A DNA stretch of 64,000 bases, taken from assembly GCF_024643285.1 (NCBI RefSeq), contig NZ_JAMSLW010000004.1, positions 248,001-312,000 on the forward strand, given 5' to 3'. The translations under genes were made by a program, and so were the position numbers. Of this stretch, positions 1-64,000 are shown piece after piece. This DNA is from Parapedobacter lycopersici (GTDB taxonomy: Bacteria; Bacteroidota; Bacteroidia; Sphingobacteriales; Sphingobacteriaceae). The number at the start of each line of letters is the position of its first letter. Position 1 is the stretch's first letter. Under the pieces are notes generated by a model, which was not told the origin of the DNA, did no database searches, and saw only the letters and a list, made by a program, of their open reading frames with translations.

Positions 1-3000
1 CGCCCTTGGGCAAATTCAATTCTCCCGATGCGGCTTTCTCCTGTAAGATGCGGTCCGCTTCGCGTACGACATCCACTTCCGCCCTGCCACTGATCTTGTC
101 GAATATGACATAGCCCAGCAAAAACGTGTTTTCACTCTGGATCATCTGGGACCCTTTGGCATATTCAATGTCAACAACGTCACCCAATGGAATCTGTATA
201 CCGGTAGCGGTTGGCACGATGATCCTGGCCAGGGCATCCGGGTCATCCCGCAATTCGCGCGGATAGCGCAGGCGGACAGGGAAACGTTCCCGACCCTCAA
301 CCGTGGTCGTCAATGCCATCCCTCCCACAGCGGCACTGATCACCTCCTGCAAATCCGCCACGGTGATCCCGTATCGGGCCATTTTATGCCTGTTCAGGTG
401 GATCTCAATATAGGGAGCGCCAACGGCACGGTCGTAAAACACCGTGGAAGGCATAATGGATGGGATATCCTTCAGGGCCGCTTCCAGGGCTTTGCCTCCC
501 GCTTCGATGGACTCCAGGTCCGGACCGGAAACCTTTAATCCCATTGGTGCCCGCATACCGGTAGAAAGCATGACCAGCCGGGCCTCGATCGGCTGTAATT
601 TGGGAGCGGACGTCAGTCCGGGCAGGTGGGAAACATTGACAATCTCCTGCCAGATGTCATCGGCTTTCCTGATTTCGGGGCGCCACCTGCGGAAGAACCT
701 GCCATTTTTGTCGATGATCAGGCTATCCCGCGGTATCGGCCGGAATCCGTGGTCGGGGTGATAGGCATTTCCGCCCTTCAGCTCAAATGCACCGTCTTGG
801 TTTACCTTAAAGCGCTCCCGATGACCGTTTTCGTCCAGGAAGTATTCGGAGATGTAATTGATCGTGTTTTCAAACATCTGTGTCGGGGCCGGGTCAAGGG
901 CGGAGTTTACCCGTCCCCATTTCCCAACTGTAATTTCCACCTCCGGGATGTTTTGGATACGCTTATCCAGGGTGCGGATAAACTGGAGGTTCTGTTCAAT
1001 GCCCGTATGGGGCATACTCGTCGGCATCAGCAAGTAAGATCCCTCATTTAAGCTCGGCATAAACTCCGCTCCGATACCCGGAAAAGCTGCTACTGATTTC
1101 TGCCAGAATGCGGTTTCCTTAAATGATTTCCAGCCAACCGTTTCAAAGCCCCTGGCTACAAAGCCGAAAGTCTTGTCTGCACCAAGCCAGGCCAGCATCC
1201 CGAATAACAGGGTTACGATAGGTATGGCCATGAATTTCCACCGGTGCGAAAGCGACCAGCGCAGCAGCTGCTCGTAGTAGATTACCAGCAGCCACAACCC
1301 ACCCAGGATCACCCCGATGGCCAGCAATACAAACACGAAATTCAGTACCGTATGTGCCCCTGTTCCAAGCGGCAGCCACTCCACGGTCAGGTAATACAGG
1401 GCGACGAACAAGGCTACGGCGACATTGATGTAATTGGCCGTTTTTTCTCCTTTCCAGCGGGGAGTAAATAGGTTGTTGATCCCAATAAGTGTGATCGCAA
1501 CGGAAGCTAGCACACCGGTATACAGCCAAAGTCCGATACCCGCGGCCACTAATAGATAATTGGCGATTTTACGGATCTTCCTGCCGTTTATCCGGATGGA
1601 ATAGATGTAGTAGGCCAGTGTCGGCAGTATGATGATTCCCAGAATAAAAGCAGCGGTTAGGGCAAACGTTTTGGTATAGGCCAATGGTTTGAATAGCTTT
1701 CCCTCCTGGGCTTCCATGGCAAATACCGGCAAGAAGCTGATGATGGTAGTCAGCATAGCGGTAGACAGCGCTCCCGAGACTTCGGAAACGGCCCTTGTAA
1801 TCAGGTTAACAAATGCCTGGCCCCGGCTCTCCACGCCCCTTGCCCGCTCTTCCTCCATATAGCGGATAATGCTCTCCACAAAGACAACTCCCACGTCTAC
1901 CATGACACCGATGGCAATTGCGATACCCGAAAGGGCAACAATATTGGCCTCTACACCGGTATATTTCATCACGATGAACGTGGCCAGCACCCCAATGGGA
2001 AGAATACTTGAAATGATTACGGATGCCCGCAGGTTGATGACCAATACAATGACAACGATGATGCAGATCAGGATTTCGTGCGACAGGGCACTTTCCAACG
2101 TTCCGATGGTTTCCTGGATCAGTCCTGACCGGTCATAAAAAGGAACAACCGTCACCTTGGAGATGGTGCCGTCGGCCAACGTCTTTTGCGGCAGTCCTGC
2201 CTCCATTTCTTTTATTTTGGCTTTGACGTTGTTAATTACGTGCAGGGGGTTTGCTCCATAGCGTGCAACTACGACACCGCCCACCGCCTCAACACCTTCT
2301 TTGTCGAGTCCGCCGCGTCGCGTAGCGGGTCCCAGATTCACAAATGCCACGTCTTTTATCTTGACCGGCACGTTGCCCCGGACCGTCACTACGGCTTCTT
2401 CCAGATCTGCTACATTTTTAATATAGCCCAGTCCCCGGACCAGGTACTCGACCTTATTTATTTCGATGGTTTCCGCACCGATATCGAGGTTGCTCTTTTG
2501 TATCGCGGTCATGATATCCATGATAGATACATTATACGCACGCATGGCGTCCGGGTTGACTTCCACCTGATACTCCTTGACGAAACCACCGATCGAGGCC
2601 ACCTCGGAAACCCCTTCCGCGGCCGCTAAGTTATATTTTGCAAAGAAATCCTGAACGGTACGCAATTCATCCGGATTCCAGCCTCCGGCCGGTTCTCCGG
2701 TCACCGGATTCCGCCCTTCCAGTGTATACCAGAATACCTGCCCCAGGGCCGTTGCATCCGGACCCAGCGAAGGGATGACACCGGTCGGCAATGTGCCCGC
2801 GGGCAATGAATTTAATTTCTCCAATATCCTCGACCGGCTCCAGTAAAATTCCACATCCTCCTCAAAAATGATGTAGATAAATGACATGCCGAACATCGAG
2901 CTGCTGCGGATGGTCTTAACCCCCGGAATCCCCAACAGCGAAGTGGTTAGCGGATAAGTGATCTGATCCTGGATGTCTTTGGGAGAACGCCCCATCCATT

Positions 3001-3187
3001 CCGTCGCGACGATCTGCTGGTTTTCACCGATGTCGGGAATCGCATCAACCGGTACAGGATCACTGGGAAGTAGCTGCTGATGCCAGTTAAATGGTGCTGT
3101 CATCAGTCCCCAGACGATCACAATGACCAATAACAGAACCGTAATAATCCGGTTGTTCAGAAAATACTTAATAACGTTATTAAGCAT
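1..3187 (-). CDS. CusA/CzcA-family heavy-metal efflux RND pump, 3' end beyond window
   Basis: Inner-membrane proton-driven pump of the HME-RND family, which exports Cu, Ag, Co, Zn or Cd through a tripartite complex. The frame is open from the ATG at 3187 to the left edge, giving about 1062 residues of an incomplete protein. The first hydrophobic segment is followed by the family stretch DIGENQQIVATEW and then SLLGIPGV. The proton-relay region in TM4 reads IGVMVDVGVVFVE with the Asp near residue 431. A hydrophobic insertion near residues 525-640 gives the longer form usual in Bacteroidota. The metal cannot be assigned. The DUF3347 lipoprotein and cysteine-rich gene upstream on the same strand suggest copper or a related soft metal (inference). 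The membrane-fusion and outer-membrane partners must lie outside the window. Confidence 0.95.
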   Translation of the reverse strand, partial: MLNNVIKYFLNNRIITVLLLVIVIVWGLMTAPFNWHQQLLPSDPVPVDAIPDIGENQQIVATEWMGRSPKDIQDQITYPLTTSLLGIPGVKTIRSSSMFGMSFIYIIFEEDVEFYWSRSRILEKLNSLPAGTLPTGVIPSLGPDATALGQVFWYTLEGRNPVTGEPAGGWNPDELRTVQDFFAKYNLAAAEGVSEVASIGGFVKEYQVEVNPDAMRAYNVSIMDIMTAIQKSNLDIGAETIEINKVEYLVRGLGYIKNVADLEEAVVTVRGNVPVKIKDVAFVNLGPATRRGGLDKEGVEAVGGVVVARYGANPLHVINNVKAKIKEMEAGLPQKTLADGTISKVTVVPFYDRSGLIQETIGTLESALSHEILICIIVVIVLVINLRASVIISSILPIGVLATFIVMKYTGVEANIVALSGIAIAIGVMVDVGVVFVESIIRYMEEERARGVESRGQAFVNLITRAVSEVSGALSTAMLTTIISFLPVFAMEAQEGKLFKPLAYTKTFALTAAFILGIIILPTLAYYIYSIRINGRKIRKIANYLLVAAGIGLWLYTGVLASVAITLIGINNLFTPRWKGEKTANYINVAVALFVALYYLTVEWLPLGTGAHTVLNFVFVLLAIGVILGGLWLLVIYYEQLLRWSLSHRWKFMAIPIVTLLFGMLAWLGADKTFGFVARGFETVGWKSFKETAFWQKSVAAFPGIGAEFMPSLNEGSYLLMPTSMPHTGIEQNLQFIRTLDKRIQNIPEVEITVGKWGRVNSALDPAPTQMFENTINYISEYFLDENGHRERFKVNQDGAFELKGGNAYHPDHGFRPIPRDSLIIDKNGRFFRRWRPEIRKADDIWQEIVNVSHLPGLTSAPKLQPIEARLVMLSTGMRAPMGLKVSGPDLESIEAGGKALEAALKDIPSIMPSTVFYDRAVGAPYIEIHLNRHKMARYGITVADLQEVISAAVGGMALTTTVEGRERFPVRLRYPRELRDDPDALARIIVPTATGIQIPLGDVVDIEYAKGSQMIQSENTFLLGYVIFDKISGRAEVDVVREADRILQEKAASGELNLPKG

Positions 3188-3265
3188 AACAAATACAGTT
3201 TTTACCTATTAACAAGTAGCATACAGATAAGCGCAAAAGCGCAATCTGTATGCTAAAACCCATCC

Positions 3266-3844
3266 TTACATTAACTCTTCCTGAACCTCCCCGCATGTCA
3301 GCATTTCCGAGCCGTAATACGGATTCTTGACCTCTTTGGTGTCACTTAACCAGTAAGCCCCGTTGTTATTACTGTACATGGGACAGAAAACTTTGTAAAG
3401 CGGTTTTCCCGCACCAAACGTCTTCGTGATATCATAAAAATCCTTGCTCAGTACAACCAGGTGTTCCCGCTGGTGCGCGATATTGCCCACGTTGCCTGCA
3501 ATGTGCTCGGCATTTTCCTTAATGTCCGCCGCGATATCATCATATGTTGCTTTGTCGTCCGCATTGAATCCTGCTGATTCTATTTTGGAAAGTGCTTCCA
3601 GCATCCCCTGAGCGGCATTAGCGGCTTCTTTGTCGTTATCCGATGATAATGCGAATGTTAAATGCTGGTAGTGGGCGAACAATTCAGCAAAATCTCCCTG
3701 TTCATTTGATGCATTGCCGGCAGACCCGGTTGCGGAATGACCCGCTTCATGTCCGGTGCCTTCGGCGTTTTTGCCTGTGTTTCCATTACATGCTGCAAAG
3801 GCCAGTACAGCAGCGGTGATCAAGCCTAAAAATAAATGTTTCAT
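3266..3844 (-). CDS. DUF3347 lipoprotein, metal-resistance partner
   Basis: Predicted envelope lipoprotein of about 192 residues. The N-terminus MKHLFLGLITAAVLAFAAC carries a lipobox ending in Cys. The body is helical and acidic. The C-terminal part has the DUF3347 signature FCPMYSNNNGAYWLSD followed by KNPYYGSEMLTCGEV, with Cys and Met residues suited to soft-metal binding. DUF3347 is often fused to CusB-type membrane fusion proteins, and here it stands alone 78 bases upstream of the RND pump in the same orientation. Periplasmic metal delivery to the pump is a likely role but is inferred from context. An ATG two codons upstream (3850) is an alternative start; the chosen one gives a normal signal peptide. 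Confidence 0.85.
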   Translation of the reverse strand: MKHLFLGLITAAVLAFAACNGNTGKNAEGTGHEAGHSATGSAGNASNEQGDFAELFAHYQHLTFALSSDNDKEAANAAQGMLEALSKIESAGFNADDKATYDDIAADIKENAEHIAGNVGNIAHQREHLVVLSKDFYDITKTFGAGKPLYKVFCPMYSNNNGAYWLSDTKEVKNPYYGSEMLTCGEVQEELM

Positions 3845-3850
3845 TGTCAT

Positions 3851-4173
3851 GGTTTTTCGTTAATGATTAAAACTGTGTTATGTAATTTGTATTTGTTGCG
3901 TTGAATTCAAAAGGAAGCGCTGATGCCCGTCTGTAATAGCATTGGGTTTCCCCGATGCCTGTCTGTTCCTTGCTAGCGGGGCATTTCCGGTTCCGTTCAC
4001 CGTTTTTGCGCTTTTAAGCAGTGCGAGCCGGTCGCGTTTAATCGTTACACTGTAACGAACGCCAATGCGTTGCGAACGATCGCATACCGATTACTGAAAA
4101 ACAGAAAATAAGGGGTTTCCGAAAACTGTTATAGCTTTCGACAAGACATACCTTGGGCTGCCAGGCGTTGAAC
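3851..4173. other. Intergenic stretch with a 15-bp palindrome
   Basis: No convincing gene. The only clear structure is CGTTACACTGTAACG at 4043-4057, a perfect inverted repeat of 7-bp arms around one base. It lies between the cysteine-rich gene and the DUF3347 gene, both read leftwards, about 200 bases upstream of the latter. It could be an operator for the metal-efflux genes. No TAnnTTTG box is evident just upstream of the DUF3347 gene. Confidence 0.4.
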
Positions 4174-4560
4174 CTAACTTATTTTAGGCGGTTGCCAAAT
4201 GGAATAAAATCCGGAAGAATAATCCGGTTGCTGATAAGATGGATACGGATTCTTGTCTTCAAAATTGAAGACATGATCGGAATGTTTAGCGGCTTGGTGC
4301 ACGCCGTACGTGGGCGAAGAGCTTTGACACGATTGGTGACCGCAATTTCCCGAGCAGCCGGAGCCCTCACCTGCATCCGCACTACAACAGTCCTTCTTAC
4401 AGGTCTCTGCGTCGTGATTCCCCGATTGGGCATCATCACAGCACGATTTTTCGTTGTTCTTGACTGTTTGGGAATAGGACGTACACGCAGCCGCAGCCCC
4501 GGGGGCCAGAAACAACCCCAGCATGAACATACTTAATACTACGTAGTGTATCCTATGCAT
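4174..4560 (-). CDS. Cysteine-rich exported protein, metal-cluster associated
   Basis: Small exported protein of 128 residues with no assigned function. The ATG at 4560 begins a signal peptide (MHRIHYVVLSMFMLGLFLAPGA); a start 10 codons upstream would spoil it. The mature part is packed with Cys (ESCC-like pairs, DCCSADAG, GCSGNCGHQSC) and His, then ends in an aromatic tail containing SGFYSIWQPPKIS. Similar proteins with the same ending occur beside metal-efflux genes in Bacteroidota (recalled family knowledge, not searched). A role in binding soft metal in the periplasm is an inference from the Cys content and the RND/DUF3347 neighbours. It is read in the same direction as those genes and has a TATTTTTG box 32 bases upstream of its start. 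Confidence 0.75.
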   Translation of the reverse strand: MHRIHYVVLSMFMLGLFLAPGAAAACTSYSQTVKNNEKSCCDDAQSGNHDAETCKKDCCSADAGEGSGCSGNCGHQSCQSSSPTYGVHQAAKHSDHVFNFEDKNPYPSYQQPDYSSGFYSIWQPPKIS

Positions 4561-4592
4561 ATAAACCAATGATGGTACTCCGTACCGCAATG

Positions 4593-4600
4593 CAAAAATA
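4593..4600 (-). promoter_or_regulatory. TAnnTTTG -7 box for the cysteine-rich gene
   Basis: The minus strand reads TATTTTTG here, an exact match to the Bacteroidota TAnnTTTG element, 32 bases before the start codon at 4560. No clear TTTG -33 box was found at the usual spacing. Confidence 0.45.
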
Positions 4601-4769
4601 GCTTATTTTTTTAAACTTTTTTATTCCAGGCGGATTTAAGGCTAATTCTTCAAAAGAAATCTCCCATCTGTTCCAATTCGCATTATTTTTGTTTTTAGGT
4701 GATGGCACTGCCATGCAGTTGTCACAATCCCTTTTAATTTTACATCATCACGAATACAAATAAAATACT

Positions 4770-5183
4770 ATGGAAACAATTTTGCGCGGGTTAACAACCG
4801 TAAGCTTTTATGCATCGGATCTGGAAGAAGCAAAAAAATGGTATACTGATTTCCTGAACATGGAACCGTATTTTAATGTTCCCGGGTATATTGAGTTTCG
4901 CATCGGCGACTACCAGCATGAACTTGGTATTATCGACAGCAAGTATGCTCCCGGCGGCGCTACGGAGCGACCGGGCGGGGCTATTGTGTACTGGCATGTG
5001 GATAACGTGCAGGCGACACTTGACAAACTCCTGTCATCGGGGGCTATTCTGCATCAGCCCCTTATCGACCGCAGCGGAGGGAAAGGCGATTTTGTAACGG
5101 CTTCGGTGGTTGATCCTTTCGGGAATATTTTAGGAATCATGACCAATAAACATTATTTAGCAATCTTAAACACGCAAAAATAA
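4770..5183 (+). CDS. VOC-superfamily protein (glyoxalase/bleomycin resistance fold)
   Basis: Cytoplasmic 137-residue protein of the vicinal oxygen chelate superfamily. It opens with GLTTVSFYASDLEEAKKWYTD, the usual first beta-strand and helix. The second half ends in DPFGNILGIM, the typical closing motif of the fold. Candidate metal ligands include the His of YQHELG and the His of YWHVDN. The family includes glyoxalases, dioxygenases and antibiotic-binding proteins, and the substrate cannot be read from sequence. The gene lies 6 bases before a YdeI-family gene and is probably co-transcribed with it. Confidence 0.85.
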   Translation: METILRGLTTVSFYASDLEEAKKWYTDFLNMEPYFNVPGYIEFRIGDYQHELGIIDSKYAPGGATERPGGAIVYWHVDNVQATLDKLLSSGAILHQPLIDRSGGKGDFVTASVVDPFGNILGIMTNKHYLAILNTQK

Positions 5184-5189
5184 TCTCCG

Positions 5190-5792
5190 ATGCAAACGGC
5201 AGCAGAAAGACAAACAGTATATATAAATACACGGGCAGAGTGGCGTCAATGGTTGGAAATCCATCATCAGTCAGCAAAGTCGGTGTGGCTTGTCTGCAAT
5301 ACCCGGAAATCGAATTTGCCCACCGTCAACTGGAGTGAAATGGTTGATGAAGCCCTTTGTTTCGGCTGGATTGACAGCACGCGGAAAACGATTGACGGAT
5401 GTTCTTTTATGCAACTGTTCAGTAAACGTAAACCCCGCAGCACCTGGTCGAAAATCAACAAAGAGAAGATTCAGCAATTGATAGACAGCAACCTGATGAC
5501 AGCGGCCGGCTATGAGACCATCCGGATTGCAAAAGAAAATGGTTCGTGGACCATCTTAGACAGCGTGGAAGAATTGGCAATCCCCAACGATCTGGATGAA
5601 GCATTTAGCGATCACGGCGGCGCAAAGGCGTATTTTCTAAGCCTGAGCAAATCACTAAAAAAGATGCTGCTGCAATGGATTGTATTGGCTAAACGACCGG
5701 AAACCAGAAAGAAACGGATTGATGAAATCGCGGAGCAGGCAGCGCAACAGAATACACCGAAGCAGTTCCGCCGGCCTGGTGCGGGCAAATGA
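5190..5792 (+). CDS. YdeI/OmdA-family protein
   Basis: Cytoplasmic protein of 200 residues of the YdeI family (also called OmpD-associated or bacteriocin-protection family). The hallmark is the first half: WRQWLEIHHQSAKSVWL followed by MVDEALCFGWIDSTRKTIDG and FSKRKPRSTWSKINK. The C-terminal part is helical and rich in Lys and Arg (AKRPETRKKRIDEI). Family members have been linked to peptide or bacteriocin tolerance, but the biochemical role is unsettled. It starts 6 bases after the VOC gene. A strong hairpin just beyond the stop ends the pair. Confidence 0.85.
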   Translation: MQTAAERQTVYINTRAEWRQWLEIHHQSAKSVWLVCNTRKSNLPTVNWSEMVDEALCFGWIDSTRKTIDGCSFMQLFSKRKPRSTWSKINKEKIQQLIDSNLMTAAGYETIRIAKENGSWTILDSVEELAIPNDLDEAFSDHGGAKAYFLSLSKSLKKMLLQWIVLAKRPETRKKRIDEIAEQAAQQNTPKQFRRPGAGK

Positions 5793-5805
5793 CAGACCGG
5801 ATCCA

Positions 5806-5853
5806 AAAACATGACATTGCTCGGCAAGTCCTTATCGGACAATGTCATGTTTT
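5806..5853. terminator. Bidirectional terminator between the ydeI-type gene and acr3
   Basis: Two perfectly complementary 14-base arms, AAAACATGACATTG at 5806-5819 and its reverse complement at 5840-5853, enclose a 20-base loop. The A-run on the left and T-run on the right allow termination in both directions. This fits its place between two converging transcription units. Confidence 0.8.
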
Positions 5854-5969
5854 GACTTACTTTATGCTGGGAAGATCGTGTAATCGCTTCCATAATCGAC
5901 CCGCCAATTAACCCGACAGCCCCGTACCAACACACAGTCTCATTTGTATATCGGTATAGCCTCTATTTT

Positions 5970-7001
5970 TTAGGCGTAATACGTTCTTTTTAACCATAAA
6001 CTTGCCCTCACCAAAAGAATCAGAACCGGGACTTCTACAAGCGGACCGATTACGCCGACAAACGCCTGGGGCGAATGAATGCCGAAAACGGCAATTGATA
6101 TGGCTATTGCCAATTCAAAATTATTTCCTGTGGCTGTAAAAGCGATGGATGCGTTCTTATCGTATGAAACATTCAAAGATTTATTGATAAAGAAGCTCAT
6201 GAAAAACATCAATACAAAATAGATGACGAGCGGCACTGCTACTTTTATCACATCCATCGGCAGCTCCAGTATTTTGTCGCCTTTTAAGCTGAACATCAAT
6301 ACAATGGTAAATAACAATGCGTATAAAGTAATGGGCGATATGCTGCGAATGAATTTCTGATTATACCACTTTATGCCTTTTGATTTGATTAAGAGATAAC
6401 GGCTTATAAAACCGGCAAAGAAAGGAATACCCAGGTATATCAAAACGCTTTCGATTACATCTTTCATCGATACGCTTACATCGAAATTAGCCAGCCCTAA
6501 TTTATTGGGCAACACATTGATAAATAGCCATACCAGGAAGCTGTAACTGAAAATCTGGAAGATACTGTTCAATGCAACCAATAATGCCGCATATTCGCTG
6601 TTCCCTTTTGCCAAATCATTCCATACTATGACCATCGCAATGCACCTCGCCAAACCAATCAATATCAGGCCCGCCATGTAATCGGGTTCGTCCCTTAAAA
6701 ATACGATCGCCAGTGTAAACATGAGTACAGTCCCGACCACCCAATTGAGGAACAAAGAAATACCAATTATCTTTTTGTCCTTGAAAGCAGTGGATAAGGA
6801 GGAATAATCTACTTTAGCCAATGGGGGATACATCATCAGTATCAGTCCGATGGCCAGGGGAATATTTGTTGTGCCTACAGACAGACTATCGAAAGCGTCG
6901 GATATACCGGGAAATAAATACCCTAGGGCTATGCCTGCTGCCATTGCAAGAAATATCCATAAGGTAAGATAGCGATCAAGAAATTTGAGTTTTGGTTGCA
7001 T
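5970..7001 (-). CDS. acr3: Arsenite efflux permease ACR3
   Basis: Inner-membrane arsenite exporter of 343 residues with about ten hydrophobic helices. ACR3 features are clear: [20 protein letters not shown] in the first third and [15 protein letters not shown] with the essential TM4 Cys at residue 120. The TM9-10 region reads [11 protein letters not shown] with the conserved Glu. It carries arsenite across the membrane, driven by the proton gradient. It is the last gene of the operon arsR-DUF6428-arsC-acr3, and its ATG lies 3 bases after the arsC stop codon. The downstream hairpin at 5806-5853 probably ends the transcript. Base composition is more AT-rich than in the housekeeping genes around 14-24 kb, compatible with transfer as a unit. 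Confidence 0.95.
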
Positions 7002-7004
7002 AGG

Positions 7005-7622
7005 TTAACCCCTAATCATTGAAAAAACATAGCACATCTCCGCCGCTATTTGCAGACTTCTTTCTGCATATACCCTTACCTGCTCCGGCGTACCGTCTGA
7101 AATCTTAGGGTCCTCAAATGTGATGGGTATTCTTTTCTCCGCTCCGGCGACGAATGGGCATCCGCTGTCAGCCTGTGAACAAGTCATAATAGCTGCAAAT
7201 GCTGAAGCGGGGTTGAATGGACTATCGTATTTTTTGGAAAAACTGATAATGGGTAAGGCATTATCACTGTATTTTATTGCATATACCGGATTATGGGCGC
7301 TTGCAACGCTGAAAATATGGAACCCCTGATGGGTTAATGTTTCCACCACTTTTGGGAACAGTTCCGTTTCTTCCGTACCGCCTGAATAACAATACACCTT
7401 CGGAATATTGGCGTATGTACTTGCTACCTGCGCCCATACCTGCGCTAAATGGCTTCTGCGTGAATTATGTGTACAGATGAAATTGAGGTTTATATCCTGT
7501 CCGCTGTTTACCTTTTGTTGTATAAAATCGATCAACGGTTGCAATATGGCTTTACGCTCTTCATTTACAGTTTGGCCGTTAATTATCTCTTTTATCGTCT
7601 CAATTAGGTCCCTATACATCAC
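7005..7622 (-). CDS. arsC: Thioredoxin-type arsenate reductase / LMW phosphatase-family protein
   Basis: Cytoplasmic enzyme of 205 residues that should reduce arsenate to arsenite for ACR3. The LMW-PTP P-loop is CTHNSRRS, with nucleophile Cys50 and Arg56 in CX5R spacing. The resolving pair sits in TCSQADSGCP (Cys148 and Cys155, seven apart), equivalent to the redox helix Cys82/Cys89 of the S. aureus enzyme. The general-acid loop FEDPKISDGT includes Asp171. The extra 40 N-terminal residues are helical, and the family form in Bacteroidota is often named protein-tyrosine-phosphatase. With all three redox cysteines and an acr3 partner, arsenate reductase is much more likely than phosphatase. It is transcribed with the neighbouring ars genes. 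Confidence 0.9.
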   Translation of the reverse strand: MMYRDLIETIKEIINGQTVNEERKAILQPLIDFIQQKVNSGQDINLNFICTHNSRRSHLAQVWAQVASTYANIPKVYCYSGGTEETELFPKVVETLTHQGFHIFSVASAHNPVYAIKYSDNALPIISFSKKYDSPFNPASAFAAIMTCSQADSGCPFVAGAEKRIPITFEDPKISDGTPEQVRVYAERSLQIAAEMCYVFSMIRG

Positions 7623-7638
7623 GATCGATCTTTATTTC

Positions 7639-8103
7639 TTAACAACATCCCGAATCAGGCGTACAACAGACATTAGCTGATACCGGCAGTATTGCTTTTG
7701 GTTTCTCCACGGGGATACCACAGGCATTACTTGCCAGGCAAGCGGTCTGTTTGTTCTTCAGTATAAAATGATCCCCATTAAAATCCAGTTCATACTTCCC
7801 AATCGTTTCGCTTTGGTATTCTACTTCAATCTCGGCATCCTCAATGCCTAATTTCTCTTCGGAAAGCTTAATGATGTTTAATAGCTTGACTGGCTTTAGT
7901 CTGTGCGCATAGTCATTGGCATTCCATAATTGGAAATTCACCACTTTCTCTGTACGGATTACACCCCCGCAATCAATAAAGTGCTTGGTGATCTGTCCGA
8001 TTTCCGTGACGTGGAAATGCTCCGGTACAAATTCCCCGTTCTCTACTTGAAATGCAACATTGCCCAATGTTGGCAGGATTTCTTTGATTTCTGATAGTTT
8101 CAT
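7639..8103 (-). CDS. DUF6428 protein with cysteine-rich tail, ars operon
   Basis: Cytoplasmic protein of 154 residues found in Bacteroidota ars operons; function unknown. The core begins MKLSEIKEILPTLGNVAFQ and contains FVPEHFHVTEIG, two His suited to metal binding, then FIDCGGVIR. The C-terminus adds cysteines: TACLASNACGIP and the last residues NVCCTPDSGCC. Position between arsR and arsC, 16 bases before arsC, and the vicinal thiols suggest arsenite binding or delivery (inference). An ArsR-like operator palindrome lies at 8127-8142, just upstream, so the gene may have its own repressed promoter as well as read-through from arsR. Confidence 0.85.
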   Translation of the reverse strand: MKLSEIKEILPTLGNVAFQVENGEFVPEHFHVTEIGQITKHFIDCGGVIRTEKVVNFQLWNANDYAHRLKPVKLLNIIKLSEEKLGIEDAEIEVEYQSETIGKYELDFNGDHFILKNKQTACLASNACGIPVEKPKAILPVSANVCCTPDSGCC

Positions 8104-8126
8104 AAAGTCGAATTTAAAAGCGTTAC

Positions 8127-8142
8127 ATCGTAATATTACGAT
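8127..8142. promoter_or_regulatory. Candidate ArsR operator, internal site
   Basis: Perfect 16-bp palindrome ATCGTAATATTACGAT in the 58-base gap between arsR and the DUF6428 gene. The overlapping 15-mer TAATATTACGATATT (8131-8145) matches the site upstream of arsR in 13 of 15 positions, which supports recognition by the same regulator. Confidence 0.65.
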
Positions 8143-8161
8143 ATTGAAGATTAAAAAAATA

Positions 8162-8494
8162 CTATGGACAACAACTGATTACTTTTACTTCCTGATTGAA
8201 AAATGCATTAAATGCTGCTTGAGTTTGTTTCCATGTCTTTTCATCGATACAATAGCAAACGGACTTCCCCTCAATTGTCCCCTGAATAATACCGGTATTT
8301 TTCAATTCCTTTAAATGCTGTGAAATCGTTGCCTGTGCCAATCCCAGCTCCTCAACCAAATCGTTGCAGATACAGGCTTTCTGATCAATGATGTATTGAA
8401 GTATGGCAACTCTTGCCGGGTGTCCTAAAACTTTAAATAGGGACGCCAGCTTATTTTGGTCATCCGTAAATATTTCCGATTTGGTAAGTCCCAT
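8162..8494 (-). CDS. arsR: ArsR-family metalloregulator
   Basis: Repressor of 110 residues with a winged helix-turn-helix fold. LFKVLGHPARVAILQYI is the typical first helices, and LAQATISQHLKELKNTGII is the recognition helix. The arsenic or antimony site is suggested by ACICNDLV, with Cys41 and Cys43 in the helix that carries CVCDL in classical ArsR. Further cysteines (Cys80, Cys82 and the C-terminal pair Cys108-Cys109) could extend the site. It heads the leftward operon containing DUF6428, arsC and acr3. A palindrome overlapping its presumed promoter suggests autoregulation, released when arsenite binds. Confidence 0.93.
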   Translation of the reverse strand: MGLTKSEIFTDDQNKLASLFKVLGHPARVAILQYIIDQKACICNDLVEELGLAQATISQHLKELKNTGIIQGTIEGKSVCYCIDEKTWKQTQAAFNAFFNQEVKVISCCP

Positions 8495-8505
8495 ATCTCA
8501 TATTT

Positions 8506-8521
8506 TAATATTGCAATATTA
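8506..8521. promoter_or_regulatory. Candidate ArsR operator upstream of arsR
   Basis: Perfect 16-bp palindrome TAATATTGCAATATTA, 12 bases before the arsR start. On the minus strand it contains TAATATTG, close to the TAnnTTTG -7 box, so bound repressor would cover the promoter. It shares the pattern TAATATTRCRATATT with the site at 8131-8145. Confidence 0.7.
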
Positions 8522-8680
8522 CGATATAATAATTACGTTTCCATAATTTTTTTCAATTATTTCAAAACACTTGTAAGAAGATACCTAATTCGATATAAAT
8601 TATACAAACCAGCAACAGCTGTGCGGCGTTGCACTCCTAGTTTTAGCAATACAAGCTGGTTACAACTGGATGGAAAATGC

Positions 8681-8708
8681 AAAAGCCCCACATTACTGTG
8701 AGGCTTTT
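8681..8708 (-). terminator. Terminator of tRNA-Asn
   Basis: Stem-loop AAAAGCCCCACA / TGTGAGGCTTTT with one internal mismatch and a four-base loop, ending in a T-run on the minus strand 5 bases after the tRNA 3' end. Confidence 0.75.
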
Positions 8709-8712
8709 ATCG

Positions 8713-8786
8713 CTCCTGAAGCTGGGCTCGAACCAGCGACCCTCTGATTAACAGTCAGATGCTCTAACCAGCTGAGCTATTCAGGA
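8713..8786 (-). tRNA. tRNA-Asn (GTT)
   Basis: 74-nt cloverleaf. The acceptor stem TCCTGAA pairs with TTCAGGA, the discriminator is G, the anticodon loop is CTGTTAA (anticodon GTT), and the T-loop contains TTCGAGC. No CCA is encoded. Confidence 0.97.
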
Positions 8787-8919
8787 GTGTTTTGTTGTCT
8801 GGTTATGCCGGATACTGTCCGGGACATCCCGTTTTGGGACTGCAATATTCGGGATTTTCCGACTAAAAAGCAAAATATTTAAAAAAATATTTTTTCTCCC
8901 TGGGCGGGGGTCAAAAACA

Positions 8920-10299
8920 TCATAATAAAATACCGGCAAGCAGCAGCGTTGCTACCGTGAAATAGATGATCAACCCCGTCACGTCAACCAGGGTGGATAC
9001 AAAAGGGGCAGATGATGAGGCAGGGTCGGCGCCCAGCTTACGAAGCACAAACGGCAGCATGGACCCAACCAGTGACCCCCAGAGCACGACACCCATCAGG
9101 GAGAGGCTCACTACGATTCCCACCAGCCACCAGTATTCACCGTATGCGTGCGCAAATGTCTGCCAGGTCAGAATCCGGATAAAACCCAGCACACCCAGTA
9201 TCAGTCCAAGTAAAATGCCCGAGAGGATCTCACGGCGCATGACCCGCCACCAGTCGGCCAACGTCACTTCACCCAGCGCCATGGCCTGGATAATCAATGT
9301 TGACGCCTGGGAGCCGCTGTTGCCGCCGCTGGAAATGATCAGCGGAATGAACATGAACAGCATTACCGCACTGGCGAGCTGGCTTTCGTAATGTTCCATC
9401 ACCGTGGCGGTAAGCAACTGGCCCAGGAACAGCACCACGAGCCATCCTGCACGTTTCCGCACCAGGTGTAGCACGGATACATCGAGGTAAGGTTCGTCCA
9501 GCGCCTCGCTACCCCCGATCCGCTGCATGTCTTCCGTGTATTCCTCGTTGGCAAGCCAGAGGATGTCGTCGATCGTCACGATACCCAACATAATCCCCTG
9601 ATCGTCTACCACCGGAAGTGCCACCCGGTTATTCATCCGGAATATGTTGATCGCCTCCTCCTGGGGGTCATTGGCATTCAATGCGATCAGCCGGTTATCG
9701 ATCAGGTCCCTGACCCGCATTTCCGGATCAGCCAGCAGGATGTTCCGTATCCGGATATCATCCATCAGCTGTCCGTCTTTATCGATCACGTACAGTACGT
9801 CGATCGTCTCGGAAGCCTTGCCGTATTTACGCACATGCTCCAATACCCGGGTGATGGTCCAATGCTGTTTAACGGTGATGTAGTCGGGTGTCATGAGCCG
9901 TCCGACACTGTCTTCCGGATAGCCGAGCAATGCCAGCGCTTCCTTTCGTTCCGAAGGCGGGAGAAGGATGATCAGCTGCTTTACAATATCGCCTTTCAGC
10001 TCACTGAAAAATGCGGTACGATCATCGGGTGGCATCTCATTAATGAGTTCCGAAATCTTACCGCCTGACAGCCGTTTAAGGATACGTTCCTGGGTAGGGA
10101 AATCGAGGATGCCGAAGACGTGGACGGCACGGTTGATACTAAGCGTTTCAATAAAGACCGGGCCGTACTCAGGAAGCTCGTCGATCAGCGCCTCGACATC
10201 CGAGATGTTCAGTTCATCCAGATGTTCCTTGAGCCGTTGCGCATCTCCTGCTGCCAGGAGTAATTCGGTTTGTTCAACCAGCATTTCCAGTTCTTCCAT
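8920..10299 (-). CDS. mgtE: Magnesium transporter MgtE
   Basis: Inner-membrane Mg2+ channel of 459 residues. Domains in order: an N-terminal helical MgtE_N domain (about 1-130, with LSGGKISELINEMPPDDR), a tandem CBS pair (about 131-255, with GIVTIDDILW), a connecting helix, and a five-helix MgtE membrane domain at the C-terminus (IISSGGNSGSQASTLIIQAM and GADPASSSAPFVSTLVD, which line the pore). The start at 10299 is chosen because AAGGAGGGCCC, a strong Shine-Dalgarno, sits just before it; an ATG 18 codons upstream lacks one. Cytoplasmic domains sense Mg2+ and close the pore in characterised homologues. It is monocistronic, with a long gap on its upstream side. Confidence 0.95.
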   Translation of the reverse strand: MEELEMLVEQTELLLAAGDAQRLKEHLDELNISDVEALIDELPEYGPVFIETLSINRAVHVFGILDFPTQERILKRLSGGKISELINEMPPDDRTAFFSELKGDIVKQLIILLPPSERKEALALLGYPEDSVGRLMTPDYITVKQHWTITRVLEHVRKYGKASETIDVLYVIDKDGQLMDDIRIRNILLADPEMRVRDLIDNRLIALNANDPQEEAINIFRMNNRVALPVVDDQGIMLGIVTIDDILWLANEEYTEDMQRIGGSEALDEPYLDVSVLHLVRKRAGWLVVLFLGQLLTATVMEHYESQLASAVMLFMFIPLIISSGGNSGSQASTLIIQAMALGEVTLADWWRVMRREILSGILLGLILGVLGFIRILTWQTFAHAYGEYWWLVGIVVSLSLMGVVLWGSLVGSMLPFVLRKLGADPASSSAPFVSTLVDVTGLIIYFTVATLLLAGILL

Positions 10300-10929
10300 G
10301 GGCCCTCCTTGTATTGAATGATATCCTACATTGGTAAAATAATTTTGCTGCAAAAGTCGGTTTTTTATATTAAAAGAACGAACAAATCACCAGCCTAAAT
10401 CAATGAAAATGTATCGGCCGTCAGCGGGTCACAGCATCCTGAAAATGCCATTATGACAGCACTTCATCCGGCAAAAGCTACGGGCATTGAACCGCACTTT
10501 ACCGAAAATCCCCGTCGTGCAGGTCCGACAGCAATTCCGGTCAACAACGCGCCACACCAGGTCCGACACCACAGTCGGTCGACTATAGCGAGTCCGGTTA
10601 CGCGGACTGACAACAGCCGGTCGGAAAAACAAAATTCCGGACACCGGCCGACCGACTGAACCGGGCAGCAATAAAAAATCCGGCTACCGAACTTGAAAAA
10701 GATAGTGTACATTAGCCGTATAAAACAACAGGTTTGTCCGAGATGCCGAAATCCATTAACAAAGTGGATTTATATTGATTCGATTTATCCATTTTTATAT
10801 GAATATACATAAAATACTAAAAATTTAACTAGTTATTAATCAGAAAATAAATTTATATATATAAACAATAACTACACAATTAATAGCGCAACCGGAGACA
10901 CGATATACTATAAAATTTAGTAAACCCTT
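10300..10929. other. Intergenic: GC-rich repeat-laden part then AT-rich part
   Basis: No supported gene. Positions 10430-10700 are GC-rich and full of small repeats: GGTCCGACA occurs twice (near 10522 and 10560), CAGTCGGTCG at 10572-10581 is the inverted copy of CGACCGACTG at 10649-10658, and AGTCCG/CGGACT forms an inner hairpin at 10591-10608. Positions 10740-10929 are strongly AT-rich and run into the signal-peptide region of the next gene. The stretch lies between the divergent mgtE and the HExxH-barrel gene, so promoters for both are expected. GACTTTTG on the minus strand (10351-10358) is a candidate for mgtE. Confidence 0.5.
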
Positions 10930-13797
10930 GTGAAATCACCTAATATAGCATATAAATATATATTTATCAATATTTTACATATAATAATATTATGTATATG
11001 TTCATTATCTGCTTTTTCACAGATTTTTAACGCGGAACAAGCGCCCCCAAGTGTACAATGGCGTCAGATTGTGACACCGGATTTCCAATTGATTTTTCCT
11101 TCGGCATTCGAAAATGAGGCGCAGCAGCTCGCCCATCGGCTGCAGCAGATCCGGCACCAGGTCGGACAAACAATGGGCAAAACGCCCCGGAAAATTTCCA
11201 TCATTCTGCAGAACCAGACCGTCGGGTCCAACGGATTTGTTCAGCTTGCACCGCGCCGGTCCGAACTCCTCACTACCCCACCCCAGCAAAATGACTTTCA
11301 GGACTGGCTCAACCAGCTGGCCATCCACGAGCTCCGTCACGTGGTTCAGCTTGACAAATTGACAGGATACCTGCGGGCACCTTTTTTCGAACAGCTCGCC
11401 TTTGCCATCTATGGAATTACACTGCCGGCATGGTTCTTTGAGGGGGATGCCGTCGTAACCGAAACCGTGTTAAGCCCCAGCGGGCGCGGACGGCTTCCGT
11501 CGTGGGAGATGCCCCTCCGGACAAACCTGCTCAGCGGGTCAACATTCGGCTATCAGAAGAATTACCTGGGGTCGTTGAAAGACATTACGGCGGGGTATTA
11601 TGAACTGGGGTATTTCATGGTGGCCAAGCTGCAGCGTGACCATGGTGCGGGTGTCCTCGACAGCCTGATGACACGCATGGCGCGCAACCCGGTACGCCCC
11701 TATAATTTCAGTCGCACGCTGCGGAAGCTGACGGGTTACAACACCCGCCAATGGTATCAAAAAACCATGGACGAACTGGCCGCCGAATGGCGGAAACAGG
11801 AGGTGGTCCGCCAGCCGGTTTCCTACCCTGTTTTCCCTACACACGAACCCCGGAAACCGGAGAGCTGGCTGCTGCCGCAGGCACTGCCCGACGGCCGCAT
11901 CATTGCGCTCAACCAGGGCCGGCAACGGGTGCCAACCATTGTGGTACTGGATAAGACCGGGGCGCAGCAAACCATAACCGGAACCGGACGGCAAACCGAA
12001 CCCAACTTCTCCTATGCCGCCGGAAAAATCACCTGGGATGAACTGCGAAGGCATGGCCGTTATGGCAAGCGCACATATAATATCATTAATCTATACGACT
12101 TAAAAACGCGGAAATACCGGCAGCTAACTCATAAAAGCCGCCTGTTTTCACCGACGCTGCGCCCCGACGGCTCGCAGATTGCCGCAGTAACCATCGGCTG
12201 GGACAATGCGGTAGAGCTGGTACTGCTGCGTACGGAGGATGGCAAAATCCTCGGAAAATACCCGCCGCCGGGGAATATGATGCTGCAGACGCCCGCCTTC
12301 GATGCCACAGGAACCAAAATAGTCGCGGTGGGCGTTACCCGCGAAGGCGCTGCGCTGATCGAATTTGATTGCACCACCCGAACGTTCAGCCGGCTAACCG
12401 GATGGCAATCGCAGCAAATAACACGCCCCAGCTATGCAGGAGATGCGATCGTCTTCAAGGCACATTACGATGGCATAGATAATATTTATGCACTTAACCG
12501 GACAGACGGATCCATCACCCAGCTTACCAATGTGACGTTCGGCGCGTTCAACCCCTCATTTGACACAGCAACCGGACGGCTTTGGTTTAATAACTATCAG
12601 TCAGATGGATACCGCATCAGCTGGCTGTCCGGAATAACGGGCGACTATCCACTGGCCGCAAAAAAACCGGATTCCCATATCAGCTATTTTAAGCCACTTA
12701 TAAGCCACGAAGTTGGTTTTACACCTGTTGATACCATAAAACAGCAGATCTTTGCTTCAAGCGAATATAATGAAGCCAAAAACCTGGTCAACTTCCATAG
12801 TCTTTCCGTTGACGCAGGTAATTTCGAGGACTTCAGCGCCATCCAGCCGGGCATCTACTGGCTGTCGGACAACCTGCTCAATACGGCCCAGCTTCGGCTG
12901 GGGTACCGTTACGACGGCGACATACGGAGCAGCGAGTACCTGGCATCGGCGACCTATCAGCGCTATTTTCCCAAGCTGACCCTGGAGTACCACAACCGCG
13001 GCCAGGTAGCGGCTGCCCGTATATCGGAAGACAGCGAAACCGGATTGACCGGCCTGCGCTGGCGGGAGCACGTCACGACCTTCCGCGTGGATGTCCCGTT
13101 GGTCTTTTACCGGCTCAACCACACGTACACGATGGGCGCGGCTGTCGCCACTTCCTATACGTCCCGTTACGGTTTGAGCGAGCCGGCTTTTCAGGACCGC
13201 TTTATCAACCGCATCCGGTTCCCCCTGCATTACCGGGTCTATGCCGGCCACAGTGTCCGGCAGCGCGCACTGGATATCGCACCCCGCTGGGGACAGCACC
13301 TCAGCCTGGCGTACCATCATGTTCCTTTTGAGGACGGGATCACGGGCATGCGCTTCTCTCTGCGCACCTCATTTTATTTTCCGGGACTGTTGCCGAACCA
13401 CTCCCTGCTTGCGCGTTTCAGCTACCAGCAGCGCAGTGGCCCGTATCAGGTGGCCAATGATATTCCGCTGGTGAGCGGGTTTGACCAGTTGCGGCCGATG
13501 CCGGTTGACAATACCCTGCTGTTGAGTTACCGTTTTCCGCTGGCCTATCCCGATTGGAGTATCGGTCCGCTGGCCTATATCCGGCGCTTCCGGGGCGGAC
13601 TGTTTGCCGACTTCCAGAATGTGCGGACCGGACATCCGTTCCGGCCGCGGACATTTGGGATCGAATTTCGGTCGGACATGAATTTCCTGCGCTTTTACCT
13701 GCCCAACTTCGACGTCGGCGTAAAACTCATTTATGCCAACGAGGCCGGGGCGCGCCGGCGGGTATTTGCAACCTATGGCATCGGTTATAGCTACTGA
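10930..13797 (+). CDS. Envelope protein: HExxH metallopeptidase-like + beta-propeller + outer-membrane barrel
   Basis: Large exported protein of 955 residues. The GTG start begins a hydrophobic signal (IFINILHIIILCICSLSAFS), and no Met occurs nearby. Residues about 40-290 resemble a gluzincin peptidase: HELRH at 133-137 (HExxH) and WFFEGDAVVTE with Glu171 in the place of the third zinc ligand. Residues about 300-590 hold WD40/TolB-like blades (SPTLRPDGSQIAAVT, TPAFDATGTKIVAVG, NPSFDTATGRLWF). The last 330 residues alternate aromatic and polar residues like BamA-type barrels and end in GIGYSY, an aromatic C-terminus. It probably sits in the outer membrane with a periplasmic propeller and protease. 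Function is unknown. The first 35 codons are far more AT-rich than the rest. Confidence 0.8.
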   Translation: MKSPNIAYKYIFINILHIIILCICSLSAFSQIFNAEQAPPSVQWRQIVTPDFQLIFPSAFENEAQQLAHRLQQIRHQVGQTMGKTPRKISIILQNQTVGSNGFVQLAPRRSELLTTPPQQNDFQDWLNQLAIHELRHVVQLDKLTGYLRAPFFEQLAFAIYGITLPAWFFEGDAVVTETVLSPSGRGRLPSWEMPLRTNLLSGSTFGYQKNYLGSLKDITAGYYELGYFMVAKLQRDHGAGVLDSLMTRMARNPVRPYNFSRTLRKLTGYNTRQWYQKTMDELAAEWRKQEVVRQPVSYPVFPTHEPRKPESWLLPQALPDGRIIALNQGRQRVPTIVVLDKTGAQQTITGTGRQTEPNFSYAAGKITWDELRRHGRYGKRTYNIINLYDLKTRKYRQLTHKSRLFSPTLRPDGSQIAAVTIGWDNAVELVLLRTEDGKILGKYPPPGNMMLQTPAFDATGTKIVAVGVTREGAALIEFDCTTRTFSRLTGWQSQQITRPSYAGDAIVFKAHYDGIDNIYALNRTDGSITQLTNVTFGAFNPSFDTATGRLWFNNYQSDGYRISWLSGITGDYPLAAKKPDSHISYFKPLISHEVGFTPVDTIKQQIFASSEYNEAKNLVNFHSLSVDAGNFEDFSAIQPGIYWLSDNLLNTAQLRLGYRYDGDIRSSEYLASATYQRYFPKLTLEYHNRGQVAAARISEDSETGLTGLRWREHVTTFRVDVPLVFYRLNHTYTMGAAVATSYTSRYGLSEPAFQDRFINRIRFPLHYRVYAGHSVRQRALDIAPRWGQHLSLAYHHVPFEDGITGMRFSLRTSFYFPGLLPNHSLLARFSYQQRSGPYQVANDIPLVSGFDQLRPMPVDNTLLLSYRFPLAYPDWSIGPLAYIRRFRGGLFADFQNVRTGHPFRPRTFGIEFRSDMNFLRFYLPNFDVGVKLIYANEAGARRRVFATYGIGYSY

Positions 13798-13897
13798 GTA
13801 TCCCCTGCACCGGAAATGAAAGCAGCCTGATCCGTCTTGCGCGCAGGGTCTGTGCGGAGTGTGTCTACCCTGACTCCATTAATCTTCGTGAAAAGGT

Positions 13898-13941
13898 GGA
13901 CTCACCCTGGACTCATACTGGACTCACCCTGGACTCATCCC
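13898..13941 (+). repeat. Four tandem 11-bp repeats
   Basis: Units GGACTCACCCT, GGACTCATACT, GGACTCACCCT and GGACTCATCCC follow one another without spacers. They lie in the non-coding gap after the barrel gene, about 50 bases before the pgk terminator. No function is evident. Confidence 0.85.
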
Positions 13942-13989
13942 GAACCAGTCCCGATCGGTTCCTGGTGGGTGGCCGGAACATTCACCAAC

Positions 13990-14018
13990 AAAAAAAGCAC
14001 CTGTTTGTTCAGGTGCTT
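13990..14018 (-). terminator. Terminator of pgk
   Basis: AAGCACCTG (13995-14003) and its reverse complement (14010-14018) flank a six-base loop. On the minus strand the stem is followed by seven T residues, 48 bases after the pgk stop codon. Confidence 0.85.
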
Positions 14019-14065
14019 CCGGTATCGTGACGTTTCCGGCTTTTCCGGAAATTCCAGTTCGCCGG

Positions 14066-15256
14066 TTATTCGTTAATGGCCTTTACGCCGGGCAGCTCCT
14101 TGCCTTCCATGTATTCGAGCAGGGCGCCGCCGCCCGTGCTTACGTAACTGACATGCTCCGTCATGCCGAACTTGCTTACCGCGGCTGCGGAATCACCGCC
14201 GCCAATCAGGGAAAAAGCACCACGCTCGGTAGCAGCCACCACCGCATCGGCAACGGCCCGGGTGCCTTTCGCAAATTTATCCATTTCAAATACACCCATC
14301 GGCCCGTTCCACAGAATGGTGTTGGACGCCATGATCACCTGGGCAAAATGCTCACCCGACTCCTTACCGATGTCCAGTCCCATTTTATCCGCGGGGATCT
14401 GGTCATTAGGCCCGTTATAGGCCGGGGAATCCGGGGCAAATTCATCGGCAATCTGCGAGTCGGTGGGCAATACCAGGTTCACACCTTTGGCTTCTGCCTT
14501 TTCCACCAGCCTGTTGGCCAGGTCGAGCTTGTCCAGTTCAACCAGGGATTTCCCGATTTCACCGCCGCGGGCTTTAACAAAGGTATACGCCATGCCGCCA
14601 CCGATGATCAGGTTATCGACCTTTTCCAGCAGTGCTTCGATGAGTTCCAGTTTATCGGATACCTTGGCCCCTCCCATGATGGCGGTAAAGGGGCGTTGGG
14701 GATTATTCAGTACTTTTTCGGCATTGCCGATCTCGGCGGCCATCAGGTATCCGAAATACCGGGCTTCGGGAAAGAACTGGGCAATTACGGCCGTAGAAGC
14801 GTGTGCGCGGTGGGCGGTACCGAAGGCATCGTTTACATAGACATCCCCGAGTTTGGCCAGTTTTCCTGCAAATTCCCGGTCACCTTTCTCTTCCTCTTTG
14901 TAAAAGCGGAGGTTCTCCAGCAGCAGTACCTCACCCGGCTGCAGGGCAGCCGCCTTGGCATAGGCTGCTTCACCGATACAGTCGTCGGCAAACTGAACCG
15001 GCACACCGAGTACTTCGGACAGGTGCCCGACAATGTGCCGGAGGGAAAACTTGTCCGTGGGACCGTCTTTGGGCCGGCCGAGGTGTGACATCAGGATAAC
15101 CGATCCGCCGTCTTTCAATATCTTCCTGATCGTCGGGGCAGCACCCTGGATGCGGTTGTCATCCGTGATGCGGTACTGTTCGTCAAGTGGCACGTTGAAA
15201 TCGACACGAATCAGGGCTTTTTTGCCTGCAAAATTTAAATTATCTATGGTTTTCAT
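14066..15256 (-). CDS. pgk: Phosphoglycerate kinase
   Basis: Glycolytic enzyme of 396 residues that transfers phosphate from 1,3-bisphosphoglycerate to ADP. The start at 15256 gives [21 protein letters not shown], the normal N-terminus; the upstream in-frame extension has no counterpart in the family. Visible motifs are [20 protein letters not shown] (substrate-binding), the hinge region with [12 protein letters not shown], and the nucleotide-binding end [17 protein letters not shown]. Length is usual. It is transcribed alone leftwards and ends at the hairpin near 14000. Confidence 0.97.
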
Positions 15257-15479
15257 CTGTCTTATTTGTTTTTCCGTTATCAGGTGGTACCGTTGCCGAT
15301 CAAAAGCAATCATTGCCCTGCGAACTTGCCTGCGAACCGTTCATGAGCACAGGAAAAGGCGGACAGGGGGTAAGCAATGGTTATTTTAACCGTGCAGGGT
15401 CCATGCTTGTATTTCTTTATCGTTTAGCACACAAAGCTATAATAAGAATCGGCAAATTCACAGCGATCCCCTTTTTTTC

Positions 15480-16331
15480 TTACGGGAGAAACACCTCGTT
15501 GCTGTACTGCATGGCCACCTGCCAGGCCTGCATATCCAGGCCGGTTGGTATTTGCCGTTCGGCCGCCAGGTTCAACAGTGTTTCGGTGGCGATATTGCCC
15601 GTCAGCCGGTCTTCTGCCATCGGGCATCCGCCAAACCCCCGTAATGCCGTATCAAAGCGGTCACATCCTGCATCCAGCGCGGCCACCAGCTTGCTGCGGC
15701 TGGTGGCAGGCGTACTGTGCAGGTGCAGTCCTAGGGAAACATCCGGAAGCACACTTTTAAGGCGGGTGTAAATTTCCGTAATCCCGCGTGGTGTCGCACT
15801 GCCCACGGTATCCGCAACGGCCATCTCCCGGATACCGGTTGCAGCCAGTTCAGCGGCGTATCCGGCCACGATATCCGGTCCCCACGGATCCCCGTACGGG
15901 TTACCGAATCCCATCGAAAGGTAAATCAGCAGCTGTTTGCCCTGGCCGCGGCAGATGGCCTGCATTTCCCTGACCATCTCCAGGGACTGCGCGATGGTGC
16001 GGCGGGTATTACGCAGCTGAAACGTTTCCGATACCGAGAATGGAAAGCCAAGCACCTGTATCGCAGTATAGCCGGCGGCTTCCCTCGCTCCCCGCACATT
16101 TGCCACGATAGCCAGCAGCTGCGTGGCGCTGGCCGAGGTGTCCAGTTGCCTGAGTACGGCGGCGGTATCGCGCAGCTGGGGAACGGCGCGATGCGATACG
16201 AAACTCCCGAAATCCAGCCGCGCAAAACCGACCGCCAACAGTCGCTGCAGGTAGTTGACCTTCACAGCGGTGGGAATCTGACGGTCGATTCCCTGCATGG
16301 CATCGCGGGGACATTCCGTAATGGACAGCAT
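15480..16331 (-). CDS. Hydroxymethylglutaryl-CoA lyase
   Basis: Cytoplasmic TIM-barrel enzyme of 283 residues that splits HMG-CoA to acetyl-CoA and acetoacetate in leucine breakdown. The start at 16331 is chosen because the protein then begins MLSITECPRDAMQGI, the DRE-TIM metal-binding first strand (ECPRDAMQ in place of the commoner GPRDGLQ). LGLHLHSTPA carries the His metal ligands, and RGFGGCPMAED has the catalytic Cys in the signature G-x-GGCP. It starts only 4 bases after the sppA stop, so the two are probably one transcript, although no functional link is obvious. Longer upstream reading of this frame overlaps sppA and is not family-like. Confidence 0.92.
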   Translation of the reverse strand: MLSITECPRDAMQGIDRQIPTAVKVNYLQRLLAVGFARLDFGSFVSHRAVPQLRDTAAVLRQLDTSASATQLLAIVANVRGAREAAGYTAIQVLGFPFSVSETFQLRNTRRTIAQSLEMVREMQAICRGQGKQLLIYLSMGFGNPYGDPWGPDIVAGYAAELAATGIREMAVADTVGSATPRGITEIYTRLKSVLPDVSLGLHLHSTPATSRSKLVAALDAGCDRFDTALRGFGGCPMAEDRLTGNIATETLLNLAAERQIPTGLDMQAWQVAMQYSNEVFLP

Positions 16332-16335
16332 GGGA

Positions 16336-18108
16336 TCAATAGATTTCGAGCGTAAACGGCATTCGGGCCTGGATCCCCCGCAGCTGCACGCCTGCCCGCA
16401 TTTGTTCGTAGTAGCGGTAATATTCACCCAGCTCGCGCTGGCTGATCCAGGCACTGACCCGGTCGGCCGATCCACCCAGCAGGGATTCGAACGGACTCGA
16501 AATAGCCGGGTAGGTAACCAGCCGGTAGTCGTCCAGCCCGGCTTTCTTTGCAGCGGCCGCGACGGCGTCGTTAATGCTTCCCAGGCGGTCGACCAGCCCA
16601 TTGGCCAGCGCCTGCTCGCCGCTCCACACCCGCCCCTGGCCAATGCTGTCTACCTGTGCCTTACTCAGACTGCGGCCATCGGCTACCCGTTGCAGGAAAG
16701 TGTCGTAGATGCGGTTTACCTCCAGTTGGAGGATGCGCCGTTCATCGGCGGTGAGGGGGCGATCGACATTCGTCAGGAAGTCGGCGTACTGGCCGGTCTT
16801 TACCCCATCGAATGTGATGCCCAGTTTATTGTTCATGAGGTTCTGCATATTGGGCACCACACCGAATACGCCGATAGATCCGGTGATGGTGTTCGGCTGG
16901 GCAAAAATGGAATCAGCGGCGGCGGCGATATAATAGCCCCCCGATGCGGCTACGTCGCCCATGGAAACGATAACCGGCTTCACTTTGCTCAGCAGGTCGA
17001 CTTCCCGCCAGATCACATCGGACGCCTGTGCACTGCCCCCGGGTGAATTAATGCGGAATACCACGGCCTTTACCTTGTCATCTCGCCGTACTTTCCGCAG
17101 CTCCCGCGAAATCCGGTCCGAGCCGATGATGTCGTTATTTCCTTCGCCTGAGGTGATCTCACCGACGGCATATACGACCGCAATCCGATCGCGTGTGGCG
17201 CTGCCGGACGCTTTCTGAGCCGGTTTATATTTACTGAGGCTCACGACATTGATATCGTCTGATTCCTCGATACCGATCCGGGTTTTCAGCTCGCTCAGGA
17301 GTTCATCTTTATATTTTATCCCGTCGGCCAGCCGGTAATCCACGGCGTCCTGGGCCGTCCGCACGAGGTATTGGTCGGAGATCCGGAACAATGAATCTTT
17401 GTCGATCTTTCGGCCTTCCGCAACTTCGCTGAGGAAATGATCATAGATGCTGCCAAGGAACGAGCTGACCTGCTCGCGATTGGCGTCGCTCATCCGGTCG
17501 AGCACCAGCGGTTCCACCGCACTTTTATAGGTGCCCACTTTAACCACCTGGGCTTCGATGCCGAGCTTATCCAGCGCACCCTTCAGGAACATGGTCTGGG
17601 AGGCAAGCCCCCGGAAATCGATGCTTCCCTCCGGGTTGATGTATACCTCATCCGCGGTGGACACCAGGTAATAAGCGCGTTGCGTATAATGATCACCGTA
17701 GGCGACGATAAACTTACCCGACGTCTTAAAGTCGACCAGTGCATCCCGGATTTCCTGCAAGGTTGCGAAACTGGCGGAAACGCCGGAAAGATCCAGGTAG
17801 ATGCCCTTGATACGGTCGTCCGTTTTGGCTCCGGAAATACCTTCCAGGATCGCATCCAGTCCGACCGATTTTTCTGTCTTGAACCCCGGCACGTCAAGCT
17901 CCTCAAACGGGTTGGGAATGGTCCGTTCGGTAATCTGGTAATCCAGTTTGACATGGAGCAGGGAATTGCTGGCTACTGCCGTTTCCTTGTCGGACACGAC
18001 CGAACCGACCCACGCACCTACCACAATGGCACCGATAATCACCAGCAGAAAAAAAGAAATAACGATCCCCGTTACCGTGGCAAGCACGTATTTAAAAAAA
18101 GATTTCAT
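16336..18108 (-). CDS. sppA: Signal peptide peptidase SppA, 67K type
   Basis: Membrane-bound serine protease of 590 residues that degrades cleaved signal peptides. An N-terminal anchor (ATVTGIVISFFLLVIIGAIV) is followed by two tandem ClpP-like domains. The catalytic dyad is visible: Lys195 in VGTYKSAVEP of the first domain and Ser389 in DVAASGGYYIA of the second, as in the E. coli Lys209/Ser409 pair. FRINSPGGSAQAS forms the second-domain oxyanion strand. The length is that of the long enterobacterial form. The leader upstream contains a branched hairpin at 18142-18191 and a TAAGTTTG box at 18278-18285. HMG-CoA lyase follows 4 bases downstream. Confidence 0.95.
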   Translation of the reverse strand: MKSFFKYVLATVTGIVISFFLLVIIGAIVVGAWVGSVVSDKETAVASNSLLHVKLDYQITERTIPNPFEELDVPGFKTEKSVGLDAILEGISGAKTDDRIKGIYLDLSGVSASFATLQEIRDALVDFKTSGKFIVAYGDHYTQRAYYLVSTADEVYINPEGSIDFRGLASQTMFLKGALDKLGIEAQVVKVGTYKSAVEPLVLDRMSDANREQVSSFLGSIYDHFLSEVAEGRKIDKDSLFRISDQYLVRTAQDAVDYRLADGIKYKDELLSELKTRIGIEESDDINVVSLSKYKPAQKASGSATRDRIAVVYAVGEITSGEGNNDIIGSDRISRELRKVRRDDKVKAVVFRINSPGGSAQASDVIWREVDLLSKVKPVIVSMGDVAASGGYYIAAAADSIFAQPNTITGSIGVFGVVPNMQNLMNNKLGITFDGVKTGQYADFLTNVDRPLTADERRILQLEVNRIYDTFLQRVADGRSLSKAQVDSIGQGRVWSGEQALANGLVDRLGSINDAVAAAAKKAGLDDYRLVTYPAISSPFESLLGGSADRVSAWISQRELGEYYRYYEQMRAGVQLRGIQARMPFTLEIY

Positions 18109-18555
18109 TCGAAAATAATTTATTCATTAAATACCCCCCGTAAAACCTGCATTTGCCGCCCTTGGCCTGAAGCGCAGGCATGGCAGGTTTTCGATGTTTA
18201 TTTTGTTTTTCAATTGTCAGCCGGATCCGTTCTGGTTAACACCCGCGCCGGATCCGCGGCTTATTCGTTCAAGCACCCAAACTTAGCTAAAAATGTTGTA
18301 GTGTAATATATACCGCAACACATCTTTTGACCATCCCGGCGGCGGATAGTTACAGCAGTGCCGGCCAATCAGCCAATAAAACAATCCATATGGCCATTAT
18401 GCTTTTCTTTTTATGCATTTTCCCGGTGAAGGCGGCCTACGCAATCCCGATTTGCGGGATACCTGAGTCAATAATATTGATTGTACAAGTGAATTTATCT
18501 AAGTTTGGCCCATGGATCCGGACAACTGTTCAGGCTGTTCTTTTTTAGCTGCATA
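18109..18555. other. Divergent intergenic region of sppA and folK
   Basis: No gene. AAAACCTGC (18142-18150) and GCAGGTTTT (18183-18191) form the outer stem of a branched hairpin with an inner GCCTG/CAGGC stem, so the sppA leader is probably structured. TAAGTTTG on the minus strand (18278-18285) is an exact TAnnTTTG match for sppA. A small hairpin ATCCCG/CGGGAT lies at 18444-18460 on the folK side. Confidence 0.5.
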
Positions 18556-19050
18556 ATGAAACAGGAGGCATATCTCTTATTGGGCACCAATTTAGGCAAC
18601 CGGCAGGCCCTGCTCGACCTGGCCGTGCACAGTCTCGCTGAGGAAGCGGGGGAAATTTCCGCCATTTCGTCCATATACGAATCCATGGCATGGGGAAAGC
18701 ACGACCAACCCGACTACCTGAATCAGGTGGTTAAATTAACCACGCCGCTTACGCCGCTGCAGCTGCTCAAGATCATTAACGAAATCGAACGGAAACTGGG
18801 GCGCGAGCGCCACCAGAAATGGGGTCCCCGGCTGATTGACATCGACATCCTGCTGTATGGCAACCGTGTGGTAGACCATCCGCAGCTGCAGATTCCCCAC
18901 CCCCATTTACCAAACCGGCGGTTTGCCCTCGTTCCGCTGCAGGAGATCGCACCGGGAGTCATCCATCCGGCACACCAAAAGACCATTACGGAACTGCTGG
19001 CGTGCACACCCGATCCATTGGGTGTACGTCGGTTCAGGACGGGAAAATAA
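18556..19050 (+). CDS. folK: HPPK, 6-hydroxymethyl-7,8-dihydropterin pyrophosphokinase
   Basis: Folate-pathway enzyme of 164 residues that pyrophosphorylates 6-hydroxymethyl-dihydropterin with ATP. The start at 18556 gives MKQEAYLLLGTNLGNR, the standard HPPK opening (LGTNLGNR binds the pterin). The signature WGPRLIDIDILLYG at residues 89-102 holds the Mg2+-binding Asp pair. IPHPHLPNRRFALVPLQEIAP is the usual C-terminal segment (quoted in part). Other folate genes are not adjacent. It converges with purS, whose end lies 34 bases downstream. Confidence 0.96.
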   Translation: MKQEAYLLLGTNLGNRQALLDLAVHSLAEEAGEISAISSIYESMAWGKHDQPDYLNQVVKLTTPLTPLQLLKIINEIERKLGRERHQKWGPRLIDIDILLYGNRVVDHPQLQIPHPHLPNRRFALVPLQEIAPGVIHPAHQKTITELLACTPDPLGVRRFRTGK

Positions 19051-19083
19051 CGTATTGCAGGTATCGGCTAACGAAACAGGCGG

Positions 19084-19335
19084 TTATAACGCTTGAAGTT
19101 CAAATGTGTAGCTTTCCATGATGAGGTTGGCAAGCAGTTTCTTGCATGCTTCTTCCACTTTTTGACGGGCGATATCCTCCGTTTCGGCAGTTATTTCAAG
19201 GGTAATGTGCTTTCCGATCCTCACATTGCTGATTTCCGTCAGCCCCAGGTTCTTCATGCCACCCGTTACCGCTTTTCCCTGCGGGTCCAGGATTTCCTTC
19301 AGCGGCATCACGTTGATTTCTGCCAAAAACTTCAT
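19084..19335 (-). CDS. purS: Phosphoribosylformylglycinamidine synthase subunit PurS
   Basis: Small 83-residue subunit of the three-part FGAM synthase (PurS, PurL, PurQ) that makes FGAM in purine biosynthesis. The sequence has the PurS pattern: a beta-strand with MPLKEILDPQGKAV, then LTEISNVRIGKHITLEI, then an amphipathic helix ARQKVEEACKKLLANLIMES. Length is normal. purL and purQ are not in the window. The start codon overlaps the pssA stop (ATGA), so translation is coupled to a phospholipid gene. Confidence 0.92.
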   Translation of the reverse strand: MKFLAEINVMPLKEILDPQGKAVTGGMKNLGLTEISNVRIGKHITLEITAETEDIARQKVEEACKKLLANLIMESYTFELQAL

Positions 19336-20009
19336 GTTATCGATTTAAAGTGAATGTATGAAAACAAAAAATAAAGCACCAGTATGATTGGAACCGCCAC
19401 AAATTTAAGCAAACCAATCAACAGTACACTGATAATTATAAAAATGAACCGCCACCGGTTACTGTGCCAGGAAAGCGAACTCATTTTCATGGAGAATAGC
19501 CGGACTTCACTTACCAGAAGCAGGCTGGTGACGACGATACTGCCTACCAGGAAGGCCGGATGATAAACAACCTGGTCGTGTGTTTGGGCGATGAACGGCA
19601 GCGATGCCACATAAAAGGCATTCATCGGTGTATTGAGACCGATGAAATCGGTAGACTGCCGCTCATCAATATTGAATTTCGCCAGACGGAGTGCAGAAAA
19701 CACCGTCACGATAAAACCGAAGTAAGGCAGGTAATCTGCCGTAGGGACTGCGGTTCCGAGGATGGTATACAGGATGGCCCCGGGCAACAGGCCGAAGCTG
19801 ACAACATCGGCCAGTGAATCCAGTTGCTTGCCAATGGGGTTATGTACACCCAGCGCACGCGCGGCCAGTCCATCAAAAAAGTCAAATATCCCCGCAAGTA
19901 CCACCAGGTATGCGGCTACTTCCGGCTGGCCCTCCAGGGCAAACACGACACCGACACACCCGCTGAATAAATTCAGGCAAGTGATCATATTGGGGATATG
20001 CTGCTTCAT
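19332..20009 (-). CDS. pssA: CDP-diacylglycerol-serine O-phosphatidyltransferase
   Basis: Inner-membrane enzyme of 225 residues that makes phosphatidylserine, the precursor of phosphatidylethanolamine. The CDP-alcohol phosphotransferase motif DG-x2-AR-x8-G-x3-D-x3-D is complete: Asp46, Gly47, Ala50, Arg51, Gly60, Asp64 and Asp68, in FFDGLAARALGVHNPIGK and onward. Hydrophobic helices fill the rest, and the C-terminus is a long membrane segment (FIFIIISVLLIGLLKFVAVP). Its stop overlaps the purS start. Confidence 0.95.
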   Translation of the reverse strand: MKQHIPNMITCLNLFSGCVGVVFALEGQPEVAAYLVVLAGIFDFFDGLAARALGVHNPIGKQLDSLADVVSFGLLPGAILYTILGTAVPTADYLPYFGFIVTVFSALRLAKFNIDERQSTDFIGLNTPMNAFYVASLPFIAQTHDQVVYHPAFLVGSIVVTSLLLVSEVRLFSMKMSSLSWHSNRWRFIFIIISVLLIGLLKFVAVPIILVLYFLFSYIHFKSIT

Positions 20010-20082
20010 AAGACAGGAGTTCTCCTGATTGGCAAATGCGTCACTTCGGAAAAACGACGGAATCCATTCCGGGCAAGCCGGA

Positions 20083-21594
20083 TTAACCGTTCATGCTGAT
20101 CAGGAATTCCTCGTTGGATTTGGTACCCCGCATCTGGGACAGCAGGAACTCCATTGCTTCCGTTGAATTCATATCCGCCAGGTGGTTTCGCAGTACCCAG
20201 ATCCGCTGCAGCGTTTCCCGGTCGTTGAGCAGGTCGTCGCGGCGTGTGCTGGATGCGATAAGGTCGATCGCCGGGAAAATCCGCTTGTTGGACAGCTTGC
20301 GGTCCAACTGCAGTTCCATGTTACCCGTTCCCTTGAATTCCTCAAAAATAACCTCATCCATCTTGGAGCCGGTATCAATCAGTGCCGTCGCCAATATGGT
20401 CAGCGATCCGCCATGTTCGATATTCCGGGCTGCGCCGAAGAAACGTTTTGGTTTATGAAGTGCGTTGGCATCCACACCACCTGACAGGATCTTACCTGAT
20501 GCCGGTGCTACCGTATTATAGGCACGTGCCAGACGGGTGATGGAATCGAGCAGGATCACTACATCGTGTCCGCACTCTACCATGCGTTTCGCCTTTTCCA
20601 GTACGATGTTCGCGATTTTAACGTGTCGTTCCGCCGGTTCGTCGAATGTGGAAGATACTACCTCAGCACGCACACTGCGCGCCATGTCAGTTACCTCTTC
20701 CGGCCGTTCGTCGATCAGGAGAATGATCAGATACACCTCAGGATGATTTTTGGCAATTGCGTTGGCTACATCTTTCAGCAGCATTGTCTTACCTGTTTTG
20801 GGCTGTGCCACAATCAGGCCACGCTGTCCTTTACCGATGGGGGTAAACAAATCCATAATCCGGGTTGAGTGATTGCCCGGACCGGTAAACAGCTTCAGCC
20901 GTTCGGTTGGAAACAGCGGCGTCAGGAAATCAAAGGGTACCCGGTCGCGCACTTCCGCCGGATTTTGGCCGTTGATGGCCTCCACACGCACCAAAGGAAA
21001 ATACTTTTCCCCTTCTTTGGGCGGGCGGATACTGCCCCGGACCGTATCACCGGTTTTGAGGCCAAACAATTTTATCTGTGACTGGGATACATAAATATCA
21101 TCCGGAGAAGTCAGGTAATTGTAGTCGGACGAACGCAGGAAGCCATAACCGTCGGGCATAATTTCCAGCACCCCTTCGTTCACGATCACGTTGTCGAAAT
21201 CGAGGTTGCCGGTAGGGCCGTCGATCTTGCCGCCGCCATTGGCAGTATGTCTCGGCGGGGTATCCACCGGGGCAGCGGGTGCCTGCGGCGCTTTAAAGCT
21301 TCCGCTATTGGTGTCTTCATCGACATCGGGCAGGTCTTCCCGTTTACGGAACGTAATCGGTTCGGCAGGTTTGGTTGTGCGCATCCGCTTGCGGGGCCGC
21401 TCGTCAGCAGCCTGTGCATCCGGTTCTGTATCCGTTACCTCTTCCGTGACTTTGGCATCTTCCCCTTCCCCTGTTGCAACAATTTTGTTGATCAGCTCCT
21501 GCTTACGCATTTTATCAGCGTCAACGATGCCAATAAGTCTCGCTATCTCACGCAATTCGGATACGAGCTTCGCATTCAATTCATTAATATTCAT
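20083..21594 (-). CDS. rho: Transcription termination factor Rho
   Basis: Hexameric RNA helicase of 503 residues that ends transcription. The ATG at 21594 gives [20 protein letters not shown], the Rho N-terminal domain. It is followed by an insertion of about 90 polar residues ([17 protein letters not shown] ... DVDEDTNSG), usual in Bacteroidota Rho. The cold-shock RNA-binding domain has [13 protein letters not shown]. The ATPase part shows the Walker [13 protein letters not shown], Walker [18 protein letters not shown], the Q-loop region and the C-terminal [19 protein letters not shown]. All key motifs are present. It is read alone leftwards. Confidence 0.97.
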
Positions 21595-22065
21595 CAAATG
21601 TAATTATAAAATAAGGAATTTTGCTGTTATAAACAGAAATCTACCCTCTTCCGGCCGTTCATTATAATAAACAATGATTTCAGCATTTGGCTTCAGAAAA
21701 TTATGATTTTCGTTGAAGTGTGGGATAAATTCGAGAATTATTGCGCAAATAAAACGATTCCTTTTGAATTTTCAAAACATATTACAAAAAAGATACCCGT
21801 TGCGGAACTGTCCTTTTCCGGTCTACTCTTTGGCTTTTCTTCTCTGAATTCCCTGAAAAAGCACCATATGTACAATTCTGCGGGCCGGCGGCAACCAATG
21901 CGCGACGGATACCGCTGGGGCTCAGCGCCCCTGTATGCGCTTCGTGTTGGTACACGATTTTGTAAATAAGCGGGGGTTATTACTTTTTTTGTAGAGAAAA
22001 CTGTATTTTCGGCTCCGTTACTTGATTGCGCTTTGCAATTGGATTAAAATATAAAAAAACCGACA
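21595..22065. other. Divergent intergenic region of rho and the BadF-type kinase
   Basis: About 470 bases with no convincing gene. An 88-codon open frame at 21703-21969 on the plus strand has no recognisable domain and low-complexity ends. No canonical TTTG-N20-TAnnTTTG pair was found on either strand. TATTTTCG at 22004-22011 is the nearest approach for the plus-strand gene. Confidence 0.5.
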
Positions 22066-22920
22066 ATGATAATTATCGCAGATGGTGGATCAACCAAGAC
22101 AAATTGGTGTTTGCTGGATGATGCTGGAAAAAAGGTTTATTTCAATACCGAGGGCTACAATCCCTTTTTTGTGGACAGTACCTATATTGTGAATTCCCTG
22201 AAAAAAGGATTACCGCAGGACATGCCCTTTGACCGGATTACCGATGTCAACTATTACGGGGCGGGGGTACACAACGAAGAGAAGGCAAAAATCGTGGAAG
22301 AGGCGCTCAAGCAGGTATTCAGCCATTCCAAGGTCTTTGTAAGCCACGACCTGCTGGCGGCAGCCCGGGCACTGCTGGCCAATAAAGCTGGCTTTGCAGC
22401 CATTTTGGGCACGGGCACCAATACCTGTCTCTATGACGGGGAAGATATTATCCACAAGATCGACTCTGCGGCCTATATCCTCGGCGATGAAGGCAGCGGC
22501 TGTTATATTGGCAAAAAACTGCTGACCGATTACATCCGTGGCTTAATGCCCGAAACCGTGCGGGAGGTTTTCTGGGAAACATTTAAGTTAACGCCTGACG
22601 ACGTGATGGATGCCGTTTATACGAAACCGCTGGCCAACCGTTTCTGTGCAAGCTTCAGCAAATTCGTTTACGAGGTAACCGTTGACATGGCTTACTCCCG
22701 CGGCATCGTAGAGGGTGCATTTGACGACTTTTTCCGAAACCTGGTTACGAAATACCCGAATTATCAGGATTACTCATTCAATTGCATCGGGTCGGTCGGA
22801 TACAATTTCCGGAACGTCCTCGAAGAAAAGGTACACCAGTACAACATGCAACTGGGCCGGATTATCCGCTCCCCGATAGACGACCTGGTCCAATTCCACA
22901 TTAGCCGGCTATCGGAATAA
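22066..22920 (+). CDS. BadF/BadG/BcrA/BcrD-type ATPase, N-acetylglucosamine kinase-like
   Basis: Cytoplasmic sugar-kinase-fold protein of 284 residues. MIIIADGGSTKTNWCL is the phosphate-1 motif. GFAAILGTGTNTCLYDG is phosphate-2, and LGDEGSGCYIGKKLL is typical of the BadF/N-acetylglucosamine kinase group. In Bacteroidota such proteins are usually treated as GlcNAc or related amino-sugar kinases linked to cell-wall recycling, but the substrate is not determined by sequence. It stands alone and converges with the metallo-hydrolase gene 22 bases downstream. Confidence 0.88.
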   Translation: MIIIADGGSTKTNWCLLDDAGKKVYFNTEGYNPFFVDSTYIVNSLKKGLPQDMPFDRITDVNYYGAGVHNEEKAKIVEEALKQVFSHSKVFVSHDLLAAARALLANKAGFAAILGTGTNTCLYDGEDIIHKIDSAAYILGDEGSGCYIGKKLLTDYIRGLMPETVREVFWETFKLTPDDVMDAVYTKPLANRFCASFSKFVYEVTVDMAYSRGIVEGAFDDFFRNLVTKYPNYQDYSFNCIGSVGYNFRNVLEEKVHQYNMQLGRIIRSPIDDLVQFHISRLSE

Positions 22921-22942
22921 CGCTGCCGGTAACCCGACAGTG

Positions 22943-23626
22943 TTAAAGCGCCACTGCCTCGCCGATACCCGGCAGGTGCAGCTGGAGGCCGGCATCTGCA
23001 AACTGCTGTATGGCCGCTGCGGTGTCAATGGCGATGGGCGGAAATGTATTATAATGTATGCCAATGATCTTTTTGCAGCCGATAAACTTCGCCGCCATAA
23101 TTGCGTCCGTTACGTCCATCGTAAAGTGGCCGCCAATGGGCAAAAATGCCCAGTCGATTCCCATGGGTTCCAGCAGTTTCATTTCGAGCGTTAGGGCGGT
23201 GTCCCCGGCAAAATAAATTTTCCTTCCGCCGCTGGACAGCACATAGCCTGCGGGAGCGCCACCGTATTGGCCGTCCGGTGTACCATTGGTATGCAGGGCA
23301 TAGACCATTTTAACACTTCCGAAACCAGTCTGTACCGTGCCGCCGAAATTGAACTGGATAATGTGCGACCCGGGAATATCCTGCCGGCTTGCCCACATGG
23401 CGGTTTCTACCACGGCCATGACGGTTGCCTGGCTGCTTTTCTGTATTGCTGCCACATCGGCCACATGGTCCTCATGCGCATGGCTTAATAGGATATAGTC
23501 AGGCTGCAGCGCATGGATGTCAATTCCGCTGGCTTGGGGGTTGGGGGTAATGAACGGATCGAACAGTACCTTGCTGTCGCCCAATTCAAGCATGACACTG
23601 GAGTGCCCGTAATAAATAGCTTTCAT
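22943..23626 (-). CDS. UPF0173-type metal-dependent hydrolase
   Basis: Cytoplasmic metallo-beta-lactamase-fold protein of 227 residues. The metal site is LLSHAHEDHVAD with His49, His51, Asp53 and His54. Other ligands fit YALHTNGT, YFAGDTALT and GIHYNTFPP near the end. The opening YYGHSSVMLELGDSKVLFDPF is shared with YtkL/UPF0173 proteins. The substrate is unknown. It lies between a kinase and ybaB with no close spacing, so it is probably monocistronic. Confidence 0.9.
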   Translation of the reverse strand: MKAIYYGHSSVMLELGDSKVLFDPFITPNPQASGIDIHALQPDYILLSHAHEDHVADVAAIQKSSQATVMAVVETAMWASRQDIPGSHIIQFNFGGTVQTGFGSVKMVYALHTNGTPDGQYGGAPAGYVLSSGGRKIYFAGDTALTLEMKLLEPMGIDWAFLPIGGHFTMDVTDAIMAAKFIGCKKIIGIHYNTFPPIAIDTAAAIQQFADAGLQLHLPGIGEAVAL

Positions 23627-23745
23627 TTTGTATATGTGTTAATCTTCAACGGTCAGCGTACCCTGCTGCAACCAGCCCGGCCCCAAGGGCAAAGACCGGG
23701 CAGCCAAGCCATATTTCCGTACTTCTATTATGAGGGATGTCCAGG

Positions 23746-24051
23746 CTACTGGCCGAACATTCCGCCAAACCCGCCGAGCATGTCTTTGGTAGCAGCCTGC
23801 ATTTCAGCCTGGCTTACATTGTCAGCCTGGCGCATTGCCTGGTTAACTGCCACAGCAAGTAATTCTTCCAGTTCCTCTTTATCGGCTCCGTCAAAATAGG
23901 CGGTGTCTATTGTAATTTGGGTGACTTCCTTATTGGCCGTAGCGGTCACCTTAATGCAGCCCCCTTCGGCCTCGCCGACCACGGTAATCTGGTCAAGCCG
24001 CTTTTTTATCTCTTCTGCCTTTTGACGGGCTTCAAATAGTTTATCGAACAT
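23746..24051 (-). CDS. YbaB/EbfC nucleoid-associated protein
   Basis: Small DNA-binding protein of 101 residues. MFDKLFEARQKAEEIKKRLDQ is the first tweezer helix. The middle beta-strands (CIKVTATANKEVTQITID) and the C-terminal helix follow, ending in the flexible GGFGGMFGQ. The family binds DNA as a dimer and is often near recR/dnaX, which are absent here. Its start is 3 bases after the stop of the upstream lipoprotein gene, so the two form an operon. Confidence 0.92.
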   Translation of the reverse strand: MFDKLFEARQKAEEIKKRLDQITVVGEAEGGCIKVTATANKEVTQITIDTAYFDGADKEELEELLAVAVNQAMRQADNVSQAEMQAATKDMLGGFGGMFGQ

Positions 24052-24054
24052 AAC

Positions 24055-25086
24055 TCAAGTATTTTTTCGTTGTAACCCGCCGGCATCCTGTTTATTCAAT
24101 GAACGGATTCCGGCATTTTTTGTTTGCTCGCCGGTGCCCGTTCGCCCCCGCACCCGGAGGTAAATCACGCTGGCGTGCGGAATGCCCAGTGTGCTCGCCG
24201 GCGTAACATCCAGCAGGTGCTGCAAATACACTTCTACAATTCCCGCAAGTACCTTTTCGCGGGATTCCCTAAATTCCGGCATCACAAAAAAATCGCCCAG
24301 GTGCAGTTTACCCTGTGCATCCACCACGGCCGAGAATGTATAGTAAAAATCCTTATAGGCTTTGCTTATTTCGATGTCATATTCAGGATAGAGGTATCCG
24401 TATGCCAATGACCGTCCCATCTGCTCGACGGTATCCACCTCCTGCCGGCTGATTTCCAGTATCGGGCTGTTGCTGACCAACCGGGCAAAATGCTTGGATG
24501 CAAACGCACTATCCGGATTTCCGGGGTTACGGTTGGCCTTGGCGATCTGGGTTTGTACAAATAGGGTATCCTGGCGCCGGGGTTTGCGCAGTTCCGACAC
24601 GGTCGTTTTCAGTTTTTCCCGGATATAGGCATCCGAGTAAAACCGCATATACACATTGGACCGTATTTTATCAACGGTCAGGCGGCGCAGGCTCAGCCGC
24701 TGCAGCATGATGCTATCGGGGTGCAGGTCGACCACCTTCCAGCTTTCCCGCGCAAAATGGAAGAAGGAATCATGGTCGTGCGTAATTGCAAAATTGAAAG
24801 ATGAATCACTGCCGGGCACGTAGATCTGTACCGAATCTTTATGGGTGAACTTCACGTGCCATTCCGGTTCCTGCACAAAACCAATGGTGTCATAGGCCAG
24901 CCCCGAGTCAAAGGCACGCCTGACCTCGTAAAAATTAATTCCCACGATCGTGTTTAAGTCCGGTTTCCGCGGATCAACCTCCTCCCCGCCTTCGCCGGTA
25001 CTACTGCAGCCCACCAGGCACGCGCAGCAAACAGACCAGCATGCGATATTAAAAACCCAATAAATAAAACGTTCTTTCACCTGCAT
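24055..25086 (-). CDS. Uncharacterised lipoprotein
   Basis: Predicted lipoprotein of 343 residues with no family recognised. The N-terminus MQVKERFIYWVFNIACWSVC is hydrophobic and leads to the lipobox CLVGC. A Glu/Gly-rich linker then follows. The body mixes strands and helices: repeated acidic-aromatic patches (HDHDSFFHFARESWKVVD), a basic helix region, and a segment YLYPEYDIEISKAYKDFYYTF. The C-terminal tail is basic. It lies 3 bases upstream of ybaB and is read with it, which is an unusual pairing. It could be a Bacteroidota-specific envelope protein. Confidence 0.7.
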   Translation of the reverse strand: MQVKERFIYWVFNIACWSVCCACLVGCSSTGEGGEEVDPRKPDLNTIVGINFYEVRRAFDSGLAYDTIGFVQEPEWHVKFTHKDSVQIYVPGSDSSFNFAITHDHDSFFHFARESWKVVDLHPDSIMLQRLSLRRLTVDKIRSNVYMRFYSDAYIREKLKTTVSELRKPRRQDTLFVQTQIAKANRNPGNPDSAFASKHFARLVSNSPILEISRQEVDTVEQMGRSLAYGYLYPEYDIEISKAYKDFYYTFSAVVDAQGKLHLGDFFVMPEFRESREKVLAGIVEVYLQHLLDVTPASTLGIPHASVIYLRVRGRTGTGEQTKNAGIRSLNKQDAGGLQRKNT

Positions 25087-25347
25087 AAGCCGGCAACCTC
25101 TCTAGCTGTTATCTCATGTGTATGGAAGTCTTTCCGTATTTCCTCCTGCTCCCATTACTGCAGCACAAAACTAAAATAATCAGCCGGATAAAGAAAACTT
25201 CCCGTAACCGAATAAATAAAACGGAAATTTACCGGTATTATTTTTACAGTCACTGTTTTTTCCGGCGTGATTGGCGATGCATTTGCTCCACATCACCTGT
25301 CATAATGCTCCCGGTATTATTTGTTTGTATAAGCGGCAAACGATTTT
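25087..25347. other. Intergenic region before tRNA-Pro
   Basis: AT-rich non-coding stretch between the divergent lipoprotein and tRNA-Pro genes. Nothing beyond the tRNA promoter at its right end was recognised. Confidence 0.4.
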
Positions 25348-25355
25348 TATATTTG
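25324..25355 (+). promoter_or_regulatory. Consensus promoter of tRNA-Pro(GGG)
   Basis: TTTG at 25324-25327 and TATATTTG at 25348-25355 are separated by 20 bases, the canonical Bacteroidota -33/-7 layout. The tRNA begins 52 bases further on. Confidence 0.8.
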
Positions 25356-25407
25356 CACCCCGATAAAGGTGCAGCTTTGGCTGTTTTGGCACAAGGCATC
25401 TATGTTT

Positions 25408-25481
25408 CGGGATGTAGCGTAGCCAGGTATCGCGCCAGCATGGGGTGCTGGAGGTCGTGGGTTCGAATCCCGCCATCCCGA
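25408..25481 (+). tRNA. tRNA-Pro (GGG)
   Basis: 74-nt cloverleaf. The acceptor CGGGATG pairs with CATCCCG, the discriminator is A, and the anticodon stem CCAGC/GCTGG encloses loop ATGGGGT (anticodon GGG). The T-loop has TTCGAATC. No CCA is encoded, and a long hairpin begins at the discriminator base. Confidence 0.96.
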
Positions 25482-25528
25482 CAAACGAAAAGCGTTTTCT
25501 GCTTTTGCAGAAAACGCTTTTCGTTTGT
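25481..25528 (+). terminator. 22-bp perfect hairpin abutting tRNA-Pro(GGG)
   Basis: The arm 25481-25502 is exactly complementary to 25507-25528, with a TTTT loop. The left arm starts on the tRNA discriminator base. A conventional terminator core (GAAAAGCG...CGCTTTTC) is embedded, but the arms are much longer than needed. Confidence 0.8.
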
Positions 25529-25770
25529 AATACCCCTATTCAGAATCAGCACTAATCCTGACTTCGCAGACCAACCTTAACTTAATAGCAGCCTGTCTTT
25601 TTTATCTAATTCCTTATTAATAAGTCAGGTAGAACGAGAAATCGTTCAACCAAGCAGTTCAAGCTTGATGGCTCATCAGACAGGCAATGGCTTTTCCTTT
25701 TAAATAAATAACAGAGTTTGAGGTTTTCCAATTAATATAGTAAATTAGATTACCTATTGATCTTTCTGCC

Positions 25771-27627
25771 ATGTCTAAATCAAAACTCATTAGTTATTTC
25801 TTACTGACCTTGCCGTTTTGTTACTGCAACGTACAAGGACAATCTAATCTAATAAGAGCAGAGCAGCAGAAGCTGCTTTTTGTTAAAGACAGCATCAGTT
25901 ATATCAATTCCATAAATCGCCTGGGAATGCTTTACCATATGAAGAATGTTGACAGTAGTCTTTATTATGGCATGAAGGCTAAAAGTATTGCCAGTAGGGC
26001 GAATTATCCCAAAGGGAAAGCAGACGCAGATAATGTAATAGCTTCGGTACTCTATATCAGGGGCATGTATCAGAAGTCACTTCAACTATACACAGATGCT
26101 TTAGCTGCTTACCAAGCTCTGCGGGATACCGCAAATGTTAGTGAGGCAACTATGAACATAGCGAACGTATACCTTAGTCTAGGCGACACTACAAAGGGCC
26201 TTGAACTGTTTAGGCAGGTTATCAGAACAGGAAGAAGAGACAGTATTATGAGCTTGGTATACGCGAATTATTGCATGGGCAATTCAGCCCTTTCTGATGA
26301 CAGTGTCCAATATTATATGAGCAAAATCCGGGAGATCGCTTCCATTTACAAAGATCACCGTGTACTCATCGCTTCAAAGGCGTTGGAATTTGATCTGCTG
26401 CTAAAAGAAGGCCGCAGGACACATGCGCTAAAACTCCTTAAAAGCACTTTATCTGAAGCGCAGCAATATGGGCTGGATGACCAGGAAATTTTTTTGCTCG
26501 GCGACTATACCAGATACTATGAAAATCACCCAGATAGCGCATTACATTATGCTTGGCAATGTTATCAATTGGCTAAGAAAAAAGGCTATGTCCTGGATTT
26601 AATCCCTATATTGAATAATGTATTAAGCTATACCGCATTATCCGGCAATAAAGATCAGATCATCAGCGTCCAGACACTTCTTCAAGCCGAAATGATAGAA
26701 GAGAATGAGAAGTTGAAAAAATTTGTTGGCGATTACATCAAATACAATACCTTGCAGGATGACAATGTTATTTTGAGTATAGTCAATAAAAATAACAGGG
26801 TCAAAATCCTGTTTCTAATCACTATTTGCGTTGTTGGTATATTTTTGCTCCTATTTATTTACCGTTTATATCAAAATTCACGTAAACATCAGCGCGAGTT
26901 GGAACAGCTCAATTTAAGAATATTAGAACAAAATAAAATCCTACAGGCGAACGATGAATTCAAAAGTAAACTCTTCTCCATTTTAGCACATGATTTCAGA
27001 GCACCTTTAGCCTACACCATAAGTATTGCCAATTTAATGAAGGACAACCCTGAGTCTACGAAAACAGAAATGGAACAGTTTTATGGCACTATCGAAAGGC
27101 AAGCTTCAGGCATGCTGGAATCGTTCGATACGATATTGCAATGGATCAAGCAGCAGTTGTCCGGTCACCAACATCAAGCAGAAATCTTGGTACTCTACGA
27201 CCTGTTCAGAGAATCAGCGGATATAGTTAAGCAGCAACTTGATGTCAAAAAAATAAAACTTTCTAATCAAATACCGAAACATATAACCGCAACATCGGAT
27301 AAAGAAATGCTACAATTTGTTAATCGGAATTTACTATCCAATTCGATTAAATATTCTCCTGAAGGCAGCACAATAGTAATTGGCTGCACACAGGATGGCA
27401 ATTCTATTACGATATCTGTTACAGATGAAGGCCCTGGAATGGATGAACAAACGCTCAGCAAACTATTTACAATATCCAGTCCTTTCGGGTCCTCTACACA
27501 ACATGGTGCGGGAATAGCACTTTCCATGTGTAAGGATTTTATTCAAAAGCTTGGTGGGCGGATCTGGGCAAAAAATGCGGTAACAAAGGGGGCTGTCTTC
27601 TCTTATACTATTCCATTGAAAATCTGA
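25771..27627 (+). CDS. TPR-containing hybrid-type sensor histidine kinase
   Basis: Inner-membrane sensor kinase of 618 residues. After a signal peptide (SYFLLTLPFCYCNVQG), residues about 40-330 form periplasmic TPR-like helices (SLYYGMKAKSIASRA, YQKSLQLYTDALAAYQAL). A single transmembrane helix spans about 345-367. The kinase follows: H-box FSILAHDFRAPLAY with His407, N-box NRNLLSNSIKYSPEG, G1 VTDEGPGMDE and G2 HGAGIALSMCKDF. No receiver domain and no adjacent response regulator are present, so it is an orphan in this window. The gene is clearly AT-richer than the 14-24 kb genes, and it is the first gene after tRNA-Pro. Confidence 0.92.
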   Translation: MSKSKLISYFLLTLPFCYCNVQGQSNLIRAEQQKLLFVKDSISYINSINRLGMLYHMKNVDSSLYYGMKAKSIASRANYPKGKADADNVIASVLYIRGMYQKSLQLYTDALAAYQALRDTANVSEATMNIANVYLSLGDTTKGLELFRQVIRTGRRDSIMSLVYANYCMGNSALSDDSVQYYMSKIREIASIYKDHRVLIASKALEFDLLLKEGRRTHALKLLKSTLSEAQQYGLDDQEIFLLGDYTRYYENHPDSALHYAWQCYQLAKKKGYVLDLIPILNNVLSYTALSGNKDQIISVQTLLQAEMIEENEKLKKFVGDYIKYNTLQDDNVILSIVNKNNRVKILFLITICVVGIFLLLFIYRLYQNSRKHQRELEQLNLRILEQNKILQANDEFKSKLFSILAHDFRAPLAYTISIANLMKDNPESTKTEMEQFYGTIERQASGMLESFDTILQWIKQQLSGHQHQAEILVLYDLFRESADIVKQQLDVKKIKLSNQIPKHITATSDKEMLQFVNRNLLSNSIKYSPEGSTIVIGCTQDGNSITISVTDEGPGMDEQTLSKLFTISSPFGSSTQHGAGIALSMCKDFIQKLGGRIWAKNAVTKGAVFSYTIPLKI

Positions 27628-27729
27628 TTGTGTTCCGTTTTTGGTAGGTAGATTTCTTAACCTGGATTAATGACGAAGAGTCAAGTTAGCGCTAACTTAG
27701 CCAAATACAGCAATTTGGATATTGAAATC

Positions 27730-28596
27730 ATGTCAAAAGAGATCATTACCGTCAGCGGCAGTACAGGCAACATTGGTCATGAGCTGGTCAATCTGTTATC
27801 GGCAGCGGAAAGCTCCGTGCGGGCTGTTTTAAGAAATTTCGCGCGCGCGCGACCGCTTCCCGGTGTCACTTGGTTGCAGGCCGATGTGAGCGACGGGCGT
27901 GTGTTGGACGCAGTGCTTGCTGGAACTGACCGTCTGTTTATATTAACGGATAATGGACCGGGCTTTGGCCGGACGCAGATCGCGATGATTCACGCTGCGG
28001 AAAGACTTGGCGTAAAACACGTGGTCAAACTATCCGCGCTCGGCGCCTCCCCACACACCCAGTCGCCCTTGGCTCACGAACATTGGTTGGCGGAGCAGGC
28101 ACTGGAAAAATCCGGCATGTCGTGGACCATATTGCGGCCCCATGTATTTATGCAGAACTGGCTTGGAGAAGTAGCTGACACGGTCAGGTCAGAAGGCGCG
28201 ATTTATGCGGCGATTGGAGCGGGCAAGGTACCCTTTATCGATGCCCGCGATATTGCAGCCGTTGCGGCCGAGGCATTGCTGCATCCGGAAAAACACGCCG
28301 GCCAAAAATACGTGCTCACCGGCGACGTTGCGGTAGGGTATGAATCTCTTGCCCAGGCAATTTCAAAAGCAACGGGCAGGGACATCGTGTATAAATCGCT
28401 GTCCATGGAAGAGATGCGCGACCGTATGGAGAAACAGGGGATCGGCGCCGAAATGATCGATTCGTACCTTGCACTGGCGGCTTATCAAAAAGCCGGAGGC
28501 CCCACGGAGCGCGTTTCAGCGAGTGTAAAAGAAATATTGGGCCGCCCGGCCCGGACTATTGAAGATTTTGCGAAGGATTATCGGGAGCGCTTTTGA
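27730..28596 (+). CDS. NmrA/SDR-family NAD(P)-binding oxidoreductase
   Basis: Cytoplasmic Rossmann-fold protein of 288 residues. The start at 27730 gives MSKEIITVSGSTGNIGHELV, with the atypical-SDR nucleotide motif GSTGNIG; the 20 codons upstream in the same frame look non-coding. The region VVKLSALGASPHTQSPLAHEHW and IEDFAKDYRERF at the end fit the NmrA/QOR2-like group, which reduce quinones or act as redox sensors. The substrate is unknown. GC content rises sharply relative to the preceding histidine kinase gene. It converges with the MFS gene. Confidence 0.88.
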   Translation: MSKEIITVSGSTGNIGHELVNLLSAAESSVRAVLRNFARARPLPGVTWLQADVSDGRVLDAVLAGTDRLFILTDNGPGFGRTQIAMIHAAERLGVKHVVKLSALGASPHTQSPLAHEHWLAEQALEKSGMSWTILRPHVFMQNWLGEVADTVRSEGAIYAAIGAGKVPFIDARDIAAVAAEALLHPEKHAGQKYVLTGDVAVGYESLAQAISKATGRDIVYKSLSMEEMRDRMEKQGIGAEMIDSYLALAAYQKAGGPTERVSASVKEILGRPARTIEDFAKDYRERF

Positions 28597-28605
28597 GCTT
28601 AGTTC

Positions 28606-29838
28606 TTAAGTTGTCTGCCGTTTCATCTTCTTTTGCACGATGTGATGAATATTAAACATCAATACGATGCTTAACGCCATTGCCGCTATAGTAGCCCAGC
28701 CCAGTGTATCAAAGTTTTCAAAGCCACCGGCGTCATTTTGAATCAGTATCATACCGCCTAAATACGTAGCCACGCCCCCGGACAGTTGCTGAATGGAAGA
28801 ATTAATGTTCATAAATGCGCCCCGCTCCTCTTTTGCAGGAATTGCCGTCAATAATGCGGATGAAGTAATTATTCTTGAGGAGACAAAAACAGCCAGTATG
28901 GTATTGATCAGGATCACATAACCTAAGGAAGCGGTTTCCAGCTGTGTAAACAAATAGATCATCACGCTGGCCAGCGTACTGCCAAGGGCAAATAAATTGA
29001 ATTTTCCATACTTATCGCTCATCCAACCAAAAATGGGTGAAAAAACCAGTGTCGCTAAGCCGGTCACAAAAAATATGAGGGTCAGGTCTATTTCATTTAT
29101 CCCGATATTATTTACCAGAAAGGGGCTGGCAAAAGGCATGATCAGGAACCCGCCTGTTGCCAGGAAGAATGTAGTAGCAAAAGCAGCTAAATAATTCCTG
29201 TTCGTTAAAATGCTGGAGAACCTTTTCAGGATACCGGGATTATCACTGTTATTCAAATGATTATTAACAGGCCGTATGTATTTCAGGATAATGAGCAACG
29301 CAATAATGGCAATACCCACGATAATGTAAAAAGGAACATGCCAGCCCACGGTACTCGCAAAATACAGACCGATCGGGATGCCGAGCACCTGGCTGCCAGC
29401 AAATGCCATCTGCACAAAACTCATCACCCTGCCCCTTACCTCAAATGCAAAAACATCCGTAATGATTGCAAATGAAATGGCAGATAAAACACCTCCAAAA
29501 AAACCGGCCACAATTCTTGCCACAATAAGAAAATGGTAGTCCGGGGCTATTCCGCAAAGAAATGTCCCCACGATAAATCCGATTAAAATAACAACCAACA
29601 TTTTTTTGCGGTCAAATTTATCGGCTATCCCGCTTAATAAAATACCGGAAATACCCGCGCTGAATGCATAGGAAGAAACCAATATGCTGAACTCCCTCGA
29701 TGAAATCTGTAACTCCCGCATCAGCTGGGCCCCCAGAGGCGCCATCACCGCAAAATCCAGGACAATACAAAATTGCAGAATGGTAAGCATGGTGATCAAA
29801 AGTGCTTCATAAGCAGTAAACACGGTTTTCTTTATCAT
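28606..29838 (-). CDS. MFS transporter, drug-efflux-like
   Basis: Inner-membrane transporter of 410 residues with 12 predicted helices. LSGIADKFDRKKMLVVILIG is the conserved loop 2-3 motif of the major facilitator superfamily. IGWMSDKYGKFNLFALG is the matching loop of the second half. IAPDYHFLIVARIVAGFFGG resembles DHA1 drug:proton antiporters (AraJ/YdhP type). The substrate cannot be assigned. It converges with the NmrA gene (9-base gap), so any link is by proximity only. Confidence 0.88.
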   Translation of the reverse strand: MIKKTVFTAYEALLITMLTILQFCIVLDFAVMAPLGAQLMRELQISSREFSILVSSYAFSAGISGILLSGIADKFDRKKMLVVILIGFIVGTFLCGIAPDYHFLIVARIVAGFFGGVLSAISFAIITDVFAFEVRGRVMSFVQMAFAGSQVLGIPIGLYFASTVGWHVPFYIIVGIAIIALLIILKYIRPVNNHLNNSDNPGILKRFSSILTNRNYLAAFATTFFLATGGFLIMPFASPFLVNNIGINEIDLTLIFFVTGLATLVFSPIFGWMSDKYGKFNLFALGSTLASVMIYLFTQLETASLGYVILINTILAVFVSSRIITSSALLTAIPAKEERGAFMNINSSIQQLSGGVATYLGGMILIQNDAGGFENFDTLGWATIAAMALSIVLMFNIHHIVQKKMKRQTT

Positions 29839-30023
29839 GATTTCGTACTAAGGGACGGCAAAAATACACCTAAAAAACAAGATTAGTGTGGATTTTAAGT
29901 CAATAGGCAACTGTAAACCGGGCCTATCAGCAAAGGACCACAGCAACAGGCGTATAGCACGATGGAAGCTGTTTTAACGCCCGCGTGTATTCACCTGTTC
30001 CAGAAAAGGCGGCGGGGAAAGGA

Positions 30024-30977
30024 TCAGATTTTACCTAGCGCAAAAGCAAGCGCATTCAAGTCCTGTTTCATGAGGTTGATATTCGATTCCAGCTGGTCGT
30101 ACATATCCGCCCGGTTGTTCAGTTCTTCACTTGAATAGATGCCGCCTTCCCCGAAATACAACTGGACAAGGGAGCCATCGGCATTCGGTTCAATCTGGCC
30201 AAGTGAGGTCCACTTTTCGATAATCTGCTGACGCAGGGATTTTTGGTCAGCGCTTTCGGGGTCGTGATAATTCAGGTAGTACCAGATTGCCGGAGGGAAA
30301 ATGGTGGAGACTTCCGTACCGTACCATACGTCTTTCAGGGCATTCCGCTGGTGCTGGAAGGTGACCGATTCTTTATTAAAGAGCATCATCAGGCCCAGGC
30401 TGGCCTCGCCTACCCCTGATGTGACGCCCACGATGTTACTCGTTCGGTCATCCGGAATGACGCCTCCTGTCAATATGGCGCCGAGTGCGCCGACAACGAT
30501 GGCACCCTTCGTCAATTTTGACTCCCGCTCATCCTGTATGCCGGAGAGGTAATTAGCAACCTGGCTGGTGCGTTCTTCCTCGCAATCCATTTCCGAGGAT
30601 ACGGCTGAAATTTCAATGGACATGGTATTGACCCGGTTGTCCATTTCCTGTTTGATCTCCAGGATTTCAAGCCGGTTGGCAACCGTATGATTATCTTTCC
30701 TGGATTTCAACTCCGCATAGCGCTCCATCAGCTGCAGAATACCTATTGCATTCGCTATATTCAGCGTATTATGGCTAAACCGTCCGGAAAGGGTACCGGA
30801 GATTTCCTGTTCATGCAACGGAACAGGAAGTTCGTCCTTGGTGTAATCATATACATTCCGCTGATTGCAGTTACTTCGGTAGAGCGATTCGCGAATGCTT
30901 GCATCCTTAACCGTCCTGCAGGATACGCATATGCCCATCCCGAGGAGAAATAGCCAAAACCCTGATTTGCTGAACAT
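30024..30977 (-). CDS. Uncharacterised lipoprotein with internal hydrophobic segment
   Basis: Predicted lipoprotein of 317 residues; family not recognised. The signal peptide MFSKSGFWLFLLGMGICVSC ends in a lipobox Cys. A helical, coiled-coil-like part (LEILEIKQEMDNRVNTMSIEI) is followed by a glycine-rich hydrophobic stretch, GAIVVGALGAILTGGVI. It then ends in a mixed C-terminal part with SLVQLYFGEGGIYSSEELNN. The hydrophobic stretch could insert into a membrane or form a helical hairpin. It lies 16 bases after the GH20 gene and is read with it, so it may be co-transcribed. Confidence 0.7.
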   Translation of the reverse strand: MFSKSGFWLFLLGMGICVSCRTVKDASIRESLYRSNCNQRNVYDYTKDELPVPLHEQEISGTLSGRFSHNTLNIANAIGILQLMERYAELKSRKDNHTVANRLEILEIKQEMDNRVNTMSIEISAVSSEMDCEEERTSQVANYLSGIQDERESKLTKGAIVVGALGAILTGGVIPDDRTSNIVGVTSGVGEASLGLMMLFNKESVTFQHQRNALKDVWYGTEVSTIFPPAIWYYLNYHDPESADQKSLRQQIIEKWTSLGQIEPNADGSLVQLYFGEGGIYSSEELNNRADMYDQLESNINLMKQDLNALAFALGKI

Positions 30978-30993
30978 ACTAATATATCAATGT

Positions 30994-32571
30994 CTAATCT
31001 GTTGCTTTTTCCAATTTTGCCAGGAGCGATTTTAAGCGCGCATTCCGCAACTCATTTTCGAGGTTGAGTTCTGAAAGATAAAACGCGTGCTTTTGCAGGT
31101 CGATAAACCGCTTATCCAGTTCTTCCGGACGGAGTTGGTGCAGGCGATCAGCCAGTTCGCCGGGTGTGGCACCACCCAAGCCGGGCAGGTTCAACTGGTA
31201 TTCCACCGCCATACACTCGAGGTAAAATGTCCGGATGTCACTCATCAACAGGTAATGTGCAAACTCATCCTGGTTTTTTGACGGCTTCAGCTGCCTGAGC
31301 AGGTCTGACGCCAGCGCGGCGCTGTCCCGTAACGCCGCCACAGTCATTCCGGGGCGACTTACACGTCCCTGTGTAACTTCGTAAGGTGTCATGGTCAATG
31401 CCCGCCAGAAGACATCAACTGCGGCGTCATCAAATCCATAGGCCTCCCGGGTATAGGTATGGACAAATTTGTTAATATCCAACGGTTCAGCAGAATGGAG
31501 ACTCTCAAAATAAGCCGCCACCAATAAATTGAATCCCGTAAGCGGATAGACACGCCGGATGGCGGGCAGGTCGATGATATCCGAAGACGATTCAAAGACC
31601 GGGGAGTATATACCCGAGGTAGACCAGGAGGTCATTACGATGCCCTTGTATCCCAGCTCCCTTGCCTGGGGGACAAACGACTGAATATTTAAGAAGTGCT
31701 TATTCCAATCGGCCAGAAAATAATTGTCGGGGTGACTGCGGATCGACGGCGCTCCCCAGACTTCATAGCCGCTTTCAACGAGCTGCCGGTGGTCGCCGAA
31801 CCGGTCTAATGGCCAGCCGTAATTCCAGTCCACAAACACCGTTTCCTTCGGCAGGTCGCGGAAGGCATCGGGATATTTCAGTGCAATGTCGGCCCAGACA
31901 ATGGGGCGCTTACCCAGGGAAACCACCAGTTCACACAGCATTTTCAGGTAGTCACCATACAGTCGCCCCCGGCCTACCCTGGCAATTTTCTCCTGTGATT
32001 CCTTCGAATGCCCCAACAGGTAGGTTTCATCCCCGCCAATGTGGATATAATCAGATGTATGGGTTTCGATCAGGTCGCGGTAGAGATCGGTGAACAGGGC
32101 TTTACACAAATCCTCTTTCAGTGGATTTACCTGTGAAAAGTCTTTCTGGTCTTCCCGGAGATCGCGGTATCGGTAATGCCGGAGGATATACTCCACGTGC
32201 CCAAAGCTCTGTTGTAGCGGTATCACGTCAATCCCCAATGAGTCGCAATAAGCGACAAACGATTTTACCTCCTCGCGGCTGTACGCATACCTGTTGGAGA
32301 TCACCTGATGCTGCCGGTAGGGATAGGAAGCCTCCCACTCCATGATCAGCGTATTGATTCCGTTTTCACTGAGCTCATGTGCAAACGCCCGCAATGCCGG
32401 CATTTTCATGACCTGCACGCGGAGGTCCAGGTGAAAGCCCCGTACCTGAAAGCCGGTCTGCATACGGCCTGCACTCCTCGCGTGACCGGCCAATGAAACC
32501 GTGAGGGCAAGGCAAAGTATCAGGGGAAATAGCCCTTTATATCGTGCGTCGCGGTGCATTAACTTATTCAT
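30994..32571 (-). CDS. Glycoside hydrolase family 20, beta-N-acetylhexosaminidase-like
   Basis: Exported glycosidase of 525 residues. The N-terminus has basic residues then LFPLILCLALTVSLAGHA, a signal peptide. The TIM barrel starts at GFHLDLRVQVMK, and DYIHIGGDETYLLG holds the GH20 catalytic Asp181-Glu182 pair, where substrate-assisted catalysis by the acetamido group takes place. Later barrel motifs are RPIVWADIALKYP, VFVDWNYGWP and IVMTSWSTSGIY. It should remove terminal GlcNAc or GalNAc. The usual small GH20 N-terminal domain is missing or very short. A lipoprotein gene lies just downstream. Confidence 0.9.
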   Translation of the reverse strand: MNKLMHRDARYKGLFPLILCLALTVSLAGHARSAGRMQTGFQVRGFHLDLRVQVMKMPALRAFAHELSENGINTLIMEWEASYPYRQHQVISNRYAYSREEVKSFVAYCDSLGIDVIPLQQSFGHVEYILRHYRYRDLREDQKDFSQVNPLKEDLCKALFTDLYRDLIETHTSDYIHIGGDETYLLGHSKESQEKIARVGRGRLYGDYLKMLCELVVSLGKRPIVWADIALKYPDAFRDLPKETVFVDWNYGWPLDRFGDHRQLVESGYEVWGAPSIRSHPDNYFLADWNKHFLNIQSFVPQARELGYKGIVMTSWSTSGIYSPVFESSSDIIDLPAIRRVYPLTGFNLLVAAYFESLHSAEPLDINKFVHTYTREAYGFDDAAVDVFWRALTMTPYEVTQGRVSRPGMTVAALRDSAALASDLLRQLKPSKNQDEFAHYLLMSDIRTFYLECMAVEYQLNLPGLGGATPGELADRLHQLRPEELDKRFIDLQKHAFYLSELNLENELRNARLKSLLAKLEKATD

Positions 32572-32694
32572 TCTTTATCTGGTTTTACTTGGTGGAACTG
32601 CACAGGCAATATAGTGAAAGTTAGGCAAATCATGGTGCTTTGAAAAAATAGAACTACCCTAATTATCGGTAGTTTTTTTTACCTAAAGATCGGT

Positions 32695-32726
32695 ATTGAC
32701 GCTTAAAGAGACTGCCGATACCTTTG
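32695..32726 (+). promoter_or_regulatory. Promoter of the 32.8 kb lipoprotein gene
   Basis: ATTG at 32695-32698 and TACCTTTG at 32719-32726 have 20-base spacing. The -7 box is a perfect TAnnTTTG. Confidence 0.7.
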
Positions 32727-32777
32727 TGTATTAAGGGATTGGTTTCCCGATTTCAAGGCAAATTAAATAATAAGAAA

Positions 32778-33185
32778 ATGAAGACGAAAAAAATCGCGCC
32801 CTGGTTAGTTGTTTGTTTGATTGCCATTGCTGGCTGCGGCAAGGATGACACCACCCCCGATGATGGCTCCCCCCTGTTTGAACCCGCCGATTTTGAGATT
32901 GTCAACATCGATCCGACACAGGATGATTATTACGGTGGCGATGTTTATGTCGGATACGACGTAAAGAACGTTTCCGGACGTGATTATGATGGAAGCACAA
33001 CTGTTTTTTTTGATATCCGGTGGACTGTAAAGACCACCGACGGTATACTTTATCATGCGCTGCGCGGGATGCCCAATGATCTGCTGAAAGATGCCGTGAG
33101 TTCAGAATCGGTTGTTATTGATCTTTCTCCCGGCAAAACAGCCGATCTCTCTTCCTTAACTTATGAAGTAATTGTAGATGAATAA
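32778..33185 (+). CDS. Small uncharacterised lipoprotein
   Basis: Predicted lipoprotein of 135 residues. The ATG at 32778 begins MKTKKIAPWLVVCLIAIAGC with the lipobox Cys; the upstream in-frame ATG has no signal peptide. After an acidic linker the mature part looks all-beta (FEIVNIDPTQDDYYGGDVYV, VGYDVKNVSGRDYDGS), like an immunoglobulin-type or CARDB-like fold that could bind partner proteins or glycans. The function is unknown. It has its own consensus promoter and is the only gene of its transcript, converging with the AraC gene. Confidence 0.75.
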   Translation: MKTKKIAPWLVVCLIAIAGCGKDDTTPDDGSPLFEPADFEIVNIDPTQDDYYGGDVYVGYDVKNVSGRDYDGSTTVFFDIRWTVKTTDGILYHALRGMPNDLLKDAVSSESVVIDLSPGKTADLSSLTYEVIVDE

Positions 33186-33213
33186 TCCCCGCTGAACCAC
33201 TGTCGGCAACGTT

Positions 33214-34080
33214 TTATTTTTTCCGGACAGGGATCCATACTTCGCAATAAGCGTAACCTGCTACCTGTTGGTCCATTTTCGTAAACGAAAAAACGGGTGC
33301 ATCAACCAGTTCGTAATTAGATACGGGAAGCCATTCGGAATATGCCTTTGCCATGGTCTGCTGCAAGGTAGCAGGGAAGACACCTTCATTTGGAAATACT
33401 GCCCAGGAGCAGGCTTCCATCGGTATTTTTTCCAATCCGTTGCCGACATGGTTTTCAGTCGTTAACACGCCTATCAAATGAGTCAGCCCCCCTTCTTCTT
33501 TTTGGAAGCGCGTATCCGCATCGTAAGAAACATTGACAATTTCCTGTGGGGGCATGTTTTGAAGGGCATGCATTGCCTCTTTTTGTTCGGCCGTTATGCT
33601 TTTGGCAAGTTGGACTATCTCATTATTAATCCCTTCGAATTGCATCGGCACACGTTTACTTACGCCGACGAAATTAAATGCGGGTTTGTCTTCAATCCGA
33701 AATTCCATGGTGTTTCCTCCTTTGACTGTAATGATAAATGAAAGCTTGGGAAATGATTTATTTACGTTGTTTTTGATTACTTCAGAGGGTAGAATACCGC
33801 TCCATTTTTTAAATGCCCGGGTAAAACCTTCGATGGACTGATAACCATATTTAAAGGCAATGTCCGTTACCTTCTCCCCATTTAACAAATCCTGATACGC
33901 CTCCGACAGCTTTCTGTACTTAATGTACTCACTCAGTGTTAGCCCCGAAAGGTAAAAAAACACCTTTCGAAAATGATAGTCGGATACCCCGGCATGTTCC
34001 GCAATTATTTCAAGGGACAGGTTATCATCGGTTAAATGATCTTCGATATAATCGATCACCTGATTTAATTCGTTCAGCAT
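33214..34080 (-). CDS. AraC-type regulator with GyrI-like domain
   Basis: DNA-binding regulator of 288 residues. The two AraC helix-turn-helix units are at the N-terminus: SLEIIAEHAGVSDYHFRKVF and VTDIAFKYGYQSIEGFTRAF, followed by FKKWSGILPSEV. The C-terminal half (FRIEDKPAFNFVGVSKRVPM ... YAYCEVWIPV) is a GyrI-like (Rob/BmrR type) small-molecule binding domain. Such proteins act as drug or toxicant sensors, as in Rob, SoxS-like and BmrR systems. Its targets are not evident. The nearest candidate is the MFS exporter 3.4 kb away (speculative). Confidence 0.9.
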   Translation of the reverse strand: MLNELNQVIDYIEDHLTDDNLSLEIIAEHAGVSDYHFRKVFFYLSGLTLSEYIKYRKLSEAYQDLLNGEKVTDIAFKYGYQSIEGFTRAFKKWSGILPSEVIKNNVNKSFPKLSFIITVKGGNTMEFRIEDKPAFNFVGVSKRVPMQFEGINNEIVQLAKSITAEQKEAMHALQNMPPQEIVNVSYDADTRFQKEEGGLTHLIGVLTTENHVGNGLEKIPMEACSWAVFPNEGVFPATLQQTMAKAYSEWLPVSNYELVDAPVFSFTKMDQQVAGYAYCEVWIPVRKK

Positions 34081-34307
34081 TAATTTCTCCTTTTTAGTTC
34101 CACAAAATTACGACTGTTGTTTTTCCGATGCCCGACTTTTACATACAAATAATATCGGGTGGCCAGTCCCGCAGCAACGGTATATATTTATGAAGGCGCT
34201 GCGGACAAAACCGCGCAAGAAAATAAACCGGCTGTACGGTAGGAAAAGACAGATTATGCAGTTCATTCCGGATATCGTTAATCTTTACAGAAAATTACAG
34301 TCTGCTA

Positions 34308-34338
34308 TTTTCAAAACTGCTGACGATTTGTATTTTTG
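34308..34338 (+). promoter_or_regulatory. Promoter of tRNA-Pro(CGG)
   Basis: TATTTTTG at 34331-34338 is a perfect -7 box. TTTT at 34308-34311 is a near -33 element, 19 bases away. The tRNA starts 17 bases after the -7 box. Confidence 0.65.
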
Positions 34339-34355
34339 TACACTTTTTAAAATTT

Positions 34356-34429
34356 CGGGATGTAGCGCAGCCCGGTAGCGCGCTTCGTTCGGGACGAAGA
34401 GGCCGCAGGTTCGAATCCTGTCATCCCGA
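34356..34429 (+). tRNA. tRNA-Pro (CGG)
   Basis: 74-nt cloverleaf. The acceptor is CGGGATG/CATCCCG with discriminator A. The anticodon stem CTTCG/CGAAG encloses loop TTCGGGA (anticodon CGG), and the T-loop contains TTCGAATC. No CCA is encoded. Confidence 0.96.
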
Positions 34430-34476
34430 CTTAAATAGCAAAGCCCGTTCTTAGAGCGGGCTTTGCTATTTAAGTC
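34428..34476 (+). terminator. 20-bp perfect hairpin overlapping the tRNA-Pro(CGG) 3' end
   Basis: The arm 34428-34447 is exactly complementary to 34457-34476, and the loop-side bases TTC/GAG can add three pairs (one G-U). The left arm includes the last acceptor base and the discriminator of the tRNA. The central GCAAAGCCCG/CGGGCTTTGC is a normal terminator core. Confidence 0.8.
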
Positions 34477-34747
34477 ATTTTGCTGATTACCAAATCGGAA
34501 ACATCAGATTTGGGGCGTTAAACTATGGTTTTATATCTTTAAGTTTTTGTATCTTTACAATTCATGCAAAAACAGCTATTCACATATTACAATTTAGCGA
34601 CGGGAATGATTGCCTGATTCCGGGTGTCTTGCTTCTTGCGTTGTCAGCTTGATAATAAATATGTTGTCAGGGGTATTGGCATATGAGTGAGTCATTCGGA
34701 CGGTAAAGAATTAGCAGTCTAATTTTCAACATTCTAAATTATTAATA

Positions 34748-35800
34748 GTGAATAACCTAGCATTATTTGGCTGGAATAGCAACCTATTTCAGCTTAAACA
34801 AGCATCTTCATATAGTCATCTTTTTCATGGCCGTGTTTCGACTGTAAACAAAACCAACTACGAGGTTGTCTCCGAGAGTGGTTTGCTGTTTTGCGAACTG
34901 ACGGGCAGTCTGCTCTTTGGAAAGTCATCGTTTGACCTACCGTGTACAGGCGACTGGGTGATCTTTCAGCCTTTTGACGATGACAAAGGAATAATCGTCG
35001 ATATCCTCCCTCGCGTCCGCACGCTATACCGTAGAAAGAGCGGCACCGCATCAGACAAACAGGCGATAGCGTCTCATATTGACAAGGCCTTTATTGTTCA
35101 AAGCCTTGATGCCAATTTTAATCCCCGTCGAACCGAGCGTTTTATGGTCCAGGTAATGGAAGAAAACATTCAGCCAATACTTATACTCACTAAATCTGAC
35201 TTGAAATTTAACCGACAGGATGTAGCTGATTCGTTAAAACACATTACCAGCCAAGCGCCCGTATTTTTCACAAGCATTCATTCCACAGCATCCATTGTTC
35301 TTGTACGGGAATCTATTCGGCCGGGAGAAACAGTTGTGTTTGTAGGATCCTCTGGTGTAGGAAAAAGTTCGTTAGTTAATGCGTTGTGCGAACAAACGGT
35401 ATTTCTCACCTCCGAGACGAGCACCGCTACCGGGAAAGGCAGGCACACTTCAACCCGGAGAGAAATGGTATTGATGAATGGCTCCGGCGTTTTGATTGAC
35501 ACACCTGGTGTAAGAGAGTTCGGCATAGCCGTAGACACTCCCGAAACATTAGAAGGTATATTTGATATCTCCGGATTTGCCGGTTCCTGTCGCTTCGACA
35601 ATTGTACACATGTTACCGAGCCCGGGTGTGCGGTTAAGGATGCCGTAAACAACGGTATTTTAGAACCCGATGTGTACGAAAGCTACCTGAAATTGCGAAA
35701 GGAATCATGGCATTTTTCCGCTTCTGAACACGAAAAGCGCAAAAGAGACAAATCTTTTTCAAAAATCGGAGAAGAGGCCAAACAAATAAAGAAACGCTGA
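34748..35800 (+). CDS. rsgA: RsgA-type ribosome-associated GTPase
   Basis: Circularly permuted GTPase of 350 residues that aids 30S subunit maturation. An OB-fold comes first (HGRVSTVNKTNYEVVSESG). The G-motifs follow in permuted order: ILTKSDL (G4), VGSSGVGKSSLVNAL (G1), TATGKGRHTSTRRE (G2) and LIDTPGVREFG (G3). The C-terminal zinc motif is CRFDNCTHVTEPGC. The start is a GTG with no strong ribosome-binding site. AT-rich composition and an unusual N-terminus (NNLALFGWNSNLFQLKQ) suggest a second or transferred copy; the standard chromosomal RsgA may lie elsewhere. The stop is followed by a strong terminator. Confidence 0.9.
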   Translation: MNNLALFGWNSNLFQLKQASSYSHLFHGRVSTVNKTNYEVVSESGLLFCELTGSLLFGKSSFDLPCTGDWVIFQPFDDDKGIIVDILPRVRTLYRRKSGTASDKQAIASHIDKAFIVQSLDANFNPRRTERFMVQVMEENIQPILILTKSDLKFNRQDVADSLKHITSQAPVFFTSIHSTASIVLVRESIRPGETVVFVGSSGVGKSSLVNALCEQTVFLTSETSTATGKGRHTSTRREMVLMNGSGVLIDTPGVREFGIAVDTPETLEGIFDISGFAGSCRFDNCTHVTEPGCAVKDAVNNGILEPDVYESYLKLRKESWHFSASEHEKRKRDKSFSKIGEEAKQIKKR

Positions 35801-35839
35801 TCCTTTTTTACAAACACTATTTCAAAAACTGTAAATAAT

Positions 35840-35868
35840 AAAATCGGAGTTGACCACTCCGATTTTTT
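35840..35868 (+). terminator. Terminator of rsgA
   Basis: AAATCGGAGT and ACTCCGATTT form a 10-bp stem with a five-base loop, followed by a T-run, 40 bases after the rsgA stop. Confidence 0.85.
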
Positions 35869-36008
35869 ACTTTTAAATACATAGGGTTTATGCGTTCAGA
35901 AATCTTTTGACCGCTGGCTTTTTCTATTGGCTAATCCGCGCGGATGGCTTCTGTATGAAACCGTTTCGATCACTCAATGGTGTGTATAAATACCGAACAG
36001 ATATTTTA

Positions 36009-36016
36009 TATCTTTG
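36009..36016 (+). promoter_or_regulatory. -7 box of the FG-GAP gene
   Basis: TATCTTTG, a perfect TAnnTTTG, 17 bases before the ATG at 36034. The implied leader is only about 10-12 bases long. Confidence 0.6.
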
Positions 36017-36033
36017 ACAACCAATTTAATAAG

Positions 36034-37146
36034 ATGATCAAGCAGTTACTCACACTAAACATCCTGTTCCTTACCTATTTCAGCGGCTTCTGCCAAAAAA
36101 TTGATTTCGTAAACGGCGATGGAGCATTATCCATCGGTACCTCATCGAATAGAACGGCATGGATTACCTTGACAGACATTGATAATGATGGGGATCTTGA
36201 TGCATTGGTCGCTAACGGAAGACATTGGGCTGAGCAAAGCTATATCTATTTTAATGATGGTACAGGTAATTTTAAATCAGGACAGCCATTGGGGAGCCTG
36301 CTTCAGGCATCATATTGTATAAAGGCAGCTGATTTAAACGGTGATGGCTATTTGGATATCGTCTTGGCAAACGATAAGATTCCGAACATGATTTATTTCG
36401 GTGATGCCACGATGTCCTTTGAAAAGCAGCAAAAGTTTGGACAGGCATCTCCATCACGCCACGTTGAAATAGCCGACATAAACAATGACGGGCACCCCGA
36501 TTTGATTATATCCAACAGGAAAACACAAAATGAAATATGGCTCAATGATGGAAACGGGGTATATCGTGAGTGTGTTTACTTTGGAGATCAAGGCGCCGAA
36601 ACCATACAGGCGGTCGCTGTGGATCTTAACGGGGACGGGTATCCTGATGTGGTCACTGCGGAGCGGGGAGGTAAAAATAAAATCTTCATAAACGACGGCC
36701 ATGGGGAGTTTGCAAAAATTATCGCCTTTGGCAATGAAGAAATAGACTGCCGCTCCGTTACCATAGCCGATATCAACACCGATGGGTTTCCAGATGTGAT
36801 AGCTGGTTATCTAGGCGCACCCAACCGAATTTATTACGGAGACAAAAACTTAACATATGCCAATTTCGATGAATTTGGAGACTCGGCAACCACCAACTCA
36901 ATCGCAGCGGGTGATTTCAATCAGGATGGTATATTGGATATTGTGGAGGGGAATGTGGAAGCCGTCAACCGCGTTTTTATCGGAAAGGGAAATGGTACGT
37001 TCACTATGCAGCACCTGCGGGAAGACTTAAAAGACGACACCTATCACGTGGAAGTCGGGGATTTGAACAACGACGGATTATTAGATATTGTTGAAGCCAA
37101 TTCGGATGCGTGGAACCTCTATTATTACACGATTCGCCAAAAATGA
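36034..37146 (+). CDS. Exported FG-GAP/VCBS repeat protein
   Basis: Exported protein of 370 residues built of FG-GAP (VCBS) repeats that should fold as a seven-bladed propeller. The start at 36034 gives a signal peptide ending SGFCQ. At least six calcium-binding loops of the form D-x-[DN]-x-D-G occur: DIDNDGDLDALV, DLNGDGYLDIVLA, DINNDGHPDLII, DLNGDGYPDVVT, DINTDGFPDVIA, DFNQDGILDIVEG and DLNNDGLLDIVEA. Such propellers bind ligands or glycans at the cell surface, or serve as scaffolds. No enzymatic domain and no sorting signal were seen. It is an AT-rich gene with its own promoter. Confidence 0.88.
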   Translation: MIKQLLTLNILFLTYFSGFCQKIDFVNGDGALSIGTSSNRTAWITLTDIDNDGDLDALVANGRHWAEQSYIYFNDGTGNFKSGQPLGSLLQASYCIKAADLNGDGYLDIVLANDKIPNMIYFGDATMSFEKQQKFGQASPSRHVEIADINNDGHPDLIISNRKTQNEIWLNDGNGVYRECVYFGDQGAETIQAVAVDLNGDGYPDVVTAERGGKNKIFINDGHGEFAKIIAFGNEEIDCRSVTIADINTDGFPDVIAGYLGAPNRIYYGDKNLTYANFDEFGDSATTNSIAAGDFNQDGILDIVEGNVEAVNRVFIGKGNGTFTMQHLREDLKDDTYHVEVGDLNNDGLLDIVEANSDAWNLYYYTIRQK

Positions 37147-37270
37147 CAAGCGCGGTATAGCACATTCCCGGATTTTCCTGATAATAAACTTAAGTACACT
37201 GATCTGCAGGCACTGATTGTCTTCTCATGGGCAGCGATGGGTTGAAACAACAACAAAGCTGCCCGCCGGA

Positions 37271-38917
37271 TTACCGCTGCCGACGCTGATAAACTTTACT
37301 GTCGGCTTCTACGGAAAGACCTGACTGAATGGCTACGGCTTTGTATTCATAACGTTGACCGGGTTGCAATTCGGAACTGGTTACACTGAAATTACCCGAT
37401 TTATCAACCGTTGCTTCCACTGTCTTTTCCCATGGGCTTACATAAAGTGTTTCAACCTGACCGGCAAACGGGCGGACATAAAAATAGGCTTTCTGCACCT
37501 TGCCGTCGTAATCATGGATTACACCGTGTAGCGTGACACCGGCTTGTGCAGGTTCACTGCCTAATGTCTCCACCTTGACTGCCCGGGCAATTGTCGGCTC
37601 GATATTCTCCAGCTTAATCACTACGGGATTCGGCCAGCGGTGATCGTCGTAAATACGCTGCGCCTTAACGACAGAGACCTCCAACCCTTCCGCCGTTTGC
37701 GTGTAGTGGCAGCTGATATCGTCGTCGCGGTATTCGATGATCTGGCTGTTTTGTCCGAGCACGCTTACGCGGGTGTTTGGCGTCGCCTTAACGGACTGCA
37801 GGGTGAACGATTTCCGCGTACCTTCGCGCCAATCCTGCGCATTTGTTACAATTGCATAGAGGGTATTCCGGTTATCCTTTGACGTAAACCAGATGTCTTG
37901 TTCATGGCTGACAACCCAGCTGCGCACGCTGTCCATGCTTTCGTGATTGATAAAATCCCAGGCCGCCATTTCACGGAGCCGGTTCTCCTGTTCGATGGGT
38001 AGCTCACCATTGGGTTTGGGTCCTACGTTAAGCAGCAGTGATCCCCCTTTGGCGCGTGCCTCAATGAGCAATTGCAGCAGCTGGCCGCCTGATTTATAAC
38101 GCTCGTTCGTAGGCTGGTACTGCCAGGCAGTACCCATGGTAATGCACGACAGCCAAGGTTCATCGATCTGGGCACCGGGGAGTACCTGCTCAGGCGTTTT
38201 CATCGCACCCCGCGTGATGAGGATATCCGGCTGCAGTCGCCAGCTGGTTTCTTTGACCACCGCTTTAGGGTCGCCATCGATAAATAAAACATCTATTTTT
38301 CCGTAATTGGTCATCAGTTCCTCACACTGCTGCCGCGTATAATCATCATAAGCCTTAGCCAATTCGGGCGACAGGGGCTGAACGGGGCGGTCGATCGGGA
38401 TATTATGCTGCTTTAAAAACCAGAAGTCTTCCGGTGAAAAATAAAAGCCCACACCCAGACCCGCGGCACGGGTGGCGTCTACATATTCCCGGAGGATATC
38501 CTTTTGGTACCGGGTATTGGTAATCTTAAATTCGGTTGTCTTCGTATCCCACATGCAAAATCCGGAATGATGTTTCGTGGTAAACACGATATATTTCATC
38601 CCCGCGAGTTTGGCCAATGCCACCAGCTCTTCGGGATTGAAACGATAGGGGTTAAATGTTTTGTACAGCTCATTAAAATAGCGGTCTTCAAAGTCTTTTG
38701 AGGCACCGACCAGCGCATGGCTGATTACAATCCCGAGTTGGGAGTCCATGCTGAAATGGATGAATAATCCCGAGCCCGTATTCCGGAACCATTCGACACG
38801 TTCCGGCTTATTGAGGTTATATTCGCTGGATCCTGCATCGGTCACCACATCATTTTGTGCCAGCGCAATACCTGACAGTAAAACGAGAACGAGAAAAAAT
38901 GAAAAAATACGTGCCAT
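37271..38917 (-). CDS. Glycoside hydrolase family 29, alpha-L-fucosidase-like
   Basis: Exported glycosidase of 548 residues. The start at 38917 gives MARIFSFFLVLVLLSGIALA, a signal peptide; the preceding 32 codons are rejected. GH29 features include WFRNTGSGLFIHFSMDSQLG, FTTKHHSGFCMWDTK (family HHxGF.xWD) and YGKIDVLFIDGDP with the probable nucleophile Asp214. SLLLNVGPKPNGELP is also typical. The acid/base is not obvious, as usual in the family. A C-terminal beta-rich part (about 430-548) looks carbohydrate-binding or fibronectin-like. It should remove fucose from glycans. With GH20 nearby it hints at glycan degradation, but no SusCD pair is present. Confidence 0.9.
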   Translation of the reverse strand: MARIFSFFLVLVLLSGIALAQNDVVTDAGSSEYNLNKPERVEWFRNTGSGLFIHFSMDSQLGIVISHALVGASKDFEDRYFNELYKTFNPYRFNPEELVALAKLAGMKYIVFTTKHHSGFCMWDTKTTEFKITNTRYQKDILREYVDATRAAGLGVGFYFSPEDFWFLKQHNIPIDRPVQPLSPELAKAYDDYTRQQCEELMTNYGKIDVLFIDGDPKAVVKETSWRLQPDILITRGAMKTPEQVLPGAQIDEPWLSCITMGTAWQYQPTNERYKSGGQLLQLLIEARAKGGSLLLNVGPKPNGELPIEQENRLREMAAWDFINHESMDSVRSWVVSHEQDIWFTSKDNRNTLYAIVTNAQDWREGTRKSFTLQSVKATPNTRVSVLGQNSQIIEYRDDDISCHYTQTAEGLEVSVVKAQRIYDDHRWPNPVVIKLENIEPTIARAVKVETLGSEPAQAGVTLHGVIHDYDGKVQKAYFYVRPFAGQVETLYVSPWEKTVEATVDKSGNFSVTSSELQPGQRYEYKAVAIQSGLSVEADSKVYQRRQR

Positions 38918-39026
38918 AGTTTTCAGTTGTAGTATCAGAAAATAAAAGCACACTCCCCTAACTGGTACGGGTGGTGCCGGCATCAAAGCTACCGGAATTG
39001 CCGAAAAAATCAAATAACTTGTTTAT

Positions 39027-39064
39027 CAATCCGATGCCAATAGCAATGGTATGGCATCGGATTG
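39027..39064. repeat. 13-bp perfect inverted repeat
   Basis: CAATCCGATGCCA at 39027-39039 is repeated in reverse complement at 39052-39064, with a 12-base spacer. It lies between the divergent GH29 and DUF4153 genes, 43 bases before the latter. No T-run follows, so an operator or a leader hairpin is more likely than a terminator. Confidence 0.7.
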
Positions 39065-39106
39065 GCGGAATATCCGTACATTTATTTACGTAATGACAAC
39101 TATTCA

Positions 39107-40915
39107 ATGAAACTGCCTGCATTCAATCAGCTTCTGGAAAATGCCACCAGGGTATTTAAACGGTTTCCGATGGTCACCATCACCACACTCGGAGCAACCG
39201 CGCTGGCGTATCTGCTCATGGGTGAGTACATTAAGGACAACGGAACGGAAAACAGGCTCTGGACCCTGCTCGTCAGCTGCAATCTCCTTTTTGCATCGGG
39301 GCTTGCCATTGATTTATTCGCGGAATCTCGGGGATACAGCAATACACGTAAGTGGGTGTTACGGATCGTGGTGCTGGCTTGCTGTGGTGGAATATATACC
39401 ATCCTGGATCCGACTTATTACGAGACCGACATCATCCGCTGTGGGTTGCTGGTTTTTGCGTGCCACCAGCTGGTGGCCTTTGCTCCTTTTTTGGCACAAT
39501 ATGATGATCTCCGGTTCTGGATTTTCAACAAAACGCTGTTTCTGCGTTTTTTTACTGCCCTGCTTTACTCGGCAACCCTATACGCAGGCATCACGCTGGC
39601 GATTTATGGCATACAGGAACTGTTCAATCTTTCGGTTCCTTCCAACCTTTACCAACAGCTTTTTGTCCTCATTTTTGTCGGTTTCAACACGCTTTTTTTT
39701 CTCGCTGGCGTACCGCAGATACAGCCACAGGCAGCTCATGAGCACGACTACCCGAAGGGGCTCAGGGTATTCGCGCAATATGTTTTAATTCCATTGATGA
39801 CCGTCTACCTGGCCATCCTGTTTATTTATGAGCTCAATATACTCCTGAGCTGGCAGTTACCGAAAGGCGTGGTAGCAAGTTTAATTCTAGGGTATGCCGT
39901 TTTCGGCACATTGGCGCTGCTCCTTGTCTGGCCGCTTAAAGACCGTGAAAAAAACCGCTGGGTACAACTGTTTACGCGTTTTTTTTACATCACGCTCATC
40001 CCGCTTATCCTGCTCTTGGCGCTGGCCATCTATAAACGCGTGGCAAATTACGGGGTAACCGAGGAACGCTACATTCTCATTGCGCTCGGGATATGGCTAA
40101 CCGGCATCACCACCTATTTTCTGCTGTCAAAACACCCGAAAATCTACATAATCCCGATAAGCCTCTGTGTGATCGCGTTACTTGGCGCGTTTGGCCCACA
40201 GAGCGCGAGCAGCGTCGCCGAGCGGTCGCAGCAACGCCGGTTGACCAAACGATATTCGACCACAGACGCCGTGGAACGCACGGCAATTATCAACTACCTT
40301 GTACGTGCACATGGCCTCGATGCACTGCAGCCGTTTACCGACACCGATATGGCGGCGGTGGACGCGCAGCTGCAAAAGACAGTCAATGAACACCGGTACA
40401 CCTTACAGACCCATAAAACCGACACCGCATTTACCCTGCTTGGAATAACCCCCGAATGGGGAACACCGCAGGGCGATTATTACTACCTGAGCCGTGCCAG
40501 TCCGGGAATAGTGCATGTGTCAGATTTTGATTACAGCTACCGCATCACGTCGTATCAGTCCGTGGAAACCACCGTGCGCCTGCAGCAGCTGATCATGGAC
40601 GTGCATATCATAGACGAAACAAGAAAAATCCGGGCAACGGTGGGCGGCGATAGCGTGTTATTTGATCTTGGAGCGCTGGCCGATAGCCTTTATCAGCAAG
40701 TGAAAGCGGGGGCATTAATGCCGGATACTGCAGCGGGTAGCGACCGAAACTTCATATGCCCCCCGGAACTGCTGCAAATCCAGGCTACCTCAGCCCGGTT
40801 CCGCTGGCAGTTGGTACTGGACCAGCTTAATGGCGATCTTTCCCCGATGGCAGGAAATGAACCACGCCGGTTAAACTACGAGGGTCAGCTACTGATCGGA
40901 CACAAAACACGTTAA
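39107..40915 (+). CDS. DUF4153 multi-pass membrane protein
   Basis: Inner-membrane protein of 602 residues with about 10-11 hydrophobic helices in the first two thirds (for example MVTITTLGATALAYLLMGEY and VVLACCGGIYTILDPTYYE). A periplasmic or cytosolic C-terminal third of about 230 residues follows. DUF4153 proteins have no established biochemical role. The start at 39107 is preferred because the sequence MKLPAFNQLLENATRVFKRF then begins like the family, and upstream codons overlap the inverted repeat. The stop overlaps the end of the convergent LytTR gene by four bases. Confidence 0.85.
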   Translation: MKLPAFNQLLENATRVFKRFPMVTITTLGATALAYLLMGEYIKDNGTENRLWTLLVSCNLLFASGLAIDLFAESRGYSNTRKWVLRIVVLACCGGIYTILDPTYYETDIIRCGLLVFACHQLVAFAPFLAQYDDLRFWIFNKTLFLRFFTALLYSATLYAGITLAIYGIQELFNLSVPSNLYQQLFVLIFVGFNTLFFLAGVPQIQPQAAHEHDYPKGLRVFAQYVLIPLMTVYLAILFIYELNILLSWQLPKGVVASLILGYAVFGTLALLLVWPLKDREKNRWVQLFTRFFYITLIPLILLLALAIYKRVANYGVTEERYILIALGIWLTGITTYFLLSKHPKIYIIPISLCVIALLGAFGPQSASSVAERSQQRRLTKRYSTTDAVERTAIINYLVRAHGLDALQPFTDTDMAAVDAQLQKTVNEHRYTLQTHKTDTAFTLLGITPEWGTPQGDYYYLSRASPGIVHVSDFDYSYRITSYQSVETTVRLQQLIMDVHIIDETRKIRATVGGDSVLFDLGALADSLYQQVKAGALMPDTAAGSDRNFICPPELLQIQATSARFRWQLVLDQLNGDLSPMAGNEPRRLNYEGQLLIGHKTR

Positions 40916-41634
40916 CTGTGCCTATCTCCAATATGCCTGAAAAAGGCGTCCCGGTAAGTGTCCCCGACAGGGATGATTTTATCGCCCATAAAGATACGCC
41001 CGCGCTCGATACTTCCAATTTTATCCAGGGCAACAATGTAGGAGCGGTGGACGCGGATAAAACGGTTGGTCGGCAGGATGTCTTCCATTTTTTTCATGTT
41101 CTGCAATGTGACAATCCGCTCATCCGCTGTATAAATAGAAATGTAGTCTTTCAAGCCCTCGATATATAGGATATCATCCAGATCTACCCGCTGTATTTTA
41201 TGCTCCGTTTTAACAAAAATGAAGTCTACCGCATCACTGTGCTGAACCGGCGGCACCTGGGTTTCAGGCGCCTTCACTATCCGGCTGTTATGTAATGCCT
41301 TTTGCACGGACCGGTAGAACCGGTCAAACGCGATGGGTTTCAACAGGTAATCCAGCACATTCAGCTCGTACCCGTCCAATGCATATTGCGGATAGGCGGT
41401 GGTTAGGATGACATCACACCGTCCATTGATGATCTTAAGCAGCTGGATGCCCGTCAGTTCCGGCATCTGCACATCCAGAAATACGAGATCAACTTCGCCG
41501 TTCTGTATCAGCGGCAACGCTTCAATCGCGTTGGTGGTACTCGCAACCAGTGACAGCTCGGGTATCTTGGCCACATAGTCGGCAATGATATCCAGCGCCA
41601 GCGGTTCGTCGTCAATGGCAATGCATCTGATCAT
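40912..41634 (-). CDS. LytTR response regulator
   Basis: Cytoplasmic response regulator of 240 residues. The receiver domain is complete: acidic pocket IDDEP, phospho-acceptor Asp54 in LVFLDVQMPE, then TTAYPQYALDGY and LLKPI. The LytTR DNA-binding domain follows (VDFIFVKTEHKIQRVDLDDI, EDILPTNRFIRVHRSYIVAL). It works with the LytS-type kinase encoded 16 bases upstream in the same operon. Targets in Bacteroidota are varied. The adjacent DUF4153 membrane gene is convergent, so it is not an obvious target. Confidence 0.95.
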   Translation of the reverse strand: MIRCIAIDDEPLALDIIADYVAKIPELSLVASTTNAIEALPLIQNGEVDLVFLDVQMPELTGIQLLKIINGRCDVILTTAYPQYALDGYELNVLDYLLKPIAFDRFYRSVQKALHNSRIVKAPETQVPPVQHSDAVDFIFVKTEHKIQRVDLDDILYIEGLKDYISIYTADERIVTLQNMKKMEDILPTNRFIRVHRSYIVALDKIGSIERGRIFMGDKIIPVGDTYRDAFFRHIGDRHS

Positions 41635-41650
41635 GATTCATTTTTTTGCC

Positions 41651-42664
41651 CTATAAATATAGGAATAGTTCACTACTATAGTAATCTTCTGATTCGACGA
41701 TATGAATCGTGTGCCGGTCGGGATAGCCCAGTTGCAACCTGCGTTTCAGGTTATGGAGCCCCACACCGCGCGTTTGGTCCTTGTTCAGGTGGTTTTTGGC
41801 ATTCCCGGCTTTAAAATGCAGCCGTCCATCTACCACCCTGATCCCGATACGTATGGGCTTCTGCGCATCCGTGGATACCCCGTGCTTAAATGCATTTTCC
41901 AGAAAGGAAATCAACAGCAGGGGCATAATGCGGTGATTCTCGGCGTCATCAACGTCGACTTCCAGTGCAACATATATTTTCTCCTTAAACCGGAGTTTCT
42001 GTAATTCAATGTAATTATACAGGTAATTGATTTCTGCTGCCAGGAGGACGGTGTCCTCGTTGCTTTCATACAGCATGTACCGCATAATTTCGGACAGCTT
42101 TAAAATTGCTTCGGGCGCTTTATCGGATTTCTGGTACGCAAGCGAGTAAATGTTGTTTAATGAGTTAAAAAGAAAATGGGGGTTGATCTGTGATTTTAAA
42201 AAGGCCAGTTCGGCATTGAGTTTTTCATTTTCCAGGTTTTTACGGTGCTGGCGCTGTACGAAGTTATCAATAATTACATATACCGCGGTACTTAACATCA
42301 TAAAGAATAGGCTGGTGATTGCTGCCGCGACGATGTACTGCACAGGGGTAAAGACTTTATCGTGATTATCACCATACCGGAGAATGAATGATTCGTATTG
42401 CAGGGCCAGCGCATATTTAATAACTACCGATACGGTCAGTGCCGCCGCCATGTAGGTGATTGTCCGTCCATATTTGCTGTCCGCTACAAAAAGCGGGTTA
42501 ACCAAAAAATACTGGAAATAAAAGACGGCGATATTCAAAGCACCGAACAGGAACACAATAACCGCCGTTTCCTTATTTTGTCCTCTTGCATTCACAAAGA
42601 ACAAAACGAGCATCAGGAAAAACCAGATCAGGATATGAGTTAGGGCGGCTTTATTCGTGCGCAT
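41651..42664 (-). CDS. LytS-type sensor histidine kinase
   Basis: Inner-membrane sensor of 337 residues. Four predicted transmembrane helices fill the first 150 residues, with no extracellular sensor domain. The His_kinase region shows LKSQINPHFLFNSLNNIYSL, where the His in NPHFLFN is the phosphorylation site, and LPLLLISFLENAFKHGV as N-box. The G-box is short, RGVGLHNLKRRLQLGYP. It pairs with the LytTR regulator downstream. The start at 42664 (MRTNKAALTHI) is preferred; an ATG six codons upstream is possible. Confidence 0.92.
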   Translation of the reverse strand: MRTNKAALTHILIWFFLMLVLFFVNARGQNKETAVIVFLFGALNIAVFYFQYFLVNPLFVADSKYGRTITYMAAALTVSVVIKYALALQYESFILRYGDNHDKVFTPVQYIVAAAITSLFFMMLSTAVYVIIDNFVQRQHRKNLENEKLNAELAFLKSQINPHFLFNSLNNIYSLAYQKSDKAPEAILKLSEIMRYMLYESNEDTVLLAAEINYLYNYIELQKLRFKEKIYVALEVDVDDAENHRIMPLLLISFLENAFKHGVSTDAQKPIRIGIRVVDGRLHFKAGNAKNHLNKDQTRGVGLHNLKRRLQLGYPDRHTIHIVESEDYYSSELFLYL

Positions 42665-42846
42665 ATACTGCAAATATATCACTCAGCTGCAATATCCCCT
42701 AGGTCAATAGACAAACAGGCTACAGGCATCGGCCAACCGGATATTCGGGCGGACGAATAGAAAGCAACGGATTAGTCTACAAAATCTGCCTATTGGTCTA
42801 AAAGATTTTACATCAGAAACCTGTATCCGTTTCTTTGTCATGTTTA

Positions 42847-42878
42847 TTTGGAAAACGTAACGGCATACCTTTAATTTG
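42847..42878 (+). promoter_or_regulatory. Promoter of the 58-aa membrane protein gene
   Basis: TTTG at 42847-42850 and TTAATTTG at 42871-42878 (one mismatch to TAnnTTTG) are exactly 20 bases apart. The ATG lies 8 bases after the -7 box, so the mRNA leader would be about two to four bases. Confidence 0.6.
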
Positions 42879-42886
42879 CATATGAT

Positions 42887-43063
42887 ATGAAAAAGTTTAT
42901 TGGCAATGTATCTCCCTTTTTGCTGGTTACCCTTCCTTTTTTTGCTGCTTTATTGATTATGGCGGGAATTGCAGGAAGCGAACTTATCGAACAACGCATC
43001 CAACTGAATGCTTCCTTTATTTCGTTACCCGAAATAAATGTATTCCGTGTGTTGTTCTGGTAA
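42887..43063 (+). CDS. 58-residue membrane protein
   Basis: Small gene encoding MKKFIGNVSPFLLVTLPFFA, then a hydrophobic continuation (ALLIMAGIAGSE) and a polar tail ending FRVLFW. One transmembrane helix is predicted at about residues 9-28. It is supported by a promoter with correct 20-base spacing and by a terminator hairpin that begins at the stop codon. No family was recognised. It lies between the LytS operon and the BtuF-like gene. Confidence 0.6.
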   Translation: MKKFIGNVSPFLLVTLPFFAALLIMAGIAGSELIEQRIQLNASFISLPEINVFRVLFW

Positions 43064-43083
43064 GCACCCGGTGGGGCTTTTTC
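43062..43083 (+). terminator. Terminator of the 58-aa gene
   Basis: AAGCACCCGGTGGGGCTT folds with AAGC/GCTT and CCC/GGG, one bulged A, and is followed by TTTTT. It overlaps the stop codon of the small gene. Confidence 0.6.
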
Positions 43084-43095
43084 GCCTAACTTCAT

Positions 43096-43103
43096 TACCT
43101 TTG
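43096..43103 (+). promoter_or_regulatory. -7 box abutting the start of the BtuF-like gene
   Basis: TACCTTTG, the same sequence as the rplM -7 box, ends five bases before the ATG at 43109. Transcription would begin at or next to the start codon. No good -33 element is present. Confidence 0.55.
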
Positions 43104-43108
43104 CGTCC

Positions 43109-43750
43109 ATGCAAAAGGCACGCTTATCCCTACATAGCATACTGGAAGCATTGACGCTTGATCAGGCATGTATATCGCTGCTTGAAGAAACAGCGGCATA
43201 CGACCAGCTAATGGATGCAACAACACCTGAAGAAGTTTATACCGCGATCCGGATCATTGGAAAGGTACTGGAAGCCGGGGAAGCAGCTGATCACCTGGCT
43301 GAGGACCTGGAGGAACGGATCAACATCATCCGCCATAAACTTAAGTTTATTCCCAGAGAACAACGGCCGACCGTGCTTTGCCTGCAGGAGATCTCACCCG
43401 TGATACTGGCCCAGGGAGTGTATCTTGATGGCCTGATCGATATCGCCGGTGGGGTCAGTTACACCAATTGGGATCAGGATCATTTTAATCCGGACATTGT
43501 TGTTTTGATCAACAACCGGCCGATACCGGATTTATTAAACGAACTGCCGGCAGCGTTGGCTACGCGGTATTGGGCCGATACAAATGCGGTAAAGCAAAAT
43601 AATATTTACCTGGTACATCACAGCCGGTACCTACGGCAACCGGGTGCATGGATTGCCGATGATGCGGAGATTTTAGCCGAGATTATCAACCCCCAGTATT
43701 TCATTTTTGGCCGCGATGCGGACGTCTGGATGCCGTTCCGATTGAATTAA
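43109..43750 (+). CDS. Half-length BtuF-like helical-backbone protein, cytosolic
   Basis: Protein of 213 residues related to class III periplasmic binding proteins (BtuF/FhuD). It has no signal peptide or lipobox. It keeps the helical backbone (TTPEEVYTAIRIIGKVLEAG, AEDLEERINIIRHKLKFIP) and the second lobe (PTVLCLQEISPVILAQGVYL, GLIDIAGG, NPDIVVLIN). The first ligand-binding lobe is missing and replaced by about 35 helical residues. A cytosolic role in corrin, haem or iron-chelate binding, or no transport role at all, is possible (inference). No BtuCD genes are present. The promoter position suggests a leaderless mRNA. It converges with thrC, which ends 2 bases away. Confidence 0.75.
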   Translation: MQKARLSLHSILEALTLDQACISLLEETAAYDQLMDATTPEEVYTAIRIIGKVLEAGEAADHLAEDLEERINIIRHKLKFIPREQRPTVLCLQEISPVILAQGVYLDGLIDIAGGVSYTNWDQDHFNPDIVVLINNRPIPDLLNELPAALATRYWADTNAVKQNNIYLVHHSRYLRQPGAWIADDAEILAEIINPQYFIFGRDADVWMPFRLN

Positions 43751-43751
43751 A

Positions 43752-45065
43752 CTAAACCGTTCCGTTGTCGAGCAGGTATTGCTTGAATCCATCAAAATCG
43801 ACACCCAACGGGGTAATCGCTTTCTTTCCACCTTCCAATGCTTTTACCTGTTGGGGAATAACAATCCGCCTGGCCACCTCAGGAGCGAATACTTCCGGGA
43901 ATTTGCACGGATGGGCTGTGGATAGGAAAACAGTGGCATATGATCCGGGATGCCGTTCGCGATAGGCTGTTGCGGCCAGCCACGCGATTGCGGTATGCGG
44001 GCAGGCAACATAACCATATTGTTCAAATAATGTCTGGATCGCCTGTTGCGTCTCGGCATCGGTATAGGTATAGGTGGTAACCTGTTTCCGTACCTGCTCA
44101 ATGTCTCCGCCAAACAGGTCCATGATACGTACCCAGTTGCTTGGATTGCCTACATCCATGGCATTCGCTAATGTCTGCACAGAAGGACGCGGTTCATAGC
44201 TGCCGTTCCGGAGAAACCGCGGCACGGTATCATTCACATTCGTTGCGGCAATAAACTGCTGTACGGGCAGTCCCATCTTATAAGCCAGTATCCCGGCACC
44301 GATATTTCCGAAATTCCCACTGGGCACTGAAAATACCACCTCGTTTATACCCTGCGATTTCAGTTGGGCGTAGGCATAAAAATAATAGAACGTCTGCGGG
44401 ATCAACCGGGCAATGTTGATGGAATTAGCCGACGTAAGATTAAACCGTTCGTTCAGGTCTTTATCATTGAAGGCTTCTTTAACCAGTGCCTGACAATCGT
44501 CAAATGTACCGTCTACTTCCACAGCACGTATATTCTGTCCGTTGGTGGTAAGCTGAAGTTCCTGCACCGGGCTTACCTTGCCTTTGGGATAGAGAATCGT
44601 AACCCGCGTGCCCGGGACTCCCAGGAATCCCAGGGCGACAGCTCCCCCGGTATCACCCGAGGTAGCTACCAGCACGTCCAGCGTCTGTCCGTCATTGGCG
44701 GAAAAATAGGCCATCACCCGGCTCATAAAACGGGCGCCAAAGTCTTTAAATGCCAATGAGGGGCCATGGAAGAGTTCCAGTACCGCAATCTCACTACTCA
44801 GCAGTTTCACCGGGGCATCGAAGTTTATTGCCTCGTCTATAATGGCCTTTAAATCGGCTTCTGGTATGACGTTTCCTATTAATTTCCGGGCTACCTCGAA
44901 GGCAATTTCAGGTAACGAATATTGTTGCAGGTTTGCAATGAAATGCCCGCTTAGCTGCGGAATTTCTATGGGCATGTATAAGCCTTTATCAGCTGGCAGG
45001 CTATTAAATACCGCCTCCTGGAATGAAACGCGGAGGTCCCGGTTATTGGTACTGTATAATTCCAT
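43752..45065 (-). CDS. thrC: Threonine synthase
   Basis: PLP enzyme of 437 residues that turns O-phosphohomoserine into threonine. MELYSTNNRDLRVSFQEAVF is the usual N-terminus. The PLP lysine lies in FHGPSLAFKDFGARFM. The phosphate-binding stretch is VFSVPSGNFGNIGAGILA, and ATSGDTGGAV lies earlier. The length fits the class with the long N-terminal domain. It is the last gene of thrA-thrB-thrC, 29 bases after thrB, and is controlled by the attenuator upstream of thrA. Confidence 0.96.
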   Translation of the reverse strand: MELYSTNNRDLRVSFQEAVFNSLPADKGLYMPIEIPQLSGHFIANLQQYSLPEIAFEVARKLIGNVIPEADLKAIIDEAINFDAPVKLLSSEIAVLELFHGPSLAFKDFGARFMSRVMAYFSANDGQTLDVLVATSGDTGGAVALGFLGVPGTRVTILYPKGKVSPVQELQLTTNGQNIRAVEVDGTFDDCQALVKEAFNDKDLNERFNLTSANSINIARLIPQTFYYFYAYAQLKSQGINEVVFSVPSGNFGNIGAGILAYKMGLPVQQFIAATNVNDTVPRFLRNGSYEPRPSVQTLANAMDVGNPSNWVRIMDLFGGDIEQVRKQVTTYTYTDAETQQAIQTLFEQYGYVACPHTAIAWLAATAYRERHPGSYATVFLSTAHPCKFPEVFAPEVARRIVIPQQVKALEGGKKAITPLGVDFDGFKQYLLDNGTV

Positions 45066-45094
45066 ATTTATCTTACGTATAACAAATTACCCGA

Positions 45095-46081
45095 CTAAAG
45101 CTCCCTCGGTCCGTTGGCATTGATTCCGGACACATAGCCGTTGCTGTCGATCCCGTGTTGTGTTAAATGCGATTGAATAACCTTGACAATATCGCCGGCT
45201 GTTTCCCTGCTTTGTGCAAAGGCAAACACGGATGGGCCTGAACCGGAAATACCAAATCCCAGTGCGCCGCTATCGAGTGCCAGTCTGCGCATCTCATAGA
45301 ATTCCGGTATTAAAATCGCCCGTGTAGGTTCGATCAGCACATCCTGCATGCTACGGCCGATCAAGTCATAATCGTTCGTAAACAATCCGGCAACAAGGCC
45401 TGCGATATTGCCCCACTGTATTACTGCATCTTTTAATGCCACCTTTGACCGGATCATCTGTCGGGCGTCACGGGTTGGCACATCTACGTGGGGGAATACA
45501 ACAGCGGCGTGTAATGCCGGCGGTGCAGGGATCGCTACCACATCCAGCGGTTCGTATCCTTTAATGAGCGTAATGCCTCCCAGCAGGCCCGGCGCCACGT
45601 TGTCCGCATGTCCATGGCCGCAGGCAAGCGCTTCGCCCTGAATTGCGAAAGGTAACAGCTCCATCCGGGTTAACGGATTGCCCAGCAATGCATTGATAGC
45701 AAAAAGCCCGGCAACGGTACTCGCGGCACTGGATCCCAGGCCACTGCCAATCGGCATGTGTTTATGCAATTCAATCGTTACACCTACGTCTTCCCGCCCA
45801 ATGTACTTCAGCAGCATCTGAACACAGGCGCTAACGGTGTTTTTTCCCGCCTCACGGGGTAATCTGCCCTCATCACCGGTTACCTGGATGAGGTGTACCC
45901 CAGGTTGGTCTACCCGGCGCATAATGACCTCGTCGCCGGGTTCATCCAGTGCAAACCCAAGTACGTCAAAACCGCAAACGATATTGGCTACCGTAGCGGG
46001 GGCAAATACATGCACCAGTTCTTTTTCTCCGGAATCAGTTCCTGCCATCTTTTCTTCGGTTGTATTTATTATTTTAGTCAT
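45095..46081 (-). CDS. thrB: Homoserine kinase
   Basis: GHMP kinase of 328 residues that phosphorylates homoserine. VHVFAPATVANIVCGFDVLG is the substrate-binding start. HMPIGSGLGSSAASTVAGLF is the GHMP ATP-binding motif 2, and GFGISGSGPSVFAFAQ is motif 3. About 20 additional N-terminal residues precede the family start, and a downstream ATG (MAGTDSGEKE) at 46048 is an alternative. It lies between thrA and thrC in the same operon. Confidence 0.95.
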   Translation of the reverse strand: MTKIINTTEEKMAGTDSGEKELVHVFAPATVANIVCGFDVLGFALDEPGDEVIMRRVDQPGVHLIQVTGDEGRLPREAGKNTVSACVQMLLKYIGREDVGVTIELHKHMPIGSGLGSSAASTVAGLFAINALLGNPLTRMELLPFAIQGEALACGHGHADNVAPGLLGGITLIKGYEPLDVVAIPAPPALHAAVVFPHVDVPTRDARQMIRSKVALKDAVIQWGNIAGLVAGLFTNDYDLIGRSMQDVLIEPTRAILIPEFYEMRRLALDSGALGFGISGSGPSVFAFAQSRETAGDIVKVIQSHLTQHGIDSNGYVSGINANGPREL

Positions 46082-46103
46082 TGGGTATACAATAACGGTT
46101 GTA

Positions 46104-48551
46104 TCACGCCCCTACGTTAACCAGGTCGGCAAATACACCTGCTGCAGTGACCTCAGCACCTGCACCCGGCCCTTTCACTACTAACGGGCGCTCCTTATAG
46201 CGCTCCGTGGTAAATGAAATGATATTGTCGCTTCCCGACAAGGTAAAAAACGGATGGTCTTCTCCCACCATTTCCAGGGCAATGGCGACTTTTCCGCCTT
46301 CCATTTTTCCGATATAACGCAGGGCTTTGTTTTCGCGCTGTGCCTGGTCTTTGAGTGCATTAAAATGCGCATCGGCGGCTTTCAATTCGCGGTAAAAATC
46401 GGCGACCGAAACTGCCTGAAGACAGGCCTCCGGCAATATTCCGCCGAGATCCACATCCGCTGCCTCCAATGGATAGCCGGCGTCCCGCGCCAGGATAAGC
46501 ATTTTACGCATAAAGTCCGTTCCACGCAGATCTTCCCTTGGGTCAGGCTCGGTATACCCCTTTTCCTGCGCTGCCTTGACCACATCGTGGAAGGAAGCGT
46601 CTCCGGTAAAATTATTGAAAATATACGATATGGTACCCGAAAGGATGGCCTCGATACGTGTGATGCGGTCGCCGCTCAGCATCAGGTCTTTCTGCACCCG
46701 TACGATGGGCAGCCCCGCCCCTACATTGGTTTCATAAAAGAAATCCACACCATGCCTGCGGGCAGCGTCTTTTAGCTGTTTGTATTGGCTATACTTACCG
46801 GAGTTGGCAATTTTATTGCAGGTAACAATCGAGATATTAGCATTGAATATCGACTCATAATACGGTATAGGCAACTCGCTTGCCGTATTATCAATAAACA
46901 CGCAGTTCGGGAGGTTCATGCGTTTCATCCGCTCCACAAAACCCGGCAGGTCAGCCTGCTCACCAGATTCCCCAAGTTGTTCTTCCCACTTTTCCAGCGC
47001 GATTCCCTCGCTATTGAACAGCATTTTCCGCGAATTACTGATGCCCACCACTTTAATTTCGATATCGTTGTGGTTCAGCAAAAAGTCGTGCTGCGCCTGT
47101 ATTTGTTTAAACAGCGTGGAACCGATATTTCCCGTGCCGACATTAAATACGTGGAGCGTTTTGTTAAGCTGGGCGAAGAACGCGTCATGAACCGCATTCA
47201 GTGCCTTGGAAAGATCGGCCTTAGCGATGATTACAGAGATATTGTATTCCGAGGACCCCTGTGCAATCGCCCGTACATTGATACCGTTCCGGCCCAATGC
47301 ATGGAAAAGTTTGCCTGCCATGCCGGGGGTCTGTTTCATGTTCTCACCCACGATAGCCAATACAGACAACTGATTTTCAATTTCCGGCTCGAGCAACTTG
47401 TTGGCCTGCAATTCCAGTTCAAATTCGTTTTCAATGAGCCGTTTCGCCCGCAGTGCTTCTCCCGGATGAACGGCAAACGTGATGCTATGTTCTGATGACG
47501 ACTGGGTAATAAGCACGACATTAATCTGCTCCCTTGCCAGCAACGTAAACAACCTGCCGCTGAACCCTGCCTTGCCGATCATACCGCCTCCGCTCAGGTT
47601 GATTATGCTGATATCGGAAATCGATGAGATACCCTTGATAGGTAATTCGGTCATACCGCTTTCATGCTGGATGGCTGTTCCCGCAAAATCGGGATTGAAT
47701 GTATTCCGGATTACAATGGGAATCTTCTTTAGAAATGCCGGAATCATCGTAGGAGGATAAATTACTTTTGCGCCAAAATAGGAAAGCTCCATGGCCTCAG
47801 TATACGAAAGCAGCGGCAGGGAAAACGCCTTCCTTACAATCCGTGGGTCGGCGGTAAGCATGCCGTCAACATCCGTCCATATTTCAATGGATTCAGCCGC
47901 CAGCGCAGCGCCGATGATGGCCGCGGTATAATCACTGCCTCCCCGGCCCAGGGTAGTCACCCTCCCTTTTTCATTGGACGCAATGAAACCAGTGACAAAA
48001 AGCAACCGATCGCTATTTTCGGAAACGAACGACCGGATACGCTGTTCCGAAAGTGGCTGGTTTACCTGGGCGCTTCCAAAGTGGCTGTCCGTGTAGATTA
48101 ATTCCGTTGCGTCAACGAAGCATGCCGCTGGAAAATACTGCTCGGCAATTTTACTGATCAGAAAAGCCGATGACCGTTCACCGTAACTTAAAATCAGGTC
48201 GCGGCTCTGTGAACTAAGTTCGCGGAGACTGAGAATACTTTGCAACAGATCCTCCAGTTCATTCAGGTACAGTTTCAGTTTGGTAAATACCGGATTTTGG
48301 TGCTTTACGGCAATCAATTGTTTTACCACCGCAAAATGCCGCGCTTCCATCTCAGATAAGCCCGCTGCAAAATCAATACCCTCTGCAGCCTCCTCCGCAA
48401 GTTTAGTCAGTAAGTTGGTTATTCCGCCCATGGCAGAAAGCACAACCACCGGCTGTTCGTTAGCAGCATGTGATTTTTTAATAATTTCGAGCACCGCCCT
48501 GATACTGTCCACGGAGCCTACGGATGTCCCTCCGAACTTAAGTACTTTCAT
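46104..48551 (-). CDS. thrA: Bifunctional aspartate kinase / homoserine dehydrogenase I
   Basis: Fused enzyme of 815 residues that starts and steers the threonine branch. The kinase part begins MKVLKFGGTSVGSVDSIRAV and includes TTLGRGGSDYTAAIIGAAL. Two ACT domains (about 310-460) should bind the feedback inhibitor threonine (SVLAIVGENMKQTPGMAGKL). The homoserine dehydrogenase part starts at VFNVGTGNIGSTLFKQIQAQ (NAD(P) motif) and has the LSGTISYIFNNF and EKGYTEPDPREDLRGTD stretches. Length matches E. coli ThrA. A leader peptide and terminator lie directly upstream, so its transcription is attenuated by Thr/Ile supply. Confidence 0.97.
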   Translation of the reverse strand: MKVLKFGGTSVGSVDSIRAVLEIIKKSHAANEQPVVVLSAMGGITNLLTKLAEEAAEGIDFAAGLSEMEARHFAVVKQLIAVKHQNPVFTKLKLYLNELEDLLQSILSLRELSSQSRDLILSYGERSSAFLISKIAEQYFPAACFVDATELIYTDSHFGSAQVNQPLSEQRIRSFVSENSDRLLFVTGFIASNEKGRVTTLGRGGSDYTAAIIGAALAAESIEIWTDVDGMLTADPRIVRKAFSLPLLSYTEAMELSYFGAKVIYPPTMIPAFLKKIPIVIRNTFNPDFAGTAIQHESGMTELPIKGISSISDISIINLSGGGMIGKAGFSGRLFTLLAREQINVVLITQSSSEHSITFAVHPGEALRAKRLIENEFELELQANKLLEPEIENQLSVLAIVGENMKQTPGMAGKLFHALGRNGINVRAIAQGSSEYNISVIIAKADLSKALNAVHDAFFAQLNKTLHVFNVGTGNIGSTLFKQIQAQHDFLLNHNDIEIKVVGISNSRKMLFNSEGIALEKWEEQLGESGEQADLPGFVERMKRMNLPNCVFIDNTASELPIPYYESIFNANISIVTCNKIANSGKYSQYKQLKDAARRHGVDFFYETNVGAGLPIVRVQKDLMLSGDRITRIEAILSGTISYIFNNFTGDASFHDVVKAAQEKGYTEPDPREDLRGTDFMRKMLILARDAGYPLEAADVDLGGILPEACLQAVSVADFYRELKAADAHFNALKDQAQRENKALRYIGKMEGGKVAIALEMVGEDHPFFTLSGSDNIISFTTERYKERPLVVKGPGAGAEVTAAGVFADLVNVGA

Positions 48552-48600
48552 ATTGAATCTGCTTTAGCCGCATCTATACTGCGCGTCATCCAACTGTGTT

Positions 48601-48638
48601 AAATTAAAAACGCCCTCCTCTATCTGAGGAAGGCGCTT
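48601..48638 (-). terminator. Attenuator terminator before thrA
   Basis: On the minus strand CGCCTTCCTC (48635-48626) and GAGGAGGGCG (48620-48611) form a 10-bp stem, with one G-U pair and a five-base loop, followed by TTTTT. It lies 50 bases before the thrA start. Its 5' arm can instead pair with GAGGAAG in the last codons of the leader peptide. Confidence 0.85.
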
Positions 48639-48672
48639 ATGGTTTTCTATTTTTAAGATTACAACATAAAAA

Positions 48673-48744
48673 CTACTTCCTCCGTGTACTTGCCCCGGTG
48701 GTAATAATTGTTGTAATCGTTGTATTATTCAAATGTACTTTCAC
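48673..48744 (-). CDS. thrL: thr operon leader peptide (23 codons)
   Basis: Short open frame with a GTG start, encoding M-KVHLNN followed by TTITTIITTGASTRRK and a TAG stop. Seven of 23 residues are Thr and three are Ile, a run expected to stall ribosomes when either charged tRNA is scarce. Codons 21-23 (CGG AGG AAG) carry the GAGGAAG antiterminator sequence, so a ribosome reaching the stop codon would block it and allow termination. This has the same logic as the E. coli thr leader, whose peptide also mixes Thr and Ile codons. It begins about 12 bases after the predicted transcription start. The assignment comes from the sequence; expression is not shown. Confidence 0.85.
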   Translation of the reverse strand: MKVHLNNTTITTIITTGASTRRK

Positions 48745-48762
48745 TATGCTTAAATTCCGTGA

Positions 48763-48794
48763 CAAAGGAACGCTATTCGTTTGAGATTCGCAAA
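48763..48794 (-). promoter_or_regulatory. Promoter of the thr operon
   Basis: On the minus strand TTTG (48794-48791) and TTCCTTTG (48770-48763, one mismatch to TAnnTTTG) are 20 bases apart. Transcription should start near 48757, just upstream of the leader peptide. Confidence 0.75.
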
Positions 48795-48862
48795 AAAAAG
48801 TTGCTTTTTTTATCATGTCGTTAATATTTATACACGTTATTAACATATGTTTATTTTTTCTC

Positions 48863-48893
48863 TTGCATGGATAGCAAATTTACCATAGCTTTG
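48863..48893 (+). promoter_or_regulatory. Promoter of the NlpC/P60 gene
   Basis: TTG at 48863-48865 and TAGCTTTG at 48886-48893 are 20 bases apart. The -7 box matches TAnnTTTG exactly. The implied leader is about 68 bases. Confidence 0.7.
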
Positions 48894-48967
48894 CAAACCA
48901 AGTAGGTAAACGTAAATTTATTACCCACACAAATCAACGTCTGAGTGTTTTACAAAAAGGCAGCTTA

Positions 48968-49555
48968 ATGAATTTAAAAACATCGATAGCATGCTTGCTA
49001 TTTGCTTGCTTATTTGCCGTTTCGCAGGCACAGACATCAACCCAGGTAGCTGTTACCTCTACCGGGGCACAGGATCCGGATAATTTGGCCAAGGAATATT
49101 TCGCTCAAATCATGGGTGTGGCCGCATCGGCAACGAGCAACACCAAACTCTACCAGTTTATTTACGAATGGATTGGCACTCCCTATCGCCTGGGAGGCAA
49201 AACAAAAAAAGGAGTGGATTGTTCCAAGTTTGCCTACGAGTTATACGATAAAGTCTTCAACACCACATTGGGCTATAACAGCCGGAATATTTACACCCAG
49301 GTAGATCCGGTTAAAAAAGAAGAGCTCAAACCCGGCGATTTGGTGTTTTTCAAAATCCGCAGCCGCAACATCAGTCATGTCGGTGTATACATTGGCAACG
49401 ATAAGTTTGCACATGCTTCTTCCAGTCGCGGTGTCATGATCAGCGATTTAAATGAAGCATACTGGAAACGTTATTATTACAATGGCGGCAGGATGCTTAC
49501 GGCGCAGCATATGCTTGCGGAAGAAGAAGGCTCCTACGTTCCTTCTGTAAATTAA
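48968..49555 (+). CDS. NlpC/P60-family peptidoglycan endopeptidase
   Basis: Exported cysteine peptidase of 195 residues that should cut peptide stems of peptidoglycan. A signal peptide ends near SQAQ. The NlpC/P60 domain shows the catalytic triad: Cys85 in KKGVDCSKFAYELY, His137 in RNISHVGVYIGND and a third polar residue His149 in KFAHASSSRGV. LKPGDLVFFKIRSR is the usual strand. No binding domain such as SH3b or LysM is present. It has its own consensus promoter and is followed by a phosphoribosyltransferase gene. Confidence 0.93.
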   Translation: MNLKTSIACLLFACLFAVSQAQTSTQVAVTSTGAQDPDNLAKEYFAQIMGVAASATSNTKLYQFIYEWIGTPYRLGGKTKKGVDCSKFAYELYDKVFNTTLGYNSRNIYTQVDPVKKEELKPGDLVFFKIRSRNISHVGVYIGNDKFAHASSSRGVMISDLNEAYWKRYYYNGGRMLTAQHMLAEEEGSYVPSVN

Positions 49556-49636
49556 ATCCGCTACCGGGAGCGTTCCCGGCTTGCAGCGCTCCTTTCCGTT
49601 TCTTACCTTTATCGACCGTTCCAATAAAAGCAGCGC

Positions 49637-50149
49637 ATGCCAACGAAGAAAACATTAATCCTTAATCAGGAACAGATCCGGCAAAAGTCATTACGCATCG
49701 CGTATCAGATTGTAGAAGATAATTTTGAGGAAAAATCCCTGGTTCTGGTAGGCATAGCCTCCCGCGGTTACGCATTTGCACAACGGCTAAAGGCGCTGCT
49801 GGAACAAATCTCCTCCCTGGACATCCGGCTGATCAAGGTGACGCTGGATAAGGAAAGCCGGACATTGGACGCGGAAACCGATATTCCTATTGAAGAGGCA
49901 AAAAATAAAGTGATCATTCTGGTTGATGATGTGCTGAACAGCGGCCGGACACTCGCGTATGGTTTAGGTATCTTCTTCGATATCCCTATCAAGAAAATGC
50001 GGACGGCTGTTTTGATTGACAGGAGCCACCACAAGTTTCCCATTTTCAGTGACTATTCGGGGCTGAAACTCTCCACCATCCTTAAGGAGCACGTAGAAGT
50101 CAACCTAACAGAATGCGATGGCGGTGAGGATGCCGCCTGGCTGATCTGA
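49637..50149 (+). CDS. PyrR-like phosphoribosyltransferase
   Basis: Cytoplasmic PRTase-fold protein of 170 residues. The PRPP motif is VIILVDDVLNSGRTLAYG at about 92-109. LVLVGIASRGYAFAQRLKAL is the first strand-helix with the pyrophosphate loop. Overall it resembles PyrR (uracil phosphoribosyltransferase/pyr attenuation protein). PyrR RNA-binding residues cannot be confirmed, and no pyrimidine genes are nearby, so it may be a plain uracil or purine phosphoribosyltransferase. It converges with the lytic transglycosylase gene. Confidence 0.85.
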   Translation: MPTKKTLILNQEQIRQKSLRIAYQIVEDNFEEKSLVLVGIASRGYAFAQRLKALLEQISSLDIRLIKVTLDKESRTLDAETDIPIEEAKNKVIILVDDVLNSGRTLAYGLGIFFDIPIKKMRTAVLIDRSHHKFPIFSDYSGLKLSTILKEHVEVNLTECDGGEDAAWLI

Positions 50150-50162
50150 TCTTCCTTATATT

Positions 50163-51599
50163 TTATTTCACTGTTATCTTCAGCGTCATCCCCGGCCGGA
50201 TTGTATTCCCCCTCAATGCGTTCGCTGTACGGATGCCGGATACGGTAGCGCCGCGGTATTTCTGTGCTATACCGGATAACGTATCTCCCTTTTTAACACG
50301 ATAAGTAAGGTAGGTAGGGGCAGCAGCAGTCGCATTGTTCTTCTGATGCTGTTGGCCACCTGATACTTTCAGCTGTTGACCAGGTACAATCAGGTGTCGT
50401 TGAAGGTTATTCCAAGCGCGGAGATCCTGCACTGTAATATGGTACTGTTTAGCTATCTTTTCCAATGTCTCGCCCTTTTGCACCCGGTGCATTGTCGCTG
50501 TCACTGCCTTTCCAGCAGTATTTGAAGCATTGACAAATTGGGCCTGATTTGATACGGGGGTGTTGTTGAGTACGGCGTATAACGCCGGATAAGCCATCGG
50601 TTTTACTTCAGGCAGAATAAGTCGTTTTGGCGTCTCTGTCGAACCGTTTACCATCCCCCGTTTATATGCAGGGTTCAGTGTTGCGATAACATCTTCACCA
50701 ATGTTCAGTGCCTGGGCTACACCGGCGAACGGAACGGTGCGCTGCACCCAAACCGTTTCTGTATCCAGCAAAACTTCGGTTTCTGCTGCTGAAATTTCAT
50801 TTTCTTCGTGATATTCCAGCATATAGGTCATGGCAATGAAAGCGGGGACATAATTTCGGGTTTCACGTGGCAGGTACGGGCTGATTGCCCAATAGTCGGG
50901 ATTATTAATTCCGGAGCGACGGATGGCGCGCAGTACATTACCTGTTCCGCAATTATATGCCGCAATGGCCATGAGCCAATCGCCGAATTGATCGTATGCG
51001 TCCAAGAGGTACGCTGCAGCGGCATGACTGGCTGCTATTGGATCCTTCCGTTCATCAACATAGCTATCGATCGTGAGCCCGTACATACGGGCCGTGGAAA
51101 ACATAAATTGCCATGGTCCTGTTGCCCCGACACGTGATACGGCGTGAGGATTTAACGCCGACTCCACAATGGATAGGTATTTTATTTCATCGGGCACGCC
51201 CGCTTCCGTAAATATCCGCTCATAAATGGGAAAATAGTACTGGCCTAATCCCATCATACGGGAGAGATACCGCTTATACCGGTCGGTACTGTACACATCA
51301 ATGTAAGACTGTACCTGCTCATTATAATTCAGCGGAACTTCTTTTTGTACGTAGGCCAGCCGGCCTTCAACGGTGGTAGGAACCAGTTCCAGCATTGGTG
51401 ACGAAACCAGGTCGTCATTGAGATGTACAAAATTGATGCTATCCCCGATCAGGTCGAGGCGCGAGTTGATGCGATCGTCAATCGCTTCGTCTGCCAATGA
51501 ATCAATGGGAGCTGACGTAATGGTGTGGCTTTCTGCCTGCGCTGCGTGAATGTACAATAAACTACACGCAGTTAGTACCGGGATCACTTTTTTTATCAT
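50163..51599 (-). CDS. MltD-like lytic transglycosylase with LysM repeats
   Basis: Exported peptidoglycan lytic transglycosylase of 478 residues. A signal peptide ends near AAQAES. The SLT domain has the catalytic Glu146 in IKYLSIVESALNPHAVSRVG and continues ATGPWQFMFSTARMYGL and AAYNCGTGNVLRAIRRSG. Two LysM repeats form the C-terminus (HRVQKGETLEKIAKQYHITV and TYRVKKGDTLSGIAQKYRGA), which bind glycan chains. No lipobox was seen, so it is probably periplasmic rather than outer-membrane anchored as E. coli MltD is. It is read leftwards downstream of tatA. Confidence 0.94.
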   Translation of the reverse strand: MIKKVIPVLTACSLLYIHAAQAESHTITSAPIDSLADEAIDDRINSRLDLIGDSINFVHLNDDLVSSPMLELVPTTVEGRLAYVQKEVPLNYNEQVQSYIDVYSTDRYKRYLSRMMGLGQYYFPIYERIFTEAGVPDEIKYLSIVESALNPHAVSRVGATGPWQFMFSTARMYGLTIDSYVDERKDPIAASHAAAAYLLDAYDQFGDWLMAIAAYNCGTGNVLRAIRRSGINNPDYWAISPYLPRETRNYVPAFIAMTYMLEYHEENEISAAETEVLLDTETVWVQRTVPFAGVAQALNIGEDVIATLNPAYKRGMVNGSTETPKRLILPEVKPMAYPALYAVLNNTPVSNQAQFVNASNTAGKAVTATMHRVQKGETLEKIAKQYHITVQDLRAWNNLQRHLIVPGQQLKVSGGQQHQKNNATAAAPTYLTYRVKKGDTLSGIAQKYRGATVSGIRTANALRGNTIRPGMTLKITVK

Positions 51600-51773
51600 G
51601 CTATCATCCGTAAGTGTTTAGGCGATCCCATAAAAAACTTGCTGGCTGAAGCACTTATGTTGATCAGCATATACTTGGCATTGTATCCATAACTTACCTA
51701 CTAAGAACGCCGGGATTACTTTTTTATTATGTAACAGTTAACAAAAAGAACTGATACCTACCTAAAAACAGAA

Positions 51774-51811
51774 AGACTTTATACCGGTTTGGAGTTACCG
51801 ACATAAAGTCT
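51774..51811 (-). terminator. Terminator after tatA
   Basis: AGACTTTAT (51774-51782) pairs with ATAAAGTCT (51803-51811), with an inner CCGGT/ACCG stem. On the minus strand it is followed by a T-rich run. It lies 35 bases after the tatA stop. Confidence 0.7.
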
Positions 51812-51845
51812 CCAATAATGCAATGTATTGTCTAAGCCAACGCTT

Positions 51846-52031
51846 TTATTGCTTTTCTTCTTTCAATTCTTCTTTGGGAGCCTCTTTTTGCCCTTCTTTA
51901 AACTCGCGTATACCGCGTCCCATACCACGCATTAATTCCGGAATCTTACGGCCGCCGAAAAGCAGCAGCAGTGCCAAAACAATCAGAATAATTTCCTGCG
52001 CACCGAGGAATAACAACACTGAATCTAACAT
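51846..52031 (-). CDS. tatA: Twin-arginine translocase subunit TatA
   Basis: 61-residue inner-membrane protein of the Tat system that exports folded proteins. A single N-terminal helix (ILIVLALLLLFGGRKIPEL) with the FGGRKIPEL hinge is followed by an amphipathic helix (MRGMGRGIREFKEG) and a short acidic-basic tail. Length suits TatA/TatE. The tatC partner is not in the window. A TACATTTG box on the minus strand (52097-52104) suggests its own promoter, although it lies downstream of the EnvC gene. Confidence 0.95.
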   Translation of the reverse strand: MLDSVLLFLGAQEIILIVLALLLLFGGRKIPELMRGMGRGIREFKEGQKEAPKEELKEEKQ

Positions 52032-52158
52032 AATATCTGTTTTAATTTATAAAAATCCTGTCAGCGGCTGCCCAATTATCATACATGGGCAATTCACAAA
52101 TGTAAATATAATATTTTTATTTATATAAATTTATGAAAAATGTGACAAAGCGACTGGA

Positions 52159-53448
52159 CTATTTTGCGAGCCAAGGCTCCGGATTTATCGGTGCTGCACC
52201 TTCCCATAGTTCAAAGTGGACTTCCGATGTCCCGTCATTCGGGTCAACCAACGCTTCGCCCAGCGTTTGTCCGGCCTCGACCTTCTGCCCCTTCTTCACC
52301 GTTGAATTCCGTAGGTTCTGGTAGATGGTAAAATACTTGCCGTGTGAAATAACCACTGCATAATTACCCTGTGGGTTCACTACAGTTAACACCGTTCCAC
52401 TGAAAATAGCCTTAACGGGGCTGCCGTTGGTTGTCCGGATATTGATTCCGGTATTGTTGACAGTAACGTTCCTTCCGTAGGTATGCCGGCCAAAACCCTG
52501 GGTGATGATTCCCTGCGTAACTGGCCAGGGCAGCCGCCCACGGTTGCCTGCAAAATCAGCAGAAAGTTTGGCCGCCGCAGGCGTTGCAGCAAGCACTTCC
52601 GTATCGCTCTTGCGGGTAACGGGATTCTCGGCTTCCACTTCCTTTACCGTTCTCCCTGACCGTTCCGCTTCGAGGGCGATTGCTGCACGGCGCGCCTCTT
52701 CCTCCAGCCGCCGCTGTTCTTCAATTTCCCGGCGGATAGCCGACTGTATAGCCCTGGCAAGTCGGGCATCTTCCTGCTGTTTCTTTTGCAGCTCCTGCTT
52801 GAACTGTTTTTCCTGCTGGGTAAGCGCACTCAACACCTGCGATTGCTTGCCCTGTTCCGTTGATATCGTTTTGCGCTCCTGCTGTTGCTCCGAAAGCAAC
52901 GTTGCCTGTTCTTTTTTGCTGGATTCCAACTGCGCAACCTTTAATGCGATTTCCTTTTGTGTATCCTCAATTTCTTTCGCACGTTCCTTACGCGATTCAT
53001 TAAACTGCTGCAGATACTTCACCCGTTTGAAGGCTTGGTTGAAGTCTTTGGAAGCGAAAATAAACATCATTTTATTGTAGGCATTCCGGTTCCTGAAGGC
53101 AAACAGGATCATACCTTCGTAATCCTTACGGAGTTTAGCTAACTGGTCCCTCAGGTTCTGAATGGTTTTGTTGTGGGATGCAATCTGATTATTGATCAAC
53201 CGTATTTCGCTGCTGATGGTACTTATTTTCTGTTCCCGGAGGCGCAATTGTGCATTCAGGGCATTGACCTGCTTAAGCGATAGGCTCCGGTCGCTGGAAG
53301 TATGCCGAAGGCTCTGGTTAAGCTGTTCGATTTCGCGGTTCAACCGCTCACGCTGCTTCTTGAGCTCGGCACTGCTTTGTGCCTGGCAATTGATTACTAC
53401 CAGAAAAAAAGCCGCAATACTTAAAATGCCTCTAATAAAATTCATCAA
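52159..53448 (-). CDS. EnvC-like murein hydrolase activator, degenerate LytM domain
   Basis: Exported coiled-coil protein of 429 residues. After a signal peptide (ending NCQAQS), residues 25-280 are a long coiled coil (AELKKQRERLNREIEQLNQS and similar repeats). The C-terminal 120 residues are an M23/LytM domain that has lost catalytic residues: NTGINIRT replaces HxGxD, YFTIYQNL lacks the usual His, and EVHFELW has only one His. This matches EnvC/NlpD-type activators, which regulate amidases at the septum without cutting peptidoglycan. It follows the DUF4292 gene in a row of leftward genes and precedes tatA. Confidence 0.9.
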   Translation of the reverse strand: MMNFIRGILSIAAFFLVVINCQAQSSAELKKQRERLNREIEQLNQSLRHTSSDRSLSLKQVNALNAQLRLREQKISTISSEIRLINNQIASHNKTIQNLRDQLAKLRKDYEGMILFAFRNRNAYNKMMFIFASKDFNQAFKRVKYLQQFNESRKERAKEIEDTQKEIALKVAQLESSKKEQATLLSEQQQERKTISTEQGKQSQVLSALTQQEKQFKQELQKKQQEDARLARAIQSAIRREIEEQRRLEEEARRAAIALEAERSGRTVKEVEAENPVTRKSDTEVLAATPAAAKLSADFAGNRGRLPWPVTQGIITQGFGRHTYGRNVTVNNTGINIRTTNGSPVKAIFSGTVLTVVNPQGNYAVVISHGKYFTIYQNLRNSTVKKGQKVEAGQTLGEALVDPNDGTSEVHFELWEGAAPINPEPWLAK

Positions 53449-53571
53449 TTCACGTTGCTTTTACGATGTTGTAAAATAGGAACGCCTACGCTATTTTGCT
53501 AAACGGTATTTTTGCCGATTATTGTCTGCGAAAGTAATAAAACCACCCCGATAAACCATGCCATCCTGTAA

Positions 53572-54366
53572 TTATTGAATTTCTTTATAGGATGCGGGTA
53601 TACCGAAAGGGAACTCCACTGCCTCATCGTAGGCCACCCGGTTATAATTCATACTGGCCTGTATATCCCATCGGCCAGCCCGGATGGAGAGGGCTGTTTC
53701 AAACGGGAACAATCGACCATTGACAGTTTGATAACCTGAATATGCTGCTTCTATGCGCTGCGCTTCGGCATTTTCCAATAGAACGGTAACCGGTCGGTAA
53801 CCGGCGTTCAGTGCTATCCAGTACGACAGTCCACCGTCGTCCAACGCATCACTGCTTAAAACATTTCCTGTTTCCATTGCGGACACTTCCACATACCGGC
53901 TAACTGCCTGGGCGATAACATTGCCGGTCAGTATCGACTGAAGGCTGGAAAAATCCAGGTCGCCACCCGTGAATGAATAAACCGCATCAAACGGTGCAGT
54001 AAAATACTCGTTGCGCAGCCGGTTAATCATCTTTACACTATCGGGGGTGATCAGCACCCTTCCGGCCTCGATCCCCATCAGGGCAGTAATTGAAATCCAG
54101 ATCGCCTTATCCCGCTCAATACGGACATTGGCCGTTACATCGTACGTTTCCTTATCATTCATGGTAATCCGGCTTTTTGCGCGTCCGCTGAACGTCGTGT
54201 AATAGGTACTGTGCTGAATCACCTCATTGATGATGTGCGTCCGTTCAGCCCTTGATACTGTTTTCGCTGTTTCCCCGGTAGGTGAAACCAATGCTTTTCG
54301 GGGCGCACATGAAAGGATAAAACCGCCCGATAAGATAACCATAAAAAGACAGATTTTATTCAACAT
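53572..54366 (-). CDS. DUF4292 lipoprotein
   Basis: Predicted outer-membrane lipoprotein of 264 residues. The signal MLNKICLFMVILSGGFILSC ends in a lipobox Cys; an ATG four codons upstream is an alternative. The DUF4292 body (YYTTFSGRAKSRITMNDKET, AIWISITALMGIEAGRVLIT, AVYSFTGGDLDFSSLQSILT) has a LolA/LolB-like beta fold, which suggests lipid or lipoprotein handling (inference). The reading frame overlaps the end of the TPR gene and is followed by the EnvC-like gene, an arrangement common in Bacteroidota. Confidence 0.88.
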   Translation of the reverse strand: MLNKICLFMVILSGGFILSCAPRKALVSPTGETAKTVSRAERTHIINEVIQHSTYYTTFSGRAKSRITMNDKETYDVTANVRIERDKAIWISITALMGIEAGRVLITPDSVKMINRLRNEYFTAPFDAVYSFTGGDLDFSSLQSILTGNVIAQAVSRYVEVSAMETGNVLSSDALDDGGLSYWIALNAGYRPVTVLLENAEAQRIEAAYSGYQTVNGRLFPFETALSIRAGRWDIQASMNYNRVAYDEAVEFPFGIPASYKEIQ

Positions 54367-56107
54367 ACTGCCGTTCATTGATCTTCTTTGTTAATTTATC
54401 AATATCCTTGCCAAGGGCCTTAGCGACGTCTCTGGCCTTTTTCCACTGTATTACCGCCCCCTGGATATCGCCAGACCGGGAGAGAATATCTCCATAGTGC
54501 TCCAGCAGGGTATCCGATATGGTATCGCTGTGTCCAATTGCCTTTTTTATCCAGGTTAATGCCGCTTCATAATTTCCCTGCTGAAACAGTACCCAGGCAT
54601 ATGTATCTTCATAAGAGGCGAAATCCGGCTCCAGTTCATTTGATTTTTTTGACATTTCCGCAGCCCGGTGCAGGTTTTCCTTACGTAGCGCCAGGTAATA
54701 GGCATAATTGTTTAGCGCATAGGCATTGGTGCTGTCCGTCGCAATGGCTTCTTCGTAAGCTACATCCGACTCGGCATACATGTCCAGGGCATGGTAAATA
54801 TCACCAAGGTTGCTGTATAATTGGGTCAATAGCGGCACATTACCCTCGTCTGCGGAATTCAATGCCGTTTCAAAATAGGAACGCGCTTCTTCATACCGCT
54901 TGCTACCCAGAAAACCATGCCCTGTGAAAAACAGGAGCAGCGTATTATTGGGGAACAGGGAAAGGGCTTCCTTGCCATGTGTTGCGACATCGTCATACCG
55001 TCCAAGCTGCAGTTCTGTTTGCAAAAGCTGTGGCCAAATCCCCTCGATGTAACGATTAATATCCAGGGCCTTTAAATAGGCCTCCCGTGCCTTTTCGGGT
55101 TGACTCATTTGCAGGTAAATATCTCCCCGTACTGCATGCGCCTTTGTCTCCCGGGGATACACTTCCACAAGGAGGTCTGCCAATCCCGTCAGGGCTTCCG
55201 CCCCTGGCGATCGTTTGGGATTACTGGCAGCGGTATAGAGTACACCTGCTTTGGTATCGATATCCAGGGCATCGCTGGAAAATGCCTGTTGAAGAAGGCT
55301 GTAAGCCTGTTTTTGTCGCCCCATTGCCAGGGAGGCGTCCGATTTCGCAAGCAGGATCAATGGATCATCGGGAAAAGTCTTACCGGCATCATCAAGTAAC
55401 GCAAGTGCTTTTTTTGCATTGTCGTCTCCGGTATATAGATCGGCCAGCAGGACATATCCCTTGCTGTTCGCCGGTTTCGTGGCAATCAGCGCTTCCAGCT
55501 CCGCTGTGGCTGAACGGCGATCACCTTTGGCCAGATAAACCTGGTGGCGGATGATATAGAGGTCTTCGGTTTTACCGAATTTCCCTGCAATCTCGTCGTA
55601 CGCAGTTAAAGCCGCATCGTATTGCTTATCGAGATACAGTGCATACGCCTTATCGTAATAGTTGGACTCTTTCTGTGGGTCGAGACGGATAAGCTCACCA
55701 AAAACCCCGGCTATTTTTTTAAAATTGGCTGTCTTCTTATAAACGTCCAACAATACTGTCCAGTACCACTTATTATCGGGATCCAGTTTAGTAGCCTGCA
55801 CGGCAGATTTTTCAGCCGATGCGTAGTCCTCCTTTTCGAAATGTATTCTGGCCAATTCAAAATATGCGGCATGGTTATCCGGCTGTAAAAGGATCACTTT
55901 ATCAAATGTCCGTTCAGCAGCGGTCAGCTGTCCTGATGCCTTTTGCTGAACACCCTGTAAATACAATTCCTTTATCAGCAGGCTATCGCCAGCATTCAAT
56001 ACCCTGGGCATTAGCGCAGCATGTTCCTGTGCGGCAACCGGCCGGACCCATACACCAATACATATACAGCAGATCAGAAAAGTACAGCAGTACCATTTTA
56101 TTTTCAT
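54356..56107 (-). CDS. Exported TPR-repeat protein
   Basis: Exported protein of 583 residues made almost wholly of tetratricopeptide repeats, probably 12 or more. The start at 56107 gives MKIKWYCCTFLICCICIGVW, a signal peptide; the preceding codons from a distant ATG are rejected. Typical repeats are AAERTFDKVILLQPDNHAAY, DYASAEKSAVQATKLDPDNK and KAREAYLKALDINRYIEGIW. Such proteins serve as periplasmic scaffolds for assembly complexes. Its 3' end overlaps the DUF4292 start, so the two are coupled and may act together with the EnvC-like protein. Confidence 0.88.
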   Translation of the reverse strand: MKIKWYCCTFLICCICIGVWVRPVAAQEHAALMPRVLNAGDSLLIKELYLQGVQQKASGQLTAAERTFDKVILLQPDNHAAYFELARIHFEKEDYASAEKSAVQATKLDPDNKWYWTVLLDVYKKTANFKKIAGVFGELIRLDPQKESNYYDKAYALYLDKQYDAALTAYDEIAGKFGKTEDLYIIRHQVYLAKGDRRSATAELEALIATKPANSKGYVLLADLYTGDDNAKKALALLDDAGKTFPDDPLILLAKSDASLAMGRQKQAYSLLQQAFSSDALDIDTKAGVLYTAASNPKRSPGAEALTGLADLLVEVYPRETKAHAVRGDIYLQMSQPEKAREAYLKALDINRYIEGIWPQLLQTELQLGRYDDVATHGKEALSLFPNNTLLLFFTGHGFLGSKRYEEARSYFETALNSADEGNVPLLTQLYSNLGDIYHALDMYAESDVAYEEAIATDSTNAYALNNYAYYLALRKENLHRAAEMSKKSNELEPDFASYEDTYAWVLFQQGNYEAALTWIKKAIGHSDTISDTLLEHYGDILSRSGDIQGAVIQWKKARDVAKALGKDIDKLTKKINERQYVE

Positions 56108-56499
56108 TAGTATGACTATTAATTTCATGTCTGCTTTTGTGGCATCAATGAATGCTTTGCAGTTTGTATATCGATCTATTGTCACCATCCAGTGGCATCA
56201 ATGGAATCGTTATGTTAAGTTCTATCGATGGTGAAGCCTGCCGCGCCCCTTTTTTAACAGATTCATCTTTGAGCAGCAGTTTGTGCGGGTTTCATCATGT
56301 AAATTATTTTGTTTAATCCAAGACGTGCATCAGTTGCAGCCAGCTATCGTCTTTTCAGCGGGATAGCCTTCCTGCCGTTTTCATTCAAAACAGCGGTAAT
56401 GAATGATCTCACCCACGCCCCAAATGTACATAAGCAAATTCTATTTACGCGAATACACGTTGTATTATTCATTAAAAACAACCTGTAATAAAAACCGGT
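56108..56499. other. Divergent intergenic region of the TPR gene and rplM
   Basis: No gene seen. The rplM promoter lies at the right end. TACATTTG on the minus strand (56428-56421) is a possible distant promoter for the TPR gene, but it has no -33 partner and would give a leader over 300 bases long. Confidence 0.4.
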
Positions 56500-56531
56500 T
56501 TTGAAAAATCAATTTATTTCTTGTACCTTTG
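56500..56531 (+). promoter_or_regulatory. Promoter of the rplM-rpsI-rpsB operon
   Basis: TTTG at 56500-56503 and TACCTTTG at 56524-56531 are 20 bases apart, a full consensus promoter. It lies 53 bases before the rplM start. Confidence 0.85.
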
Positions 56532-56584
56532 CAGTCCCTTAAAAACTAAGGATATAATATATCATTTAATTAACATTAAAGCAA

Positions 56585-57028
56585 GTGAATACGTTAAGTT
56601 ACAAAACTGTCTCTGCCAACAAAACCACCGTTAACAAACAATGGATTGTTGTTGACGCTGAGGGCGAGATTTTGGGGCGCTTGTCATCCCAGATTGCCAA
56701 GGTGATCCGCGGCAAGCACAAGCCTTCGTACACCCCACACGTAGACTGCGGCGATAACGTCATTGTGATCAACGCAGACAAAGTTCGGCTAACTGGCAAC
56801 AAATTGGATGACAAGGTGTACCAACGGTATACCGGTTATCCGGGTGGCCAGCGTTTTGAGTCTCCAAAACAATTATTGGCTAAACATCCCCATCGCATCG
56901 TAGAAAAAGCGGTACGGGGCATGTTGCCTAAAAACCGTTTGGGACGCGCATTGTTCAAGAACCTGTATGTCTACGCTGGAAGCGAGCATCCGCATGCGGC
57001 CCAAAATCCAAAAACTGTTAAATTCTAA
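56585..57028 (+). CDS. rplM: 50S ribosomal protein L13
   Basis: 147-residue large-subunit protein. The start is GTG. KTTVNKQWIVVDAEGEILGR is the family N-terminus, and GDNVIVINADKVRLTGNKL and VEKAVRGMLPKNRLGR are further motifs. It is first in rplM-rpsI-rpsB and is transcribed from a strong promoter. Confidence 0.98.
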   Translation: MNTLSYKTVSANKTTVNKQWIVVDAEGEILGRLSSQIAKVIRGKHKPSYTPHVDCGDNVIVINADKVRLTGNKLDDKVYQRYTGYPGGQRFESPKQLLAKHPHRIVEKAVRGMLPKNRLGRALFKNLYVYAGSEHPHAAQNPKTVKF

Positions 57029-57039
57029 GGAGAACGAAC

Positions 57040-57426
57040 ATGTCAACAACAAACACTTCAGGAAGAAGAAAAACAGCAGTTGCCCGCATTTATCTGACTG
57101 CAGGCAACGGCAACATAACCGTAAACGGTAAAGACTATAAAACATATTTCCCTACATTGCCATTGCAATACATCGTTACCCAAAGCACAGAAATTGCTGG
57201 TGCATCCGGCAATTATGATGTAAAAGTTAACGTAGCGGGTGGCGGTATCAAAGGACAGGCCGAGGCCATTCGTCTGGCGATATCCAAGGCGCTCATCGAG
57301 CTCAACCCGGAAGTGAAACCTGCATTGCGCGCAAAAGGATTGGTAACACGTGACGACCGGATGGTTGAACGTAAAAAACCAGGCCGCCGCAAAGCGCGCA
57401 GGAAATTTCAATTTAGCAAACGTTAA
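57040..57426 (+). CDS. rpsI: 30S ribosomal protein S9
   Basis: 128-residue small-subunit protein. GRRKTAVARIYLTAGNGNI is the family start. The basic tail ends KKPGRRKARRKFQFSKR, which contacts tRNA in the P site. It starts 11 bases after rplM with a Shine-Dalgarno (AAGGAGAACG). Confidence 0.98.
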   Translation: MSTTNTSGRRKTAVARIYLTAGNGNITVNGKDYKTYFPTLPLQYIVTQSTEIAGASGNYDVKVNVAGGGIKGQAEAIRLAISKALIELNPEVKPALRAKGLVTRDDRMVERKKPGRRKARRKFQFSKR

Positions 57427-57447
57427 TTTTTTAAGGAGAATCAGAAC

Positions 57448-58323
57448 ATGGCAAGAGCAACATATCAGGAATTACTGGATGCTGGTGTACATTTTGGCCA
57501 CCTTACCCGTAAATGGGATCCGAAAATGGCTAAATACATTTTCATGGAACGGAATGGCATCCACATCATTGATTTAAATAAAACGCTGACCAAGCTGGAG
57601 GAAGCAGCCTCCGCTATTAAGCAAATCGTTAAATCAGGCCGGAAAGTTTTATTCGTAGCAACGAAAAAACAGGCAAAAGAAATCATTTCGGAACAGGCAA
57701 AGGCAGTGAACATGCCTTTCGTTACCGAGCGGTGGTTGGGCGGCATGCTTACCAATTTTGCTACGGTACGCAAATCCATCAAAAAGATGGCAAATATCGA
57801 TAAGATGACCAAAGATGGCACTTACGATGTTTTGTCTAAAAAAGAAAAACTGATGATTCAGCGTGAGCGCATTAAATTGGAAAGCCTGTTGGGTGGTATT
57901 GCTGACCTGAACCGGTTACCTGCTGCGCTTTTCATCATTGATGTCAAAAAAGAACACATCGCAGTAAGCGAGGCGCTGAAATTGAACATCCCTACTTTTG
58001 CAATGGTGGATACCAACTCAGATCCTACCCACATTGACTTCCCGATTCCTTCCAATGATGACGCTACCAAATCAATCAGCCTCATCAGCGCGATTATCGG
58101 CAAAGCCATTCAGGAAGGTCTTGAAGAGCGGAAACGTGACAAGGAAGAAGAAGCGGAAAAAGAAGCCGCTGCTGCCAAGGCAAAAATTGACAGTGGAGAA
58201 GAAGGAGAAGCTGAAGTAGAAGTAAAAGAAGCAAAAACAGACACCGATACTTCAGGCAAGCGCCCGCGCAAGGCAAAAGCAGAAGCTGCGGCTGAAGCGG
58301 AAGCATCAAAAGACGAAGAATAA
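57448..58323 (+). CDS. rpsB: 30S ribosomal protein S2 with acidic tail
   Basis: 291-residue small-subunit protein, longer than the roughly 240 residues of E. coli. The S2 core spans about 1-225 (LLDAGVHFGHLTRKWDPKM, FVTERWLGGMLTNFATVRKS, ADLNRLPAALFIIDVKKE). The last 65 residues form a charged Ala/Glu/Lys-rich tail (KEEEAEKEAAAAKAKIDSGE), low-complexity and probably disordered, as in related Bacteroidota. It is preceded by a good Shine-Dalgarno (AAGGAGAAT). A hairpin follows the stop. Confidence 0.98.
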   Translation: MARATYQELLDAGVHFGHLTRKWDPKMAKYIFMERNGIHIIDLNKTLTKLEEAASAIKQIVKSGRKVLFVATKKQAKEIISEQAKAVNMPFVTERWLGGMLTNFATVRKSIKKMANIDKMTKDGTYDVLSKKEKLMIQRERIKLESLLGGIADLNRLPAALFIIDVKKEHIAVSEALKLNIPTFAMVDTNSDPTHIDFPIPSNDDATKSISLISAIIGKAIQEGLEERKRDKEEEAEKEAAAAKAKIDSGEEGEAEVEVKEAKTDTDTSGKRPRKAKAEAAAEAEASKDEE

Positions 58324-58335
58324 TCTTCTTTTAGA

Positions 58336-58410
58336 AGCCGGATGGTAAACAGTAGGTTTCGGAAGCATTATTATTCCGTTAACCCGCATTGCCATCCGGT
58401 TTTTGTTTTA
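58336..58410 (+). terminator. Terminator between rpsB and tsf
   Basis: CCGGATGG and CCATCCGG form an outer stem with a long loop, followed by TTTTTG. The long loop makes it weaker than the others, so partial read-through into tsf is possible. Confidence 0.5.
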
Positions 58411-58470
58411 AGTTTTTTGCCACCTTTGCAGTGTGGCTCACATTTGTAAATATACATAAGGAAAAATAAC

Positions 58471-59310
58471 ATGTCCACAGTACAAATCTCAGCATCTGAT
58501 GTAAATAAGCTGCGTCAACAAACCGGCGCAGGAATGATGGATTGTAAAAAAGCGTTGACGGAAGCAAATGGCGATTTTGAAGCCGCTATTGATTACCTGC
58601 GGAAAAAAGGAGCCAAGGTAGCTGCGAGCCGTCAGGACCGTGACTCCAATGAAGGGGTTGTGATCGCTAAAACTACCGCCGACAATAAGAAAGGTGTAGT
58701 TATTGAATTGAATTGCGAAACAGACTTCGTTGCTAAAAACAATGATTTCATTGCTTTTGCACAGCAGATTGCGGATGTAGCGATTGAACATGCACCTGCT
58801 TCATTGGAAGCATTGAAAGCACTTTCCATTGACGGAGTAAAGATTTCGGACTTATTGCTTGATCAAACGGGTAAAATCGGCGAGAAAATTGACATTTCGA
58901 AATACGAAACCATTGCAGCTGAAAACGTGGTTGCCTATATCCATGGAAACTACCGTTTGGGTGTATTGGTTGGACTTAGCCATGCCGTTGATGGTGCGGA
59001 AGAAGCCGGCAGGGACGTTGCTATGCAAATTGCGGCAATGAATCCAGTAGCTATTGACAAAGGAGATGTGGATGCTTCCACAATCCAGCGCGAACTGGAT
59101 ATTGCCAAAGAGCAAATCCGTGCTGAAGGCAAACCCGAAGAAATGGTAGAGAAAATAGCACAGGGAAAACTGAACAAATTTTATAAAGAATCGACACTGC
59201 TCAACCAGGAGTTCGTAAAGGATTCTTCCAAGAATATTGCACAGTTCCTTGATGGTGTTTCCAAAGGTTTAACGGTTACTGTTTTCAAAAGAGTGCAATT
59301 AGGCGCTTAA
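58471..59310 (+). CDS. tsf: Elongation factor Ts
   Basis: 279-residue guanine nucleotide exchange factor for EF-Tu. The N-terminal UBA-like part has VNKLRQQTGAGMMDCKKALT, and the core follows with GVVIELNCETDFVAKNNDF. DIAKEQIRAEGKPEEMVEKI and later segments complete the standard form. It lies 147 bases after rpsB with a possible separate promoter (CACCTTTG at 58421-58428). A 24-bp palindromic terminator follows. Confidence 0.98.
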   Translation: MSTVQISASDVNKLRQQTGAGMMDCKKALTEANGDFEAAIDYLRKKGAKVAASRQDRDSNEGVVIAKTTADNKKGVVIELNCETDFVAKNNDFIAFAQQIADVAIEHAPASLEALKALSIDGVKISDLLLDQTGKIGEKIDISKYETIAAENVVAYIHGNYRLGVLVGLSHAVDGAEEAGRDVAMQIAAMNPVAIDKGDVDASTIQRELDIAKEQIRAEGKPEEMVEKIAQGKLNKFYKESTLLNQEFVKDSSKNIAQFLDGVSKGLTVTVFKRVQLGA

Positions 59311-59340
59311 TTAAAATTAAGCACCCATCCTATTTATCGG

Positions 59341-59375
59341 GCCCGGTTTTCATGAAAACCGGGCTTTGTTTTTTA
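59341..59375 (+). terminator. Terminator of tsf
   Basis: Perfect 24-base palindrome at 59341-59364 (GCCCGGTTTTCA and its reverse complement) followed by a T-run, 30 bases after the tsf stop. Confidence 0.85.
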
Positions 59376-59455
59376 TAAACGACTTAAACCACTTCGGATT
59401 GACATGAAATATAACCCTTTCTGATCGTTTATATCCCGCCAATCGGCCGAAGTGG
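59374..59455. other. Two interleaved 9-bp inverted repeats
   Basis: TATAAACGA (59374-59382) pairs with TCGTTTATA (59425-59433), and CCACTTCGG (59389-59397) pairs with CCGAAGTGG (59447-59455). The order of the four segments is interleaved, the layout of an H-type pseudoknot. The first arm overlaps the tsf terminator tail. The rest of the gap to 59575 has no gene. Confidence 0.45.
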
Positions 59456-59575
59456 CAATGAGTGAAGAGGAACCTCGCAGGAGCAAAACCGTGCAGTGAG
59501 CGGTCGCCGTAGCAGCAGCGGATCATTCTTACCGTTTTCGCGCCTTGAAAACCTCAGTGTACAAACCCATTTAAA

Positions 59576-59605
59576 CAAAAAAACCGATGCCATATTAGCA
59601 CCGGT
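59576..59605 (-). terminator. Terminator of tRNA-Met
   Basis: ACCGGTGC/GCATCGGT stem (one G-U pair) with a seven-base loop, then TTTTTTT on the minus strand, 4 bases after the tRNA 3' end. Confidence 0.75.
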
Positions 59606-59609
59606 TCCG

Positions 59610-59683
59610 TAGCGGGGAGCAGGATCGAACTGCCGACCTCAGGGTTATGAATCCTGCGCTCTAACCATCTGAGCTACCCCGCC
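59610..59683 (-). tRNA. tRNA-Met (CAT), elongator type
   Basis: 74-nt cloverleaf. The acceptor is GGCGGGG/CCCCGCT with discriminator A, and the anticodon loop is TTCATAA (anticodon CAT). The anticodon stem CAGGA/CCCTG has an A-C mismatch at 31-39, unlike the usual A-T. The T-loop is TTCGATC, and no CCA is encoded. A lysidine-modified tRNA-Ile2 is a less likely reading. Confidence 0.9.
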
Positions 59684-59700
59684 ATTTTAATTTTTTATTT

Positions 59701-59770
59701 CAGGAGCCGACTATCGTCTACCGACCTCAGGGTTATGAATCCTGTACCTGACCAACTGCGCTACCCTCCC
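59701..59770 (-). pseudogene. Decayed tRNA-Met(CAT) copy
   Basis: It retains the anticodon arm and variable region of the intact gene next door, with a 23-base identical block that includes the same A-C mismatch. The D-arm region is recognisable. The T-loop no longer has TTCGA, and the acceptor arms (GGGAGGG against CTCCTG) pair poorly. It is probably a tandem duplicate in decay. Confidence 0.75.
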
Positions 59771-59869
59771 AAAAAATTGTTTGCAAATATAGTTTATTTT
59801 CCCTTTCTTTAGAAAAAAAGTTAGACAAAGTATCGACGGACAATTTAAACGGAATATATTACGATTGGC

Positions 59870-60247
59870 ATGGCAGAAAAGATTAAATTCAACTTGGAAT
59901 ACGAGATCAAGTCCTCCCCTAAAATTCTATTTTCATTCCTGCACGAGCCCAATGCATTATCGCAATGGTTTGCTGACGATGTTTCTTATAAGGATGGAGT
60001 CTATGAATTTAGCTGGGACGATGAGTATCATACTGCCAAACTCATCAGTATAAAAGAAAATAAACTGGTAAAGTATAAATGGCTGGATGATGAACCCTAC
60101 CATTTTGAAATGGAAATCCTCCAGGACGAGCTCACCAATGACGTAGCATTATCCATTACCGATTTCTCTCGCGCAGAAAACCTCGACGACCGCAAGTTAA
60201 TCTGGGATAACCAGATTGCCTATTTACAGAGCGTTATTGGTGCTTAA
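59870..60247 (+). CDS. START-like domain protein
   Basis: Cytoplasmic protein of 125 residues with a START/SRPBCC-like fold. MAEKIKFNLEYEIKSSPKIL is the first strand, ALSQWFADDVSY the early helix-loop, and YKWLDDEPYHFEMEIL the central sheet. RKLIWDNQIAYLQSVIGA forms the final helix. Bacteroidota proteins of this group have no known ligand; the AHA1-like relatives bind chaperones. It lies before the LptF/G-type permease gene. Confidence 0.85.
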   Translation: MAEKIKFNLEYEIKSSPKILFSFLHEPNALSQWFADDVSYKDGVYEFSWDDEYHTAKLISIKENKLVKYKWLDDEPYHFEMEILQDELTNDVALSITDFSRAENLDDRKLIWDNQIAYLQSVIGA

Positions 60248-60254
60248 AAAACAC

Positions 60255-60262
60255 TATCTTTG
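60255..60262 (+). promoter_or_regulatory. -7 box of the LptF/G-type gene
   Basis: TATCTTTG, an exact TAnnTTTG match, 78 bases before the ATG at 60341. The -33 element is unclear. Confidence 0.5.
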
Positions 60263-60340
60263 TCATTATTCACTTATTAAGATCAAGGCCTTCCAATGGC
60301 CTTAGAAAGGGGATTTATTGACGGGAAAGAGTTTTATGCA

Positions 60341-61822
60341 ATGAAAAAAATCCATCTTCTTATCCTTAAGTCGTTCATCAGGCCATTCCTTGTCACGTTT
60401 CTCATCGTGATGTTTGTGCTGTTGATGCTATTTTTGTTCAAATATATTGACGATCTAATCGGCAAGGGATTCGAGTGGTATGTCATCCTCAAGCTGCTCG
60501 CCTATCAATCGGCTGTTCAGATTTCTATGGCAATGCCATTATCGATGCTACTATCCTCCATCATGACTTTTGGCAACCTGGGTGAAAGCTATGAATTAGT
60601 CGCTATAAAAGCGGCAGGTATTTCGCTCCGGAAAGCGATGATGCCATTATTTATACTGGTATCGCTTTTCAGTGGCGGCGCCTTTTTATTCAGTGACTAC
60701 ATTCTTCCCATTGTAAATCTTAAAATGGGTGCATTGCTTTATGATGTTCGCATAAAACAGGCTGACTTTCTGATTAAACCCGGTATCTTTAACAATACCA
60801 TACCTGGTTATTCCATTCGTGCAAAAGGCAAAAGCCGGGATGGCAAAATGCTGTACGACCTCATGATTTACGATCATAACACCAGTAATACGGCAAATGC
60901 AGTACTCCTGGCGAAAGAGGGATATATCTATAACTCGCCAGACAATAATACCATGATATTGAATCTCCGGGACGGTGTGCGCTATGAAGATACCCGGGCG
61001 CGCAATGCCCGGGTATATAATCCCCGCCAGCAATTCACCCGCTTTTACTTCGACGAAACCGAGCAAAAGTTTGACATGTCGGTCTTTCAAATGAAACGTA
61101 CAGATGAAAGCCTGTTTAAAAGTCATCACGCCATGCTCAATCTCAGGCAGCTCCAGTATTACACAGATTCAAATGCCGTACAAATGGACAGCCTACGTAC
61201 GACGGTGCTGCCCGAAATCCAGTCACATTATTATTATTTCAGCACCTATTACAATAATGCTGACAATACGGGAACCATGAAGCCGATCAGCTACCGTCAG
61301 CAATTCCTGGAAGCCATACCCGAAGAAAATCGTAACATGGCAATAAGCAGTGCCCAAAGCCAAATCCGGTATATTAAAGATATTCTCAACGTCAAAACCA
61401 ACGAAGACGCGTTTTACAGGGATAAAGACATCCGGTATAACATTGAATATCAACGCAAATTTACGTTGGCCGTATCGTGTCTCCTGCTCTTTTGCATCGG
61501 TGCTCCATTGGGTGCTATTATACGAAAAGGCGGACTTGGCCTGCCGGTCGTTATGGCGATTATCTTCTTCCTGATCTATCATATCATCGCAACGGTAAGT
61601 GAAAAATCAGCTAAAGAGGGTAGTATTGATCCTTTTTGGGGAATGTGGATGGCTATTTTCATCTTATCGCCGCTTGCTATTTTTCTGGCCTATAAAGCGG
61701 CAACAGACTCCGCCCTGTTCGACATTGAACAGTATCGGATAAAAGCGGAAAAGGCATGGGCATGGATAAAACTTCGGTTCAGCAGACGGTCGAAAGAGGC
61801 CGTTAATCCGCAAAATTCTTGA
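60341..61822 (+). CDS. LptF/LptG-family (YjgP/YjgQ) permease
   Basis: Inner-membrane permease of 493 residues of the family that extracts lipopolysaccharide for export with LptB. MKKIHLLILKSFIRPFLVTF starts the first helix, then come two more helices (LSMLLSSIMTFGNLGESYEL, with the conserved Glu). A large periplasmic beta-jellyroll region (about 130-380) follows, and three C-terminal helices end it (LFCIGAPLGAIIRKGGLGLP). Bacteroidota commonly have a single protein of this kind per locus; which of LptF or LptG it equals cannot be told. An ATG 15 codons upstream is possible but adds a non-family extension. lptB is not in the window. Confidence 0.92.
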   Translation: MKKIHLLILKSFIRPFLVTFLIVMFVLLMLFLFKYIDDLIGKGFEWYVILKLLAYQSAVQISMAMPLSMLLSSIMTFGNLGESYELVAIKAAGISLRKAMMPLFILVSLFSGGAFLFSDYILPIVNLKMGALLYDVRIKQADFLIKPGIFNNTIPGYSIRAKGKSRDGKMLYDLMIYDHNTSNTANAVLLAKEGYIYNSPDNNTMILNLRDGVRYEDTRARNARVYNPRQQFTRFYFDETEQKFDMSVFQMKRTDESLFKSHHAMLNLRQLQYYTDSNAVQMDSLRTTVLPEIQSHYYYFSTYYNNADNTGTMKPISYRQQFLEAIPEENRNMAISSAQSQIRYIKDILNVKTNEDAFYRDKDIRYNIEYQRKFTLAVSCLLLFCIGAPLGAIIRKGGLGLPVVMAIIFFLIYHIIATVSEKSAKEGSIDPFWGMWMAIFILSPLAIFLAYKAATDSALFDIEQYRIKAEKAWAWIKLRFSRRSKEAVNPQNS

Positions 61823-61855
61823 CATAGTAATTATAGATTCTCAAGTGAAGTAATG

Positions 61856-61863
61856 TATCTTTG
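61856..61863 (+). promoter_or_regulatory. -7 box of ribBA
   Basis: TATCTTTG, an exact TAnnTTTG match, ends 21 bases before the ribBA ATG. The implied leader is about 16 bases, too short for an FMN riboswitch. Confidence 0.6.
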
Positions 61864-61884
61864 TGTATTTTCAGGGCATCATAA

Positions 61885-63102
61885 ATGGACATCAGATTAA
61901 ACACGATTGAAGAAGCAATCGAAGAAATAAAACGCGGAAAAGTAGTAATTGTCGTGGATGACGAGGACCGTGAAAACGAAGGTGATTTTATCACTGCCGC
62001 GCATAACGCCACTCCCGAGGTGGTTAATTTTATGGCTACGCACGGACGGGGGCTGGTATGTGTACCGCTGACCGAGGAACGCTGTAAAGAATTGGACCTG
62101 GATTTAATGGTGGGTCGGAATACCGCAGTTTATGAAACCAATTTTACGGTATCTGTCGATCTACAGGGTTACGGATGTACTACCGGAATATCCGCTTCGG
62201 ATCGCTCAAAGACGATCCGGGCATTAATTAATCCGGCAATCAAACCTGAAGAATTTGGTCGCCCGGGACATATTTTCCCTCTTATTGCGAAAGACGGTGG
62301 TGTACTCCGCCGCTCAGGGCATACAGAAGCGGCAATCGACCTTGCCCGTCTTGCCGGTTTTGAACCAGCTGGTGTATTGGTGGAGATACTCAAAGATGAT
62401 GGTGAAATGGCTAGGTTACCAGACCTCATGCAGGTTGCAAAGCATTTTAACCTGAAAATTATTTCGATTAAGGACCTCATTGAATACCGACTTACCAAAG
62501 ATTCACTGATTACCCGAGAGGTCTCCGTTAATCTGCCAACGACTTGGGGACAATTTAATCTGATGGCCTATACCCAGAAAAATACGGGCGAACAGCACAT
62601 TGCTATTTACAAGGGTGAATGGGAACCGGAAGAGCCTATTCTGGTTCGGGTGCATAGTTCCTGCCTTACCGGTGATATTTTCGGCTCCTGTCGGTGCGAC
62701 TGCGGGCCGCAGCTCCACCGTGCCCTGCAAATGATCGAGGCTGAGGGTAAAGGTGTGGTGGTATACATGAACCAGGAAGGCCGGGGCATCGGGCTCATTA
62801 ATAAACTCCACGCCTATAATCTACAGGAAAGTGGTCTGGACACTGTGGATGCCAATGTCCAGTTAGGTTTCAAACCCGACCATCGCGATTATGGTGTAGG
62901 TGCCCAGATTCTACGTGACCTTGGTGTTACCAAAATGCGCTTGATGAGCAATAACCCAACGAAGAGGGCGGGCCTTATTGGCTACGGATTGGAAATTATT
63001 GAGAATGTGCCAATCGAGATCGAGTCAAATCCCTATAACGAAAAATACCTTCGCGCAAAGCGAGATCGCATGGGCCACACGATTATGAAGGAAAACCTTT
63101 AG
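61885..63102 (+). CDS. ribBA: Bifunctional RibBA (DHBP synthase / GTP cyclohydrolase II)
   Basis: Riboflavin enzyme of 405 residues. Residues about 1-200 are the RibB part with [17 protein letters not shown] (the metal-binding Glu/Asp cluster) and [20 protein letters not shown]. Residues about 205-405 are the RibA part: [20 protein letters not shown] has the three zinc Cys, [15 protein letters not shown] the Arg-containing active site, and [15 protein letters not shown] the end. It supplies both precursors of riboflavin from ribulose 5-phosphate and GTP. Both active sites look complete. It has its own -7 box and no riboswitch. Confidence 0.97.
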
Positions 63103-63146
63103 GTTGTGTGTATAGAACCGGCTGATCTATGAGACGTGGGTGGTGC

Positions 63147-64000
63147 TTACGCTTCCATAATCCGTCGATACAGGAATTTTCCCAATAATCCTAAGCCGAT
63201 AAAGACTCCACCAAGGAAACCGCCAAGAATAATACCCTTGGCTTTTCCTATCTTATCATTTTTCAGTGGCAGAATTGGTTGGTCCAGCGTTTGGATAATC
63301 GGCTTTTCATTACGTAATGTGATTTTCGCCAACTCCTGATTGGCTACTAACTCCTTCAATATTTCGGTGTTGGCCTGCACATCAACCGTCCGTAGCTGGG
63401 ACGCTACACGTAAGCTCTGGAATGCACGGTTGGGATTCGGGTTCGCATCAGTGGCTGCCGCAACGCCACGAATTGCCGAATTCAGTTCCTGTCGGACCGA
63501 ATCCACCTGAAAAGTCAGCACATCAAGATTTTCCTGTGCACGTTTAGTCCGCGTCCGGATATAAAAATCAGAAGCAGTGGCAATTAGTTTCTCCACAAAG
63601 ACCTTCGAGAACTGTTCGTCTGGGCTTTCCAAACTTACCTCAATAATGTTTAATCGTTTATCCGGCTTTCTAACATTAAGGTGATCCTCGGTAATCGTTT
63701 TGTAGAACATGGCCATCAGGCTATCCTGTAGGTAAATACCGGTTGTGTCCCGGAATTGGATGTCTGCAATCCGAATGTTGCGTTTCCATTTCTTTCTTAG
63801 CCCTTTAAAATCAACATAACGGTCGACCAATCGCTCTGATTCTCCATTGATGGTTGCCATCGATAACAAGGTCTCATCGATCATGGAACGCGATTTCAGA
63901 AACTCGATGATATTGTCTTCCTGGAAAAATCCGGCCGATTGACCCATTGCTCCCAAATTGATTCCAAATTGCGCAGCAATACTTGCTGCCGCGCCCATTG
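63147..64000 (-). CDS. Wzz/chain-length-determinant-like protein, 5' end beyond window
   Basis: Membrane protein of the Wzz/GumC polysaccharide chain-length group, at least 284 residues with its start outside the window. The frame is open to the right edge, and the Met near 63998 is probably internal. The periplasmic part is helical (ERLVDRYVDFKGLRKKWKRN, VSLESPDEQFSKVFVEKLIA). A proline-rich segment QTLDQPILPLKNDKIGKAK leads to the C-terminal transmembrane helix (GIILGGFLGGVFIGLGLLG). It should work with export of LPS O-antigen or exopolysaccharide. No tyrosine kinase domain is seen. Confidence 0.88.
   Translation of the reverse strand, partial: MGAAASIAAQFGINLGAMGQSAGFFQEDNIIEFLKSRSMIDETLLSMATINGESERLVDRYVDFKGLRKKWKRNIRIADIQFRDTTGIYLQDSLMAMFYKTITEDHLNVRKPDKRLNIIEVSLESPDEQFSKVFVEKLIATASDFYIRTRTKRAQENLDVLTFQVDSVRQELNSAIRGVAAATDANPNPNRAFQSLRVASQLRTVDVQANTEILKELVANQELAKITLRNEKPIIQTLDQPILPLKNDKIGKAKGIILGGFLGGVFIGLGLLGKFLYRRIMEA

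Follow-up and report, generated by a model that had tools for sequence, protein, structure and literature searches.

The minus strand of the window, by which we mean the whole 64,000-nucleotide stretch of Parapedobacter lycopersici DNA analysed here, carries a thrABC operon, and the region in front of it raises the question of whether expression of these genes is controlled by a short leader gene. The operon consists of thrA (46104–48551), an 815-residue aspartate kinase–homoserine dehydrogenase fusion (Pfam AA_kinase, ACT, NAD_binding_3 and Homoserine_dh), thrB (45095–46081), a GHMP-family protein (Pfam GHMP_kinases_N and _C) whose name as homoserine kinase is inferred from the operon, and the threonine synthase gene thrC (43752–45065; Pfam Thr_synth_N and PALP). 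The intergenic gaps are 22 nt (thrA–thrB) and 29 nt (thrB–thrC). An NlpC/P60 gene starts at 48968 and diverges from thrA, and the leader region lies between the two. Our analysis indicates that thrABC of Parapedobacter is very probably repressed via a Thr/Ile-rich short leader gene when threonine and isoleucine are both abundant.

Promoter-like pair, leader gene and RNA segments in front of thrABC

A promoter-like pair occupies positions 48763–48794 of the minus strand, with TTTG at 48794–48791 and TTCCTTTG at 48770–48763; both elements, and the 20 nt between them, are as the original prediction had stated. We take TTTG-N20-TTCCTTTG to be a promoter pair of the Bacteroidota type. TTCCTTTG recurs 27–39 nt ahead of the chosen leader start in eight of nine Parapedobacter upstream regions (measured in locus L003 to a TTG start at 48732), and L005 is the sole exception among the nine in lacking it at that spacing. 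Transcription presumably starts directly ahead of the leader ORF.

The leader ORF (48673–48744, minus strand) runs from a GTG at 48744 to a TAG ending at 48673 and comprises 23 sense codons, MKVHLNNTTITTIITTGASTRRK, with seven Thr and three Ile; it could be read directly in the sequence as predicted. This reading frame extends upstream beyond the promoter, with an ATG at 48846, and GTG was preferred as the start because of the inferred transcription start and the comparison across the genus. The alternative TTG at 48732, which is the version chosen by our scripts, gives a leader of 19 codons. At least eight Thr or Ile per 12 residues were found at five of 2982 small-ORF starts on both strands of the whole window, and all five are in-frame starts of this leader ORF. 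A run of codons for the products of the pathway is hence found in a short ORF upstream of the operon, as in an attenuator.

The RNA from 48735 to 48605 folds at −42.1 kcal/mol (z −6.84), which none of 200 shuffles equalled, and the four segments of a textbook attenuator, with pairings 1:2, 2:3 (GAGGAAG/CTTCCTC) and 3:4, are present on the minus strand. Segment 1 lies within the Thr/Ile codons. Its outer part, GATTACAACA (48709–48718), pairs in the minimum-energy fold with TGTTGTAATC (48657–48666), a partner assigned by the fold and by arm and pair-count tests; its inner part, ATTATTACCACCG of the control codons (48696–48708), pairs with 48672–48684 with two A–A mismatches (ATTATT.CC.CCG with CGG.GG.AGTAGT). 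Locus L008 has a compensated change, GACTACAACA/TGTTGTAGTC, in the outer helix, and 91.3% of cells in the innermost 1:2 helix are paired across 30 sequences. Segment 2, CGGAGGAAGTAGT (48672–48684, from the fold), contains the end of the leader ORF with its stop codon and is the antiterminator strand. Its alternative partners are segment 1 and, via GAGGAAG at 48682–48676, segment 3, the perfectly complementary CTTCCTC at 48632–48626 inside the 5' arm of the terminator. Segments 3 and 4 form an intrinsic terminator (48606–48638; AAGCGCCTTCCTC-AGATA-GAGGAGGGCGTTT followed by T), which is recognized from sequence, fold and covariation. Its hairpin, CGCCTTCCTC (48635–48626) with GAGGAGGGCG (48620–48611), has ten pairs, one of them G–U, and is followed by TTTTT at 48610–48606. 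By sequence and structure this terminator lies between the leader ORF and the first gene, 54 nt separating the T-run from the thrA ATG (48551) and 121 nt lying between the end of the leader stop codon (48673) and that ATG.

Every element in the original inventory was located, including the pairing of GAGGAAG near the leader end with CTTCCTC in the terminator 5' arm and a 10-bp terminator with a T-run about 50 bases before thrA. What the inventory missed is the 1:2 hairpin, in which the antiterminator strand is sequestered and which emerged from the minimum-energy fold and from pair counts. This protector hairpin is found in the window and its close relatives, and is weak or absent in many distant loci.

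Conservation and linked changes in the Sphingobacteriaceae

ThrA was detected in 133 of 151 genomes of the family, and the upstream regions of 110 of these 133 were examined. At least eight Thr or Ile in 12 residues were present in 101 of the 110, as against one of 550 dinucleotide shuffles. A Thr/Ile-rich ORF followed, 17–40 nt past its stop, by a T-tailed and mostly G+C-rich hairpin was identified in 103 of the 110 loci, a number obtained by selecting by eye from the output of a loose hairpin finder that was positive in all 110. The seven loci set aside (L103–L109) had A+T-rich or misplaced hairpins or no Thr/Ile ORF, and the arm tests excluded them; L105–L108 among them carry a second architecture with a stop-codon hairpin, described below. 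The layout also occurs in named Sphingobacterium, Mucilaginibacter, Pedobacter and Daejeonella. Between genera the leader peptide varies, whereas its run of Thr and Ile persists, as do the complementary arms.

Linked changes were counted in an alignment (A2) of the 30 closest of the 103 loci, with L026 omitted as near-identical to L024, and by shuffles and permutations that ignore relatedness. In the terminator, 29 cells were changed on both sides against a shuffled mean of 9.4, and in the 1:2 helix 27 against 14.2; for both, the covariation score exceeded all 500 shuffles. Two of five measures for the 1:2 helix were not unusual, namely pairs changed on both sides (reached by 56 of 500 shuffles) and the number of additional pair types (248 of 500). 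When the 1:2 complement was tested by itself in each of the 103 loci, only 18 exceeded shuffles at p 0.05, and we thus claim this helix for the window and its close relatives only. The pair count for the antiterminator in the 30 closest loci was null, its paired percentage being reached by 204 and its score by 140 of 500 shuffles, as the core is nearly invariant there and the alignment looks faulty in some columns.

Comparison of cognate with permuted arms gave a signal for the antiterminator across all 103 loci (cognate mean 20.1 versus 18.3, sd 0.23; 0 of 2000 permutations as high) and across 14 Pedobacter loci (17.9 versus 14.4, sd 0.85; 0 of 20000). The latter set comprised all eight loci fetched from the genus that includes P. 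chitinilyticus and six named ones, and excluded L133, which shares its contig with L093, L132 for its short length, and L135, which bears the name Pedobacter but falls in the divergent L100 group. Arm pairs include GGAGGAAG/CTTCCTCC, GAGGGAAG/CTTCTCTC, ATCGGGAGC/GCTCCCGAT, CGGGGC/GTCCCG, CGGGGC/GCCCCG and CGGAAC/GTTCCG. L086 had no convincing cognate antiterminator, and a first listing of cognate and non-cognate arms was uninformative for most loci because most share a core CTTCC arm. The expectation that related thrA upstream regions would show conserved Thr codon runs and compensatory changes was thus borne out for the Thr/Ile runs, the arms and the terminator, and failed for the antiterminator within the 30 closest loci. 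What sequence and computation show directly is the set of segments, with its alternative pairings, conservation and linked changes.

A covariance model (R1) built from 30 loci, the window locus among them, scored 115.9 bits at that locus against 28.8 bits at the next place in the genome. The best R1 match had an E-value of at most 5.1e-6 in 117 of 121 genomes of the order, and was directly upstream of thrA on the same strand in 67 of the 68 genomes with a known thrA position. The exception (G011) has its match, with an Ile/Val leader, before a gene for a PLP-dependent enzyme (Pfam PALP; threonine dehydratase by eye). Across the class, R1 matched at 1e-4 under strict filters in 13 of 198 genomes, six of them in the Sphingobacteriaceae, with 165 unlisted that may include family members. 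A class match outside the family (G439) adjoins its own hisG, upstream of it, and weak matches at L324 and L327 were rejected as looking like chance or bare terminators. The R1-type thr element is mainly a feature of the Sphingobacteriaceae. Intrinsic-terminator thr leaders also occur in L134, L138, L144 and L198; L134 (Empedobacter tilapiae) and L144 (Epilithonimonas hominis) are records from another order, and the L144 leader has different arms, CAGAAAGG/CCTTTCTG.

The proposed switch and its alternatives

In our view the thrABC leader is highly likely to be a classical ribosome-mediated transcription attenuator, with charged tRNA-Thr and tRNA-Ile as its signals. Transcription would begin shortly ahead of the leader ORF. 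With threonine and isoleucine plentiful, the ribosome would reach the stop codon and cover GGAGGAAG in segment 2, segment 3 would then pair with segment 4, and the resulting terminator would end transcription before thrA. With either amino acid short, the ribosome would stall on the ACA, ACG, ACC or ATT codons of segment 1, segment 2 would be free to pair with segment 3, no terminator would form and thrABC would be transcribed. If there were no translation, segment 1 would pair with segment 2 and the terminator would form by default. The presumptive steps of this scheme are ribosome stalling, transcript termination at the T-run and responsiveness to the two amino acids.

This scheme was explored by a folding scan of 103 loci with three footprint sizes, in which the ribosome was set at each codon and the RNA downstream of its footprint was folded up to the terminator 5' arm. 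For the window, the antiterminator was predicted with Asn7 to Ala18 in the A site (23-codon numbering), and did not form at the two positions before Asn7, from Ser19 on, at the stop codon or without a ribosome. Across the 103 loci and three footprints, a mean of 92–95% of Thr/Ile stalls yielded the antiterminator, and at least half did so in every locus. With the ribosome at the stop codon it formed in none of the 103, a zero that is partly by construction since only RNA past the footprint was folded; where the leader is longer, 14–27 nt separate the antiterminator strand from the downstream end of the stop codon. In these predictions the antiterminator excludes the terminator, and its 5' strand is covered at the stop codon and free during stalls at control codons. 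Without a ribosome the antiterminator was predicted in 65 of the 103 loci, and termination by default is therefore not a general property. The scan also qualifies the proposal of Thr and Ile codons as stall sites, which holds for the run at residues 8–16, predicted to be usable, and does not extend to the Thr at residue 20, which the model places too near the antiterminator. The Thr/Ile attenuator, with its antiterminator and its opposition of stalling to reaching the stop codon, is otherwise upheld by family conservation, the cognate-arm tests, the pair counts for the terminator and 1:2 helix, and the folding scan.

The best of the alternatives, although improbable, is control of translation, in which the helices would open or close the thrA start or ribosomes would re-initiate after the leader. 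In 41 of the 103 family loci no more than 25 nt lie between the end of the hairpin and the thrA ATG, where it could hinder initiation, but in the window the T-run and thrA are 54 nt apart. As would be expected of a terminator, the T-tailed, G+C-rich hairpin covaries, and a strong one occurs no further than 230 nt from thrA in 102 of the 103 Thr/Ile leaders of the family as against 2 of 55 other Thr/Ile leaders. PMC4833913 suggests for bacteria in general that ribosomes re-initiate past leader genes; the distance peak given there for Bacteroidetes, 11–14 bp, is however far from the 121 nt between the leader stop and thrA.

Slightly less probable again is that the hairpin serves as an ordinary site of termination or processing, that the short ORF encodes a real small protein or arose by chance, and that thrABC is controlled elsewhere. 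Intergenic regions often contain intrinsic terminators and small ORFs, and the neighbouring gene runs divergently from 48968; since that gene is transcribed away, however, the hairpin cannot serve as its terminator. Against this reading stand also the Thr/Ile density of the family leaders relative to shuffles (101 of 110 versus 1 of 550) and a peptide that differs between genera while the Thr/Ile run and complementary arms persist. A metabolite-binding riboswitch or protein-binding leader with an incidental ORF might account for the strong structure (z −6.84) but is very improbable, as the window has no Rfam family except tRNA at gathering score, the conserved feature is Thr/Ile codon content, and the codons in the trp, ilv and his leaders of relatives match their respective pathways.

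Transcription attenuation at the thr leader is accordingly the reading that we retain, and those other leaders were surveyed in the genus and its relatives. A leader with Trp-Trp-Trp lies ahead of a trpE-like gene both in the window's genome and in two of its Parapedobacter relatives (L261–L263); the gene matches TIGR00564 in all three, each time below the curated cut-off. A CCCGACG...CGTCGGG hairpin with a T-run follows the leader, seen by eye as it exceeds the loop limit of the hairpin finder, and CGTCGGG is repeated within each leader, where by eye it could pair with the hairpin 5' arm. These are probable trp attenuators, although their sequences had no Rfam match at gathering score. For ilvD, the upstream regions of three Parapedobacter genomes held no such leader, and ilvD there appears to lie close behind another ORF. 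In the genus that includes P. chitinilyticus, Ile/Val leaders precede ilvD in L320, L322, L325 and L326 (Pfam ILVD_EDD for L320); these four, and L319 before a PALP enzyme (threonine dehydratase by eye), have T-tailed hairpins and were found via the thr model. L321 and L328 have Ile/Val-rich leaders (IIIVVII) with a T-tailed hairpin about 4 nt ahead of the ORF, which in L321 matches the ACT domain of the acetolactate synthase small subunit. All seven are, from their sequences, probable ilv attenuators. Upstream of hisG, a His-rich leader followed by a T-tailed hairpin was seen by eye in 21 of 31 loci (e.g. L290, L293 and L295, which belong to other families of the class); among the rest, four Sphingobacteriaceae loci had no hairpin, four loci had no His-rich ORF, and L311 and L314 were His-rich without such a hairpin. 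Four hisG loci (L273, L274, L275 and L301) have His-rich leaders that end in a small hairpin beside the stop, with no intrinsic terminator, followed by a conserved TTCTACGTGAAGC-like second element.

A second thr leader architecture and comparison with known systems

The small stop-side hairpin has a counterpart in thr leaders. We examined 119 further thrA upstream regions, one of which was too short; nearly all are from other Bacteroidota families, with L105–L108 from the Sphingobacteriaceae and a few records labelled otherwise. At least six Thr or Ile in 12 residues were present in 55 of 118, under a looser cut that 55 of 550 shuffles (about 10%) also reached. A small hairpin encloses the stop codon in 36 of the 55, with arms ACCCC/GGGGT in 16, ACGGG/CCCGT in eight and others in the remainder, and in 29 of the 55 this hairpin individually beat shuffles at p 0.1. 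A strong intrinsic terminator occurs in two of the 55 (L144 and L198), in contrast to 102 of 103 in the Sphingobacteriaceae. A CATAT-type motif follows the stop codon in 26 of the 55, mostly after 13–17 nt, and none of 16 stop-hairpin loci matched Rfam at gathering score. The hairpin surrounds the stop codon in L165, L167, L170, L171, L174–L176, L183, L185, L190, L208, L210, L220–L224, L226–L228, L230, L239, L241, L243, L245–L249, L251 and L255–L259, and lies just before it in L105–L108, L186, L225, L229, L231 and L234. Its arms change together (ACCCC/GGGGT, ACGGG/CCCGT).

A possible but doubtful interpretation is that Bacteroidota have two mechanically different leader-peptide switches for the thr operon, the intrinsic-terminator attenuator of the Sphingobacteriaceae and, elsewhere, an undescribed one with a covarying stop hairpin (ACCCC-TTAG-GGGGT, ACGGG-GTGA-CCCGT and others) and no intrinsic terminator, which would be Rho-dependent or translational. 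The stop-adjacent hairpins of the Parapedobacter his leaders (L273–L275) have a GCC/GGC core and resemble this second architecture; judged by sequence, the his leader of Parapedobacter looks like the second kind and its thr and trp leaders like the first.

Classical attenuation needs a leading ribosome that keeps pace with RNA polymerase. A conserved thr attenuator, together with trp, ilv and his leaders in the same family or class, therefore constitutes indirect evidence for transcription–translation coupling in Bacteroidota. The thr leader is a candidate Thr/Ile-responsive control element and provides the basis for an Rfam family.

Among known elements of the phylum, the Bacteroid-trp motif (RF01692), which from its name we take to be a trp-operon leader, differs from the thr leader in concerning Trp. 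The original remark that attenuation is rarely examined in this phylum does not hold. Bacteroid-trp is already given for Bacteroidetes as a probable cis-regulatory motif in table 1 of PMC2864571, and the sections of PMC9723704 available to us report strong clues for leader-peptide attenuation ahead of amino-acid operons of Flavobacterium psychrophilum and conserved structured elements upstream of its pheA and hisG. The F. psychrophilum attenuators share with ours the phylum and a leader peptide before biosynthetic operons, but section 19 of that paper names no thr element; most of the Flavobacteriaceae thr leaders that we examined have another architecture than that of Parapedobacter. Small ORFs reminiscent of leader peptides are also described for Bacteroides thetaiotaomicron in an excerpt of PMC7366714. 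The titles and abstract openings searched named no thr attenuator for the Sphingobacteriaceae, and a 2010 survey by Lopatovskaya and others (cited in PMC4833913) may list Bacteroidetes cases. Given these hints in PMC9723704, PMC2864571 and PMC7366714, as far as their available sections go, the thr attenuator is a further example of a known mechanism. Leader-peptide attenuation was already indicated in the phylum, and a complete, family-wide thr attenuator is an added case, documented where the available sections of the literature only hint at such control.

The closest comparison is with enterobacterial thrL (Rfam RF00506, Thr_leader), in which a Thr/Ile-rich peptide likewise precedes thrABC, the antiterminator strand lies in the last codons and stop, and a terminator follows; alignment to the Rfam consensus placed the same features in the Parapedobacter leader. 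Thr_leader matched with 26.6 bits (E 0.0044 on 321 bases), over the whole model (1–118), and membership of the family was rejected because the gathering score is 55. At gathering score the whole window had no Rfam match except tRNA; below it Thr_leader had the highest bit score, and rli40 (24.2 bits) had a smaller E-value (0.00033). The overlap of antiterminator and codons that had been put forward as a compact variant is present, but it is not a variant, for the Thr_leader consensus is arranged likewise: ggugCGGgc, followed by Uga, is complementary to GCCCGCacC. The Parapedobacter leader differs from Thr_leader in its GTG start, Bacteroidota-type promoter, other arm sequences and long outer 1:2 helix. 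It shares with the E. coli thrL peptide a TTG tripeptide past the last control codons. Attenuation of this type is textbook knowledge in E. coli and, by analogy, the thr element of Parapedobacter, which is laid out like the enterobacterial thr attenuator, appears to work like it.
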